Below are positions 1 to 64,000 of a stretch of 64,000 bases of DNA, piece after piece. The DNA is from an uncultured Pelagibacteraceae bacterium (lineage in GTDB: Bacteria; Pseudomonadota; Alphaproteobacteria; Pelagibacterales; Pelagibacteraceae). Numbering within the stretch: the stretch's first letter is position 1; each line of letters begins with the position of its first letter. The notes under the pieces were generated by a model. The model did no database searches and was not told the DNA's origin. It saw only the letters and a program-made list of their open reading frames with translations. The position numbers and the translations under genes are program-made. The stretch spans positions 1-64,000 of the forward strand of contig CAJQTC010000005.1 of NCBI GenBank assembly GCA_905618885.1, given 5' to 3'.

Positions 1-77
1 TTTGTATAACAATTTCTGGATCTCTTAATAACGGAGAAAATAAAAGTATTAGCTGGGAGTTAAAAAGAAATAATTAG
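1..77 (+). CDS. C-terminal fragment of upstream ORF, possibly heparinase II/III family protein
   Basis: Open frame CITISGSLNNGENKSISWELKRNN* ending at 75-77, 2 nt before purH; family guessed from the usual alphaproteobacterial heparinase-purH order. Confidence 0.45.
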   Translation, partial: CITISGSLNNGENKSISWELKRNN

Positions 78-79
78 AT

Positions 80-1630
80 ATGAAACAAAAAATTAAGACA
101 GCTTTAATATCAGTATCAGATAAGGAGAATCTATCCATAATACTTAAAACACTAAATAAATATAAAGTTAAAATTATAAGCTCTGGTGGAACTTATAAGT
201 CGATTAAACAATTAGGTTATCATTGCACTGAAGTATCTGCTTACACGGGATTTAAAGAAATGTTGGATGGACGTGTAAAAACTTTACACCCAAAAATTCA
301 TGCCGGTATCCTGCATGATCGATCTAATAAAAAACACACGCAAGAAATGACTAAACAAAAATTTCCATCTTTAGATTTAATTATTGTTAATTTTTATCCT
401 TTTCAAAAAATTATAACTAATTCAAAAAATGACAAAGAAATTATTGAAAATATTGATATTGGAGGGCCTACTATGGTAAGAGCTGCAGCAAAAAATTTTA
501 AAAATGTTTTAATAGTTACAAATAAAAGTGATTATTATGATTTAGCAAATGAAATTGAAAAAAATAACGGTAAAACAACATTAAATTTTAGAGAGTATAT
601 GTCAAGTAAAGCCTTTGGTTTAACCGCTTATTACGATTCGATGATTGCTAATTGGTTCAATCAAAAATTAAATATTAAATTTCCCGAAAGAAAAACAATT
701 TTTGGTCGTAGATTTAAAAAACTAAGATATGGTGAAAATCCACATCAGAAAAGTTCTTTATACATAAATGATTACAATGATAAAGGGACAGGTCTAGATC
801 AATTAGGTGGTAAAGATCTTAGTTATAATAATTATAATGATATTTTTACTTCCTTAGAAATCCTAGCTTCTTTTAAAAAAAATACAGCCACTGTAATTGT
901 TAAGCATGCTAATCCTTGTGGTGTTTCGATTAACAAATCACCTATAGTATCTTTTAATAATGCTTTCGCTTGTGATCCTATTAGTGCATTTGGAGGTGTC
1001 ATAGCTTGTAATTTTAAAATTAATAAAGTAATTGCACTTAAATTAAATAAAAAATTTATAGAGGTTATTTTGGCTAAAGGTTTTGAAAAAGATGCACTTA
1101 ATATTTTAAAACAAAAGAAAAATTTAAGGATTGTAGATATTTCAAAATATAAACAGAAAAAACAGACATCAATTAAAGCATTTGATGGATCATTTTTGTT
1201 GCAAGAAAAAGATAAGTCTATTTTTAATAAAAGGGATTTAAAATTTGTTACGAAAAATAAGCCAACATTACTGGAATTAAAGGAAATAGAATTTGCTTTT
1301 AATATTGCAAAATATGTTAAATCGAATGCAATTGTGCTTACTAATAATTTTTCAACCATTGGAATCGGTGCAGGTCAACCAAGTCGTCTGGATAGTTGTA
1401 AAATTGCCCTACAAAAGGCAAAGCTATTTCAAGCTAGCAAAATTAAAAATTCAATAGCATCTTCAGACGCTTTTTTTCCTTTTGCTGACGGAGTGCTCTC
1501 ATTGATCTCAGCTGGTGTAAGAATAATTGTTCAACCAGGAGGATCAATTAGAGATCAAGAAATTGTGAGTGTTGCCAACAAAGCTAAAGCAAAAATGGTT
1601 TTCACTGGTGTCCGACATTTTAACCACTAA
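80..1630 (+). CDS. purH: Bifunctional AICAR formyltransferase/IMP cyclohydrolase
   Basis: ORF 516 aa; MGS-like N-terminus (ALISVSDKENL, LDGRVKTLHPKIHAGIL) and AICARFT motifs (LRYGENPHQ, VKHANPCGV). Confidence 0.97.
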   Translation: MKQKIKTALISVSDKENLSIILKTLNKYKVKIISSGGTYKSIKQLGYHCTEVSAYTGFKEMLDGRVKTLHPKIHAGILHDRSNKKHTQEMTKQKFPSLDLIIVNFYPFQKIITNSKNDKEIIENIDIGGPTMVRAAAKNFKNVLIVTNKSDYYDLANEIEKNNGKTTLNFREYMSSKAFGLTAYYDSMIANWFNQKLNIKFPERKTIFGRRFKKLRYGENPHQKSSLYINDYNDKGTGLDQLGGKDLSYNNYNDIFTSLEILASFKKNTATVIVKHANPCGVSINKSPIVSFNNAFACDPISAFGGVIACNFKINKVIALKLNKKFIEVILAKGFEKDALNILKQKKNLRIVDISKYKQKKQTSIKAFDGSFLLQEKDKSIFNKRDLKFVTKNKPTLLELKEIEFAFNIAKYVKSNAIVLTNNFSTIGIGAGQPSRLDSCKIALQKAKLFQASKIKNSIASSDAFFPFADGVLSLISAGVRIIVQPGGSIRDQEIVSVANKAKAKMVFTGVRHFNH

Positions 1631-1966
1631 TTAAATTTGATCAATTTTTGCAGCTATTATAAAATCATTTTCAGCTAAACCTTCAATAGCGTGGGTGGAG
1701 ATTTTAATTTTAGCATAACCCCAACCGAAGTGTATATCTGGATGGTGTCCTTCTAGTTCTGCAATTGAACTAACTTTATTTACAAATTCTTGGCTTTCAA
1801 TAAAATTTTGAAATTTAAAATTTTTTTCTAAATAGTGATTTTTGACCATATTGCTTTTAAGCTCCCATCCATCAACTTTGTTTAGGTATTTGTGAATTTC
1901 ACTTATGTCAAAAGGTGGTTTTTTAACTTCACCAGTAGTACATTTTTTTTTAAAAAGTTCATCCAT
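1631..1966 (-). CDS. phhB: 4a-hydroxytetrahydrobiopterin (pterin carbinolamine) dehydratase
   Basis: 111 aa; motif AELEGHHPDIHFGWGYAKIKISTHAIEGL. Confidence 0.9.
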   Translation of the reverse strand: MDELFKKKCTTGEVKKPPFDISEIHKYLNKVDGWELKSNMVKNHYLEKNFKFQNFIESQEFVNKVSSIAELEGHHPDIHFGWGYAKIKISTHAIEGLAENDFIIAAKIDQI

Positions 1967-1974
1967 CTTTTAAA

Positions 1975-2049
1975 TGGAGCGGGCAAAGGGGCTCGAACCC
2001 TCGACCTTCTCGTTGGCAACGAGACGCTCTACCACTGAGCTATGCCCGC
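1975..2049 (-). tRNA. tRNA-Gly(GCC)
   Basis: Minus strand GCGGGCATAGCTCAGTGGTAGAGCGTCTCGTTGCCAACGAGAAGGTCGAGGGTTCGAGCCCCTTTGCCCGCTCCA: 7-bp acceptor, D-arm, anticodon stem TCTCG/CGAGA with loop TTGCCAA, T-arm GTTCGAGCC, encoded CCA. Confidence 0.96.
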
Positions 2050-2109
2050 TTAGCATTTGTTTTGGCAATTTAACTACATAGAACAGAGAAAGCAAGATGA
2101 GTTGTTTAT

Positions 2110-3570
2110 TTATTTTCTTTTCATCAGCGGAAAAGCTAATGCGATTAGAGCTAAAATAAAAAAAGTTAAAGCTATGGGCCTAGTAAAAAACATTAACCAG
2201 TTTCCATCAAAAATTACTAAAGATTGCCTTAGTGTACCTTCTACAAGTTCTCCTAAAATTAAACCTATTATGACTGGTACTACAGAAAATCCATACCTTC
2301 TCATAAAAAATCCAACAACACCAAAAAATAACATTATCCATATGTCAATTATAGATTGATTTAGGGAATATGTTCCACATACCGATAAGGCAAATATCAT
2401 TGGCCATAAAATTTTATTTGGCACTAATGTGATTCTAGCAAAAAGCTTTGCCCCGAAAAAACCAAAAATAAAAAATAAAATATTAGAAATAAGCATAGCA
2501 CCAAAAATTCCATATAAAAATTCTGGTTGTTCTCTGAATAAGTCTGGCCCTGGTCTAACACCATGAATTATTAAACCAGTTAATATGACAGCTGTTGTTG
2601 CTGAGCCAGGTATTCCTAATGCTAAAGTTGGTACCATCGCTCCACCGGTTGCTGCATTGTTTGCAGCTTCAGCTCCGGCTATACCCTCTATAGATCCTTT
2701 ACCAAATTCATCAGGATTTTTTGACCATCGTTTTGCTTCAGAGTAACCGATCAAAGAAGCCACCGTTCCTCCTTCAGCTGGTAACACACCTATGAATGAA
2801 CCAATACCCGATGATCTTAAAATTGTTTTCCAAGTCAGTTTGTAATCACTAATAGTAGGTAGTTTCACAGCATTCAAAGCTACTCTTTTAAATACCTGAT
2901 CTAACATAGTTGATTGAGTTAAAAGCTCGCTAATAGCAAAAAGACCTACAACAACAGGTATAAAGCCTATTCCTTCTGTCAGTTCGTTTATTCCAAACGT
3001 GAATCGATCAATGGAAGTCATGAAATCTTTTCCTATAGTGGAAATTAAAATTCCAAATGATCCTGCAATTAAATTTTTAATTGGGCTGCCGTCGCCTATC
3101 GACGCTAACATTGTTAAACCAAAAATAGCTAAAGCAAAGTATTCCGGTTGACCAAACTCATAAGCTAGCTGGGCTAATAGTGGTGCAAAAAAAACTAATA
3201 CTATAACAGAAAATATACCTCCAATAGTACTTGAGACTGTTGCCATGCCTAATGCTCTGCCGGCTTCACCTTTTTGAGCTAATGGATAACCATCAAGGCA
3301 AGTTGCTGCTGCTGCAGGCGTTCCAGGTGTATTGATTAATATTGCTGTTATTGCTCCTCCATAAGTTCCCGCACAATAAATCGAAGTTAAAAGTATTATT
3401 GCAGATAAAGGTTCAAGGGTCATAGTAAAGGGTAAAATTAATGCACCCCCGGTTGTGGGGCCCAAACCTGGCAATACACCTAAAATCAAACCAAATAAGG
3501 TACCAAATATCAGCACCAACATTAGTTTTGCGCTAAACAAAGGGACCATCATTAAATATAAATTTTCCAT
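2110..3570 (-). CDS. tctA: Tripartite tricarboxylate transporter large permease subunit (TctA family)
   Basis: 486 aa, multi-TM; GLVLGVLPGLGPTTGGALILPF-type and GIPGSATTAVILTGLIIHGVRPGP motifs. Confidence 0.95.
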   Translation of the reverse strand: MENLYLMMVPLFSAKLMLVLIFGTLFGLILGVLPGLGPTTGGALILPFTMTLEPLSAIILLTSIYCAGTYGGAITAILINTPGTPAAAATCLDGYPLAQKGEAGRALGMATVSSTIGGIFSVIVLVFFAPLLAQLAYEFGQPEYFALAIFGLTMLASIGDGSPIKNLIAGSFGILISTIGKDFMTSIDRFTFGINELTEGIGFIPVVVGLFAISELLTQSTMLDQVFKRVALNAVKLPTISDYKLTWKTILRSSGIGSFIGVLPAEGGTVASLIGYSEAKRWSKNPDEFGKGSIEGIAGAEAANNAATGGAMVPTLALGIPGSATTAVILTGLIIHGVRPGPDLFREQPEFLYGIFGAMLISNILFFIFGFFGAKLFARITLVPNKILWPMIFALSVCGTYSLNQSIIDIWIMLFFGVVGFFMRRYGFSVVPVIIGLILGELVEGTLRQSLVIFDGNWLMFFTRPIALTFFILALIALAFPLMKRK

Positions 3571-3571
3571 A

Positions 3572-4081
3572 TTAATTATAATAAATATTAGTAATTATTC
3601 CTGAGGGAAATCTTAATCCTAGAATTGTCTCAAAAAAAACGAATACAATACATGGAAAAACAATGCTTACTAAAAATAAGTAAAAAATCCTTGTTTCGCC
3701 CCAAAAGTAAGCAACAAGCAGCGAAAGTAATGAAATTGCTAAAAAGAAATCTAAAGTTTTTGCAATAATAATAAATAAAATAAAACTATATAAAGTTTTA
3801 AAAAATGTATTAGGCAATATTTTTTCTGTTTTCCAGGGATTCTTTAAAGATAAAAAATAAACAATTAAAGTAAGAAAGATTATTAGCACCAATAATCCTT
3901 TAGGAAAGGTAGCTGGTTGTATTCCTCTATTTAATATTGGTGGAACAGCATCAAAAGAGAATGTTGTAAATAATAAAATTAAAGAAACAAAAATTATGAT
4001 AAACGAAACTTTAAATGAACTTTTTAAAAAAAAGGGCAAACTGCCTGCGTCCGCCCTTTTTTTATTTTGCACATTCTTCAT
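3572..4081 (-). CDS. tctB: Tripartite tricarboxylate transporter small permease subunit (TctB family)
   Basis: 169 aa, four predicted TM segments, located between tctC and tctA. Confidence 0.85.
   Translation of the reverse strand: MKNVQNKKRADAGSLPFFLKSSFKVSFIIIFVSLILLFTTFSFDAVPPILNRGIQPATFPKGLLVLIIFLTLIVYFLSLKNPWKTEKILPNTFFKTLYSFILFIIIAKTLDFFLAISLLSLLVAYFWGETRIFYLFLVSIVFPCIVFVFFETILGLRFPSGIITNIYYN
4027..4063 (-). terminator. Intrinsic-terminator/attenuator-like hairpin inside the 5' end of tctB
   Basis: Minus strand AAAAAAAGGGC-GGACGCAGGCAGTTT-GCCCTTTTTTTT between tctC and most of tctB. Confidence 0.65.
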
Positions 4082-4106
4082 TTTGTCGAATATGTAATTT
4101 CAAATA

Positions 4107-5066
4107 CTACTTAGTATAACCTAATGCTTTTAGCTGAGCGGTCATTTCTTTAAGCATTTCTTCCATTTGCTTACCCCACTCTTCAGCCCCGACAACACTA
4201 GTATCATCTAGTCCAATTTCTGTTAAGAAATTTTTGTAATAGTTATGGCCCATTGCTTTCATCATGCCATTCTCTAAGGTTTTTGCTCTGTCAGCTGAAA
4301 CACCTTTTTTTGTTACAAAACCTCTAACAGTAGAGAGTGACACTGGTATACCCATCTCTTTTGCTGTTGGTACTTTGCCTATTTTTGACATTCTTTTATT
4401 TGCTAACACTACTGAAACACAAAGTTTACCGTCATTGATTTCTGTTAGTGCCTCACCAAGATTTAAAACACCTACATCAATATCTCCTTTGATAAGGTTT
4501 GTTTTAATTGGTGCAACACCTTTGTAAGCAACAATTATCGGATCTTTTAGTTTTCCTTTTTTTGTAAAAGCAATAGCACTTACATCATCAATTCCACCTG
4601 TATGAGTCGTTCCATACTTTAGTGATTTAGACTTTTGAACTGATATAAATTTTTTTGCGTCTTTAATGTCTGACTTACAACTAACTACAAGTAGTTGAGG
4701 ATCATCTGTTCCTCTTGCTAAAGGTTGCATGTCACTTAATTTAACTTTAGTTTTTCCTAAAGCCATAGACACAGCATGACCTGTAGTCCATGTTAAAGTG
4801 TGCTGACCATCTGCAGGTAATGACATCATATAATCCATAGATGTAGCTCCTCCACCACCTTTTTTATTTACTAATTGCATGTCTTGTTTAAGGACTCTTC
4901 GAGCTCTTAAAAGCATCATTCTTGTAGTGACATCTGTACCACCACCAAAACCAGCATGTGTTATTGCTTGTATAGGATGATTGTCGGCTAGCGCCCATGA
5001 ACTTAAAAATGGAATTTCCACTATCAGAACAATTGCTGCTAACAAAGTTTTTAACGTTTTTTTCAT
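4107..5066 (-). CDS. tctC: Tripartite tricarboxylate transporter periplasmic substrate-binding protein (TctC/Bug family)
   Basis: 319 aa with signal peptide; HAGFGGGTDVTTRMM N-terminal motif; first gene of the tctCBA operon. Confidence 0.9.
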   Translation of the reverse strand: MKKTLKTLLAAIVLIVEIPFLSSWALADNHPIQAITHAGFGGGTDVTTRMMLLRARRVLKQDMQLVNKKGGGGATSMDYMMSLPADGQHTLTWTTGHAVSMALGKTKVKLSDMQPLARGTDDPQLLVVSCKSDIKDAKKFISVQKSKSLKYGTTHTGGIDDVSAIAFTKKGKLKDPIIVAYKGVAPIKTNLIKGDIDVGVLNLGEALTEINDGKLCVSVVLANKRMSKIGKVPTAKEMGIPVSLSTVRGFVTKKGVSADRAKTLENGMMKAMGHNYYKNFLTEIGLDDTSVVGAEEWGKQMEEMLKEMTAQLKALGYTK

Positions 5067-5141
5067 TTTTTACCCCTTGTTAATTTACTTTTTATTATTA
5101 AGAATTTAAACATAGTCTGGTATAAAGAGTCAAAAAGTTTT

Positions 5142-6140
5142 ATGGAAAACAATAGGCCAATAATTGGTATACTACTAGGAGACCCGTCCGGTATAGGTCC
5201 TGAGCTGATTTCAAAGCTTTTGCACCAGCAAGAAGTAAAGGAAGTAAATATTCTTATAATAGGTGAAAAAAACATTCTTCATGAAGCTGACAGGTTAACT
5301 GGATTTAATTCAGATTTAGAATATGTGAGTAGTCATGAACAGGTAAAATTTAATGGTAAAAATAAATTTTTTTTAGATATTTCAGAAGGTAAAAATAATA
5401 ACTATGTGATCTCTAAACCTTCTTCTGAGTCAGGACAAAGTGTTCTAAAAGCACTTAATTATGCTTTGGATTTAGCCAAGACGAAAAAAATCGACGCTAT
5501 AGTTTTTGCACCTTTTAATAAGACAAGTATGAAACTTGGTGGAAGTAAGTACCAAGACGAGCTTCATCTAATGGCTGACCGATTGAATGTTAAAAATTTC
5601 TTTTGTGAATTTAACGTAATTGATAATTTTTGGACCGCAAGAGTAACGTCTCATATACCAATTAAAGAAGTGCCCCAGCATATAAAAAAAGATAACATAA
5701 TGAAACCAATTAAATTAATTAACGAAGCAATGAAATTAAATGGGATTAAGAATCCTAGAGTAGCTGTTCAAGCACTTAATCCACATGCTGAATTTGGAGA
5801 TGAAGAGGAGCTAGAGATTATTCCAGCAATAAATGAGGCAAAAAGTTTAGGTATCAACGCAGATGGTCCTTTACCTTGTGATACCTCTTTTATTACATCT
5901 TTTAAAAATAAAAATCACGATTGTATTGTTGGAATGTACCATGATGCACTACAGTCAGGTCTTAAAGCTTTTGGTTTTGACAGAGGTATAACTGTTCAAG
6001 GTGGGCTACCTGTTCCTATAACTACTCCTGCACATGGAACTGCTTTTGATATAGCGGGGAAAAATATTGCTAATTTAGAACCAACTTTACAGTCTTTCAA
6101 AATTGTAGTTCAAATGTGCAAGAACAAAATTAATGAGTAA
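5142..6140 (+). CDS. PdxA-family NAD-dependent dehydrogenase (PdxA2-like)
   Basis: 332 aa; [23 protein letters not shown]-terminus, [44 protein letters not shown]-terminus. Confidence 0.88.
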
Positions 6141-7308
6141 AATAAAAAGCATCAAAACTTCAGTCTATCAATGGAAAGGAAAAACAGTTCCTCCACAAGG
6201 TAATTTTTGTACAAACGCCTCAGACGCACTATATGATAAATCAGATGCTATGGGATCTTTTAGATTCCATGAATGGTTAGTTTGTGAAATTGAAACTGAG
6301 GATGGAACAATAGGTATCGGGAATGCCGCTTTAGCACCGCGTGTTACTAAAATGGCGATAGATATATATTTGAAACCACTGGTTATAGGTGAAAGTCCTT
6401 TTGATTATAATTATATTTGGGAAAAAATGTATAGAAGAACTCACGCTTGGGGAAGAAAAGGAATTGGTATGGTGGCAATATCTGCAATAGATATTGCAAT
6501 TTGGGATTTGATAGGAAAACTTACTAAGCAGCCCGTCTTCAAATTACTAGGTGGAAGAACTAAAGAAAAAATACCTGTTTATGCCTCTAAACTTTATAGC
6601 CAACCTTTAAAAAATTTACAAAAAGAAGCTGAGTTATATAAATCTCAAGGTTTTACAATGTTCAAAATGAGATTTGGTTGGGGTCCAAAAGATGGAGCAG
6701 AGGGAATGAAAAAAAATATTCTGTTAGTAGAAGCTTTACGAGAAGTTATAGGTGAAGACACAGATCTTATGATGGATTGTTATATGGGATGGAATTTAGA
6801 TTACGCTAAAAGAATGATACCGAAATTAATGAAATTTAATCCAAGATGGCTAGAAGAACCTGTTATAGCTGATGATATTCATGGTTATGCAGAACTTAAC
6901 AATATGAATGCAATTCCAATTTCTGGTGGGGAACATGAGTTTAGTTTACTAGGATTTAGACAATTATTAGATTTAAAAGCAGTAAGCTACATCCAATACG
7001 ACACAAACAGAGTTGGTGGAATTACTGCTGCACACAAAATTAATGCATTAGCGGAAGCATACCAAATCCCTGTAGTGCCACATGCAGGTCAAATGCATAA
7101 TTATCATTTAACTATGTCAAATTTAAATTGTCCTATTTCAGAATTTTTTCCTGTGCATGATGTAGAAGTTGGCAATGAGTTGTTTTATTATATATTTGAT
7201 GGTGACCCAAAACCGGAGAATGGATTTATTGATCTTGATGACAATAAGCCAGGTCTCGGTCTGACAATTTCTAAAAAATTTAATAAAGATTTTAATATTA
7301 TTAGTTAA
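6133..7308 (+). CDS. Mandelate racemase/muconate lactonizing enzyme family protein (enolase superfamily, L-rhamnonate dehydratase-like)
   Basis: 391 aa; [50 protein letters not shown] motifs; start overlaps end of pdxA-like gene. Confidence 0.88.
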
Positions 7309-7336
7309 ATTTACCAGAAAATAGAGTTTAGTACGT

Positions 7337-7376
7337 GTGATTGGCAATGAGGCACTCTACTACTGACCTGTATCCA
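7337..7376 (-). pseudogene. Decayed 5'-half tRNA-Gly(GCC) remnant
   Basis: Plus-strand ttggcaatgaggcactctactactgacct aligns to ttggcaacgagacgctctaccactgagct of the intact tRNA-Gly (about 24/29 identical by eye), mostly transitions; no T-arm or 3' acceptor. Confidence 0.7.
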
Positions 7377-7484
7377 TAAAATATAAATATTGTAGTACAT
7401 TAATTTTAAATAGGTCAAAATTTATAAATTTGACAAGATTGTCACTATGGTTAAGTCATATTTTCTATTATAATTTTAGTTATT

Positions 7485-8117
7485 ATGAAATTAAATTTAC
7501 CTAAGACTATTTCTGTTTTTCCACTAAGTGGGGTCATTTTCTTTCCAAAAACTAATTTGCCTTTAAATATTTTTGAACCTAGATACTTAACTTTAATAAA
7601 CGATTGTATTAAATCAAATAAGTATATGGGGATGATACAGACAAAAGATAATACATCTGATGTTTATTCGGTTGGTTGTCTTGGTAGAATTACAGAACAT
7701 AAAAAAACAAAAGACGGTAGAATGCTAGTAAACTTAACAGGCATAAACCGTTTTGAAATAATTTCAGAAATCAATAATGATAAGATTTATAGAGAATTTG
7801 AAGTATCTTATAAAAAATTTTCAGAAGATCAGGAGCCAGGGAGGGATCAAACAATAATGTTAGAAACAATTAAAGAAATATATGAAAAAACTAAAATATT
7901 TTTCAGAAAAAATGGATTGTTACTAAACTGGGCTGAATTTGAAAAACTAGATATAGATCAAAAAATTAATACTTTAGCAATGATTGCTCCTATATCTGAT
8001 GTAGAAAAACAAATAATTTTAGAGTCTATCAACGTTGATTCTAAAACAAAAATTTTGTCTAAAATAATAGAGTTTTATTTACATGAAAATTCCTCAGACA
8101 AAACGATTTTACAATAA
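7485..8117 (+). CDS. LON peptidase N-terminal (substrate-binding) domain protein
   Basis: 210 aa; VFPLSGVIFFPKTNLPLNIFEPRY motif, GCLGRITEHKKTKDGRMLVNLTGINRF. Confidence 0.9.
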   Translation: MKLNLPKTISVFPLSGVIFFPKTNLPLNIFEPRYLTLINDCIKSNKYMGMIQTKDNTSDVYSVGCLGRITEHKKTKDGRMLVNLTGINRFEIISEINNDKIYREFEVSYKKFSEDQEPGRDQTIMLETIKEIYEKTKIFFRKNGLLLNWAEFEKLDIDQKINTLAMIAPISDVEKQIILESINVDSKTKILSKIIEFYLHENSSDKTILQ

Positions 8118-9257
8118 TTAAAACAAAATTCCCTTGTCAGATATAGACTGACCTATTTTTTTAATAAAAGTAAATTTATTCATATTAATAAGTATTACTT
8201 TTTTTAACGAAGAAAAATATCTACTATCTTTAAAGAAAATATTTGTTAAATTTATTCCTAAACCAAGAAGATTATTTTCTGGTTTTCTTGAATTATAAAA
8301 ATCTTTTAAAATAAAACTATCTTTAATCAACAATCCAAGTTTTAATGATTTAGAAATTAATCCTTTTAATTTTTTTATGTCTCTTAAGACTAGATTAAAT
8401 CCTTGTCCTGCCATAGGGTGAACTGTATGCAAACCCTCTCCAAGAATAAGAACATTTCTTTTAAAATACTTTGTTTTTAAATTTAGATTAATTGGAAATG
8501 ACTTAATATTTGCAATATTTTTAATGCTTTTAGTTTTTAGTAAAATTCTGAGTTTTGCGCTTACAATTTTTTCTATATTTTTTTTATTTAAATTAAAAAA
8601 TTCTGTACCAACACTCCATACAACAGAAAATACTTTTTTCTTAAATGGTAAAATTGCAAGAGGTCCTTCTTTTAGAAAAAATTGGCTAGCATTTTCAAGT
8701 TTAATATTGTGCTTAACAATTGCAGTTAAAGCTAATTCTTCATAATTTTTTTCGATTGATCTTCCTTTCTCTATTGACGTATATAATTTTGAACGACCTC
8801 CTATACACAAAATTATTAAGTCATAGAATACTTTTTTCTTTTCATATGATATGAATCCCTCTTCATTATCAATACTATCAATATTTTTTCGAATTATTTT
8901 TATTTTATTTGTTGCTGAAATTTTTTTTTGTATTTTTTTTCTTAAGTCTTTATTTTGAAAAATATACATAGACTTTTTATTTTTTTCTTCAAAATTAAAA
9001 AAATTTACAATTTTTTCTTTGTCTTCAAAATATAAATTTATTTTTTTGCATGGCCAGAAAATATTTGGATTATTAAAATTTAAATTATCTTTAATGTATT
9101 GATAGTTGCTTTCAGAAATTGCTGTTGTTCTATTGTCTAAAAAAATTTTAGAACTATTGGAGTACAGGTCGATCTTTATATTTTCTTTACTTAATATTAT
9201 TGCTGTCGTTAAGCCAGCTAAACCGTCTCCTATAATGCAAATTTTTTGTTTGTTCAT
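8118..9257 (-). CDS. FAD-dependent ubiquinone biosynthesis hydroxylase (UbiH/COQ6 family)
   Basis: 379 aa; CIIGDGLAGLTTAIIL Rossmann motif and VLILGEGLHTVHPMAGQGFNLVLRDI motif. Confidence 0.88.
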   Translation of the reverse strand: MNKQKICIIGDGLAGLTTAIILSKENIKIDLYSNSSKIFLDNRTTAISESNYQYIKDNLNFNNPNIFWPCKKINLYFEDKEKIVNFFNFEEKNKKSMYIFQNKDLRKKIQKKISATNKIKIIRKNIDSIDNEEGFISYEKKKVFYDLIILCIGGRSKLYTSIEKGRSIEKNYEELALTAIVKHNIKLENASQFFLKEGPLAILPFKKKVFSVVWSVGTEFFNLNKKNIEKIVSAKLRILLKTKSIKNIANIKSFPINLNLKTKYFKRNVLILGEGLHTVHPMAGQGFNLVLRDIKKLKGLISKSLKLGLLIKDSFILKDFYNSRKPENNLLGLGINLTNIFFKDSRYFSSLKKVILINMNKFTFIKKIGQSISDKGILF

Positions 9258-9324
9258 ATTTAAAAAATTTTATCAGTTTAATAATAATGATACAAAGTAA
9301 ACTAAATGATTCGTTAAATGAATA

Positions 9325-11412
9325 ATGATTTATAAAAACTTTACAAATTTTTTAAAAAATCGAGCTATTGAATTAATGGGACTAATTCTTATTTTTATAG
9401 CTCTTTTGTTGGCTATATCCTTCTTTTCATACTCTCCAAACGACACTACTCTTTTGTACGAAACAAATGACATTAAGGTTAATAACTTACTGGGTATTTA
9501 CGGAGGCATAACTGCAGATTTTCTTCTGCAAAGTTTTGGTTTAATTTCATTCCTAATCTTAACAACTATAATATCATGGGGCATAAGCCTGATAATAAAA
9601 AAAGAAATTAAAAAGATAAAATTTAAAATTTTCTATTTATTTTTATATATTTTTTTTGGATGCATCTTACTTTACACAACTTATAATAATTCATTTTGGC
9701 TAATTGATAATGGAAATTCAGGTTTTGTTGGGCAAATTTTGTATATCAAAATTACAAATATTTTACCTTTTATTGAACATGAATACACAACTTTTGTTCT
9801 TATAGTTTTAAGTCTAGTTTTTTTTATATTGTCCTCTAATGTTAACTTTGAATATGTTTTATTTGGCTTCAAGAAAATTTTTAGAAAAAACAAAAATATA
9901 GATGATCAATTAGAAATGAATGAGCTTCAACCAGAGGAATTAATTGATTATAATTTAATCAGAGAGAAAACTCAGCAAACTTTTACTTTTGAAAAAACAC
10001 CCAATATAAATGAACATCCTGTCAAACATGATGGTTTTAAAAATTATAAACTTCCCTCTTTAAATTTATTAGAGAGAAATCCATCTAAAATTAACCTATC
10101 AGATCTATCTAAAAATAGGCCTGAAGGATTGTTTATAGAAAAAATACTATTAGATTTTGGTATCGATGGAAAAATTAAAAAAATTAATAATGGACCTGTT
10201 GTCAGTTTATATGAATTTGAACCTGCGCCCGGAGTCAAGGTTTCAAAAATTATCAATTTATCTGATGATCTAGCTCGAAATACTAGCTCTACATCTGCGC
10301 GCGTTTCAATAATACCAGGAAAAAACACTGTTGGTATAGAAATTCCAAATGATTCTCGAGAAAGTGTTTACTTAAAGGAAATAGTTGAGAATGAAAAATT
10401 CCAAAAAAAAGATATTAAACTTCCTATAGCAATAGGAAAAAGTATATCGGGTATGCCTATTATTGGAGATTTAACATCTATGCCCCATCTTTTAATAGCT
10501 GGGACAACTGGTTCAGGTAAATCTGTTTGTATCAATACTATTATTGTATCTCTTCTTTATAGATTAAGTCCCGATTTGTGTAAATTTATCTTAATCGATC
10601 CAAAAATGTTAGAGCTTTCAGCTTACGAAGGGATCCCACATTTACTAAGTCCTGTTATTACTGACTCCAAAAAAGCTGCCTCAGCTTTAGGTTGGACAGT
10701 TAGAGAAATGAACAATCGTTATAAGTTAATGAGCAAAGACGGCGTAAGAAACATCGATGGATATAACGCAAAACATAAGCTTAAAATGCCATATATTGTT
10801 GTTGTTGTTGACGAAATGTCTGATCTAATGCTTGTCGCTGGTAAAGAAATAGAAAATTATATTCAAAAACTTTCACAGATGGCGAGAGCTGCAGGTATTC
10901 ATATTATAATGGCCACCCAAAGACCTAGTGTAGATGTTATTACAGGAACAATTAAAGCAAACTTTCCCACACGAATATCTTTTAGGGTTAGTTCTAAAAT
11001 AGACAGTAGGACAATTTTAGGTGAACAAGGGGCAGAACAACTTTTAGGTAATGGAGATATGCTGTTTATGTCTTCAGCAAATAGAATAGTTAGAATTCAT
11101 GGGCCTTATGTTTCTGAAAAAGAGATTGAAAATATTACTAATGTTTTAAGGGCACAAGGTGAACCTGACTATATTGAAGAAATTACAGTCAATGATAAAA
11201 ATAATAATTTAGATTATGCCTCAGATGACGACACTGACGAACTTTATAGTCAAGCTTTGAATATTATAAAAACTGAAGGTAAAGCTTCAACAAGTTTTTT
11301 ACAAAGAAAATTACAAATTGGTTACAATAGAGCAGCAAGAATTGTGGACATGATGGAAGAAAAAGGAATTGTTAGTAAAGCAAATCATGTAGGTAAAAGA
11401 GAGGTTCTGTAA
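9325..11412 (+). CDS. ftsK: DNA translocase FtsK
   Basis: 695 aa; N-terminal TMs, LLIAGTTGSGKSVCINTII Walker A, VVVVDEMSDLM, C-terminal gamma wHTH (SFLQRKLQIGYNRAARIVDMMEEKGIV). Confidence 0.97.
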   Translation: MIYKNFTNFLKNRAIELMGLILIFIALLLAISFFSYSPNDTTLLYETNDIKVNNLLGIYGGITADFLLQSFGLISFLILTTIISWGISLIIKKEIKKIKFKIFYLFLYIFFGCILLYTTYNNSFWLIDNGNSGFVGQILYIKITNILPFIEHEYTTFVLIVLSLVFFILSSNVNFEYVLFGFKKIFRKNKNIDDQLEMNELQPEELIDYNLIREKTQQTFTFEKTPNINEHPVKHDGFKNYKLPSLNLLERNPSKINLSDLSKNRPEGLFIEKILLDFGIDGKIKKINNGPVVSLYEFEPAPGVKVSKIINLSDDLARNTSSTSARVSIIPGKNTVGIEIPNDSRESVYLKEIVENEKFQKKDIKLPIAIGKSISGMPIIGDLTSMPHLLIAGTTGSGKSVCINTIIVSLLYRLSPDLCKFILIDPKMLELSAYEGIPHLLSPVITDSKKAASALGWTVREMNNRYKLMSKDGVRNIDGYNAKHKLKMPYIVVVVDEMSDLMLVAGKEIENYIQKLSQMARAAGIHIIMATQRPSVDVITGTIKANFPTRISFRVSSKIDSRTILGEQGAEQLLGNGDMLFMSSANRIVRIHGPYVSEKEIENITNVLRAQGEPDYIEEITVNDKNNNLDYASDDDTDELYSQALNIIKTEGKASTSFLQRKLQIGYNRAARIVDMMEEKGIVSKANHVGKREVL

Positions 11413-11415
11413 GTT

Positions 11416-11985
11416 TTGCTTATAAAAACTCTAATAACTTTTATTGTTTTTTTTAATTTTTTTTTAAGCGTACAATCAAGTGAAAAACAATCTATTATTG
11501 ATCGTTTATCAGAAATTAAAAATTTTTCTTTTCATTTTGAACAAATTACTAAAAAAAAAGTTGAAACTGGTAAATGTTTACTGGAGTTTGATAAAAAACT
11601 TAAATGTAAATACAATGACGAGTTTGAAAAAGAAATTATAATCAATGATAAATCATTAGTAATTTTACAAAAAAGATATGATAAAATTTATCGTTATCCA
11701 ATCTCAAAATCTCCATTTTTAAATATTTTAAGTAAAGATAAATTAGTTAACTTAATTCAAAATTCAGATCTCATATTAAATGAAAATATTGAATTAGTTT
11801 ATTTAGATCAAAACCAAAGAACAATTACAGTTTTTTTTGAAAAAAGAAATTATGAACTCAAGGGTTGGTTAATGAAGGATGAGTTTCAAAATGAAATCAA
11901 TTTTTCATTAAAAATTGATAATATTAATAGTGAAATAGATAAAAATTATTTCAAGATCCCTTTGATAACTAGGGAACAAAATTAA
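11416..11985 (+). CDS. lolA: Outer-membrane lipoprotein carrier protein LolA-like
   Basis: 189 aa, TTG start; signal peptide; LSEIKNFSFHFEQITKKK... directly after ftsK as in many alphaproteobacteria. Confidence 0.8.
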   Translation: MLIKTLITFIVFFNFFLSVQSSEKQSIIDRLSEIKNFSFHFEQITKKKVETGKCLLEFDKKLKCKYNDEFEKEIIINDKSLVILQKRYDKIYRYPISKSPFLNILSKDKLVNLIQNSDLILNENIELVYLDQNQRTITVFFEKRNYELKGWLMKDEFQNEINFSLKIDNINSEIDKNYFKIPLITREQN

Positions 11986-12475
11986 TTGTTTCCTCTTTAA
12001 AAGTTTTAAAACCTTTAGATAAATAATTATCTAATGCATGTTTGTGATCTAAACTGCAGGTATGCACCCATACTCTTTCCACATTATTAGCAAAAGCTTT
12101 GTGAATTATGTGTTCTAACAAAAATGAACCAAATTTTTTACCATGATGCTCCTCTATAATCCCCATTTGTATTAGTTCGATCTCATTTTTTGCTTTATGA
12201 AACTCTTGCTCGTAAAAACCGATTAACTCCTCTTTAAACTTCATAACTCCAGTTTCTAAATTTAGATTATCAACATATTTATGCCATTCTTTGTCAGACC
12301 ACAGTAATCGATCACGCCAGAAATGATCTTTGCCGATTTTTCTATAAAAAAATTTATTTATATTAATATCTTTTTCCTCATTTAGATAAATTTGTATTTG
12401 TTTAGGGTAAGATGGAATTTTACCTAAAAATTGTTTTTTTTTTATTTCTAAAAAAAATCTTTTTACTTTAGTCAT
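11969..12475 (-). CDS. GNAT family N-acetyltransferase
   Basis: 168 aa; IQMGIIEEHHGKKFGSFLLEHIIHKAF acetyl-CoA binding-like motif. Confidence 0.8.
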   Translation of the reverse strand: MTKVKRFFLEIKKKQFLGKIPSYPKQIQIYLNEEKDININKFFYRKIGKDHFWRDRLLWSDKEWHKYVDNLNLETGVMKFKEELIGFYEQEFHKAKNEIELIQMGIIEEHHGKKFGSFLLEHIIHKAFANNVERVWVHTCSLDHKHALDNYLSKGFKTFKEETINFVP

Positions 12476-12481
12476 TTGAAA

Positions 12482-12844
12482 TTAAATAACCATTTTTCCG
12501 ATTTTTTCACCACCAAATATATGATAATGAAGGTGAGGCACTTCTTGTCCCGCATTATGTCCGGTATTACTTAGTAAGCGATAACCACCCTCTTGGTTTG
12601 AAATTTTCAACATTTTAACGATGTGCGTGATTGCCTTATTGAATTCTACTATTTCTTTTTCGGAAGCTTTATCAACGAAATCATCTAGATTAATATATTC
12701 ACCTTTTGGAATAACAAGTACATGTATTTTTTTTTGAGGATTAATGTCATAAAATGATAACACAAATTCATTCTCATAAACTTTCTTACAAGCTATCTCT
12801 CCTCTAAGAATTTTAGCAAATATATTGTTCTTATCGTAACTCAT
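12482..12844 (-). CDS. HIT family histidine triad protein
   Basis: 120 aa; NIFAKILRGEIACKKVYE, GQEVPHLHYHIFGG (HxHxH-type motif). Confidence 0.92.
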   Translation of the reverse strand: MSYDKNNIFAKILRGEIACKKVYENEFVLSFYDINPQKKIHVLVIPKGEYINLDDFVDKASEKEIVEFNKAITHIVKMLKISNQEGGYRLLSNTGHNAGQEVPHLHYHIFGGEKIGKMVI

Positions 12845-13117
12845 CTACTTTTGTCTTTTTTTTAACTCTTCCATTACATCTTCTATTTTAATGCTATTCG
12901 ACTCAAGATAAACCATTAAATGATACATTACATCTGCTGCTTCATGTGTCTTATTTGAATTTTCTTCTACAGCTTCGATTAGTTCTCCTATTTCTTCCTT
13001 TATTTTTGAGACACATAAGTTTTTATCGTTCAATAATTTATTAGTATAAGATTGATCGGGGGAAGAATTTTTTCTCTCTCTAATAGTTTTGATAAGCTGT
13101 TCTAAATTTTCAAACAT
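12845..13117 (-). CDS. hisE: Phosphoribosyl-ATP diphosphatase
   Basis: 90 aa; KIKEEIGELIEAVE, HEAADVMYHLMVYL; adjacent to hisF. Confidence 0.93.
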   Translation of the reverse strand: MFENLEQLIKTIRERKNSSPDQSYTNKLLNDKNLCVSKIKEEIGELIEAVEENSNKTHEAADVMYHLMVYLESNSIKIEDVMEELKKRQK

Positions 13118-13118
13118 T

Positions 13119-13877
13119 TTACAATCTTACAGGTACTTTTTTTGAATTCAAATATTCTTTGGCTTCTTTAATGCTATATTCTCCATAATGAAAAATGGAT
13201 GCAGCTAATACTGCACTGGCTCCACCTAATGTGATACCATCATAAAAATGATCTAAATTTCCAACTCCGCCTGAAGCAATTACTGGTATTTTTACATTGG
13301 TTGTTACCTTTTTTAAAAGATCTATGTCATAACCGCTTTTAGTTCCATCTTTATCCATTGATGTTAGTAGTATTTCTCCAGCACCATAATCCTCTGCTTG
13401 TTTTGCAAAATCAACTGCATTAATACCGGTATTATTTCTTCCTCCATGGGTAAATATTTCCCATTTATTTTCAGAGACTTTTTTTGCATCTACTGCAATT
13501 ACCATACATTGAGTTCCAAATTTTTTTGAAGCTTCTTGAATAAAGTTTATATCATTTACAGCTGCTGTATTAATTGAGACTTTGTCTGCACCTGCTAATA
13601 GTAAGTCTCTTATGTTTTGAATATTTTTTATCCCACCACCAACTGTTAAAGGCACAAAACATTTTTCAGCTGTCCTTTTTACTATTTCAATAATTGTTTC
13701 TCTATTTTCGTGGCTGGCTGTAATATCTAGAAAACAAATTTCATCTGCACCGCTCTGATCGTAAAAAGCAGCTTGTTCTACGGGATCTCCTGCGTCTTTT
13801 AATTCTAAAAAATTAATACCTTTAACAACTCTACCTTTACTAACGTCCAAACAAGGAATAATTCTATTTTTTAACAT
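13119..13877 (-). CDS. hisF: Imidazole glycerol phosphate synthase cyclase subunit
   Basis: 252 aa; [29 protein letters not shown]. Confidence 0.97.
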
Positions 13878-14587
13878 TATTTTACTCTACTTAATTCGTC
13901 TAAATTAATTTTATTCTCATAGATTGCCTTTCCAACAATTACACCCTCAATATTTTTATTTGAAATTTTATATACATCTTGTATTGAACCTACGCCACCC
14001 GAAATCACCAATGGAATATTAATTTTGTTTGCCACAAGGTAGCTGTCTTCAAGATTTGGCCCAAGGTGTGTTCCGTCTCTATCTATGTCTGTATAGACAA
14101 TTCTTGATATTCCAAAGTTTTCAACACTTTGTAGGAAATCTAATGCATTTAATGCGGTTTGATCTTTCCAGCCAGAAATAGCTATATATTTTTTTCTCAC
14201 ATCTAAGGCTAAGGCGATTTGGTCTGGAAATCTTTTACAACATAGCTTTAAAAAATTTTTATCTTTTACTGCTGCTGTTCCTAAGATGACTTTATTAACC
14301 CCAATATCAATTAACTTTGAGACACTTGATTCATTTCTTACCCCTCCACCAACTTCTAAATTAAAACTGTATTTATCTATTATATTTTTAATAACATTAA
14401 GATTTACGAGTTGTCCTTCAAGTGCTCCATCTAAATCGATAATATGTAAATTTTTAAATCCTGCATTTTTAAAAATCTCGGCTTGATTTATAGGGTTTTC
14501 ATTGTAAATTTTCTCACTATCAAACTCACCTTTAGTAAGTCTTACGACTTTACCGTTTTTGATATCTATTGCAGGAAATACTTTCAT
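13877..14587 (-). CDS. hisA: ProFAR isomerase
   Basis: 236 aa; [37 protein letters not shown]. Confidence 0.97.
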
Positions 14588-15222
14588 TAAATTTTTAAAA
14601 AGTTACTTAATATACCAATGCCAGTTCTTTGGCTCTTTTCCGGGTGAAATTGAGCTCCAAAAATATTTCTAAAAGAAACAGCCGCCACTATATTTTTTCC
14701 ATAATCAGTTGTTAATGATATTACACTTTTGTCTTTAGGTGTGAATTCATAACTATGAATAAAATACACATGGTCATTGTTAGTAAGATTTTTAAATACT
14801 GGGGAAGTATTTTTAATTTTTATTTCATTCCATCCCATATGAGGAATTTTTAAATCCTCAGAACTCATTTTTAACTTAACAACCTCTCCTGATATCCAGT
14901 TTAGTCCTTCTGTTTTAGTTTCTTCATGTCCTATAGATGCAAATAATTGCATTCCTGCACAAATACCAAATATTGGTTTTTTTTTATTTAATACACTCTC
15001 GTTTAATTCGTTATGAAGACCATCAATATTATTAATTCCTTCTTTACATGCTTTGAAAGATCCTTGCCCAGGTAAAACTAATTTATCAGATTTTTTGATA
15101 TCAGTCATGTCTGAGCTAATTTTGATTGAATAATTTAGATTACTTTCTGAATTGGCCTTTTCTAATGATTTAGAAATTGATCTTAAGTTACCAACTCCAT
15201 AATCAACGATGGTTAATAACAT
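14587..15222 (-). CDS. hisH: Imidazole glycerol phosphate synthase glutamine amidotransferase subunit
   Basis: 211 aa; IVDYGVGNLRSI, PIFGICAGMQLFA, AQFHPEKSQ. Confidence 0.97.
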   Translation of the reverse strand: MLLTIVDYGVGNLRSISKSLEKANSESNLNYSIKISSDMTDIKKSDKLVLPGQGSFKACKEGINNIDGLHNELNESVLNKKKPIFGICAGMQLFASIGHEETKTEGLNWISGEVVKLKMSSEDLKIPHMGWNEIKIKNTSPVFKNLTNNDHVYFIHSYEFTPKDKSVISLTTDYGKNIVAAVSFRNIFGAQFHPEKSQRTGIGILSNFLKI

Positions 15223-15228
15223 TAATAT

Positions 15229-15819
15229 TTAAAGTTTACCTTTAGTTGATGGTACAGAATTTTTTATTCTTTTATCAATTGTAAACGCATCTCTTAAAGA
15301 TCTTGCTAAGCCCTTATAACAAGACTCAATTTTATGATGACTATTTTCTCCATAAATGTTTTCAATATGCAAAGTGATTCCAGCTGATTGTGAAAAAGCT
15401 TGGAACCATTCTTTAAAAAGTTCTGTGTCCATCTCACCTAATTTTTCTACTTTTAAATCAACTTTCCAAATTAAATAAGGTCTATTAGAAACATCTATTG
15501 CAACACGTGTGAGAGTTTCGTCCATAGGAATTAATGCATGAGCATATCTTTTTATTCCTTTACGACTACCAGCTGCTTTATTGATGGCTTCACCAATAGC
15601 TATTCCAGTGTCTTCGGTTGTGTGGTGTAAATCTATATGGGTGTCACCTTTTGCTTTCACGGTGATGTCTATTAAAGAATGTTTGGAAAGTTGTTCCAGC
15701 ATATGATCTAAGAAACCTATGCCTGTTTTAATTTTATAATCTCCTTTGCCATCAATATTAACTTCAACAGCAATACTTGTTTCTTTGGTCTTTCTGGAAA
15801 TTTTTGCTTTTCTACTCAT
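15229..15819 (-). CDS. hisB: Imidazoleglycerol-phosphate dehydratase
   Basis: 196 aa; [50 protein letters not shown]. Confidence 0.97.
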
Positions 15820-15924
15820 AAATAAAAGAGAATTTATTCAATTATATATAGAGAAATTTTCATTTTATCAATAAATGGTAGATGTCTATTGAACAATTAA
15901 AATTAGTTGCCACATACAACATAT

Positions 15925-16464
15925 ATGAATACTAGTGAAAAATGGCATGGAACTACTATTGTTCTGCTGAGAAAGAACAACGAGACTGTTGTAGCTGGAG
16001 ATGGCCAGGTTAGCCTTGGCAACACAGTTTTAAAAAGTAATGCTAAAAAAGTTAGAAAAATTAATAAACGAGGCGTCATAGCAGGTTTTGCTGGCTCAAC
16101 TTCTGACGCGTTAACTTTATTTGAAAGACTCGAAGCTAAACTTGAAAAACATGCTGGTAATCTTCCAAGAGCTGCCGTGGAACTGGCAAAAGATTGGAGA
16201 ACAGATAAATATTTAAGAAGGCTCGAGGCCTTGATGGCAGTTGCTGATAAAGAAAATAGTTTTATTATTTCTGGAACAGGTGATGTGTTGGAACCAGAAG
16301 ACAATATTATCGCAATAGGATCAGGTGGCAACTATGCTTTAGCTGCGGCTAAAGTATTAATCAAAAATGATCTTTCGGCAGAAGAAGTTGCTCGGCAAGC
16401 TATAAAAATTGCTTCAGAAATTTGTGTTTTTACAAATAGTAATATTACAATAGAAAAAGTTTGA
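15925..16464 (+). CDS. hslV: ATP-dependent protease peptidase subunit HslV
   Basis: Track ORF starts at TTG 15907; ATG at 15925 ([18 protein letters not shown]) preferred; [25 protein letters not shown]. Confidence 0.96.
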
Positions 16465-17843
16465 ACATGAGAGATACAACTAAAGTTGCAAATCTAAATT
16501 TAGTTAAAGAAACTAAAATGAAAAAAAATTCTATGGTAAGCGCTTTATCTCCTAGAGAAATTGTTTCTGAACTTGATCGATATGTTATTGGGCAAAAAAA
16601 TGCAAAAAAAGCAGTTGCTATTGCACTACGTAACAGATGGAGAAGGCAAGCTCTTGATGAGGAAATGCGTGAAGAAGTTTTGCCAAAAAATATTTTAATG
16701 ATTGGCCCGACGGGAGTTGGTAAAACTGAAATTTCAAGAAGACTATCAAAACTAGCAGAGGCACCTTTTATTAAAGTTGAAGCAACAAGATTTACTGAAG
16801 TTGGGTATGTTGGAAGAGATGTAGAACAAATTATTAGAGATCTAATTGAGATAGCTATAGCTTTAGAAAAAGAAAAAAAGAGAAAAGAAGTTTATGTAAA
16901 AGCTCAATTACTAGCAGAAGAAAAAGTTTTAGACGCTTTAGTAGGAAGTAAAGCAAGCGTAGCTACTAAAGAAAGTTTTCGGAAAAGGCTTAGAACCGGA
17001 GATTTAGATAACAATGAAATAGAGATAGAAGTAAATGAAAGTCCATCAAATATGCAAGGTTTTGAAATACCGGGTATGTCTGGTGCGAATATTGGAATGA
17101 TTAATGTTTCTGAAATACTTGGAAAGTCAATGGGTCAGAAAGCAAAGAAAAAAAAGATGGAAGTAAAAGAATCTCACAATATCTTAATTGCACAAGAATC
17201 GGATAAGCTGATTGAACATGATAAAATTGTAAGTGAAGCTATAAAAGCAACCGAAGATAATGGTATTGTTTTTTTAGATGAAATTGATAAAATTTCTGCT
17301 CGTGGTGATCGTACTGGTGGTGACGTCTCTAGAGAAGGTGTTCAGAGAGATCTGCTGCCATTAATCGAAGGCACAACGGTTAATACTAAACATGGGCCTA
17401 TAAAGACAGACCATATCTTATTTATTGCCTCAGGTGCTTTTCAACTTGCAAAACCATCAGATTTGTTACCAGAACTTCAAGGACGTTTACCTATAAGGGT
17501 AGAATTGAATGCCTTAACAGAGGACGACTATAGAAGGATTTTAAGAGAACCTGATAACAGCTTAATTAAACAATACATCGCTCTGTTAAAAACAGAAAAA
17601 GTCGAATTAGAATTTACAAATGATGGTATTGATTTATTGGCAAAAATGGCCGCAGAAGTTAATGCATCAGTTGAAAATATAGGAGCAAGAAGGCTACATA
17701 CTCTATTAGAAAAAGTTTTAGAAGATATTAGTTTTACAGCTTCAGACCGTTCAGGTGAAAAAGTTATAATCGACAAAAAATTTATTGAAGAAAATTTAGG
17801 TGATCTAACAAAAGATATGGATCTTAGTAAATTTATCTTATAA
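16461..17843 (+). CDS. hslU: ATP-dependent protease ATPase subunit HslU
   Basis: 460 aa; [48 protein letters not shown]; the ATG at 16518 ([14 protein letters not shown]) is an alternative start. Confidence 0.96.
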
Positions 17844-18257
17844 TTTTTTTAATTTAATAATAATAGCACCCTCGCCTCCGTCGTTTAGTTGTGCCGGTTC
17901 AATACTAAATACTTTGTCTGATAAATCTCTTTGAGTTTTAATGTATTGAGGAACAGCAAATTTTAATTTACTCAACTCTTTTGATACATAAGTATTTTGA
18001 TCAGTAGTTGAGTGTAGTCCTTTGCCAGTGATTAACAAAATTTCTTTAAAATTATTTTCTTGGCAATAGATTATTAATTCTCTAATTTTTGTATTTGCTT
18101 CTAGTAATGTGAAGCCATGTAGATCAAAACGATATCTTTTAATTTGATTAAATGATTTTTTATTTTCTAATTCTTTATCGAAAAGATCTTTTGGATTTTT
18201 AAGGTATTCTTCCCAGATTTTTTTTTCTGTATCAGCAATATCACCTTTTTTTTTCAC
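17838..18257 (-). CDS. Smr domain protein
   Basis: 139 aa; [31 protein letters not shown]. Confidence 0.85.
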
Positions 18258-18856
18258 TTACTAATAATTTCAGCCAGATACCAATTAGGATTTTTACTAG
18301 ATATATTTTTTGAAAATTTCCAATAATCTGTTACTGTTTTAATTTTATCAGGATCACCTTCTATAATAGCTTCATTTTTATCTTTTTTAACTGATATAAT
18401 TTCACAAACAATTTTAACAGTAGAGAAGAGTTCATCTTTTATTTTCTCAAATTTTTCGATCTGAGACTCTTTAAAACCAATAAAAGTAAGTTCTGACTTA
18501 ATATTTTCTTTATTTCTGTGATCTATTGCTTGTTCAAAATTGCTAAAAATATCTTTCGTCAAAAGTTTCTTAAGTTTTTCTTTTTCACCATTAGCAAAAG
18601 AAGTTAAAATACTTTCATATGCAATTTGAGCTCCCTTTAAGAATAGTTTTTTTTCACTATCTTCTAAGTTTTCTTTAATGAATGATTTACTTTTTACTTC
18701 AGGCTTAAATTGGCTGTAATCTTTTTCATCAAAAACATCCGCAGTTTTACCTTCGTGGCCTGTTTTTTTGCCTAAAATATTTCTTAGACGTAAAATAATA
18801 AACCCAGCAATCATTGCTAGTAAAATTATGTCTATAAAGCCAAAATTGTTACTCAT
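18254..18856 (-). CDS. Tim44/TimA-like domain protein
   Basis: Likely start MSNNFGFIDIILLAMIAGFIILRLRNILGKKTG at 18856 (ORF opens at 18937); Tim44-like C-terminal domain, next to fxsA/secB. Confidence 0.85.
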   Translation of the reverse strand: MSNNFGFIDIILLAMIAGFIILRLRNILGKKTGHEGKTADVFDEKDYSQFKPEVKSKSFIKENLEDSEKKLFLKGAQIAYESILTSFANGEKEKLKKLLTKDIFSNFEQAIDHRNKENIKSELTFIGFKESQIEKFEKIKDELFSTVKIVCEIISVKKDKNEAIIEGDPDKIKTVTDYWKFSKNISSKNPNWYLAEIISK

Positions 18857-18900
18857 TATTTGATAAATATACATTAATAATATAATTTTGTAAGGAGCAA

Positions 18901-19326
18901 ATGAACTCACTTTTAATCTTAATTCTTGGTTTACCAATTTTAGAAATTACACTTATGATTAAAATCGGACAACAAATTGGAGCCTTTAATACAATTTTAA
19001 TAATCTTTTTTACTGCGATTGTTGGAATTTACTACGCAAAAATTGAGGGATTAAATACCATTAAATTAGGTATGGTTAATCTCTACAAAAATAAGATACC
19101 CTTTTATGAAATATTATCTGGAGCATCAATTGCTATAGCCGCTTTTTTACTTATTTTACCAGGTTTTATTTCAGACACGGTTGGCTTCTTTTTCCTTATC
19201 CCTTTCACAAGAAAAATAATAATAAATTTATGGCTTAGAAACAAATATAAAAAATCTCCACAAAATGAAACAAATATTATAGATGCTGAAATAATCGACG
19301 AAAAAAAAGAAAAAGATGAATTATAA
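18901..19326 (+). CDS. fxsA: FxsA family membrane protein
   Basis: 141 aa; LEITLMIKIGQQIGAFNTILIIFFTAIVGIYYAKIEGL. Confidence 0.88.
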   Translation: MNSLLILILGLPILEITLMIKIGQQIGAFNTILIIFFTAIVGIYYAKIEGLNTIKLGMVNLYKNKIPFYEILSGASIAIAAFLLILPGFISDTVGFFFLIPFTRKIIINLWLRNKYKKSPQNETNIIDAEIIDEKKEKDEL

Positions 19327-19735
19327 AATAGTCGCCAAATATATTAAAGATTTAAAATTTGAAATACCAAGTCCTAAAGTTTTTTTTTTATTAGAAAAGA
19401 ATATATCAAACTATAAAGTTAATATTGACATTAAAAGCAACCAATTTAAAGATCATGTGATTGAAGTCGAAACAACACTTTCTCTAAATCCCAACACAAG
19501 TGATTTTGAAAAAATAAATACTAAAATAGTCTTTTCTACTATTATTGAAATCGATGGAGATCTAAATAATAAAAATTCTTTGGAAGAAATTATTTTAATT
19601 AAAGTTCCTAATGAAATTTATCCTGAGATTAGAAACTTATTTGTTTTGTTGTTTGAAAAATCAGGATTTAATAAAATTAAAATTGAAAAAAGTATTGATT
19701 TTAAAGAACTTTATCTAAAGAGAACTATTCAGTAA
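19316..19735 (+). CDS. secB: Protein-export chaperone SecB
   Basis: 139 aa; YIKDLKFEIPSPK, NSLEEIILIKVPNEIYPEIRNLF; conserved position before dnaQ. Confidence 0.87.
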   Translation: MNYKIVAKYIKDLKFEIPSPKVFFLLEKNISNYKVNIDIKSNQFKDHVIEVETTLSLNPNTSDFEKINTKIVFSTIIEIDGDLNNKNSLEEIILIKVPNEIYPEIRNLFVLLFEKSGFNKIKIEKSIDFKELYLKRTIQ

Positions 19736-20400
19736 TAATTTTTTTTAAGTTCTTTTTTTAAAAAATTTTTATGTAATTCAATTTCTTCACTTGTAGGTTC
19801 AACAACTATTTTACAATAATTTTTTTTTATATTAGTCCTGTTTTTTGAATCAGTTTCTAGTTTTTCATCTGAAAAAATGAGTTTGGGTTCTTTTGCATCT
19901 AACAAATTTATATAAACCTCTCTCAAGAGCTCACAATCCAAAAGAGCGTTGTGCTTTGTTCTTCTAGATAAATCTATATTAAATCTTCTGCAAAGCGCGT
20001 CTAGTGAGTTAGATGTCCCTGGAAATTTACCTCTTGCCACATCAAGACTATCAATTATGTTTTCTCTTATAATTTCTTTTTTTTTAACTAGTTTTAGTTG
20101 ATAATTAAGAAAGCCAACATCAAAAGATGCGTTATGTATTATAATTTTTTTGCCCTTTATAAATTCCAAAAATTCATCTGCAACATTGGCAAAAATTTCT
20201 TTGTTTTTTAAAAAATCTGTTGAAAATCCATGAATTTTAAACGCTTCTTCCGGTACAGCTCTTTCGGGATTTAATATTTTATGAAAAATTTTATTTGTAG
20301 GTGTTAGATTGCACGTTTCAATACACGCAATTTCTACCATTCTGTGCTTGTCGTGAACTGACAGCCCAGTTGTTTCTGTGTCTAAAAAAATCTCATTCAT
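19729..20400 (-). CDS. dnaQ: DNA polymerase III epsilon subunit
   Basis: 223 aa; EIFLDTETTGLSVHDKHRMVEIACIE exonuclease I motif, HNASFDVGFLN, KHNALLDCELL. Confidence 0.95.
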   Translation of the reverse strand: MNEIFLDTETTGLSVHDKHRMVEIACIETCNLTPTNKIFHKILNPERAVPEEAFKIHGFSTDFLKNKEIFANVADEFLEFIKGKKIIIHNASFDVGFLNYQLKLVKKKEIIRENIIDSLDVARGKFPGTSNSLDALCRRFNIDLSRRTKHNALLDCELLREVYINLLDAKEPKLIFSDEKLETDSKNRTNIKKNYCKIVVEPTSEEIELHKNFLKKELKKNYY

Positions 20401-20953
20401 AGTTTTTTATAAATCTTTTCACATTTTTTTTTAAAGTTGCCAAAGAATAATTATTAATAATTGTGTAATCAGAAATATTTTTTTTTAGTTTAAAAGAAAG
20501 TTGTCGATTATCTAATAATTTAAATGTTTTTTTATCACCTTTTTTTTTAAGATATCTTTTCAATCTTAGATTTTTATTTGCTCCAACAAAGACTATCTTG
20601 TCAAAATATTTATTTAATTTACTTTCTATCAACAGTGGTATTTCTAGAAATAACATTTTATTTTTTTTTCTTATGAAGTCTGTCATCTCTTTTCGAACAA
20701 AAGGATGAACAATATATTCTAGCTTGGAAAGATTGTTTTTATTTTTTTCTAAAATTTTTTTTATTTGATTTTTAATTTTTTTTTTACTGTCTAATTTAAA
20801 TTTTTTTATTAAAATTTTATTAAATTTTTTTTTTTTATATAAGTTGGAAACAACTTTGTCGGCACTAAATATTGGATATTTTTTCCCAGCCATTAAATTA
20901 GTAACAGTGGTTTTGCCAGAAGCTATTGAGCCTGTGATGCCAAAAATAATCAT
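20393..20953 (-). CDS. coaE: Dephospho-CoA kinase
   Basis: 186 aa; IFGITGSIASGKTTV P-loop, LEIPLLIESKL. Confidence 0.92.
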   Translation of the reverse strand: MIIFGITGSIASGKTTVTNLMAGKKYPIFSADKVVSNLYKKKKFNKILIKKFKLDSKKKIKNQIKKILEKNKNNLSKLEYIVHPFVRKEMTDFIRKKNKMLFLEIPLLIESKLNKYFDKIVFVGANKNLRLKRYLKKKGDKKTFKLLDNRQLSFKLKKNISDYTIINNYSLATLKKNVKRFIKNYE

Positions 20954-21780
20954 CTTATCTCTAATATTATTTTTTTTTCTATTTCTTTATCGATTTCTGG
21001 CTGAACTTTATTCCAAATAAAGAATGATTTTTGACCTTGATACATAAACATCTCTAAACCATTAAAAGTTTTAGACTCTTTTTTTTTGAAATTTTTAATC
21101 ATTCTTGTTTCTAATGGATTGTATATAACATCATAATAAATTGCTCCAAATTTAATTTTTCTAAATTCTTTTTCAAAATCATTTCCACCTTTCATGCCCA
21201 AGCTAGTAGTGTTAATAATAATGTCCATATTTTCTACTACATCACTTACACTTTCCCATGGAACAACATCAATTGAAGAGAAATTTTTCTTTATGTTTTC
21301 TGCCTTTTGCATTGTTTTGTTGCTAATGAATATTTGTTTGACGTTTGCTTTGCTTAAGCAATAAACTACGGAAGGTGTTACGCCTCCCGCACCTAACACA
21401 AGTGCTTTTTTATTTGTTAGATCCACTTTTTTAATTTGGTCTATGAATGATTTGTTAAAACCATAAACATCGGTATTTTCACCAATCACTTTATTATCTT
21501 TGTTCAGATAAATCGTATTTACCGAGTGTGTTTCCTTGGCCTCGTTAATAATAGTGTCTAAAAACGGAATTACTGCCTGTTTGTATGGAGTAGTTACGTT
21601 GATTCCTTCCAACTCTTTTTTCCTAATTTTATTTATAATACTTTCGACCTGACTCTCATCGATCTCTAACAAAGAGTAGTGCGCATTAATTTTATATTTA
21701 TTAAACCAAAAATTGTGAAGGGTTGGTGATTGTGAATGAGATAATGGCTTCCCAATAATACCATATTGTTTTTCAATCAT
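20950..21780 (-). CDS. aroE: Shikimate dehydrogenase
   Basis: 276 aa; YGIIGKPLSHSQSPTLHNFWF, GINVTTPYKQAVIPFLD, VLGAGGVTPSVVYCL. Confidence 0.96.
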   Translation of the reverse strand: MIEKQYGIIGKPLSHSQSPTLHNFWFNKYKINAHYSLLEIDESQVESIINKIRKKELEGINVTTPYKQAVIPFLDTIINEAKETHSVNTIYLNKDNKVIGENTDVYGFNKSFIDQIKKVDLTNKKALVLGAGGVTPSVVYCLSKANVKQIFISNKTMQKAENIKKNFSSIDVVPWESVSDVVENMDIIINTTSLGMKGGNDFEKEFRKIKFGAIYYDVIYNPLETRMIKNFKKKESKTFNGLEMFMYQGQKSFFIWNKVQPEIDKEIEKKIILEIR

Positions 21781-22358
21781 TTAATTAATTTAATATAGTC
21801 GATTATCTGCTTAATAGGCAAGCCCATGATGGAGTCTCTATTGCCTTTGACGGATTCGAATAGCTCAAGCCCGCCTGCTTCTATTTGATAAACGCCGTAC
21901 GCTAACAGCGTTTCTGTTTTTATTTTTTTTAAATAATTACTAATTTCATTATCAGAAAGTTTTTTCATTTTCAGCTCTGATTGATCAGTAAAATTCCATA
22001 TCATGGCCCCATTTTTGGAAATACATACTGAGGTTATCAAATAATGTAATGATCCATTAAGTTTATTTAGTATTTTAAACGCCTCTTCTCTACTGCTGGG
22101 CTTGTTAATTAACTCATTGTTTAGACTTATAACGCTGTCTGCCCCTAATACAATTTCATCTGGATATTTATTGCTTATTTTCGTGGATTTAAGTTCTGCT
22201 AAATTTTTTGAAACTAGCTCAGGATTAGCTCCAACTGCTAACAGTGAGTCTTTAACTTGATCTTCATCTACATTTGAAGGAATAACCGTACAAGATAAAT
22301 TATTGTCATCTAAAATTTTTTTTCTAACTTCACTTCTAGATGCTAAAATTATTTTCAT
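21777..22358 (-). CDS. maf: Maf-like nucleotide pyrophosphatase
   Basis: 193 aa; ILASRSEVRKKIL, VLGADSVISLNNELINKPSSREEAFKIL. Confidence 0.92.
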   Translation of the reverse strand: MKIILASRSEVRKKILDDNNLSCTVIPSNVDEDQVKDSLLAVGANPELVSKNLAELKSTKISNKYPDEIVLGADSVISLNNELINKPSSREEAFKILNKLNGSLHYLITSVCISKNGAMIWNFTDQSELKMKKLSDNEISNYLKKIKTETLLAYGVYQIEAGGLELFESVKGNRDSIMGLPIKQIIDYIKLIK

Positions 22359-23182
22359 TTCTTTAGCTTTTTTTTTATATCAAATATTTTAATTACAGTA
22401 GCAGCAGTTTCTTCAACAGATTTTCTTGTTACGTCGATGACAGGCCATTCATATTTTTTAAAAAGTTTTTTTGATTCTTCGATCTCTTTTTTTATAAAAT
22501 CTAGATCAGAATAATTTGGAATATTTGCTTCTCTCATGATTTCAAGTCTGTTCTTTCTAATATCAGATAATCGATCTGCTTCAACAACTAAACCGATTAC
22601 ACAGAGATTGTTGTTATCTTCTTTTAAAATATCTGGAATTTTTTGCGCACCAACAAGGGGTATATTTAAAGTTTTATATCCTTTGTTCGCCAAATAAATA
22701 GACGTTGGAGTTTTGCTAGTTCTGCTAACCCCCAGCAAAACAATATCAGCGTTTTCCACATCTTCAATCTTCATTCCATCATCGTGAGAAATAGAAAATT
22801 GTAAGGCCTCAATTTTATCATAATATTCATCATCTAAAACATGTTGAGCGCTGGGTATATGCGCTGGTTTTTGTTTTATTAACTTTGAAAAATTAAGTAT
22901 TAAATTACCTAGAATATCAAAACAGGGTATGTTTTTTTTTCTACATTCTTGCACTATGTATTTGTCTAATTTTGCTTCGACAACAGTGTATAAAATTATA
23001 GCGTTTGCTTTGTTTTCACACTCTTTTATAATTTTATCAATTTGTTGCTCTGTTCTAGTAAAGACATATTCTCTCTTTTCATAATTAAAATTTAAAAACT
23101 GAGATTTTAATGCAAGAAATAGTCTGTCTAATGTTTCTCCTGTAGAATCTGAAATTAAGTTAATATGGTGTTTATGTCTCAT
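22355..23182 (-). CDS. ppsR: Pyruvate, phosphate dikinase/PEP synthase regulatory protein (kinase-phosphorylase, DUF299)
   Basis: 275 aa; INLISDSTGETLDRL, LLGVSRTSKTPTSIYLANKGYKTLNIPLV. Confidence 0.92.
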   Translation of the reverse strand: MRHKHHINLISDSTGETLDRLFLALKSQFLNFNYEKREYVFTRTEQQIDKIIKECENKANAIILYTVVEAKLDKYIVQECRKKNIPCFDILGNLILNFSKLIKQKPAHIPSAQHVLDDEYYDKIEALQFSISHDDGMKIEDVENADIVLLGVSRTSKTPTSIYLANKGYKTLNIPLVGAQKIPDILKEDNNNLCVIGLVVEADRLSDIRKNRLEIMREANIPNYSDLDFIKKEIEESKKLFKKYEWPVIDVTRKSVEETAATVIKIFDIKKKLKK

Positions 23183-23467
23183 AGGTAATCCTGTTAATAA
23201 TTTAATTATAACCTCTTGTTATACATTTAAGGTTTTATAACAAAAAACTTTTCCACAATGATTAACAAGTTTTCAAGTTTTTGTTAGTTGTTAATAATTA
23301 GTAAAAAAATTTACTTATAGGTGAATAACTTAACCATTTTACAATTTTATCTGAATAAAAATATTTTTCCTGAGGGACAAGTTGTTAAAAACTATGTATA
23401 AATAGTTATTTCACCAACCAACATGACCTATATCAAATAATATTCTTTTAAATATATTATTATATTT
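23183..23467. other. Candidate chromosomal replication origin (oriC)
   Basis: 285-bp AT-rich gap between ppsR(-) and hemE(+); DnaA-box-like 9-mers TTTTCCACA (+, 23249-23257), TTATTCACC (-, 23320-23328), TTATACATA (-, 23393-23401), TTATACATT (+, 23219-23227); gene strand switch here; hemE-linked origin as in Caulobacter. Confidence 0.7.
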
Positions 23468-24478
23468 ATGACTAAACTAACAAACTGTATATTAAACAAA
23501 GATCCATCTTGTGTCCCAGTGTGGTTTATGAGACAAGCAGGAAGATATCTCCCTGAATTCAGAAATATTAGATCTAAAAACAAAAATTTTATTAAATTAT
23601 GTTTGAATAGTAATCTAAGTTCAAAAATTACATTACAACCCATGGAAAGATTTAGATTAGACGCTGCTATTATTTTTTCAGATATTTTAATGGTTCCTTA
23701 CAGTCTTGGTCAAAAAGTGAAATTTGAAAAAAATATAGGACCTAAATTATCTTTATTTAATTTAAAAAATTTTCAAAGTAATAAAAAAAAAGATTTTACT
23801 GGAAAACTTAGGCCAGTATACGAAGCTATAAAAAAGACTAGGAAAAATTTAAATAAAGAAAAATCTTTAATTTCTTTTATAGGAGCTCCATGGACACTTA
23901 TCGTTTATATGTTTGGCTTAAAAAAAGATAAAAACACAATAGATATTAATAAATTAAAAAAATCAGAATCTGATATTAAAATAGTTCTGGAAAAAATAGT
24001 TGATTTCCTTTGTGTTCACATTGATAATCAGATTAAGGCAGGAGCTGATACTGTTCAAATATTTGATTCCTGGGCAGGTTTAATACCACAGGAAAATTTA
24101 TTTAATTATTGTTATAAACCAAATAAAAAAATCGTAGATTTTTGTAAACAAAAAAAAATACCAGTTATTTGTTTTCCTAAAGGTATAAAAAAAAAATATC
24201 TTGAATTTGCAAAAATTGTTAACCCGGATTGTTTGAGTTTAGACTATGAAATAAATCCTAATTGGGCCAGAACAAACCTAAACAATTATTGTCTTCAAGG
24301 TGGTTTAGATCCTAAAATCTTGTTTGAAAAAGAAGACGTGATTTTTCGCGCGGTGGATAAATATTTAAATGCCTTTAAAGGTCATCCCTATATATTTAAT
24401 CTTGGACACGGCTTGTTGCCAGAAACAAACCCAGAGGTTTTACAAAAATTAATTGATAGAGTTAATAATTTCAAATGA
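23468..24478 (+). CDS. hemE: Uroporphyrinogen decarboxylase
   Basis: 336 aa; PVWFMRQAGRYLPEFR, AAIIFSDILMVPYSLG. Confidence 0.96.
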   Translation: MTKLTNCILNKDPSCVPVWFMRQAGRYLPEFRNIRSKNKNFIKLCLNSNLSSKITLQPMERFRLDAAIIFSDILMVPYSLGQKVKFEKNIGPKLSLFNLKNFQSNKKKDFTGKLRPVYEAIKKTRKNLNKEKSLISFIGAPWTLIVYMFGLKKDKNTIDINKLKKSESDIKIVLEKIVDFLCVHIDNQIKAGADTVQIFDSWAGLIPQENLFNYCYKPNKKIVDFCKQKKIPVICFPKGIKKKYLEFAKIVNPDCLSLDYEINPNWARTNLNNYCLQGGLDPKILFEKEDVIFRAVDKYLNAFKGHPYIFNLGHGLLPETNPEVLQKLIDRVNNFK

Positions 24479-25497
24479 GAAAAGCTGTCATTTTATTTAA
24501 TTTAGGAGGGCCAGATAGCCTCGATGCTGTTCAGCCCTTTTTGTTTAATTTATTTAATGATCCAGCGATAATTAGTTTACCAAAAATATTTAGATATCCT
24601 CTTGCTAAGTTTATTTCCAAAAAAAGAGCTCCTATCGCAAAAGCGATATATGCAGAAATGGGTGGTAAATCTCCAATTTTAGAAGAAACAAAAAAACAAG
24701 CAAATGCAATAGAGAGAACTTTGAAACAGGAAAAGGATGAATATAAATGTTTTATTGTAATGAGATGTTGGAATCCACGTGCAACTGAAGTTGTAAAAAA
24801 AGTTAAGAAATATAATCCCCAGAAAATTATTTTACTTCCGCTTTATCCTCAATATTCGAATGCGACATCTGGCTCTTCTATAAAAGAATGGACGGATATT
24901 TGTAAAAAAGAAAATCTTAATACTGAAACTAAAACCATCTGTTGTTACCCAACTGAAGAAAATTTTATTTTATCATATGCTAGTTTAATTAGGGAAAAAA
25001 TTAATTTAAACAAATTGTCAGAAACAATTTTAATTTTCTCAGCACATGGTTTGCCAGAAAACAAAATTAAACAAGGAGATCCCTATCAGTGGCAAGTTGA
25101 AAACACAGTTGACCATCTAGTAAGGAAGTTATCAATAACAAATTTAAATTATATCTTAAGCTACCAAAGCCGAGTTGGACCATTAAAATGGATAGGGCCC
25201 TCTACTGAAACAGTTATTAAAGAAGAGGCAAAAAAGCAAAAAATTATAATAGTTGTGCCTGTTGCTTTTGTTTCAGAACATTCTGAAACACTGGTCGAGC
25301 TGGACATTGAATATAAAAAGCTAGCAGTAGAGAATGGATCTAAAGATTACGTGCGTGTTCCTGCCGTTACTGTAAACAAAGATTTTATTAATTCTTTAAA
25401 ATCTAGCATTCTTTTAGCTAGTAGTGGAAATCAGTTTACATCGTCTATAAAGTGTCCTGATAAATTTAAAAAATGTCCAAGGTTTCAAAATTTATAA
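24475..25497 (+). CDS. hemH: Ferrochelatase
   Basis: 340 aa; KAVILFNLGGPDSLDAVQPFLFNLFNDPAII, FSAHGLPE, VVPVAFVSEHSETLVELDIEY. Confidence 0.96.
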   Translation: MRKAVILFNLGGPDSLDAVQPFLFNLFNDPAIISLPKIFRYPLAKFISKKRAPIAKAIYAEMGGKSPILEETKKQANAIERTLKQEKDEYKCFIVMRCWNPRATEVVKKVKKYNPQKIILLPLYPQYSNATSGSSIKEWTDICKKENLNTETKTICCYPTEENFILSYASLIREKINLNKLSETILIFSAHGLPENKIKQGDPYQWQVENTVDHLVRKLSITNLNYILSYQSRVGPLKWIGPSTETVIKEEAKKQKIIIVVPVAFVSEHSETLVELDIEYKKLAVENGSKDYVRVPAVTVNKDFINSLKSSILLASSGNQFTSSIKCPDKFKKCPRFQNL

Positions 25498-25500
25498 AAA

Positions 25501-25935
25501 ATGAATTATTATCTTTTATTTAAGTCGCTTCATTTAATTTCTGTAATTTCTTGGATGGCAGGCTTACTTTATTTACCCAGATTATTTGTTTATCACGCAG
25601 AGACGAGAAGTGATAACAAAATTAAAAAAACATTTAAGACTATGGAGAGAAGACTTTTTTTTTATATTATGAATCCAGCGATGATTTTATCTTGGTTCTT
25701 TGGGATTTTATTAATCTTAACTATAGGGACAGAAAGTCTTACTTATTTATGGCTTCAGTTAAAATTAGTAATGGTAATATTTTTGACCACCTATCATTTT
25801 TTTCTTTTTTATTGCCTCAAAAGTCTCAGGCAAAATAACAGTAAATATTCTTCTAGATTTTATAGAATAATAAACGAGGTTCCCACTTTACTTCTAATAA
25901 GCATTATATTTGTTGTTGTTTATAAACCATTATAG
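25501..25935 (+). CDS. hemJ: Protoporphyrinogen oxidase HemJ family
   Basis: 144 aa, TM-rich; FKSLHLISVISWMAGLLYLPRLFVYH, linked to hemE-hemH. Confidence 0.9.
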   Translation: MNYYLLFKSLHLISVISWMAGLLYLPRLFVYHAETRSDNKIKKTFKTMERRLFFYIMNPAMILSWFFGILLILTIGTESLTYLWLQLKLVMVIFLTTYHFFLFYCLKSLRQNNSKYSSRFYRIINEVPTLLLISIIFVVVYKPL

Positions 25936-26001
25936 GGCTTGAAATCTTGCTGAAAACACCTATATATCTATTACTACACACCTCAAAGATCAAACAATCC
26001 T

Positions 26002-27273
26002 ATGAACCTACAAGAATTAAAAAAACGAAATCCTGCGGAGCTTATTGCGCAAGCTGAAAAACTTGGCATTGAAAATCCTAGCACTTTACGAAAGCAAGAA
26101 ATCCTTTTTGCTATATTAAAAAAACTAGCAGAGAAAAACGAACAGATTACAGGCCAAGGAGTATTGGAACTTTTGCCAGATGGTTTTGGGTTTTTAAGAG
26201 CTATGGAGTCCAATTACTTGCCAGGTCCAGATGACATTTATGTTAGTCCAAGTCAAATCAGAAGATTTGGCTTAAGAACAGGAGACACAGTAGAAGGAGA
26301 AATAAGATCACCCAAAGATGCAGAAAGATATTTTGCCCTACTCCAAGTAAATAAAATTAACTTTGAAGAACCAGAAAAAGGAAGAAATAAAATTGCTTTT
26401 GATAATCTAACGCCACTTTATCCTAATAAAAAAATTACACTAGAAGTAGAAGCTGATAAAGCTGAAAAGAAACCAGACAATACGGCAAGATTAATTGATC
26501 TAGTTAGTCCTATCGGAAAAGGCCAACGAGCTTTAATTGTATCGCCCCCACGTGCCGGGAAAACTATAATTTTACAAAATATCGCGCAATCAATTACAAC
26601 AAATCACCCAGAATGTTATTTGATGGTACTGTTAATTGATGAAAGGCCTGAGGAAGTCACTGACATGCAAAGATCAGTAAAAGGTGAGGTTGTTAGCTCG
26701 ACTTTTGATGAACCGGCTTCACGTCATGTTGCTGTAGCTGAAATGGTAATTGAGAAAGCAAAAAGGTTAGTCGAACATAAAAAAGATGTGGTAATTCTTT
26801 TAGACTCAATTACAAGACTTGGAAGGGCTTATAATGCTGTTATTCCTAGTTCTGGAAAAGTATTAACCGGTGGTGTTGATGCTAATGCACTGCAAAGACC
26901 CAAAAGATTTTTTGGTGCTGCTAGAAATATTGAAGAGGGAGGCTCGCTCACAATTATTTCTACTGCCCTTGTAGATACCGGTTCAAGAATGGACGAGGTA
27001 ATTTTTGAAGAATTTAAAGGTACAGGAAACTGTGAATTGATTCTTGATAGAAAAGTTGCTGATAAACGAATTTACCCTGCACTTGACATCACCAGATCTG
27101 GCACGAGAAGAGAAGAACTTCTTTTCCAAAAAGACGACTTATCTAAAATGAATGTTTTAAGAAGAATAATCAGCCCCATGGGAACTATGGATGGGATAGA
27201 GTTTTTGATTTCAAAACTTAAAAACACAAAGAATAATGCAGATTTTTTTGAGTCTATGAACAAGACCAACTAA
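26002..27273 (+). CDS. rho: Transcription termination factor Rho
   Basis: 423 aa; [63 protein letters not shown]. Confidence 0.98.
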
Positions 27274-27319
27274 TTTTTAACCTTTTACAATCTACATCTG
27301 TGTTATTAATAAAATAAAC

Positions 27320-28648
27320 ATGAATATTTATGCACTTTCTTCTGGCAGAGGGCCTTCTGGAATAGCGATAATTAGACTGTCAGGTAAAGACGCATTAAAT
27401 ATATCAGAATTGATAACTCAAAAAAAAAATTTAAAATCTAAAGAAATAAACCTCTGCAAATTCTACAATCCATCAAACAATACTTTAATAGACGAAGGAT
27501 TGTTATTGTCTTTTCCTTGCCCAAATAGCTTTACAGGTGAGGATTTAGTCGAATTCCACATACACGGCAGTAACGCAGTAATTTCATACTTTTTAAAAGT
27601 GTTATCTGAACAAGATAATTGCAGATTAGCAGAAGCAGGTGAATTTACTAAAATAGCTTTTCAAAACAATAAAGTCGACCTCATCGAAGCTGAAAGTATT
27701 GGCGACTTGATACACTCTGAAACCGAATTACAAAGATTACAAGCTTTAAAGTTAGTACAGGGAAATGCATCAAAGTATTACAACGAACTAAGAGAAAAAC
27801 TTATTAAATCTTTAGCATATATAGAGGCTAAAATTGATTTTGCAGAAGATGATTTACCAGAAAGCGTTTTAAAAGAAGTTCAGAATTCAATTAGAGAAGT
27901 GTACACAGATATAAAAAAAATTCTAAAAAGTCACGACATAGGAGAAAAAATTAGAGATGGATTTAAGGTTTCTATAGTAGGAGAGGTAAATGCTGGAAAG
28001 TCATCACTCCTTAATTTGTTGTCCAAGAGAGATGCAGCAATTGTCTCTGCCGAAAAAGGAACTACCAGGGACGTTATAGAAGTTTATCTAAATATTGATG
28101 GTTATCCAGTTATATTAGCTGATACGGCAGGAATACGAAATTCTGAAAATGAGATCGAAAAAAAAGGAATTTCACTAGCCATTAACAAATCAAAAGAATC
28201 TGATTTAAATTTAATCATGATCGACAATTCCTCTAAAAGTATAGACCCAAAAATTAAAAATTTGATAAACGAAAATTGTATTGTTGTTTTAAATAAATCT
28301 GATGTCGATAGTAAACAAAATCATAATTTCAAGAACGTAGAAATAGTACTAATTTCCGTTAAAAATAATCAAAATATTACCCAGTTAATAACCAAAATCA
28401 AAAAAAATTTAAGCTCTAAATTTACAACATCAAATACTGTTTTGGTAACAAGAGAGAGACACAGAGTTAAACTAATCGACTGCCTAAAAGAAATAGATAA
28501 TTTTCTTAAAAAAGACCAAAACAAGGATATTGAGATGGCAGCAGAAGATCTTAGATTAGCAACCAGACATCTTGGTAGTATAGTTGGAAAAGTAGATGTT
28601 GAAGAAATTCTAGGTTCTATTTTCAAAGATTTCTGTATAGGTAAATAA
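27320..28648 (+). CDS. mnmE: tRNA uridine-5-carboxymethylaminomethyl synthesis GTPase MnmE
   Basis: 442 aa; GEVNAGKSSLLNLLSKRDAAIVSAEKGTTRDVIE, C-terminal FCIGK. Confidence 0.97.
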   Translation: MNIYALSSGRGPSGIAIIRLSGKDALNISELITQKKNLKSKEINLCKFYNPSNNTLIDEGLLLSFPCPNSFTGEDLVEFHIHGSNAVISYFLKVLSEQDNCRLAEAGEFTKIAFQNNKVDLIEAESIGDLIHSETELQRLQALKLVQGNASKYYNELREKLIKSLAYIEAKIDFAEDDLPESVLKEVQNSIREVYTDIKKILKSHDIGEKIRDGFKVSIVGEVNAGKSSLLNLLSKRDAAIVSAEKGTTRDVIEVYLNIDGYPVILADTAGIRNSENEIEKKGISLAINKSKESDLNLIMIDNSSKSIDPKIKNLINENCIVVLNKSDVDSKQNHNFKNVEIVLISVKNNQNITQLITKIKKNLSSKFTTSNTVLVTRERHRVKLIDCLKEIDNFLKKDQNKDIEMAAEDLRLATRHLGSIVGKVDVEEILGSIFKDFCIGK

Positions 28649-28695
28649 TTTAAATTAGATCTTGTAAATTTTTTTTAGAGTAATACATTTAGCTA

Positions 28696-30570
28696 ATGAT
28701 TGATAAGAGCTATGATGTAGTAGTTATTGGTGGTGGGCATGCCGGGTGCGAAGCAGCAGCAGCATCTGCCAGAATGAACGTCAATACTGCACTTTTTACA
28801 CATAAAATAGAAACTATAGGAGAGATGTCATGTAATCCAGCTATTGGTGGCTTAGGCAAAGGACATCTTGTAAGAGAAATAGACGCTCTTGATGGTGTAA
28901 TGGGTGTTGTAACTGACAAGTCTGGTATTCAATTTAGACTATTGAACAGAAGCAGAGGTCCAGCCGTAAGAGGACCAAGGACTCAATCAGACAGGGCTCT
29001 TTACAAAATGCATATGCAAAAAATTTTATTAAATTATAAAAACCTAACCGTAGTAGCGGATCCCGTGATTAAGTTTTTGTTTGATAACGAAACTGATAAA
29101 GTTATAGGATTTATCTGTGAGAGTAAAAAAAAAATCTTATGTAAGCAACTTATCTTAACTACTGGCACTTTTTTAAATGGTTTAATACACATTGGTCAAA
29201 AACAAATCCCAGCTGGACGATATGATGAAAAGCCTTCAACAGGTCTAAGTGAACAACTAAAAAAATATAACATTAAACTTGGCAGATTAAAGACAGGAAC
29301 ACCACCACGGCTAGATGGTACAACTATCAATTACGATCAAATAGAAATGCAAGCAGCAGACCCTGACCCTTATTTCTTTTCTTTCTTAACCAATAAGTTG
29401 AGTAATAAACAAATCTCATGTGGCGTTACTCACACTAACAGTGAAGTACATAAAATAATAAATGAAAATATACATCATAGCGCTATGTACTCTGGCAACA
29501 TTAAAGGTGTTGGCCCAAGATATTGCCCGTCTATAGAAGATAAAATAGTAAAATTTAGAGAAAAACAACAACATCAAATTTTTCTTGAGCCTGAAGGATT
29601 AAACGACAATACTGTTTACCCAAATGGTATATCGACCTCACTCCCTGAAGACATTCAGCTTCATTTTTTGAGTAAAATCAAGGGTTTAGAGGAGGTTAAA
29701 ATGGTTAGAGCTGGATATGCAATAGAGTATGATTACGTTGATCCAAGGGAACTAAATTCGACATTAGAGACAAAAAAAATTAAGTCTCTTTTTTTAGCAG
29801 GACAAATAAATGGAACAACGGGGTACGAAGAGGCTGCTGCGCAAGGTTTGATAGCAGGTGTCAATGCTGCATTAAAAATTAAGAATGAGAAAGAATTTAT
29901 ACTAGATAGGTCAGAATCTTATATCGGTGTTATGATCGATGATCTTATTACTAAAGGTGTATCTGAGCCATATAGGATGTTTACATCTAGAGCAGAGTAT
30001 AGACTTTCTCTTCGTGCAGATAATGCAGACCAAAGATTAACACCACTCGGTATTAAAATTGATTTAGTCCAAAAGAATAGGGAAAAGATTTTTTTTGACA
30101 AACAAAAAAAACTAATTTCTGTTTACAACGTATTACAGTCTAAATTAATATCTCCTAATGCAGCTGCTAAATATTCTGTTAAAATAGCAATGGATGGTGT
30201 TAAAAGAAGAGGTATCGAGTTGTTAGCTCTAAAGGATATTACACTTAATAAATTAAGAACAATTTGGGATGATATACCCCAATTTGATAAATCGATAGAT
30301 GATCAAGTAGAAATCGATGCTCATTATTCAGGTTATTTAAAAAGACAAACCCACGACATTGATGCATTCAAAAAAGACGAACTAATAACAATACCATCAG
30401 ACATCAATTATGAAAATTTTAGTGGTCTTTCAAATGAAATCAAATCAAAACTCAGTTTGATAAAACCTCGAACTCTTGGACAGGCTCTAAGAATAGATGG
30501 AGTTACACCAGCAGCAGCAATCATACTCTTAGCTTTTATAAAGAAAAACAGATATAAAGCATCTGCTTAA
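28696..30570 (+). CDS. mnmG: tRNA uridine-5-carboxymethylaminomethyl synthesis enzyme MnmG
   Basis: 624 aa; [42 protein letters not shown]. Confidence 0.98.
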
Positions 30571-31193
30571 TGAATGAAAAAGAAGTACAATCAATACTAT
30601 TAAATAAGCTTCAATTTAATCAAGATTCTCTATACAAGCTAGATACATTTTGTAGAGAAGTCATCGAATATAACCTAAAGTTTAATCTTATAGCAAAATC
30701 TACTATAGATAATATATGGGATAGACATGTATTAGATTCGGCCCAATTAGTTAAATTTATTGATTTTAATGACGGATCTAGCTTATCAGACCTAGGTACA
30801 GGTGCCGGATTTCCAGGTATAGTACTTGCAATATTTAACAAAAATCCAAAATTTCACGTGAAATTATATGATAAATCTAGGGTAAAAACCAAGTTTCTTA
30901 TCAATTTATGTGAAAAACTAAATATTCAGGCAGAAATTTACGAAGGCGATTATAGATCACACAAAATAAGTAGTGAGTATGTAGTATCTAGAGCCTTTAA
31001 AAAACTGGAAGAACATATTCGCATTTCACGTGAAATCATTGAATATAGTCACAAGCTTATAATCCTAAAAGGTAGAAATGCTTTATCGGAGATAAAACAA
31101 CTTAACAAAAATTTTAATTACAGTTATAGTCTAGAAAAAAGTATTACTAGCCCAGACTCAAAAATAGTAATAATTAATTTTGAAAAAAAATGA
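30570..31193 (+). CDS. rsmG: 16S rRNA (guanine527-N7)-methyltransferase
   Basis: 207 aa; DRHVLDSAQLV, LSDLGTGAGFPGIVLAI. Confidence 0.95.
   Translation: MNEKEVQSILLNKLQFNQDSLYKLDTFCREVIEYNLKFNLIAKSTIDNIWDRHVLDSAQLVKFIDFNDGSSLSDLGTGAGFPGIVLAIFNKNPKFHVKLYDKSRVKTKFLINLCEKLNIQAEIYEGDYRSHKISSEYVVSRAFKKLEEHIRISREIIEYSHKLIILKGRNALSEIKQLNKNFNYSYSLEKSITSPDSKIVIINFEKK
30850..30865. promoter_or_regulatory. parS-like ParB binding site 1
   Basis: Perfect 16-bp palindrome AATTTCACGTGAAATT inside rsmG; matches parS core TTTCACGTGAAA. Confidence 0.88.
31023..31036. promoter_or_regulatory. parS-like ParB binding site 2
   Basis: Perfect 14-bp palindrome ATTTCACGTGAAAT inside rsmG, 154 bp before the parA start. 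Confidence 0.88.
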
Positions 31194-31978
31194 AAAAAAT
31201 AATTTCAGTTATAAATCAAAAAGGTGGTGTTGGAAAAACTACTACAGTAGTAAACCTATCAACAGCGCTTGCACAACTTGGTAAGAAAATATTAGTAATA
31301 GATTTAGATCCACAAGGAAACGCTACAACCGGGTTGGGAAAATCAAATAACGAAATCGAGAAAAATATTTATAAAGCTATTATAGGTCAATCTGACCTAA
31401 AAAAATGTATACAAAACAGTTGCGTAAAAAACCTTGATATTATTGGCTCAAATGTCAATTTATCTGGGTTAGAGGTCGAAACTGCAAGCAATCCTAATAG
31501 AGCTTTTCTTTTAAAAGAAATTTTAACAGAAAAAAACAAACAACTATTTGATAAATACGATAATATTTTTATTGATTGTCCACCTTCTTTAAGCTTGCTC
31601 ACCGTAATGTCATTAGTTGTCGCTGATGAATTATTGGTTCCGCTACAAACAGAGTTTTTTGCTTTAGAAGGAATTTCGCAATTAGTAAAAACAATCGAAA
31701 GAATTAAAATTAATTTAAATCCTAATTTAGAAATTAGAGGAATTCTACTGACCATGTTTGATAAAAGAAATAAATTATCAACTCAGGTAGATGATGAGGC
31801 TAGAAAGTATTTTAAGGAGAAAGTTTACAAAACTGTAATACCAAGAAACGTAAGATTATCAGAAGCACCCTCCCACGGTGTACCTTGCATTGTTTATGAT
31901 AAAATGTGTCTTGGCAGCCAGTCTTATATCAGTCTCGCCAATGAGTTTATCGAGCAAGGAAATGTAGAGAATATTTGA
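31190..31978 (+). CDS. parA: Chromosome partitioning ATPase ParA
   Basis: 262 aa; ISVINQKGGVGKTTTVVNLSTALA. Confidence 0.97.
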   Translation: MKKIISVINQKGGVGKTTTVVNLSTALAQLGKKILVIDLDPQGNATTGLGKSNNEIEKNIYKAIIGQSDLKKCIQNSCVKNLDIIGSNVNLSGLEVETASNPNRAFLLKEILTEKNKQLFDKYDNIFIDCPPSLSLLTVMSLVVADELLVPLQTEFFALEGISQLVKTIERIKINLNPNLEIRGILLTMFDKRNKLSTQVDDEARKYFKEKVYKTVIPRNVRLSEAPSHGVPCIVYDKMCLGSQSYISLANEFIEQGNVENI

Positions 31979-32874
31979 TGACAGAAGAAAACAATAAAAA
32001 AGGTTTAGGACGAGGATTGATGTCGTTGTTTGGTGATCAAGCTGATATTTCAACAGATAAGAAAGATTCTTCGCAAAAAACAAAAAGTAACAACCCATAT
32101 TTACTATTACCCATAAGCGATCTAGCACGTAATAGATTTCAACCAAGAAATTTGTTTGATGATAAAAAATTAGAGGAATTAGCACAATCTATAAAAAAAA
32201 ATGGTTTAATACAGCCAATTGCAGTCAGACCGGGTAAAAAAAAAGATGAATACGAAATTATAGCAGGTGAGAGAAGGTGGTTAGCTTCACAAAAAGCAGG
32301 ACTTCACGAAGTACCAGTAGTTGTGCTTAATCTTAATGATACGCAGTCCTTAGAGTTAGCAATTATAGAAAATATCCAAAGAGAAGATCTAAATTCTATC
32401 GAAGAGGCAAAAGGTTATGATCGATTAATGAAAGAATTTAATTACGACCATGAGAAAATTTGTGAGTTTATGGGTAAAAGCAGAAGTCACATTAGTAATA
32501 CACTCAGACTTTTGACTCTACCTAAAGAAATAATAGAATTAGTCAATGAGGGTAAACTTTCGGCTGGGCAAGTAAGACCATTAGTTGGAAGGTTCAATGC
32601 TATCGAGTTAGCTCGTTCAATAATTAAAGATAGGCTTAGTGCGAGATCTATAGAAAATTTAGTAAAAAGAGAAAAAGAAAAAGAAGATGAAAAATTAAAA
32701 CCTCCAAAAAAGACCGATGTTAATATATTGTTGGCTCAGCAAAAAATTGAAAAAAATCTTGGTTTAAACACCAGAATTGTAAGTAAAAAAAATAGTTCTG
32801 GAAAAATAATAATTGAATTTAGTAATCCAGATCAATTTGAAATGTTGTCAAATTTATTAGTTAAAAAGAAATAG
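31978..32874 (+). CDS. parB: Chromosome partitioning protein ParB
   Basis: KKGLGRGLMSLFGD, NRFQPRNLFDDKKLEELAQSIKKNGLIQPIAVRP, GERRWLASQKAG. Confidence 0.97.
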   Translation: MTEENNKKGLGRGLMSLFGDQADISTDKKDSSQKTKSNNPYLLLPISDLARNRFQPRNLFDDKKLEELAQSIKKNGLIQPIAVRPGKKKDEYEIIAGERRWLASQKAGLHEVPVVVLNLNDTQSLELAIIENIQREDLNSIEEAKGYDRLMKEFNYDHEKICEFMGKSRSHISNTLRLLTLPKEIIELVNEGKLSAGQVRPLVGRFNAIELARSIIKDRLSARSIENLVKREKEKEDEKLKPPKKTDVNILLAQQKIEKNLGLNTRIVSKKNSSGKIIIEFSNPDQFEMLSNLLVKKK

Positions 32875-33871
32875 AAGAAGCTCTACTGGTGAGTTTAATA
32901 ATAAGATCTTTAATTATAACATCATATCGAAGAAAAGAATTTTTCTTCATCAACATCTCTGTTTCACTAATTTTTATTGCCGATTGTGTTAAACTTTCTA
33001 GACTCCATTTTTTAAGTTGATTAATAACTATGGGTTTGTCCTTCCAAAAAATAGGTGGTCTTACGTTTTCTATAGCATCTTCGTATTTAACATTATTGCC
33101 TTTACTAATCTTAATTATGTCTTTCAGTTTGGCAACTCTATAGTTTAGGCTATTCAAATAAAAAAAACTATCTTCGTTCTGTAGATCTATTTCTGACAAC
33201 AAATTATTAATTTTTTTCTTTTCTCCATTTAGCGCACTGTCTCTAATTTCATCAAAATTACTATTACTTTTGATATTGAGTATTTCTAATATTTCAGTTT
33301 TATTAATTTTTTTTTCCAAAAAAAAACTTTTAATTTTTTTTAGCTCATTTTGAATGAGTACTCGATTCATATTTGAATTAGAAATTATTAAATTAACTAT
33401 TTCACCAGATAATCCGTTAAGGTTTTTCAACTCCTTATTCACGTAAGCAATTAAAGTTCTTTCATTATCTTCATAGCAAGGAAAAATTGCTAACTTTAAA
33501 TTTTTTTCAAACAGATTCCTTAGTTTTGATTTTTTTTCTAAATTCTCAGAAAAAATATAAATTTTAATATTTTTATTCTCCTTTTCTAAACTTTCAAAAA
33601 TTTCTTTATAAATTTTATCTGATGCTTCTTGTATGAAGATTATTTTTTCTTTATTGAAAAGTGATTCATTAATAATGTTTTTATATAAAATATCTTTATT
33701 TTTTAATACTTCATCCTCAAAAAAAACTATTATTTCTGCATTTTCATTTTTGTCTTTTAACTTTTTTTTTATGTCGTTTTTTATTCCATTATTCTGTCCA
33801 TAAATTAAAGTTGCCTGGTAATTTTTTAAAACATCTACATTTTGTTCAACTATATAACTTTTTAGTATCAT
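32861..33871 (-). CDS. holA: DNA polymerase III delta subunit
   Basis: 336 aa; divergent sequence but delta-like pattern (ATLIYGQNNGIKNDIKKKL, FPCYEDNERTLIAYVNKEL) and conserved location after parB. Confidence 0.85.
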   Translation of the reverse strand: MILKSYIVEQNVDVLKNYQATLIYGQNNGIKNDIKKKLKDKNENAEIIVFFEDEVLKNKDILYKNIINESLFNKEKIIFIQEASDKIYKEIFESLEKENKNIKIYIFSENLEKKSKLRNLFEKNLKLAIFPCYEDNERTLIAYVNKELKNLNGLSGEIVNLIISNSNMNRVLIQNELKKIKSFFLEKKINKTEILEILNIKSNSNFDEIRDSALNGEKKKINNLLSEIDLQNEDSFFYLNSLNYRVAKLKDIIKISKGNNVKYEDAIENVRPPIFWKDKPIVINQLKKWSLESLTQSAIKISETEMLMKKNSFLRYDVIIKDLIIKLTSRASSISF

Positions 33872-34344
33872 TTATTTCTCATTAATAGTTTTATAAATAG
33901 CGTAATATCATCTGTTAACTGTTGGGTAATAATTTTTATTGTACTTTTTTCTTTTGTAACCGTTTTTGAGTAATCTGATGAGATATCATAATCTCTACTT
34001 CGTATAAATGTCTTTTGTACTATTTTATTATCGTTCAGATTTTTCAAAATTAGCGAGGCAGAAATAGATAAATTATATCTTGTAATTTTACCTGCTATGT
34101 CTTTTATTTTATCGGTCTTTTTTTTCTTTAATACTATTTCAATGTCGTATTTATTTTTTGCCTTACTGTCAGAAATTAGAAGAATGTTATTTTTTAGTTT
34201 ATACGAGATTCGATTATCTCCTGTAATATTAATATTCTGGATATAAATTATATTGTTGTCTCTTTGATTAATCTTTTTAAATCCACATGAATTTAATGTC
34301 AGACACAGAATAAATATGAATATAATTTCAATTTTTTTTTTCAT
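33868..34344 (-). CDS. lptE: LPS-assembly lipoprotein LptE-like
   Basis: 158 aa; lipobox LTLNSCGFKKI; between leuS and holA. Confidence 0.82.
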   Translation of the reverse strand: MKKKIEIIFIFILCLTLNSCGFKKINQRDNNIIYIQNINITGDNRISYKLKNNILLISDSKAKNKYDIEIVLKKKKTDKIKDIAGKITRYNLSISASLILKNLNDNKIVQKTFIRSRDYDISSDYSKTVTKEKSTIKIITQQLTDDITLFIKLLMRNK

Positions 34345-34349
34345 TTTAG

Positions 34350-36872
34350 TTATTTTATAAGATAATTAATTATTCTATTTTTTACAAATATAGTTCTTTG
34401 AATTTTGTTTTTTATTAATTGATCATTAATCTTCTTTATCTTTTTGCATTCATTTATAACATTTTTTTCATTTAAGTCCTTTTTTAGCTCTATGATTTCT
34501 TTTGTTTTTCCATTGATTTGTACAGCAATTTTTATCTTTTCTTCTGGGTTTAATTCACTATTAACTCGTGGCCAGATATTAATATCCTTCGCCTTTAGTT
34601 GTTCCAAACATTCGTGTGCAAGATGAGGTGTAAAAGGTATAAGAATTTTCATTAATTTTGAGAGATTTTTATTTAAGCATTTGTTGCTTATCTCTTCGTT
34701 TATTGATGAATTGAATAAACTATAGATACTATAAATGTTTGCAACTACCACATTTAATTGAAAATTTTTTATTAAGTTGGTTATTTTTAAAATATAATTA
34801 TTGATTTTAATCTCAAAATCTTCACTTTTATTAATCTGAGGATCTTTACGATTAATAATTACGTGGGTTAAATTATAAAGCTTTTGTAAAAACTTATAAG
34901 CTGCATTAACACCTTGGTTAGACCATTGAACATCTTTTTCAGGGGGACTATCAGATAAAATAAACCACCTAACAGCGTCAGCACCGTACGACTTGATCAT
35001 TATTTCAGGGTCAATAACATTTTTTTTTGACTTAGACATTGACTCAGAAGGACCAACAGTAACTTTAGTTTTATCTGCAATCTTTTCAAACTCATTTTTG
35101 TTATTTTTTTCTATTTCTTCTGGATTCAACCATTTACCATCAGTATCTTTATATGTTTCATGACAAACCATACCTTGAGTAAAAAGACCCTTAAATGGTT
35201 CGGTTACATTTATTTTAGGATTATTTTTTTGAACAGCACGCGTGAAAAATCTCGAATAGAGTAAATGTAGAATTGCATGCTCTACGCCACCAATATACTG
35301 GTCAACAGGCATCCAATAATTTAAATCATCAATATTAAATGGCTCCATCTTATTTTTCGGCGAACAAAATCTCATAAAATACCATGAAGAATCTACAAAA
35401 GTATCTAACGTATCCGTTTCTCTAATTGCCGGGCTACCAGTTTTTTTATGAATAGTTTTTTTCCAAGTAGGATGGTTTGCAAGTGGGTTTCCACCTTTCT
35501 TTAAATCAACGTCTACTGGTAATTTTATAGGTAGCTCATTTTTTTCGACAGGAACCACACTACCATTTTCTAAATAAATCATCGGTATAGGGCAGCCCCA
35601 ATATCTTTGTCTTGATACTCCCCAATCTTTTAATCTAAATGAAACTTTTTTTTGACCAATTTTTTTCTTCTCAATTTCATTAATAATTTTTATTTTGGCT
35701 GTTTCTGTGTCTAAGCCATTTAAGAAATCAGAATTAACAAGTAATCCACTTGAGGTGTAGGCTTCTGTAATTTTTTTAAAATTCTTTGGTTTATCTTTAT
35801 TTTCAGCAACAACTTCTATAATTTCTAAGTTATATTTTTTAGCAAAATCTAAATCTCTTTGATCATGCGCTGGACAACCAAAAATAGCTCCGGTTCCGTA
35901 GTCCATTAATACAAAATTTGCTACAAATACTGGAATTTTTTTATCTTTAATAAATGGGTGAACGGCAAATAGATTAGTGTTAAAGCCACTTTTTTCTGCA
36001 ACAGCTAAAGCCTCTTCAGTTGTTCCTACCTTTAAACATTCTTCTTTAAATTTTATGAATTTATTTTCTTTTTCAAATTGAGAACATAAAGGATGATCTA
36101 TTGAAATAGCCAAAAAAGATGCACCAAATATTGTATCAGGCCTTGTTGTAAAGACTTTAATACTCTTATCATCAAGTAATTTGAAATTAATTTCACAACC
36201 TAAAGATTTTCCAATCCAGTTTTTTTGCATTAATTTAACTTTTTCAGGCCACCTATCTAATGTATTAAGATCACTCAATAACTCATTTGCAAATTTTGTA
36301 ATATTAAAAACCCATTGGGATATTTTTTTCCTTTGCACAATTACCCCGGATCGCCAACCTCTACCATTAACTACCTGTTCGTTAGCCAGCACAGTTTGTT
36401 CAACTGGATCCCAGTTTACATAGTTTTCTTTTCTGGACACGTACCCTTTGTTAAAAAATTCAATAAACAACTCTTGTTGATGTTTATAATAATTTTCATC
36501 ACATGTTGATATTTCAAGATCCCAATCAATAGATAAACCCAACATTTTAAGTTGTTTTTTCATTTGAGATATATTTTTTTCCGTCCACTCTTTAGGATGT
36601 AGATTGTTTTCCCTTGCGGCATTCTCAGCAGGTAAACCAAAAGAATCCCAGCCCATGGGATGTAAAACGTTATAACCATTAAGGTACTTAAAACGAGCTA
36701 TAACGTCACCTATTGTATAATTTCTAACGTGACCCATATGAATTTTTCCAGAGGGATAAGGAAACATTTCTAAACAATAAAATTTTGGATTATTTTTTTC
36801 TCTATATAATTTTTTACTTTCAAAAATGGACTGCCACTTTTTTTCAATTAATTGAAAGTTAAGTCGTTCCAT
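34350..36872 (-). CDS. leuS: Leucyl-tRNA synthetase
   Basis: 840 aa; [21 protein letters not shown] (HIGH-type), KMSKSKKNV (KMSKS). Confidence 0.98.
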
Positions 36873-36881
36873 TTTATAAAA

Positions 36882-37433
36882 TTATTTTTTTTTTTTTAAT
36901 TCAGTCTCTAAATTGGCAGCCTTAGATAGAATAGTTCGATTTAATTCTTCTTTAATTTTGGAGTTAGATACTGAAATTTTACAATTTGAATTAGTTTTAC
37001 ATTTCTTTTTATGTATAATTATTTTTAAACTATCAGATTTTACTTCATTAGATAAAAAACGAACTGTGATTTTTATAGAATCATTAGTTGATGAGTCATT
37101 GTACCAGTCTGTTATTATAATACCTCCCGAGTAATCAACCGTAGTCAAAGGTAAAAAATCTAAAGTTTCTAATGAAGATCGCCACAAAGGATTAGAGGTA
37201 CTAAATTCGTAATTTGTTCCACGGTTGCCTCCTTTTAAAGCACCTTTAAGTGATATGCCTCTTCCTGACTCTACGTTCGCTCTTGCTCGATCACGAGCAT
37301 TTACTGGCGTATCCTTGCTCACTTTGCCTGGTTTCATAAATTTAGGAACCGAACAATTGGTTAATAAATTTAAACATATTAGTGAAAATAAAGTAATACC
37401 AAAGAGTTTAGAGAGATAATTTTTAAATATCAT
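36882..37433 (-). CDS. DUF3576 domain lipoprotein
   Basis: 183 aa; lipobox LLTNCS; NPLWRSSLETLDFLPLTTVDYSGGIIITDWY. Confidence 0.8.
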   Translation of the reverse strand: MIFKNYLSKLFGITLFSLICLNLLTNCSVPKFMKPGKVSKDTPVNARDRARANVESGRGISLKGALKGGNRGTNYEFSTSNPLWRSSLETLDFLPLTTVDYSGGIIITDWYNDSSTNDSIKITVRFLSNEVKSDSLKIIIHKKKCKTNSNCKISVSNSKIKEELNRTILSKAANLETELKKKK

Positions 37434-37617
37434 AGATTTATCTTAGTATATGGCCCTTTTTTTTGGCTAAAACAAACAATTTCATGTAATTACTGATGTT
37501 GCATATATATCACATGAGATCATAAAAAACAAGAAAACAGTAGAAATCTAACTAGCTGGTTTTGGTTTGTAGTATAAAAACCCAAGTTAATTTAAATAAA
37601 CTAATAAAAGGAATAAA

Positions 37618-38640
37618 ATGAAAATAACTAAAATATTAGTAGCTCTTTCGTTCTTATTTGCAGTAACTGCCAACGCTGGTGAACTGACTGTAACTGGGAA
37701 CATGGAATCTACTTACTCTACAGAGGGTAATACCGCTACAACTGGTAACCCACTTGGAATGGACAAGGAATTAAAATTCGCTGGTTCAACTGAGTTAGAT
37801 AACGGTATTACAGTATCAGTAATGCAAGATACAACTGATGCATTAGTATTCAGTAACTCGCAAATATCATTTGGAAACATTATGGGATTAGCAGCAGTTT
37901 ACGTAGGTTCGGATCACGATCCTATGGACGCAGTTGACGACATAACTCCAAATGCTTATGAAGAAGCAAACGGTTCAGGTTCAGGAACATATACTGATAT
38001 TGGATCAAACGCTTCGCAAATGGGTGTTGGTACTAAGTTCAGCGTACCTATGCTAGGTAACGTAAACTTTAAACATTATCCAAAAATTGACAGCACTAAA
38101 AACGCAGATAATAAAAGTTCTGGTGATGCAAACGGTAATGTAGGTTCTGCAAATGCTCTTACAATAACAACAGATCTAGGTGGTCTTATACCACAAGCTT
38201 CTGGAGCAACATTAACAACTGGTTATGCAGATTACGAACAAGATACTGATGCTACAACTAATGATGGTAATGAATTAACTGCTGCTCTTAACTATGCTTA
38301 TGGTCCGGTTAAATTTGGTTATCAAAAGAAATACCAAAACCAAGGTCAAGCTGCTTCAACTACTGATGCAATCTTTTACAAAGACGATGTAATGGGTATA
38401 GCATATGCTGTAAATGATGCACTTTCGATATCATATAACATATATGAGTCTTACAAGCACACAGGTCAAATAGACAACGCTGCTGCAAGTGATCAAAAGC
38501 AAAAAACAAAAGCTATTAGCATAGGTTATGCAATCGGTGGAATGACTATTGGATTCCAAGATGCACAAACAAGTAACGCTAATCATGTTATAGATGCGGA
38601 TGACGATACAAGAACACTTGGTGTTGCTGTAGCGTTTTAG
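37618..38640 (+). CDS. Gram-negative porin family protein
   Basis: 340 aa; signal peptide MKITKILVALSFLFAVTANA, alternating beta-strand pattern, C-terminal aromatic (GVAVAF). Confidence 0.87.
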   Translation: MKITKILVALSFLFAVTANAGELTVTGNMESTYSTEGNTATTGNPLGMDKELKFAGSTELDNGITVSVMQDTTDALVFSNSQISFGNIMGLAAVYVGSDHDPMDAVDDITPNAYEEANGSGSGTYTDIGSNASQMGVGTKFSVPMLGNVNFKHYPKIDSTKNADNKSSGDANGNVGSANALTITTDLGGLIPQASGATLTTGYADYEQDTDATTNDGNELTAALNYAYGPVKFGYQKKYQNQGQAASTTDAIFYKDDVMGIAYAVNDALSISYNIYESYKHTGQIDNAAASDQKQKTKAISIGYAIGGMTIGFQDAQTSNANHVIDADDDTRTLGVAVAF

Positions 38641-38659
38641 TTAGTAAATAAATTTTAAA

Positions 38660-39220
38660 TTAAAAAAGCCGGTTAGTAATAACCGGCTTTTTTTTTACCT
38701 CAGAGAACAAAGCTAAACCATTTCCATTTACTAAGTTAAGCTTATTAAGATTAGAACTTCTAATGCCACCCAAAGGCACTATATTTGCTCTAAATTTACT
38801 AGTTAATAGATTAAACTTAACTATATCCAAATGCTCTTTTTTGTCTTCATAAGATGTTTTAAAAAGTCTAGATAAAAAAATTGTTTTACAACCTTGTTTT
38901 ATTTTTTCATTAATTTCTTTAAATGAGTGAGCTGATCCTATTAAATTAATTCTTTTATCTAGATAGGTTTTTTTATTAAACGAAGAGAGGTATAAACCAT
39001 CAGCCTTGCAATTCTTTAAAAGACGCACGTTATTTGAGATATATAATTTAAACCCTTTTATATGACATTTTTTTCTAAATATATTTAATTCTTCCTTGTT
39101 TTCTTGAATATTGTTATTTCTATATATAATAGAAATCTTTTTATTATTTTTAATATAATTAAGATCAAGATTTCTAGTATTTTCTATATATAAATAATAA
39201 TTACTCTTTATAATAAACAT
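38660..39220 (-). CDS. Thiamine-phosphate synthase (ThiE/TenI)-like protein
   Basis: 186 aa; DGLYLSSFNKK, IGSAHSFKEINEKI, IVPLGGIRSSNL; divergent relative to canonical ThiE. Confidence 0.7.
   Translation of the reverse strand: MFIIKSNYYLYIENTRNLDLNYIKNNKKISIIYRNNNIQENKEELNIFRKKCHIKGFKLYISNNVRLLKNCKADGLYLSSFNKKTYLDKRINLIGSAHSFKEINEKIKQGCKTIFLSRLFKTSYEDKKEHLDIVKFNLLTSKFRANIVPLGGIRSSNLNKLNLVNGNGLALFSEVKKKPVITNRLF
38662..38696 (+). terminator. Intrinsic terminator of the porin gene, potentially bidirectional
   Basis: aaaaaaGCCGGTTA-gtaa-TAACCGGCttttttttt; 8-bp perfect stem plus T tract, A tract on the other side. Confidence 0.92.
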
Positions 39221-39222
39221 GC

Positions 39223-39861
39223 ATGAATCTAATTGTTAAAAGATTTGAAAATATAAAATCTCTAATAAATAATAGCAATGTAAAGATTATAGCGGTTAGT
39301 AAAACCTTTACTTATGGTCACATTAAACCACTAGTTGATCACGGACACGTCCATTTTGGCGAGAATAAAGTGCAAGAAGCACAATCTAAATGGCATGAAA
39401 TAAAAAAAATTAATCTAAAAATTAACCTTCATATGATCGGAAAATTACAATCTAATAAAGTAAAAGAAGCTGTAGATTTATTTGATTACATACATTCATT
39501 AGATAGTCAGAAATTAGCAGATCGTTTGGCTAAATATGAAAATGCAACAAATAAAAAATTAAAATATTTTATACAAGTCAACATAGGTAATGAAAAACAG
39601 AAATCAGGGATAGGAATAGATCTTCTTGATGATTTTTATTACTATTGCACTAAAGAGCTAAGTATAAATATTATTGGTTTGATGGCTATACCACCTAATG
39701 ACGGAAACGAAAGTATTCACTTTAAAAATTTAGCAGTTTTAAACAAGTCGTTAGGACTTAAAGAGTTGAGCATGGGTATGTCTGGAGATTTTCAGGAAGC
39801 ACTCAAATACGAATCAACATTTGTAAGACTCGGCAGCTCTATTTTTGGAAAAAGAGTTTAA
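39223..39861 (+). CDS. YggS family pyridoxal phosphate homeostasis protein
   Basis: 212 aa; IIAVSKTF, HFGENKVQEAQSKW, LHMIGKLQSNK, LSMGMSGDFQEAL. Confidence 0.95.
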   Translation: MNLIVKRFENIKSLINNSNVKIIAVSKTFTYGHIKPLVDHGHVHFGENKVQEAQSKWHEIKKINLKINLHMIGKLQSNKVKEAVDLFDYIHSLDSQKLADRLAKYENATNKKLKYFIQVNIGNEKQKSGIGIDLLDDFYYYCTKELSINIIGLMAIPPNDGNESIHFKNLAVLNKSLGLKELSMGMSGDFQEALKYESTFVRLGSSIFGKRV

Positions 39862-40349
39862 TGTATTTCTAATTTTGTTTTAGCATCAATTTTCGCAATT
39901 AATATTTTCATATTTTTTTTTGAAATAGCCACACAACCTCTTGTTGGCTCATAATTTTTTTTTGAAATATGTAAAAATATCGCGCTACCTTTTTTTTTTA
40001 CAACACGCTTTATGTTGTAATCAATTACTATTATTAAATCATATATATTTTCATTTAACCAAAGCTTTTCTGCTCCTAGATTAAATGGAAACTTAATTAA
40101 TTTGTTGTAAAACTTTGAACTTGAATCATCGCACCAACCCATATCTTTTTTAATAATGATTTTCTTTAATTTAGTTTTAATTTTTGGTATTCTGTCTTTT
40201 CTATAAAATATAGACTTAAAATTAAACACCCCAGCTGGCGTTTTGTTGTCACCTTCAAACTTTTTAATTGTAATTCCTCTTTTACCTATTGCGCATTTTA
40301 TCTTATACTCATTAAAGTATAAAAATTTTTTTTTTAATTTTATATTCAT
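39858..40349 (-). CDS. L,D-transpeptidase (YkuD) domain protein
   Basis: GDNKTPAGVFNF, SAIFLHISKKNYEPTRGCVAISKKNM (HxxxxxxxxxxGCVA); ATG at 40349 preferred over TTG 40361. Confidence 0.87.
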   Translation of the reverse strand: MNIKLKKKFLYFNEYKIKCAIGKRGITIKKFEGDNKTPAGVFNFKSIFYRKDRIPKIKTKLKKIIIKKDMGWCDDSSSKFYNKLIKFPFNLGAEKLWLNENIYDLIIVIDYNIKRVVKKKGSAIFLHISKKNYEPTRGCVAISKKNMKILIAKIDAKTKLEIH

Positions 40350-40355
40350 ATAATT

Positions 40356-40985
40356 ATGCAAAACAGCTTACTTGTTTTTGGAACAAAAAACTTTAACAAA
40401 TCATTAGATGAAATTAGGGAATATTTAGATTTTTCAGTAATTTTTTTTAATAACGATACTTCACTTAATAAGCAAATTGCAAATATAAATGCTCTTTTAG
40501 TTGACAGTGAAATTTGTGAAAACTTAGAAAATTTAAAGTTAATAAACAGTGTAAACGACAAACCTGTCCTATTAGCTGAAAAATACGGATTTATAAAAAA
40601 ATGTATTCATACTGATAAAATTTTTTTCCCATTAACACTATCAGACTTTAATAATAGAGTTTTAAATTTAATAATTTCTAAAAAATTTAATCAGAATTCT
40701 TCTCTTAAAATTAAAGAATATATAATAGATAAAAATAAAAAAAAATTAAAAAGAGGGAGTCTTTCTATTGTTGTTACTGAACGAGAAATTCAATTAATCG
40801 AATTATTATTTAATGAAACTAAACCGTTCACCAAAAAAAATCTGTTAAAGCAACTTTGGAATTATTCAGAAGATGCTGATACACACACGATAGAAACCCA
40901 CATCTATAGACTTAGGAAAAAAATTTTCGATAAGTTTAGTGATAAGAATTTTATAGTTAATACAAAAGTTGGTTATTCAATTTGA
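40356..40985 (+). CDS. Winged-helix (OmpR/PhoB C-terminal type) transcriptional regulator with atypical receiver-like N-terminus
   Basis: 209 aa; TEREIQLIELLFNETKPFTKKNLLKQLWNYSEDADTHTIETHIYRLRKKI; N-terminus lacks the DD pair of canonical receivers. Confidence 0.85.
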   Translation: MQNSLLVFGTKNFNKSLDEIREYLDFSVIFFNNDTSLNKQIANINALLVDSEICENLENLKLINSVNDKPVLLAEKYGFIKKCIHTDKIFFPLTLSDFNNRVLNLIISKKFNQNSSLKIKEYIIDKNKKKLKRGSLSIVVTEREIQLIELLFNETKPFTKKNLLKQLWNYSEDADTHTIETHIYRLRKKIFDKFSDKNFIVNTKVGYSI

Positions 40986-41089
40986 AAAAAAGGAATAAAA
41001 TAGCAATTGATTTATTTACAAAAAAATATAGAAAACGGATTGTTAAAGCTAAAAAAGGAAAAGGTAGTTTTAAAAGAAATAAAAATTAG
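40982..41089 (+). CDS. ArfA-like alternative ribosome-rescue factor (35 aa, not in ORF track)
   Basis: TTG-initiated frame overlapping the previous stop: MKKRNKIAIDLFTKKYRKRIVKAKKGKGSFKRNKN*; resembles E. coli ArfA segment ...[21 protein letters not shown]. Confidence 0.78.
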   Translation: MKKRNKIAIDLFTKKYRKRIVKAKKGKGSFKRNKN

Positions 41090-41100
41090 TAATTTTATCG

Positions 41101-42030
41101 TTAATCCAATCGCGCACCAATTTTTTGAATTATTTTAGAAGCCATTTCCGTACCTTTCTGCAGGCATTCTTTATTTGACATCTTATTAGTGTATCCATGT
41201 AAAAAACCTGCAGCGAACAGATCGCCAGCTCCTGTTAGGTCAACTATTTTAAGATTTTTATGTGCTTCACACTCAACAGTTTCTGATCCACTAATTACAA
41301 CACTTCCTTTATCTGATCTAGTTATAACTAATAATTTATTTAATATTTTTCCAAAATTAATTACATCGTCAAATGTCTTTGCATCGATCAATTCCATTAT
41401 TTCTTGTTCGTTAGCAAATGTTATATCTAATTTATTTTTAACCAAATCAAAAAATTCTTTTTTATGTCTGTCTACACAAAATTTATCCGATAAAGACATA
41501 GCTGATTTATTTGATAGTTTAAGTGCTTTATCAAAAGCTGCTTTAGGCTCTCCTTCGTCCCACAAGTACCCTTCTAAAAAAACTAATTTACTTTCTTTAA
41601 TACATGTCTCATCAATATCACTAGGAGAAATTTTCCCTGCTATTCCTAGGAATGTGCACATAGTCCTTTCTGAGTCAGGTGTAATTAAAATTAAACAAGT
41701 TCCAGTTGGGGTACTTTCCGTTTTTTTTTTATAATAATATTTTACTTTTTCATCCATCAAGCCTTTTTCATATTCATTTCCTAGCTTGTCATCACTAATT
41801 TTACCAATAAATGAAACTTCATTTTTAAGCTGGGACAGTCCCACAATAGAATTCGCAACAGACCCCCCGGCTATAGTTCTCTCAATTTTAAGACTTGATA
41901 ATAATTGTTTAAATTCTTTTTCATCTACTAGTTTCATCGTACTTTTTATTAAACCATTAACTGCTAAAAAATCATCCTCTACTTTGCAGATAACATCAAC
42001 AATTGCATTTCCAATTCCTAAAATATTCAT
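41101..42030 (-). CDS. Adenosine kinase/PfkB family carbohydrate kinase
   Basis: 309 aa; GIGNAIVDVI, IAGGSVANSIVGLSQL, VDLTGAGDLFAAGFLHGY. Confidence 0.93.
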   Translation of the reverse strand: MNILGIGNAIVDVICKVEDDFLAVNGLIKSTMKLVDEKEFKQLLSSLKIERTIAGGSVANSIVGLSQLKNEVSFIGKISDDKLGNEYEKGLMDEKVKYYYKKKTESTPTGTCLILITPDSERTMCTFLGIAGKISPSDIDETCIKESKLVFLEGYLWDEGEPKAAFDKALKLSNKSAMSLSDKFCVDRHKKEFFDLVKNKLDITFANEQEIMELIDAKTFDDVINFGKILNKLLVITRSDKGSVVISGSETVECEAHKNLKIVDLTGAGDLFAAGFLHGYTNKMSNKECLQKGTEMASKIIQKIGARLD

Positions 42031-42038
42031 AATATTTA

Positions 42039-42692
42039 TTAAGCTTTTGTAGTTTTAATTTTTTTTTTTCTATTAGGGTAACAACTAGTGCAAATTTTGC
42101 AACTTGTACCATAACAATCTCTGGCCTTACAGTATTCTCTTCCATAGTAAATCATTTGAAGATGCAGCTTATTCCATGATTTTTTTGGAAATAATTTTTT
42201 TAAATCAGTTTCAGTTTGGACTACATTTTTACCATTAGTTAATCCCCACCTTTGAGCTAGTCTATGAATGTGTGTATCCACAGGAAAAGCTGGTTGGCCA
42301 AACCCTTGAGACATTACTACACTTGCAGTTTTATGGCCTACACCAGGTAGTTTTTCCAACTCTTCGTAACTACTAGGCACTCTACTAGCGTGGTTTTTTA
42401 TTAACAGATTTGACATTAGATAAATACTTTTGGCCTTCACTCTGAAAATTCCTATTTTTTTAATAAGAGTTTCAATTTTTTTTCTACCTAGTTTAGCAAA
42501 ATGTTCTGGCTTATTATATTTCGGATATATACTTCTAGTCACATTATTCACGTTAACATCAGTACATTGAGCAGATAAAAGAACAGAAACTAATAAAGTA
42601 AATTTATTATTATAATTAAGTGGAATCGAAGTTTTGGGATAAATTTTATTTAGTATTTTTAAGATTAATCTACTTTTTCTATTCTTGTTCAT
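42039..42692 (-). CDS. nth: Endonuclease III
   Basis: 217 aa; LLSAQCTDVNVNNVT, LEKLPGVGHKTASVV HhH, C-terminal 4Fe-4S cysteines CKARDCYGTSCKICTSC. Confidence 0.96.
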   Translation of the reverse strand: MNKNRKSRLILKILNKIYPKTSIPLNYNNKFTLLVSVLLSAQCTDVNVNNVTRSIYPKYNKPEHFAKLGRKKIETLIKKIGIFRVKAKSIYLMSNLLIKNHASRVPSSYEELEKLPGVGHKTASVVMSQGFGQPAFPVDTHIHRLAQRWGLTNGKNVVQTETDLKKLFPKKSWNKLHLQMIYYGREYCKARDCYGTSCKICTSCYPNRKKKIKTTKA

Positions 42693-42702
42693 TAATTTAA
42701 AC

Positions 42703-43494
42703 TTATTTAAAATCTAAAACATTTCTCATAGAATAAAGACCTGGCTTTTTATTCATTAGCCATTTTGCGGCTATTAATGCTCCTTCTGAATAGAGGGCCC
42801 TATCAAATGCTTCGTGATTTAAGGTAATTATTTCTTTACCGCTAGAGAATTTAACTTCATGCTCTCCAATTACCTGACCTTTTCTTAATGAATTGAAATT
42901 TATTTTTTTTCCATATGGAAAAGATTTTCTATTTAAGAATTTGTGACCTATTAACTTATAGAAATTTTTATTTTTACCGTCAGATATACCTTTGCCAAGC
43001 ATTAAAGCAGTACCTGATGGATGATCTTTTTTATTTTTATGGTGAATTTCAAAAATTTTACTTAGAAAATTATTATTTAAAGATTTTGATGTAATCTCTG
43101 TTAAATACATAAGTAAATTAATTCCAACACTCATATTTCCTGCTTTTAAAATTGGAATTTTTTTTGAATAACTTCTAATTAATTTTTCTTCTTTTTGAGT
43201 AAAACCAGTAGTCCCAATAACAACCCTTTTTTTTAATTTTGATGCAATTTTAAGAATTTCAAAAGTAGATTTTGGAATAGTAAAGTCTATTATTACATTT
43301 GCATTTTTGAAAGCTAACTCGTTATTTAAATCAGGTTTGATCCCATTAATTTTTTTATTTATAACTTTATTTTCTGTAAGAGCTATTAGTTTAAAGCTTT
43401 TATCTTTTTGAGAAGTTTTTATGAGTTGTTGACCCATCCTTCCCATGCAACCTGTAATTACTAAATTTATTTTTTTCACTAGTTTGATCCCCAA
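42703..43494 (-). CDS. dapB: 4-hydroxy-tetrahydrodipicolinate reductase
   Basis: 263 aa; [41 protein letters not shown]. Confidence 0.96.
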
Positions 43495-44591
43495 AACTTT
43501 TTAGCTTTGTCAAAAAAACTTTTTATAGAAGGACTTAACTTAGAGCTTTCCAGCTTTCTAAATTCTTCCAAAAGTTCTTTTTGTCTCTTAGATAATGATA
43601 TAGGAACCTCAGGAATAATTCTAATATATAAACCACCATAGGAATTTTTTCGCAAAATAGGCATGCCCTTATCTTTTAACCTTAATTGTTTGCCATATTG
43701 AGTTCCTTCTGGAATTTTAACTTTTGTTTTACTGCCGTCAATACAGGGAACCTCGATAGTTGTTCCTAAAGCAGCATCTGTAAATGTAATAGGTAATTCA
43801 AAAAATAAATTTTCTTCAGATCTTTTAAAAAGACTATGATTTTGAACTGAAATAAATAAATACAAATCACCACTAGCACTACCTTTTGTGCCCGCTTCTC
43901 CCTTGCCAGATAGTCTTATTCTAGTTCCGTCATCAACACCTTTTGGAATTTTAACCGAAACACTTTCATTGCTTTGAACTTTTCCGTTACCCTTACATTT
44001 CTTACACGCCTTACCAATTGTCTCTCCATGACCACTGCATTGAGGGCAAGTTTGTTGAACTGTAAAGAAACCTTGGCTGGATCTAATTTTACCATTACCC
44101 CCACAATAATCACATTTTATTGGTCGTGATCCAGGTTCCGCTCCACTTCCTTTGCAATCACTACATTTTTTGTATGTTGTGTATTCTATTTTTTTCTCTA
44201 AACCTTTATATGCGTCTTCAAGACTTATAGTTAAATCATATCTTAAATCATTTCCTCTATTACCGCCTGATCCCCTAGAAGAACTTCCCGCAAAATCACC
44301 AAAGAAATTTTCAAAAATATCTGAAAAAGAAGAAGTATCAAATCCACCAAATCCTTGACCTCCTCCTTCAGAAGCTGCGTGGCCAAACTGATCGTAGTTG
44401 CCTTTTTTTTTATCATCCGACAACACACTGTATGCCTCACTTGCCTCTTTAAATTTATCTTCTGCTTGCTTGTTTTCAGGGTTTTTATCAGGATGGTATT
44501 TAAAAGCCGTAGTACGATAGGCTTTTTTAATTTCTTCTTTAGAAGAAGATTTATCTACTCCTAAGATATCGTAGTAGTCTCTTTTAGCCAC
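43479..44591 (-). CDS. dnaJ: Chaperone DnaJ
   Basis: 370 aa; [23 protein letters not shown] domain with HPD, four CxxCxGxG repeats. Confidence 0.98.
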
Positions 44592-44619
44592 AAAAAGTTG
44601 TTCCCTTTTTTAATATATC

Positions 44620-46548
44620 TTAGGCGCTTTTTTCTTTGTCGTCTTTTACGTCTTCAAAATCTGCATCAACCACATCTTCTTTTACATCTTCTTTATCGTC
44701 TTTTTTTGTTTTTTGATCATCATTTTTTTCTGACGTATCTTTTTGCTGACTTTTATAAACTGCTTCACCAAGTTTCATGGAAGCTTGAGTCAAATCTTGA
44801 ACTTTCTTTTTGACTTCCTCAGTATCTGTGCCTTCGAGAGCTTTTTTTAAATCAGAAATTCCTGTTTCTATAGATTTTTTTTCTTCCTCAGTTACTTTAT
44901 CACCATGCTCTTTTAAACTTTTTTCTGTAGAAAAAATAATACTATCCGCTTGATTTCTCGTATCAACTGTTTCTCTTTTCTTTTTATCTTCTTCTTTATT
45001 TGCCTCAGCTTCTTTAACCATTTTTTGAATCTCTTCATCTGTTAAGCCACCTGAAGCTTGAATTTGAATTTTTTGTTCTTTTCCAGTTCCTTTATCTTTA
45101 GCAGAAACGCTCACAATACCATTAGCATCAATGTCAAAAGCAACTTCTATTTGTGGGGTTCCTCTCGAAGCTGGTGGAATACCGACAAGTTCAAAGTTTC
45201 CAAGTGATTTATTATCTGCTGCCATTTCTCTCTCACCTTGCAGTACTCTTATTGATACAGCTGGTTGATTGTCTTCAGCAGTTGAAAAAACTTGACTTTT
45301 TTTTGTTGGAATTGTTGTGTTTTTTTCAATTAATTTAGTTGAAACTCCACCTAGTGTTTCAATTCCCAATGACAAAGGAGTTACGTCTAATAACAAGACA
45401 TCTTTAACATCACCTTGAAGTACACCAGCTTGAATAGCTGCTCCCATAGCGACTACTTCATCAGGATTAACACTCTTATTGGGTTCTTTGCCAAAAAAAT
45501 TTTTAACTGTTTCTATAACTTTCGGCATTCTTGTCATACCACCAACTAAAACAACCTCATTGATTTCTGCAGCAGAAAAACCAGAGTCTTTAAGGGCAGT
45601 TTTGCAAGGCACTAAAGTTCTTTCTATTAGATTTTCGACTAGCGCTTCTAACTTAGCTCTGGTAAATTTTAAATTGACATGTTTTGGACCTGTTTTATCT
45701 GCGGTAATGAACGGAAGATTAATTTCAGTTTGTGTTGCTGATGATAACTCAATTTTTGCTTTCTCAGCAGCTTCTTTTAATCTCTGTAAGGCAAGTTTGT
45801 CTGATCTTAAATCAATACCATTATCTTTTTTAAATTCACCAATTAAATAGCTAACGATTTCATCGTCAAAATCCTCACCACCTAAGAAAGTATCTCCGTT
45901 AGTAGATTTTACTTCAAAAACGCCATCACCAATTTCAAGAATGGAAACATCAAAAGTTCCACCTCCTAAATCATATACCGCTATTTTTTGTCCACCTTTT
46001 TTATCTAAACCATAAGCTAACGAAGCAGCTGTTGGTTCGTTAATAATTCTTAAAACTTCAAGTCCTGCGATTTTCCCAGCATCTTTTGTTGCCTGTCTCT
46101 GTGCATCATTAAAATAAGCAGGAACAGTTATAACTGCTTTCGTAACGGCTTGGCCCAAATACTTCTCTGCAGTTTCTTTCATTTTTTGTAAAACAAAAGC
46201 AGAAATTTGAGAAGGAGAATATTTTTCACCCTTTGCTTCAATCCACGCCTCACCCTTATCTGATTTAATAATTTTATAGGGAACTTTACCTAAATCTTTT
46301 TTTACTGAATCGTCTTCAAAGCTTCTACCTATTAGTCTTTTAGAAGCAAAAATTGTATCTTCAGCATTTGTAACCGCCTGTCTTTTTGCTGGCTGGCCGA
46401 CAAGTTTTTCATTATTCTCTAAAAACGCTACAATCGATGGTGTAGTTCGTGCACCTTCTGCATTTTCTAAAACTTTCGCTTGAGAGCCTTCCATGATTGC
46501 TACACATGAATTCGTCGTTCCAAGATCTATTCCAATTATTCTGCTCAT
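44620..46548 (-). CDS. dnaK: Chaperone DnaK
   Basis: 642 aa; [34 protein letters not shown]. Confidence 0.99.
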
Positions 46549-46572
46549 TATATTAATCCTTTGTTTCTAGAT

Positions 46573-46600
46573 ATATGGGTGTTTTTTATCTCTCTACAAG
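46573..46600 (-). promoter_or_regulatory. Putative sigma-32 (RpoH) promoter of dnaK
   Basis: Minus strand CTTGTAG-N14-CCCATAT, resembling the heat-shock consensus CTTGAAA-N12..15-CCCCATNT, upstream of dnaK. Confidence 0.6.
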
Positions 46601-46613
46601 CCATTAGATCTGA

Positions 46614-47201
46614 TTATTTTTCTTCTTTTTCATTATTTTTAATATCCTTCTTTTTGGCTATGGCTACGTACGAAGGCCTTAATAGCCTATCTTTATAGAA
46701 ATAACCGGGCTGTATTTCTTGCAAAATAGTTCCTGGATTAACCTTTTCATCTTCAATTTCAAGCATAGCTTGATGGTTATTGGGATCAAATTTTTCATTA
46801 AGACAATTTATTTTTTTAATATTATTTTTTTCAAAAATAGTAATTAAGTCTTTTTCAATAATTTCAATATTGTTTAAAAATTTATTTAGATCCTTACTAT
46901 CCTTTAAGTTCTCATCGTTTTTAATTGATAGGTGGGCTCTTTGTAGATTGTCAAGAACAGACAACGTTTCTCTAGCAAGATTAAAACCTCCATATTCAAA
47001 AGCTTCTTTTGTTTCTCTTTCAAATCTTCTTCTCTGATTTTCTGTTTCTGCTAAAGCTCGTAATATCTTATCTTGTGCTTCATTTAATTTATCCTCAAGA
47101 GAAGCTTCATCAATTTCTTCAGATTTGTTATTCTCCAGGGGCTGAATGTCACCATCTATAGCTTGATCGTCCTTAATTATATTGTCGTTCTCATTTTCCA
47201 T
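46614..47201 (-). CDS. grpE: Nucleotide exchange factor GrpE
   Basis: 195 aa; acidic coiled-coil N-terminus, DPNNHQAMLEIED, VNPGTILQEIQPGYFYKDRLLRPSYVAIAK. Confidence 0.96.
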   Translation of the reverse strand: MENENDNIIKDDQAIDGDIQPLENNKSEEIDEASLEDKLNEAQDKILRALAETENQRRRFERETKEAFEYGGFNLARETLSVLDNLQRAHLSIKNDENLKDSKDLNKFLNNIEIIEKDLITIFEKNNIKKINCLNEKFDPNNHQAMLEIEDEKVNPGTILQEIQPGYFYKDRLLRPSYVAIAKKKDIKNNEKEEK

Positions 47202-47242
47202 AACTGCTATATAGGGTTTTATAATTAAATTACTAGAGAGAA

Positions 47243-47848
47243 ATGAAAAAAATTAAAGAAATATTAATAGGAACACACAATAAAGGAAAAATTAAAGAAA
47301 TTAGTTATTTATTAAATAAAAAAATAAAAAAAATTACTCCTTTTCAGCTTAATATTAAAAGTCCTAAAGAAACAGGAAAAAGCTTTAAATCAAATTCAGT
47401 GTTAAAAGCTAAATATTTTTTTAATAAGTCAAATCTTTTTACATTATCGGATGACTCTGGACTTTGCATTGATTGCCTTAATAATAAACCAGGTATTTAT
47501 TCAGCTCGTTGGGCAGAAAAATACGGAAATTTCAATAAGGCAATGGTGAAAATTATTTCAATGGTAAAACAAAAGAATAAAAACAAAAAGATAAAAAATA
47601 CTAAAGCTAAATTTATCTGTAGTTTAACTTTTTCTTACAGCGCCACAAAAAGCATTACAACAATTGGCATCATACATGGGAATATTTCTGAAAAAATATT
47701 AGGAAAAAATGGTTTCGGTTATGATTCTATTTTTGTGCCGACAGGTAGCAAAAAAACCTTTGGCCAAATGAATAAAAAAAAAAAAATACTTATAGACCAT
47801 AGATTTATAGCTTTTAAAAAGCTAAAAAATAAAGTTAATATTCTTTGA
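47243..47848 (+). CDS. rdgB: RdgB/HAM1 family non-canonical purine NTP pyrophosphatase
   Basis: 201 aa; IGTHNKGKIKEISYLL, LSDDSGLCIDCLNNKPGIYSARWA, GFGYDSIFVP. Confidence 0.95.
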   Translation: MKKIKEILIGTHNKGKIKEISYLLNKKIKKITPFQLNIKSPKETGKSFKSNSVLKAKYFFNKSNLFTLSDDSGLCIDCLNNKPGIYSARWAEKYGNFNKAMVKIISMVKQKNKNKKIKNTKAKFICSLTFSYSATKSITTIGIIHGNISEKILGKNGFGYDSIFVPTGSKKTFGQMNKKKKILIDHRFIAFKKLKNKVNIL

Positions 47849-48989
47849 ACTTATTGTTTTCAGTTTTATACATTTTTAGTTGTTGAAAAACTCTTTTTTT
47901 TCTAAACTCAAAGGTTCCAATTTTCCCCTTAATTTTTTCTTTAATATAAAAATCTTCTATAGAATTAATGCCATTATTTTTACTCCAAACAAAATAGATC
48001 AAACCCAATGCGTCATATGCTAGGATGGTAATTTCGTCTGGCTTAACACCAAAAGCTTTAAAATATTTTTTATTATATTTCTTAAATTTTTTTATATCGA
48101 CAGATGGAAAAAATAAATTTTTAACTAAATTTTCACGAAATATATTCTCATCAAACCATTGATTTGCCGTCGCTATAAGAACCGTTTTATCATCAACATC
48201 GGTATAAACCAATGAAGAAAGAATACTTTTAAGACTATGTCCAAAATCAATAATAATAATAGAATCAAAATCAACAGAACCTAGGGTGTAAAGACTTTCA
48301 AGAATTTTTAATTCTTTTTTCGATTTTGTATCATTTATTTTTTCCAAAAAAATTTTTCTTTTTTCTAGGTTTCTTTTTCTCTGACTATAATTAGTTAATT
48401 TTTCTATTTCTCCTGTAAGAATTCTTGGATCTGAGTCGTATTTAAAGACTTTATAATTTTTCAATTTAAGTGATTTAATTTTTTCATCTATAAATTTTTC
48501 ATTCTCATCTTTCGGATACAAAATTATAGTTTTCTTCTTCTTCTCTTTAGCTAGTAATTGTTTGATAGCCTCAATTTGAGACTCAAAACTTATTCCTATA
48601 TTGATTACATTGTTAATTATTCTCGGTTCTTTATTGGATAGAGAAATAAAAATTGTATCATTATATTTGTCAAGCTCAGTAAAAGATGAAAAAGTCATAG
48701 GTCCAATTATTATTTTTGCACCTTTATTTATTATTTCTTTTATGGCTTTGTTTAATCTTTTCCTATCATTAGAGCCACTATCCCTCGGAATAATAATAAT
48801 TTTTTTACTACCTATTTCATCAAGAGCAAGTTGAGTAGATAGCAGTAATGATTCACCTAGATTTTTATATGCGCCAGAAAAAGGTGCAAGCAAACCAACC
48901 CTAAGCTTACCGTCATTTTCGTCTGCAACTAAATTACTATTAATCAATAGAAATATATAAGATAAAAATGTAATAATATTTTTAATCAT
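47835..48989 (-). CDS. Penicillin-binding protein activator (LpoA/periplasmic-binding type 1 fold)
   Basis: 384 aa; RVGLLAPFSGAYKNLGESLLLSTQLALDEIG; divergent to rsmI. Confidence 0.82.
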   Translation of the reverse strand: MIKNIITFLSYIFLLINSNLVADENDGKLRVGLLAPFSGAYKNLGESLLLSTQLALDEIGSKKIIIIPRDSGSNDRKRLNKAIKEIINKGAKIIIGPMTFSSFTELDKYNDTIFISLSNKEPRIINNVINIGISFESQIEAIKQLLAKEKKKKTIILYPKDENEKFIDEKIKSLKLKNYKVFKYDSDPRILTGEIEKLTNYSQRKRNLEKRKIFLEKINDTKSKKELKILESLYTLGSVDFDSIIIIDFGHSLKSILSSLVYTDVDDKTVLIATANQWFDENIFRENLVKNLFFPSVDIKKFKKYNKKYFKAFGVKPDEITILAYDALGLIYFVWSKNNGINSIEDFYIKEKIKGKIGTFEFRKKRVFQQLKMYKTENNKFKEY

Positions 48990-48994
48990 TTTTT

Positions 48995-49837
48995 ATGAGT
49001 ACACTTAAACCAGGACTATATATTGTATCAACACCCATAGGAAATTTAGATGATATAACATTAAGGTCTTTAGAGGTATTAAAAAAATCAGATATTATTT
49101 TATGTGAAGATACCCGAAGGTCTTTAAAGTTACTAAATCACTATAAGATTAAAAAAAAATTAGTCTCATACCATAAGTTTAATGAACAAAAAGAGTTACA
49201 AAAAGTCATTGAACATCTAAATGAAGGCAAAATTTTATCTTTAATCTCTGACGCTGGAACACCCACACTTTCTGACCCTGGACTTTTATTAGTCAGAAAA
49301 TGTATCGAAAAAAATATTGAAATTTCCCCCATACCCGGAGCCTCAGCAATAACCTCAGCTGTTTCCATTTCAGGTTTTAATGATAAGTTTCTTTTTTACG
49401 GGTTTTTACCTAAAACTGAAAATGATCTTATTAAAACTATTAATAGTCTAAAAAATCTAAATTTTTCTTTAGTATTTTTTATACCTGGCATAAAAATAAA
49501 TTTTTATTTAAAATTTTTTAAAGTGTATTTTTCAGGAAGAGATATTCTTATTGCTAGAGAAATTAGCAAGGTACACGAAACATTTTACAGAGATAAAATA
49601 AGTACAATTAAGCCTTTTAAGACAATTTTAAAGGGAGAACTAACTATTGTAATATCGAAAATTTATACTATTAATGAATCACAAACGGACTTAGATATTG
49701 TTGTAGAAGCAACTGAATATCTTAAAAAATATAGTCTGAAAGATGTTGTGGAATTAATATCAAAAAAAGAGAAAATTTCAAAAAAAAAAGTATATGAAAT
49801 TTGTTTAAAAATAAAAAATGATAAGAAAAATAATTAG
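48995..49837 (+). CDS. rsmI: 16S rRNA (cytidine1402-2'-O)-methyltransferase
   Basis: 280 aa; GLYIVSTPIGNLDDITLRSLEVLKKSDIILCEDTRRS, SDAGTPTLSDPG. Confidence 0.96.
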   Translation: MSTLKPGLYIVSTPIGNLDDITLRSLEVLKKSDIILCEDTRRSLKLLNHYKIKKKLVSYHKFNEQKELQKVIEHLNEGKILSLISDAGTPTLSDPGLLLVRKCIEKNIEISPIPGASAITSAVSISGFNDKFLFYGFLPKTENDLIKTINSLKNLNFSLVFFIPGIKINFYLKFFKVYFSGRDILIAREISKVHETFYRDKISTIKPFKTILKGELTIVISKIYTINESQTDLDIVVEATEYLKKYSLKDVVELISKKEKISKKKVYEICLKIKNDKKNN

Positions 49838-50408
49838 TTTAACTTTTTTAGTTTTAGTAATGACTAGCTGTGTGAGTGGAAATCTTTCTACATTTGGAAA
49901 AGGTGTAAGCATCGGCTTTGACCCGAGAACTGTAGGCATGCAAATTGATGATACTTTAATGCAAAAAAGTTTAGTGGCCAGATTGACTTTAGCTGAAAAA
50001 AAATATTTTTTATTTATACAGGTTGAAATTTTAGATGGAAGAATATTCTTAACTGGTAAAGTAGATGAACCTGAAGAAAAAATTAAGATAACAAAAATGG
50101 CTTGGGAAACTAAAGGTGTGCGATCAGTTAAAAATGCCATAGAAATAAAAGGTAAGTCTAATTTTAAAAGTACAGGAAAAGACGTCCTAATAACGACACA
50201 ATTAAGAACTGCTTTAATTTTTAATAAATTAGTCAAATCTGGCAACTACACCCTAGAGACAATCAATAAGACAATTTATATTTTTGGTATTGCTACAAAT
50301 GTCGAAGAAAAAAAAGAAGTTATAGACGAGGCTAAAAAAATTTACGATGTAAAAGAAGTTGTTCCAACTATTTATCTAGTCTCCGAGCTTAGTCGAAACA
50401 AAATTTAA
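49818..50408 (+). CDS. BON-domain lipoprotein (DolP/OsmY family)
   Basis: 196 aa; lipobox LVMTSCVSG, two BON-like repeats (VEILDGRIFLTGKVDEPEEKIKITKMAWETKGVRSVKNAIEI). Confidence 0.85.
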   Translation: MIRKIISLTFLVLVMTSCVSGNLSTFGKGVSIGFDPRTVGMQIDDTLMQKSLVARLTLAEKKYFLFIQVEILDGRIFLTGKVDEPEEKIKITKMAWETKGVRSVKNAIEIKGKSNFKSTGKDVLITTQLRTALIFNKLVKSGNYTLETINKTIYIFGIATNVEEKKEVIDEAKKIYDVKEVVPTIYLVSELSRNKI

Positions 50409-52687
50409 TTTTTATAATTAATTACCTCAGATGAATAAGCAGCGATAGAAGCAAGATTTAAAATCTCAGAAGGAGAAGATCTTAAGGGAGCAATTTCAAT
50501 TGGAAGTCCTAAGCCAATTAAAAGTGGACCAATTAGCTTAGCACCACCAAATGTCTTCATTATTTTTACAGATATAGACGCACTGTGTAGAGCAGGCATA
50601 ATTAAAATATTTGCATTACCAACTATTTTTGAAAATGGGTAGGACTCTTTATATTCAGGATTTAAGGCAACATCAGGCTGCATTTCTCCATCGTAATCAA
50701 AATCTACCTTTCTAGTTTTCATTAATTCAATAGCTTCTCTAACGTGTTTAGTTCTTTCTGTTGCAGGCTTACCAAAAGTTGAGTGAGAAAGAAAAGCAAC
50801 TTTAGGATCAAAACCAAATAATCTTGCAACCCTAGTACTTGAAATTGCTATTTGAACAAGCTGTTCTGCGGTTGGATTATCATGAACATTTGTATCAGAC
50901 ACGAAAACTGTTCTACCTTTTGACACTAACATTGTAAGGCCAAATATTATTTCTCCTGGCCTGGACTCTACAACTTTATTTAATTTTTCTATAGTAGCTG
51001 CATGATGTCTTGTACCGCCGGTAACCATAGCATCAGCATCACCACAAGCAACCATACATGACCCCCATGTCACTCTGTCATTTCTAACCAAATGATCACA
51101 TTCTCTTTCTAACATTCCACTTCTTTGAAGTTTTTTATACAAATGTTTAGTGTATTTTTCTCTTTTGCTTAAATCTTTTGAACTTACAATCTGTATATTA
51201 AAGTTTTCATCTAGACCTATATTTTTTAGTTGTTCTTTTACCTTTTCCTCTTTTCCAATTAAAATAGGCACACCTAATTTACTGTTCTTAAAAGCTACAG
51301 CTGCTTTTAGAATATTAGGATCTTCTCCTTCAGCAAATACAACTCGTTTTTGAGATTTTTTTATTTGGGCATTTATACCTTGCATAATGTTCATTGAAGG
51401 ATCAAGTCTTCGAGACAAGTCTTCTTTATATTTTTCTATATCAGTAATCTTTTTTCTAGCCACACCCGATTTCATGGCAGCCTCAGCAACTGCTGCAGGT
51501 ATTACACTAATTAATCTTGGATCAAATGTTGATGGAATTATATATTCTTTACCGTATCGTGGTCTTTCCCCTCCATAAGCTGCAATAACTTCATCGGGCA
51601 CTTCTTCTCTAGCCAATTGAGCAATCGCTTTGGCTGCTGCAACCTTCATTTCTTCATTAATTTCTTTAGCCCTAACATCAAGCGCTCCTCTAAAAATATA
51701 AGGAAAACCGATAAGGTTATTGACTTGATTTGGATAGTCTGATCTTCCAGTAGCAACAATAGCATCCGTTCTAACCTCATCTATTAATTCAGGTTTTATT
51801 TCTGGATCCGGATTTGCGCATGCAAAAATAATAGGGTTTTTCCCCATTGACTTGATCATATCCTTTGTAATTACATCTTTAGCAGACAGACCTAAAAAAA
51901 CATCCGCACCCTTCATCGCTTCTTCAATTGTCCTTAGTTTAGTTTCGACTGCATGGGCCGATTTAAATTGGTCAACTTTTTCTCTACCTTTATATATAAC
52001 ACCTAATCTGTCACACATGATTACATTTTCATTTTTAACTCCAGAAAGTTTAAATAAATTTGTACAGGCAATAGCCGAAGCTCCAGCTCCATTAACAACA
52101 ACTTTTATTTCACTGATTTTTTTTTTAGAAATATCTAGAGCGTTAATTAAAGCAGCAGTTGTTATGATTGCAGTTCCATGTTGGTCATCATGAAAAACAG
52201 GTATATCTAATAATTCTTTAAGCTTTTGTTCTATTATAAAACAGTCAGGCGCAGCAATATCTTCTAAGTTAATTCCACCAAAAGTATTACCGATATTTTT
52301 TATAGTATTAATTATTTCATTAACATCGTAGCTATCAACCTCGATATCAATCGAGTCTATATCTGCGAATCTTTTAAATAAAACTGATTTACCTTCCATC
52401 ACAGGTTTTGAGGCTAAAGAGCCAAGATTACCAAGACCTAATATCGCCGAACCGTTGCTAATTACAGCGACTAAATTTCCTTTACTAGTGTAGTCATAAG
52501 CAGATTCAGGGTTTTTTGCGATTTCTTTAACCGGAACAGCTACACCAGGTGAATAAGCTAACGATAAGTCTCTTTTGGTTATTAAAGGTTTAGATGAATT
52601 TATCTCAATTTTGCCAGACTTACCTTGTGTATGAAAGTCTAATGCTTCTTTATCTGAGTAATGGTCAATTTTAGATTTTTTTGTCAT
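50405..52687 (-). CDS. maeB: NADP-dependent malic enzyme fused to phosphotransacetylase-like domain
   Basis: 760 aa; [47 protein letters not shown] plus C-terminal PTA domain. Confidence 0.97.
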
Positions 52688-52756
52688 AAAAATTTAGTAT
52701 GTAATATAAAATGGACAAAATCATCATTAATTTAATTTTTTTTAAATAAAAACAAT

Positions 52757-54283
52757 ATGAATTTATTATCATCAGCTTCTGTTTTTAGTTTTTATACTTT
52801 AGTAAGCCGGTTATTAGGATACCTGAGAGATATACTGATAGCAATTTTCTTAGGAGCATCGATTTATGCTGATGCTTTTTTTGTGGCTTTTAGACTACCT
52901 AATACCTTTAGGAGACTTTTTGCAGAAGGTGTATTCAACGCAGCCTTTATCCCAAGTTATGCAGAAGCCAATCTAAAAAATAAAACAGAAGGAAAAAAAT
53001 TTGCAGACGAAGTCTTAAAACTATTAATAATAATTTTATTAGGAATTGTGTTTCTAGTAGAAATTTTTACACCAGCAATAGTTTACTTAATAGCACCAGG
53101 ATTTTATGAAGATATTGAAAAATTTGATTTAGCAGTAGAATTGACAAGAATAACTTTTCCTTTTTTATTTTTTGTAAGTTTATCTTCTTTTTTTTCAGGA
53201 ATATTAAATACAAATAATAAATTTGCAGCAGCAGCAGCCGCCCCAATTATACTAAATATTTTTTTGATTTTTAGTCTAGTGTTTTCTTATTTTTTTGATT
53301 TAAATTTTGAATTAAACCTGTCATATGCCGTTACATTAGCTGGTATATTTCAATTATTGTTTTTGATTTTTTTTACGAGACATTATTACAAGCCCTCAGT
53401 TAATTTTAAAATTATAATTAATTCAAAAATAAAATTTTTTTTTAAAAAATTATTACCAAGTATTTTTTCATCAGGAGTTACTCAAATTAATATTTTTATA
53501 GGTACAATAATCGCCTCTTTTGAAGCGGGAGCTGTTTCTTATTTGTATTATGCTGATAGAATTTATCAAATCAACTTAGCTATTGCAGGAATAGCAATTG
53601 GTACCGTGGCACTTCCGGAATTATCAAGAAAAATAAAAATCGGTAGTTGGAACGAAGTATACAACATACAGAATAGATCACTTGAACTTTGTCTGCTTTT
53701 ATCTGTGCCGGCATGTTTTGGTTTAATTATAGCCTCAAAAGAAATCACAGATGCATTGTTTGGCTACGGATCATTTCTTGAAAAAGATGTCATGTTAACT
53801 TCAAGTGCTTTAAAATACTTCGGATATGGAGTTCCAGCATTTGCATTAATTAAAGTTTTTTCGAATTTTTTCTTTGCAAGAGATAATACACGGATTCCAT
53901 TTTATATTTCATTTTTTAGTGTCTTTTTAAATGTTTTGATATCCTTAATTTATTTTAAAAAAATAGGATTTATAATTATTCCTATTGCAACATCCATTTC
54001 TACTTGGTCGGCAGTCTTAATTTACGTAATAGTATTATTAAAATTAAAATATTTTAATATTAAGAATATTTTTTTTATCAACATGATAAAGATACTTATT
54101 TCTTCACTAATAATGAGTTTAGGGCTTTATTACTTATTAGGGTATTTTGAGGATAAGCTAATTTATAGTAATTATTATAAATCATTTTATCTTATAATGA
54201 TTATAATTTTAATTACTTCTATGTACTTAGTGTTAGCCCGATTACTAGGAGTATTTAAAATTAAAAACTTTGAAACAAATTAA
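52757..54283 (+). CDS. murJ: Lipid II flippase MurJ
   Basis: 508 aa, multi-[57 protein letters not shown]. Confidence 0.96.
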
Positions 54284-54285
54284 AA

Positions 54286-55287
54286 ATGGATAAAAATAAA
54301 TTAGTTTTTTCAGGGGTTCAACCCACAGGAAATTTGCACTTAGGTAATTATCTTGGGGCACTTAAAAACTTTGTAACTCTTCAGAAGCAAACGAAGTGTA
54401 TTTATTGTGTAGTTGACCTCCATGCAATTACAGTTTTTCAAGACCCAAATGAACTTAAAAATAATATTCTAGAAACAACAGCAGGTTTTCTTGCAACTGG
54501 ACTTGATAGCAAAAAAAGTATTATTTTCAACCAATCATCAGTGAGTGGTCACGCTGAACTTGCTTGGATCTTTAATTGTATAGCTCGTGTCGGATGGTTG
54601 AACAGAATGACACAATTTAAAGACAAAGCCGGTAAAGACAAAGAAAAAGCAAGTGTAGGACTTTATATCTACCCAAATTTAATGGCAGCAGATATTTTGT
54701 TATACAAAGCAACTCATGTCCCAGTAGGAGCAGATCAAAAACAACATTTAGAACTTTGCAGGGACATTGCACAAAAATTTAACACAGACTTTAAAAAAAA
54801 TATATTTCCAATACCTGAACCACTAATACAAAAGAATATATCTAGAGTTATGAGTCTAAGAGATGGCACAAAAAAAATGAGTAAATCAGATGAGTCGGGT
54901 TACTCCAGAATTGATTTAAAAGATTCTGCTGATGACATAATTAAAAAAATTAAAAAGGCAAAATCAGATTCTTCTTTTATACCTGATAACTTAAAAGATT
55001 TAGAAAAAAAACCAGAAGCTTTAAATTTAATTAGCATTTATTCAGACTTATTAGAGATATCATTAGAACAAGTGATAAATGAAGTTAAAGGAAAGGATTA
55101 TTCTTATTTAAAAAATAAATTATCAGAAGTATTAATAGAAATAATATGTCCAATAGGAAAAGAGATAAAAAATTTATTAGAAGACAAGAATTATTTAGAA
55201 AAAGTCCTTAAAGAAGGTACTGAAAAAGCTAGAATTTTAGCTGTAGATAACCTCAAGGAAGTACGAAATGTGGTAGGATTTATTTAA
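54286..55287 (+). CDS. trpS: Tryptophanyl-tRNA synthetase
   Basis: 333 aa; [29 protein letters not shown]. Confidence 0.97.
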
Positions 55288-55308
55288 GTAAAAATGTTAT
55301 AAACAAGC

Positions 55309-55857
55309 ATGATATTAACTGAACCAACACCCAATCCTGACTCATTAAAGTTTTTGTCAGAAAAAACTATATCCACAATAGGAACTGAAGAATTTCAAAA
55401 AAAGGATCTAGGTAAGATAGAAAATCAGTTTATAAAAAATTTACTTAATTTAGAAGGGGTAGAGCTTATCCTTCTTTCTGACAACTTTCTGTCGGTAAAG
55501 AAAAACAAAGAAATTACTTGGGATGTTTTAAAACCAACCGTTATTGCGCATATGAATGATTATTTTCAAAAAAATAACGAACCTATACTTAATAAAAAAA
55601 AAGATCTGGAAAACAGTAATCCGAATGCAGGAGAAATTGAGGGTCGCATTATAAAGATTTTAGACGAAAAAATTAGACCAGCTGTAGCAAAAGATGGTGG
55701 TGATATTAAATTTAAATCTTTTAAAAATGGGATCGTACATGTTGAGTTGCAAGGAAGTTGTTCAGGATGTCCAAGTTCACTTATGACTTTGAAACAAGGT
55801 GTGCAAAATTTACTTTGTCATTATGTGGAAGAAGTAAAATCAGTAGAGGCAATTTAA
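55309..55857 (+). CDS. NfuA/Nfu family Fe-S cluster carrier
   Basis: 182 aa; TEPTPNPDSLKFL N-domain, GCSGCPSSLMTLKQGV C-terminal NifU domain. Confidence 0.95.
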   Translation: MILTEPTPNPDSLKFLSEKTISTIGTEEFQKKDLGKIENQFIKNLLNLEGVELILLSDNFLSVKKNKEITWDVLKPTVIAHMNDYFQKNNEPILNKKKDLENSNPNAGEIEGRIIKILDEKIRPAVAKDGGDIKFKSFKNGIVHVELQGSCSGCPSSLMTLKQGVQNLLCHYVEEVKSVEAI

Positions 55858-55858
55858 A

Positions 55859-57352
55859 ATGAAAAAAATTATTAGCTATCGCCAAAAAATAATTGCATTA
55901 GCAAAAATTTATAACATTGAAAAAATCTTAGATCCAAATTTAAAACTTACTACTTACGAGATAGAACTAGAGCTATTAAAAAACAAAGTTCCAATACCAT
56001 CAAGAAGAGGATATTTCTCTCATATAGTTATTAATGAAATTATAGATCCACTTTATGCGACTCTTAAAAAAAGTTTCTCGATAAATTATAATTTTAACAA
56101 AACTTTACAAAACTTTTTTAATTACATCAAAAGCTTCCTACCAAACAAAGTAGCAATAAAATTACCTTTTAGAAAAATTTCAAAAAGTATATCTGAAAGC
56201 ATTAATAGCTACGTCAGTTTTATCATCTTCAATATAAGTAATTTTTTCAAAGTTCTTACTAAAACAATAATAAATAGTTTAAATAATATTTATCATTTTA
56301 AATTTGAAGAAAAATTAATAAATAAATTTATTTTACGAGGAGTTTATAGTTTCGTAGTAGTAATGTTAGTCTCAAGTGGTTTTTATATAAAGAACCTTAT
56401 AACTAATGTAGATGGATTAAGGATATCCGTAGAAATAAAATCAGACAAAAAAGAAAATACTAAAAAAGCAAAAAAAGAAAATATATTAAAAAATCCGGAA
56501 GTTGTTAAAAAAAATCTATCTAACAATCTGAAAAAAAAATCAAAAGTCTCAAAAAAACCTTATGATCCTGAGAATGATTATACTTTGAATACTCAAACAG
56601 TATTAAATTTATTTGAAGATTTAGAATATGATCTTGATCACGTGAGAAATAAAAAAAAGGTAAAACCTATATACTTTACGAGACTACCTAAAGATTTAAA
56701 TACTATTAAAAGTATTAAAGACAAAAAAGAAACTTTTTTACAAATTCTATTACCCTTGGTTGTAGCCGAAAATGAAAAAATTAAAAAAGATAGAGAGTAT
56801 TTGTTAAAAATATTAAAGGAAAATGAATCTGTAGAAAATAAAAAATGGTTAAATAAAAAATACAAAGCGTATAAAGTTTCAGACAGAAATGTTAGCGAGC
56901 TAATAGAAAAAATTGATATTATACCAACATCAATTGCACTAGCTCAGGCAGCAAAAGAAAGTGGCTGGGGAACTTCAAGGTTTGCTTTAGAAGGAAATGC
57001 GATATATGGGCAATGGACTTGGAGTGGTGATGGAATTGAGCCGTTAGAAAAAACCAAAGATCAAAATCATAAAATACTAAAGTTTCCTTTGCTAAGGGCT
57101 TCAGTGAAAGCGTATATAAATAATTTAAACACACATAGAGGTTACAAAAATTTTAGATTAAAAAGAGCTGAAATTCGAAAAAATAATAAAAAGCTGAAAG
57201 GCTTGGAACTTATTCATGAGCTTGAAAATTATGCACAAACTGGCAAAGAGTATACTAGAATATTAGAAAAAATTATCGAGCAAAATGATTTAGATGAATT
57301 AGAAGCGGTAACAATAGACGATTTCAAGAAGACCGATCAGCTAAAACTTTAG
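55859..57352 (+). CDS. Bax/FlgJ-like glucosaminidase domain membrane protein
   Basis: 497 aa; TM around residues 160-185, C-terminal IPTSIALAQAAKESGWGTSRFALEGNAIYGQWTW. Confidence 0.88.
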   Translation: MKKIISYRQKIIALAKIYNIEKILDPNLKLTTYEIELELLKNKVPIPSRRGYFSHIVINEIIDPLYATLKKSFSINYNFNKTLQNFFNYIKSFLPNKVAIKLPFRKISKSISESINSYVSFIIFNISNFFKVLTKTIINSLNNIYHFKFEEKLINKFILRGVYSFVVVMLVSSGFYIKNLITNVDGLRISVEIKSDKKENTKKAKKENILKNPEVVKKNLSNNLKKKSKVSKKPYDPENDYTLNTQTVLNLFEDLEYDLDHVRNKKKVKPIYFTRLPKDLNTIKSIKDKKETFLQILLPLVVAENEKIKKDREYLLKILKENESVENKKWLNKKYKAYKVSDRNVSELIEKIDIIPTSIALAQAAKESGWGTSRFALEGNAIYGQWTWSGDGIEPLEKTKDQNHKILKFPLLRASVKAYINNLNTHRGYKNFRLKRAEIRKNNKKLKGLELIHELENYAQTGKEYTRILEKIIEQNDLDELEAVTIDDFKKTDQLKL

Positions 57353-57354
57353 AC

Positions 57355-58398
57355 TTACAGTTCAGCGACAACAAATTGCATACCAAGCCAGCGCCAAGAT
57401 CCATTGGGCTCTCTTAGAGAGCAATTAATCCTTCCTCTTTCTGTTGTAAATTTACCGATTAGGTTAATTTTAATTTTAAAATTATTTATGAACTTGATTT
57501 CAGATTTTCTCCATGAATTAAGTTCATTCGAATAACAATTTAATAACTTAATATTTTTCATATCTTCAAAAAACTCAATCGTAACTTCGGGAGGATTATT
57601 AATATTATTGATATACTTTTCTCTTGGAAAAATTGATTTAAATTTTAAAGGAATTGTTTTAAGAATTAATTCAAATCTTTCAATTTTGCCATATTTTTCA
57701 TTAATAGAAAATCTAGGAAGTTCATAAAAATCTTTTGTTTCGTCAGCAACTCCCGAATGTTGACCAAATGCATACTTAAAATTTAAATTTTTAACAACAT
57801 TCTTAAAGTTGTTGCTATACTCTCCAAATGGATATGAAAAAAAAGGTGAACTATAATTTAATTCTTTTTTAAAAGTTTTTATGGCTAGTTCTATATCATT
57901 AATAATTTCATCATCTGTTTTATCAACTAAATAATCATGAGAGTAGCTATGATTTCCTATGTGCACAAACTTTTCTCTTGATATTTCTTTAATTTGCTTC
58001 CAAGTCATATAACCACTACTGCCAACCTCACGTGTATTTACAAATAATATAAAAGGTATCTTATTATCTTTAAGTATAGGCCAAGCGTGATCATAAAAAG
58101 ATTTAAACGCATCATCTATAGTTAATAAAACTTTTTTCTTATTTTTATATTTTGTGAGATTATCTTCAAAATTATTTGCATTAATAAAGCTAAAACTATT
58201 TTTTTTTATAAGATTTATTTGTTTTATAAAATCTGTTAGTTTTATATTGGTAGAAGGATATTTGTTTTCATCAAATCGATGATACATAAGGACAATAACA
58301 CCTTTATCCTCTATATTATCAGCTATAGATGAGGAACCAAAAAGCATAGATATAAAAAATAAAAAAATGATCAAAGATTTTTTAATAATTAATTGCAC
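57355..58398 (-). CDS. Polysaccharide deacetylase family protein
   Basis: VIVLMYHRFDENKYPSTNI, LLTIDDAFKSFYDHAWPIL, HIGNHSYSHDYL; GTG at 58398 gives signal peptide MQLIIKKSLIIFLFFISMLFGSSSIADN (ORF opens at 58614). Confidence 0.85.
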   Translation of the reverse strand: MQLIIKKSLIIFLFFISMLFGSSSIADNIEDKGVIVLMYHRFDENKYPSTNIKLTDFIKQINLIKKNSFSFINANNFEDNLTKYKNKKKVLLTIDDAFKSFYDHAWPILKDNKIPFILFVNTREVGSSGYMTWKQIKEISREKFVHIGNHSYSHDYLVDKTDDEIINDIELAIKTFKKELNYSSPFFSYPFGEYSNNFKNVVKNLNFKYAFGQHSGVADETKDFYELPRFSINEKYGKIERFELILKTIPLKFKSIFPREKYINNINNPPEVTIEFFEDMKNIKLLNCYSNELNSWRKSEIKFINNFKIKINLIGKFTTERGRINCSLREPNGSWRWLGMQFVVAEL

Positions 58399-58975
58399 AG
58401 GTTTAAATGATTCCATTGCTTTAAAAAATGATAATAAATTTTTTTTTAAAAAATTACAAACCAATCTTGTTAAAAATGAAATTTTAGTCTTGGATATTCT
58501 TACTTTTCTTAAAGAAAACAATGTTAGAATAAATAATAAGCTTTCAATTATAGTAAATTCAGGCCCTGGAAGTTTTTCAGGTATTAGAATCGCCCTGGCT
58601 GTTGCCAAAGGCATACAGCTTGTTAATAAAGTAAATGTTTATAGTTATAATTATTTTCTGTTAAATGCAGCACCATATTTAGATCAAAAAATGAGAATTA
58701 TTTCCATCCAAAAAACAAATAATTTTTATTATTATTCAGAAGGAAAGTATAATGAGGGGTTTAATTTTACTATACCAGAAAAAATTATCTCTAGCAGTTG
58801 GAAGAAAAAAGATTCTATTGTTATTGTACCTCATGAAACAATAAATGATGAAATATTTAATAATATTAGTCAAAAAAAATTAAAAATAGCTCAATTCAAC
58901 CTTAAAAATATTGAAATATTAGTAAAAAATAATTTATTAGAAAATAAATTGATTAAACCACTATATTTAAGTTAA
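58367..58975 (+). CDS. tsaB: tRNA threonylcarbamoyladenosine biosynthesis protein TsaB
   Basis: 202 aa; SIIVNSGPGSFSGIRIALAVAKGIQL motif. Confidence 0.9.
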   Translation: MIKDFLIINCTGLNDSIALKNDNKFFFKKLQTNLVKNEILVLDILTFLKENNVRINNKLSIIVNSGPGSFSGIRIALAVAKGIQLVNKVNVYSYNYFLLNAAPYLDQKMRIISIQKTNNFYYYSEGKYNEGFNFTIPEKIISSSWKKKDSIVIVPHETINDEIFNNISQKKLKIAQFNLKNIEILVKNNLLENKLIKPLYLS

Positions 58976-58990
58976 GTTATAAATAACTAT

Positions 58991-59398
58991 ATGAACAAAA
59001 TAGAAGAAAAATGTATAAGCAAAGGTGTCAGATTAACAGATCAAAGAAAAGTAATCGCTGAAGCTATGTCTGCTTCTACAGATCATCCAGATGTAGATGA
59101 GCTACATAAAAGAGTTAATAAAGTTGATAAAAAAATTAGTATAGCCACAGTATACAGAACAGTAAAATTGTTCGAAGAATCAGGTATCGTTGAAAAACAC
59201 GATTTTAAAGGTGGCAAAGCAAGATACGAAGAATCTCCCGATGAACATCACGATCATTTAATCGATATAAACAGTGGCGAGATAATTGAATTTGTAGATA
59301 AGGAAATAGAAAATTTACAAAACAAAGTTGCTGAAAAATTAGGTTATAAATTAGTTGATCACAAACTTGAACTCTATGGATCTAAAATAAAAAAATAA
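58991..59398 (+). CDS. fur: Fur family transcriptional regulator
   Basis: 135 aa; GVRLTDQRKVIAEAMSAS, HPDVDELHKRVNKVDKKISIATVYRTVKLFEESGIV, HHDHLI. Confidence 0.93.
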   Translation: MNKIEEKCISKGVRLTDQRKVIAEAMSASTDHPDVDELHKRVNKVDKKISIATVYRTVKLFEESGIVEKHDFKGGKARYEESPDEHHDHLIDINSGEIIEFVDKEIENLQNKVAEKLGYKLVDHKLELYGSKIKK

Positions 59399-59399
59399 T

Positions 59400-60749
59400 T
59401 TGTCTAAAAAAATATTTATTAAAACTTTTGGTTGTCAAATGAATGAATACGATAGCAATCGTATATTAGATTTAGTTAAATCTATAGGGTATACTGCCAC
59501 TAATAATCCTTCCGATGCAGATTGCTATGTATTAAATACTTGCCACATCAGAGAAAAAGCAACTGACAAAGTTTACCATGATATTGGTCGATTAAAAAAA
59601 GAATTTAGAAATCGAAAAAAACCAATGCTTTTAGTTACAGGCTGTGTAGCTCAAGCCGAAAGTGTGGAAATGCTTAATCGTGAAAAATATATTGATGGGG
59701 TTGTTGGTCCTCAATCATACCATCTAATACCTGAAATAATAAAAAAAATTGAAAGTAATAAAAATAAAAACAAAATAAATAGTACTGAATTTGATGTGGT
59801 AGAAAAGTTTGATACATTAAATCTAATTAAAAATTCAAGTTCAAAAATATCTTCATATTTAACAATTCAAGAAGGCTGCGATAAATTTTGTCATTTTTGT
59901 GTAGTGCCATACACAAGAGGACCTGAGTTCTCTAGATCATTTAGTGAGGTTGTAAAAGAAGCAAAACAATTAGTACAAAATGGTTCTAAAGAAATTACTC
60001 TTTTGGGTCAAAATGTGAATGCTTACGAATATATAGATCAGACAAATACTTATCGTCTATCTGATTTATTAGTTAAACTTAACAATTTTAAAGAATTGAA
60101 TAGAATTAGATACACAACTTCGCACCCAAAAGATGTAACAAAAGATTTAATCCAGGCTCATAAATCTTGCGATAAGCTAATGCCTATACTTCATTTGCCG
60201 GTTCAAAGTGGTTCCTCAAAAATTCTAAATGCTATGAATAGGAAACACAGCATCTTAGAATACCATGAAATTATTGAAGAGCTTAAAAGAGTTAAACCAG
60301 ATATTAGATTTTCTTCAGATTTTATTATAGGTTATCCAGGTGAAACAGAGGATGATTTTAACCAAACATTGGACTTAATAGAACGCGTGCAATTTATTAA
60401 CTCATATTCTTTTATTTACAGCCCAAGACCTGGAACACCAGCTCCAAAAAAAGACACCATTAACCCAGATGTCTCAAAAAAAAGATTAATCAGATTACAA
60501 GCAGCACTCGAAGAAAATAACTCTAAATATAAAAATGAATTTTTAGGTAAATCAATAGAAGTACTTTTTGAAAATAAATTAGACAAACAAAATAAATACT
60601 TTGGTAGAGATAAATTTTTGAATTCAGTGATTGTAGAATCTGACCAAGATTTATCAGGCCAATTAATGTATATTGAGGTTAACAATTTTAATCATAATAG
60701 TTTATTTGGAACAATTTCAAACGATGAAAAAAGGAATTTTGCAGCTTAA
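59400..60749 (+). CDS. miaB: tRNA-2-methylthio-N6-dimethylallyladenosine synthase
   Basis: 449 aa, TTG start; IKTFGCQMNEYDSNRI, EGCDKFCHFCVVPYTRGPEFSR radical-SAM CxxxCxxC. Confidence 0.97.
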   Translation: MSKKIFIKTFGCQMNEYDSNRILDLVKSIGYTATNNPSDADCYVLNTCHIREKATDKVYHDIGRLKKEFRNRKKPMLLVTGCVAQAESVEMLNREKYIDGVVGPQSYHLIPEIIKKIESNKNKNKINSTEFDVVEKFDTLNLIKNSSSKISSYLTIQEGCDKFCHFCVVPYTRGPEFSRSFSEVVKEAKQLVQNGSKEITLLGQNVNAYEYIDQTNTYRLSDLLVKLNNFKELNRIRYTTSHPKDVTKDLIQAHKSCDKLMPILHLPVQSGSSKILNAMNRKHSILEYHEIIEELKRVKPDIRFSSDFIIGYPGETEDDFNQTLDLIERVQFINSYSFIYSPRPGTPAPKKDTINPDVSKKRLIRLQAALEENNSKYKNEFLGKSIEVLFENKLDKQNKYFGRDKFLNSVIVESDQDLSGQLMYIEVNNFNHNSLFGTISNDEKRNFAA

Positions 60750-60752
60750 ATA

Positions 60753-61757
60753 ATGTCTGAAATAAGTAAATTAGAGCAAAAACTTATAATAAAGAGAATA
60801 GACAAAGAGACATTAACTATTCAAATTCTAGATAACAATATTTTATCATCTATTGTAGGTCAATTTAACGAAAATCTTAAAAAATTAGAAAATTTATCTA
60901 AAGCTACTTTGTTTTTTAGAGGCAATTTAATTACAGCAAAAGGAAGTCCAGAGAGTATTAGCACTGTTTCTGAGGCAATAAGATTCTTAATAAACAAATT
61001 TCTTTTGACAAACAATATTGAAAAAAGTGATATAATCTTATCTGTGAATAAGAACTTAAATACAGAAAGCAGCTCAAACATACAATCTTTTGCGCAATTA
61101 ATTAAAACACCAAGAAAATCAGTAATTGCAAGATCACAAAAACAATCTGACTACATAAAAGCATTAAGAGAAAACGATATTGTCGTGGCACTAGGTCCCG
61201 CCGGAACTGGTAAAAGTTTTCTTGCCGTATCGGTTGCCGTTACCTTGCTCATGGAGAAGAAAGTGGAACGAGTTATACTTTCTAGACCAGCAGTAGAGGC
61301 AGGTGAAAAATTAGGTTTTCTTCCAGGAGATATGAAGGAAAAAGTAGATCCATATTTAAGACCACTCTACGATGCTTTATATGAACTATTTGGATTTGAA
61401 AAAATTGATAAAAAAATAGAATCAGGTGAAATTGAAATTGCACCATTGGCATTTATGAGGGGCCGAACTTTAAAAAATTGTTTTGCAATATTAGACGAAG
61501 CTCAAAATGCCACTGAAACTCAAATAAAAATGTTTTTAACTAGAATAGGAGAAAATTCGAAATTAGTAGTAAATGGTGACCCTTCACAAGTAGATTTAAT
61601 TAATAAAAACCATTCAGGTTTAATAAAATCTAAAAGTGTACTAAGTAAAATTGAAGAAATAAAAATTATCGAATTTGATCATAAAGATGTTGTAAGGCAC
61701 CCTCTTGTGTCGAAAATTATCAAGGCTTACCAAAATAAAGCCGATGATCAGAGCTGA
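60753..61757 (+). CDS. PhoH family ATPase
   Basis: 334 aa; ALGPAGTGKSFLAVSVAV, LSRPAVEAGEKLGFLPGDMKEKVDPYLRPLYD. Confidence 0.96.
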   Translation: MSEISKLEQKLIIKRIDKETLTIQILDNNILSSIVGQFNENLKKLENLSKATLFFRGNLITAKGSPESISTVSEAIRFLINKFLLTNNIEKSDIILSVNKNLNTESSSNIQSFAQLIKTPRKSVIARSQKQSDYIKALRENDIVVALGPAGTGKSFLAVSVAVTLLMEKKVERVILSRPAVEAGEKLGFLPGDMKEKVDPYLRPLYDALYELFGFEKIDKKIESGEIEIAPLAFMRGRTLKNCFAILDEAQNATETQIKMFLTRIGENSKLVVNGDPSQVDLINKNHSGLIKSKSVLSKIEEIKIIEFDHKDVVRHPLVSKIIKAYQNKADDQS

Positions 61758-62211
61758 TGTAATAACCAGCAATAGAAGTTGGATAAAATTTATTAAAGTT
61801 CCCAAACTTTATATAAATAAAAAACTTAAAAAAATAGGAATAAGAACTAATTTACTTAAGAAAAATAATTGTAAATTTACTATTTTACTCTCAGGGAGTA
61901 GTGAAATTAAAAAATTAAACATTAGGTTCAGAAAAAAAAACAAAACAACAGATATTTTATCTTTTCCTTCTTACGAAAAGAAATTTTTAAATAAATTATT
62001 AAAGAAAAAAAATAATCAAGTATATCTGGGTGATATAATCATTAATTTAAGTAAGATAAAGCAACAATCGAAGAATAAAAATTTCTCTTTCAATTTTGAT
62101 AAAATCTGGATACATGGATTGGTTCATTTGTTAGGGCATCGCCACAAATCAAATCTTGATTTTTCTATAATGAAAAAAATAGAAAATAAATTATTACAAT
62201 CTATAGAATAA
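61744..62211 (+). CDS. ybeY: rRNA maturation RNase YbeY
   Basis: Start MIRADVITSN at 61744 preferred over 61705; NKTTDILSFPS, HGLVHLLGHRH zinc motif. Confidence 0.93.
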   Translation: MIRADVITSNRSWIKFIKVPKLYINKKLKKIGIRTNLLKKNNCKFTILLSGSSEIKKLNIRFRKKNKTTDILSFPSYEKKFLNKLLKKKNNQVYLGDIIINLSKIKQQSKNKNFSFNFDKIWIHGLVHLLGHRHKSNLDFSIMKKIENKLLQSIE

Positions 62212-62212
62212 T

Positions 62213-63781
62213 ATGATTTTAAATTTTTTTAATAGTAAATTTTTTTTAACTTTATTATTTCCATTTATACTTGGCACTTTGACTGTTTTTAGCTTTCAGC
62301 CATATAATTTGAATTATATAAATTTTATAATATTTCCAATTTTATTTTTACTTACGACTTATGTGCGAAAAAAATCAAAAAATACCTATAGGAAAAAACC
62401 TTATTTATTAAATCTATTTTTGATTGGATATTTATTTGGTATTGGTTTTTTTTTAACGGGAACAAGCTGGATATCGCACTCATTAACATTCGATGAAAAT
62501 TTTAAATTTTTAATTCCCGTCGCAGTAGTTGGTTTACCTGTTTTTCTTGGGCTCTTTTTTGGTATAGCAAATTTAATTGTCGGGCCTTTTTTGCAAAATA
62601 ATTTTACATCAATTTTATTATTCTCAAGTTCTTTTGCTTTCTTGGATTATGTGCGTGCTAAAATTTTATCAGGCTTTCCTTGGAATATTTGGGCTTATAC
62701 GTGGTCCTGGAAACCAGAGATACTACAGTCATTATTTTATCTCGGTTTCTTTTCATTTAATTTAGTTTGTATTATTATTTATTGCTCACCGCTTTTATTA
62801 ATTTTTAAAAAAAAAGGTAATTTATTGTTGTTTACTTTAATTAGTTTAATTTTTTTTGGTAATTATATATACGGCTCTTCCGTAATTAAAAAAAATAACG
62901 AAGATTTATCTAATAAAAAATTGGATTCAAACAACTCTATTTATACAAAAATTATTTCACCTAATTTTGATTTAAAGTACAATTTATCTAATGCGGATCT
63001 TGGTAAAAACTTATCCAATTTAATTAAATATAGTGAGCCTGAAAAAGAAAAAAAAACACTTTTCATTTGGCCTGAAGGAGTCTTTACTGGTTTTAATCTT
63101 AATCAGATTAAAGAATACAGAGCATTATTTGAAAAGTCGTTTTCAGAAAATCATTTAATACTATTTGGATCCAGCACAAATCAAGAATATCTAAATAGTA
63201 ATGAAATATTTAATAGTCTAATTATCGTGAACAATAAGTTAGATATAATTTTTCAGTATAATAAAACAAAACTAGTCCCTTTTGGTGAGTTTTTACCGTT
63301 AGAGAATATTCTAAGTAAACTTGGATTAAAAAAAATTACAGAGGGCTACGGTTCATTTTCAAAAGGCACTAATAAAAATATTTTTATATTGGGAAATTTA
63401 CGGATGTTACCATTAATTTGTTACGAAATAATTTTTCCTGAATTAAGTCAAAATAAAAGAAATCTCATTGTAAATATCTCAGAAGATGCTTGGTTCGGGA
63501 ACACAATAGGACCCAGTCAACATTTTGCCAAAGCTATTTTTAGAGCCATAGAAAGCAATGTTTATTTGGTAAGATCTGCAAATAAGGGTTTTAGTGCTTT
63601 TGTAGATAATAAAGGCATAATTAAAAAAGCTTTAAAGCCAAATGAAAAAGGTGTTATTGAATTTAACGTACCAATTATAAACAATGTTAAACTAAAATAT
63701 AAAATTGATTTGATTTTTTTTGTCCTTTTATTTACATGTTGTTTAACTTTTATTATTTTAAAAGAAAATGACAAAAAATAA
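62213..63781 (+). CDS. lnt: Apolipoprotein N-acyltransferase
   Basis: 522 aa; N-terminal TMs, nitrilase-like domain ([31 protein letters not shown]). Confidence 0.96.
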
Positions 63782-64000
63782 CTATTTATTTACAAGCGAA
63801 TCTGTCTCTGAGGGTCATCCAGATAAAGTCTGTGATAGAATTTCAGATATGGTTGTAGACTCCTATCTATCAAAAGATCCTTTTTCTAGAGTTGCTTGTG
63901 AAACTTTAACTTCCACTAATAAAGTAATTTTAGCAGGAGAAATTCGTGGACCTGAAATTAAAAAAGAAGAATTAATTCAAAAAGTTAGAGATTGTATTAA
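63768..64000 (+). CDS. metK: S-adenosylmethionine synthetase (N-terminal part, truncated by window)
   Basis: [34 protein letters not shown]...; overlaps lnt 3' end by 14 nt. Confidence 0.96.

Follow-up and report, generated by a model that had tools for sequence, protein, structure and literature searches.

The 285-bp non-coding gap between the divergent genes ppsR and hemE (positions 23183-23467) is, with a probability that we put at roughly 90% from the sequence, the chromosomal replication origin (oriC) of this SAR11 (Pelagibacterales) bacterium, located at the ppsR|hemE position that would be ancestral for Alphaproteobacteria. The candidate had been proposed in an earlier note on the same DNA, and its reading as oriC is supported by the gene neighbourhood, a constant gap length, sites that are conserved in position, the proximity of parS, and the fact that the gap outlasts the loss of either flanking gene. 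The window, i.e. the whole analysed stretch of 64 kb, is the beginning of contig 5 in a draft genome of 571 kb that is 57% complete and whose named relatives are single cells of uncultured Pelagibacteraceae.

The gap and its gene neighbourhood

The gap was found as claimed, bounded on the left by ppsR (22355-23182, minus strand; Kinase-PPPase, COG1806/DUF299; PF03618, E 1e-85) and on the right by hemE (23468-24478, plus strand; PF01208, E 2e-90). It is also the longest non-coding gap of the window, as had been stated. The sole longer interval between listed ORFs, 58615-58990, is filled by a 202-aa ORF (58367-58975) with a weak match to TsaD. The switch of coding strand that had been noted at the gap is real but local, with leftward genes resuming at 32861. 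The GC content of the gap is 20.7%, compared to 23 to 35% for 2-kb stretches of the window. Thus, the gap shares with origins of the hemE/COG1806 type both a high A+T content and a place between divergent hemE and COG1806 (ppsR).

This gene arrangement is widespread. In loci chosen to represent one alphaproteobacterial family each, ppsR and hemE were divergently adjacent in 26 of 28 cases, with gaps of roughly 330-1070 bp. The origin of Caulobacter crescentus (Cori) was experimentally identified between hemE and COG1806 (PMC1914354), and it shares with our candidate the same divergent flanking genes, AT-richness and several DnaA boxes (PMC1914354). The Rickettsia prowazekii origin, between RP885 (hemE) and RP001, likewise has these flanking genes, is A+T-rich and belongs to a small genome (PMC1914354). 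It is 384 bp long and was identified by DnaA, CtrA and IHF sites, whereas CtrA is absent here. The family survey and the placement of the Caulobacter and Rickettsia origins together suggest that SAR11 keeps the ancestral origin location, though its gap is shorter. Gap length was 266-286 bp across 51 SAR11 genomes, even though HemE of these genomes is often just 51-64% identical to the window HemE. In the open-access full texts that were searched, experimental mapping of a SAR11 origin was not found.

The gene that follows hemE showed an unusual pattern of similarity. HemH of the window (24475-25497) is 79% identical to HemH of G023, its nearest relative, and both are only 26-30% identical to the HemH proteins encoded at this place in other members of the genus and in G074 and G061, which suggests that the gene has been replaced.

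DnaA-box-like sites

We scored the gap with a DnaA-box weight matrix that we wrote from the E. coli consensus, using a threshold of 4 bits. Seven sites exceeded the threshold (z 3.2), where dinucleotide shuffles gave 2.3. No other 285-bp stretch of the window reached as high a matrix score sum, although one (59082) exceeds the gap by site count. The gap thus contains several predicted DnaA boxes, as expected for an origin of the hemE/COG1806 type, but they are degenerate, and a perfect TTATNCACA box was not present in the gap. Enrichment in the single window sequence is modest; the strength of the box evidence comes from relatives.

The comparison across related genomes that the earlier note had suggested was carried out with 31 gap sequences from the genus of the window. 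Box-like sites recur, and within the genus their positions and strands are fixed. All four 9-mers that had been listed are present, namely TTTTCCACA at 23249 and TTATACATT at 23219 on the plus strand, and TTATTCACC at 23320 and TTATACATA at 23393 on the minus strand. As conserved sites they fared differently: TTATACATA held up, the site at 23249 turned out to be the form that a TTAACA site takes in the window, and those at 23320 and 23219 did not stand. The list had also missed the best conserved pair, at 23192 and 23289. Most of the conserved sites resemble TTATNAACA.

At the ppsR edge, TTATTAACA occupies the minus strand at 23192-23200; about 90% of the genus has a box-like sequence at this position, and TTATTAACA itself is found in 23 of the 31 sequences. 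TTATACATT, a little further in, is weakly conserved. An array of plus-strand sites ending in AACA, spaced by 10-11 bp, then starts at 23249. Its first site (23249-23257) is TTAACA-type in most of the genus, with TTATTAACA, TTACTCACA or TCATACACA in other members and TTTTCCACA in the window. Such an interchange of AACA and CACA is the behaviour expected of a DnaA box. The second site, TGATTAACA (23259-23267), follows 10 bp from the first and reads TAATTAACA in 19 of the 31 sequences, and the third (plus strand, 23269-23277) is degenerate in the window (GTTTTCAAG), while the other members listed have an AAC-containing site there. The array is faced by a second minus-strand TTATTAACA at 23289-23297, box-like in 84% of the genus. 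A further minus-strand position at about 23312 is box-like in 74% of the genus (TTATAAACA) and degenerate in the window.

Further to the right, TTATTCACC (23320-23328, minus strand) lacks conservation in the genus. The positions of the weak box-like site TTTTTAACA (23383-23391) and of TTATACATA (23393-23401), both on the minus strand, are box-like in 55% and 42% of the genus, respectively, and the latter contains a TGTATAA motif that is conserved. Beside hemE, a conserved plus-strand element of the form AACA-n-n-ACCTA (23420-23430), which reads TTATTCACAGGATA in the Pelagibacter-type genus g8, is followed by an A+T-rich segment at the hemE edge (23430-23467), which may serve as the unwinding element.

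Box-like sites at the ppsR edge were also present in other SAR11 genera, as TTATTAACA, TTTTCCACA or TTATAAACA. In genus g8, two plus-strand boxes are positionally invariant, one of the TTATTAACA type and one of the TTATTCACA type that adjoins hemE. Pooled box enrichment reached z values of 9-18 in two genera, in which the related sequences are not independent of each other. In sampled Pelagibacter DNA the gap was not the densest box cluster, and its cluster is not unique in these samples.

Proteins that may act at the gap

DnaA is the expected ligand of these sites. A dnaA gene was not found in the 57%-complete draft; in relatives it lies 60-72 kb from hemE, and the RDHTT motif of the box-reading (recognition) helix is intact. 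Alternatively, the gap could be an origin that is controlled through its TTAACA array by a protein other than DnaA, such as a regulator of the OmpR type that recognises a CtrA-like TTAA-N7-TTAA site. This spacing, which we take to match the CtrA consensus, occurs in 22 of the 31 genus gaps, compared to 6.3 expected from shuffles. It is, however, explained by the 10-11 bp phasing of the array, and the AACA/CACA interchange at the first array position (TTACTCACA, TCATACACA, TTTTCCACA) speaks for DnaA. CtrA itself is absent from SAR11. A CtrA query, validated by matches of 77-82% identity in four other Alphaproteobacteria, retrieved SAR11 relatives that were at best about 35% identical. We therefore rejected TTAA-N7-TTAA as a CtrA site, and consider binding of the array by a regulator other than DnaA rather unlikely.

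The exact IHF consensus WATCAANNNNTTR does not occur in the window gap and was found in 6 of the 31 genus gaps; HU/IHF family proteins number one to three per genome. The combination of CtrA sites with a CtrA protein, and the IHF site, that mark a Caulobacter-type origin were thus not found for the window gap. Compared to Cori, the window gap is also just 285 bp long, it lacks an exact IHF consensus site, its boxes are mostly of the AACA and not of the CACA type, and SAR11 has no CtrA gene. Because CtrA is missing, the likeness to Caulobacter is limited to location, and the gap is not a CtrA-controlled origin of the Caulobacter type.

In E. coli oriC, low-affinity sites for ATP-DnaA are packed together as weak 9-mers with a spacing of about 11 bp that face sites of opposite orientation. 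Spaced weak 9-mers facing opposite sites can be read from the window gap as well, but the site sequence differs, and strong anchor boxes of the R1/R4 type are absent.

The basal unwinding system of Bacillus subtilis consists of a DnaA-box and DnaA-trios (PMC8287927), defined as a DnaA box, a short spacer, and at least three trios with a conserved middle base (PMC8287927). Some SAR11 genera have a similar arrangement near hemE, with a box-like element followed by A+T-rich repeats of period 3. Compared to shuffles, trio runs gave z values of -0.3 in the window's genus, 2.2 in g8 and 3.3 in g5/g7. Runs with the required middle base were not above shuffles in the genus of the window, and the values for the other genera are suggestive at most.

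GC skew and the dnaA region

The earlier note had named a GC-skew minimum elsewhere on the chromosome as a finding that would refute the candidate. We sampled 20 stretches of 16 kb (320 kb in total; L096-L115) from the complete genome of a relative, G067. Skew tracked gene strand in this sample, and after strand correction the third-position skew was about zero on both predicted arms (+0.024 and -0.003), without a skew switch. Near-absence of skew in SAR11 leaves the proposed refutation test powerless, and with such flat skew, origin finders based on this signal may misplace the SAR11 origin.

Many bacteria initiate replication beside dnaA. The origin could accordingly be sought elsewhere, for example next to this gene, with ppsR|hemE as a relic of an old origin, and both the distance of 60-72 kb to dnaA and the absence of a skew signal that would pin the site leave room for this idea. 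However, the gap upstream of dnaA in SAR11 varies in length (175-403 bp) and has only 0-3 box-like sites; the two genomes from the genus of the window have none there. By contrast, parS lies close to ppsR|hemE in all complete genomes (see below). We regard an origin outside the ppsR|hemE gap as very improbable.

Proximity of parS and parAB

Origin-proximal parS and parAB are typical of bacterial chromosomes, and both were found near the gap. In 11 of 11 complete (single-contig) SAR11 genomes, parS (TGTTNCACGTGNAACA, at most 1 mismatch) was located 7-20 kb from the gap. A canonical parS was not detected in the window, even with up to 3 mismatches allowed. Instead, palindrome matches identified two copies of a parS variant, ATTTCACGTGAAAT, 172 bp apart within rsmG (30851-30864 and 31023-31036), the first 7.4 kb from the gap. 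They are the sole matches to the relaxed palindrome in the 571-kb draft and directly precede parA (31190-31978, plus strand; PF13614) and parB (31975-32874, plus strand; PF02195 and PF17762). The same ATTTCACGTGAAAT pair with the same 172-bp spacing is present in rsmG of G014, and near-variant pairs 169 bp apart are present in rsmG of G035 and G007. By sequence comparison, parS of the window's genus appears to have drifted from the TGTTTCACGTGAAACA of other SAR11 genera.

A perfect palindrome, CTTTTTACGTAAAAAG, was observed in the majority of the genus members that were tested (L158:5000-5015, L160:5733-5748, L161, L162, L163). It lies on the hemE side, at a distance of about 11-12 kb from the gap, and is absent from the window. 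It was rejected as the parS of the genus, as it lies on the opposite side of the gap from rsmG-parAB.

Persistence of the gap and rearrangement of its surroundings

In genus g6, represented by two complete genomes (G062/G063), hemE lies about 600 kb away. The gap is still found beside ppsR, with rho as the next gene, about 19 kb from parS. It aligns with gaps of the window's genus at z 3.4-3.9 over dinucleotide shuffles, with the best alignment nearly full length. The g6 hemE (L074, L075) is a distant version of 31-32% identity, located in a run of overlapping genes and directly followed by a hemH-like gene. The opposite loss is seen in family f2, in 12 genomes of which ppsR was not found. In the two f2 loci that were read, the gap is bounded by maf and hemE, with lengths of 271 and 275 bp. 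One gap (G037) aligns with those of other families near the hemE edge; alignment of the other (G038) to other gaps was not above shuffles. The g6 gap without hemE and the f2 gap without ppsR indicate that the gap outlives the loss of either neighbour.

These cases also bear on a simpler explanation, according to which the gap only holds the divergent promoters and regulatory sequences of ppsR and the hem genes, and the motifs are promoter or regulator sites. Divergent genes need promoters in the gap. The element near hemE contains TATAAT in genomes of the Pelagibacter type, and a hemE promoter probably overlaps the origin. Yet the gap stays with parS after hemE has departed, and beside hemE after ppsR has been lost. 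Moreover, promoter-like matches numbered 5 compared to 4.9 expected from shuffles, and box-like sites recur over the entire gap. A purely regulatory role thus appears highly improbable.

The surroundings of the gap differ between genomes. The block mnmE-mnmG-rsmG-parA-parB is on the ppsR side, about 15-20 kb away, in G014, G035 and G007, and on the hemE side in the window, in G023 (rho-mnmE-mnmG, as far as the contig reaches) and in the Pelagibacter-type G074. Whichever side it is on, its direction of transcription leads away from the gap. In the window the block extends to holA and leuS (26002-36872), and this longer block, too, is on the ppsR side in other genus members (L168, L169, L170, L177). 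Inversions centred on the origin would give such side-switching.

Proposed function and significance

A plausible course of initiation can be outlined from the arrangement of the sites. DnaA would bind the ppsR-edge box and the central low-affinity TTAACA/TTATNAACA sites, in which an array on the plus strand, phased at 10-11 bp, is opposed by sites on the minus strand. A DnaA filament would then open an A+T-rich region, for which the hemE edge (23430-23467) is the most likely place, the replicative helicase would be loaded, and forks would depart in both directions. ParB bound to the parS pair 7.4 kb away would move the new origins apart.

The gap would belong to a familiar class, the DnaA-type oriC in its ancestral alphaproteobacterial place. 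It is mildly distinguished by the nearly exclusive AACA-type sites of this genus, by a parS pair that has diverged and by flat skew. More speculatively, the genus may have an origin that has lost canonical TTATNCACA boxes almost wholly in favour of a phased convergent TTAACA-type array. Initiation would then, CtrA being absent, be timed by nothing but the cooperative occupation of weak DnaA sites, or by a second TTAACA-binding protein. We consider this possible but doubtful.

No other heterotrophic bacteria of the surface ocean are as abundant as SAR11. A precise origin is needed for estimates of their growth from read-coverage ratios, and for the study of a cell cycle that runs without CtrA. 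The ppsR|hemE gap together with parS provides a usable anchor for the origin, draft genomes included.
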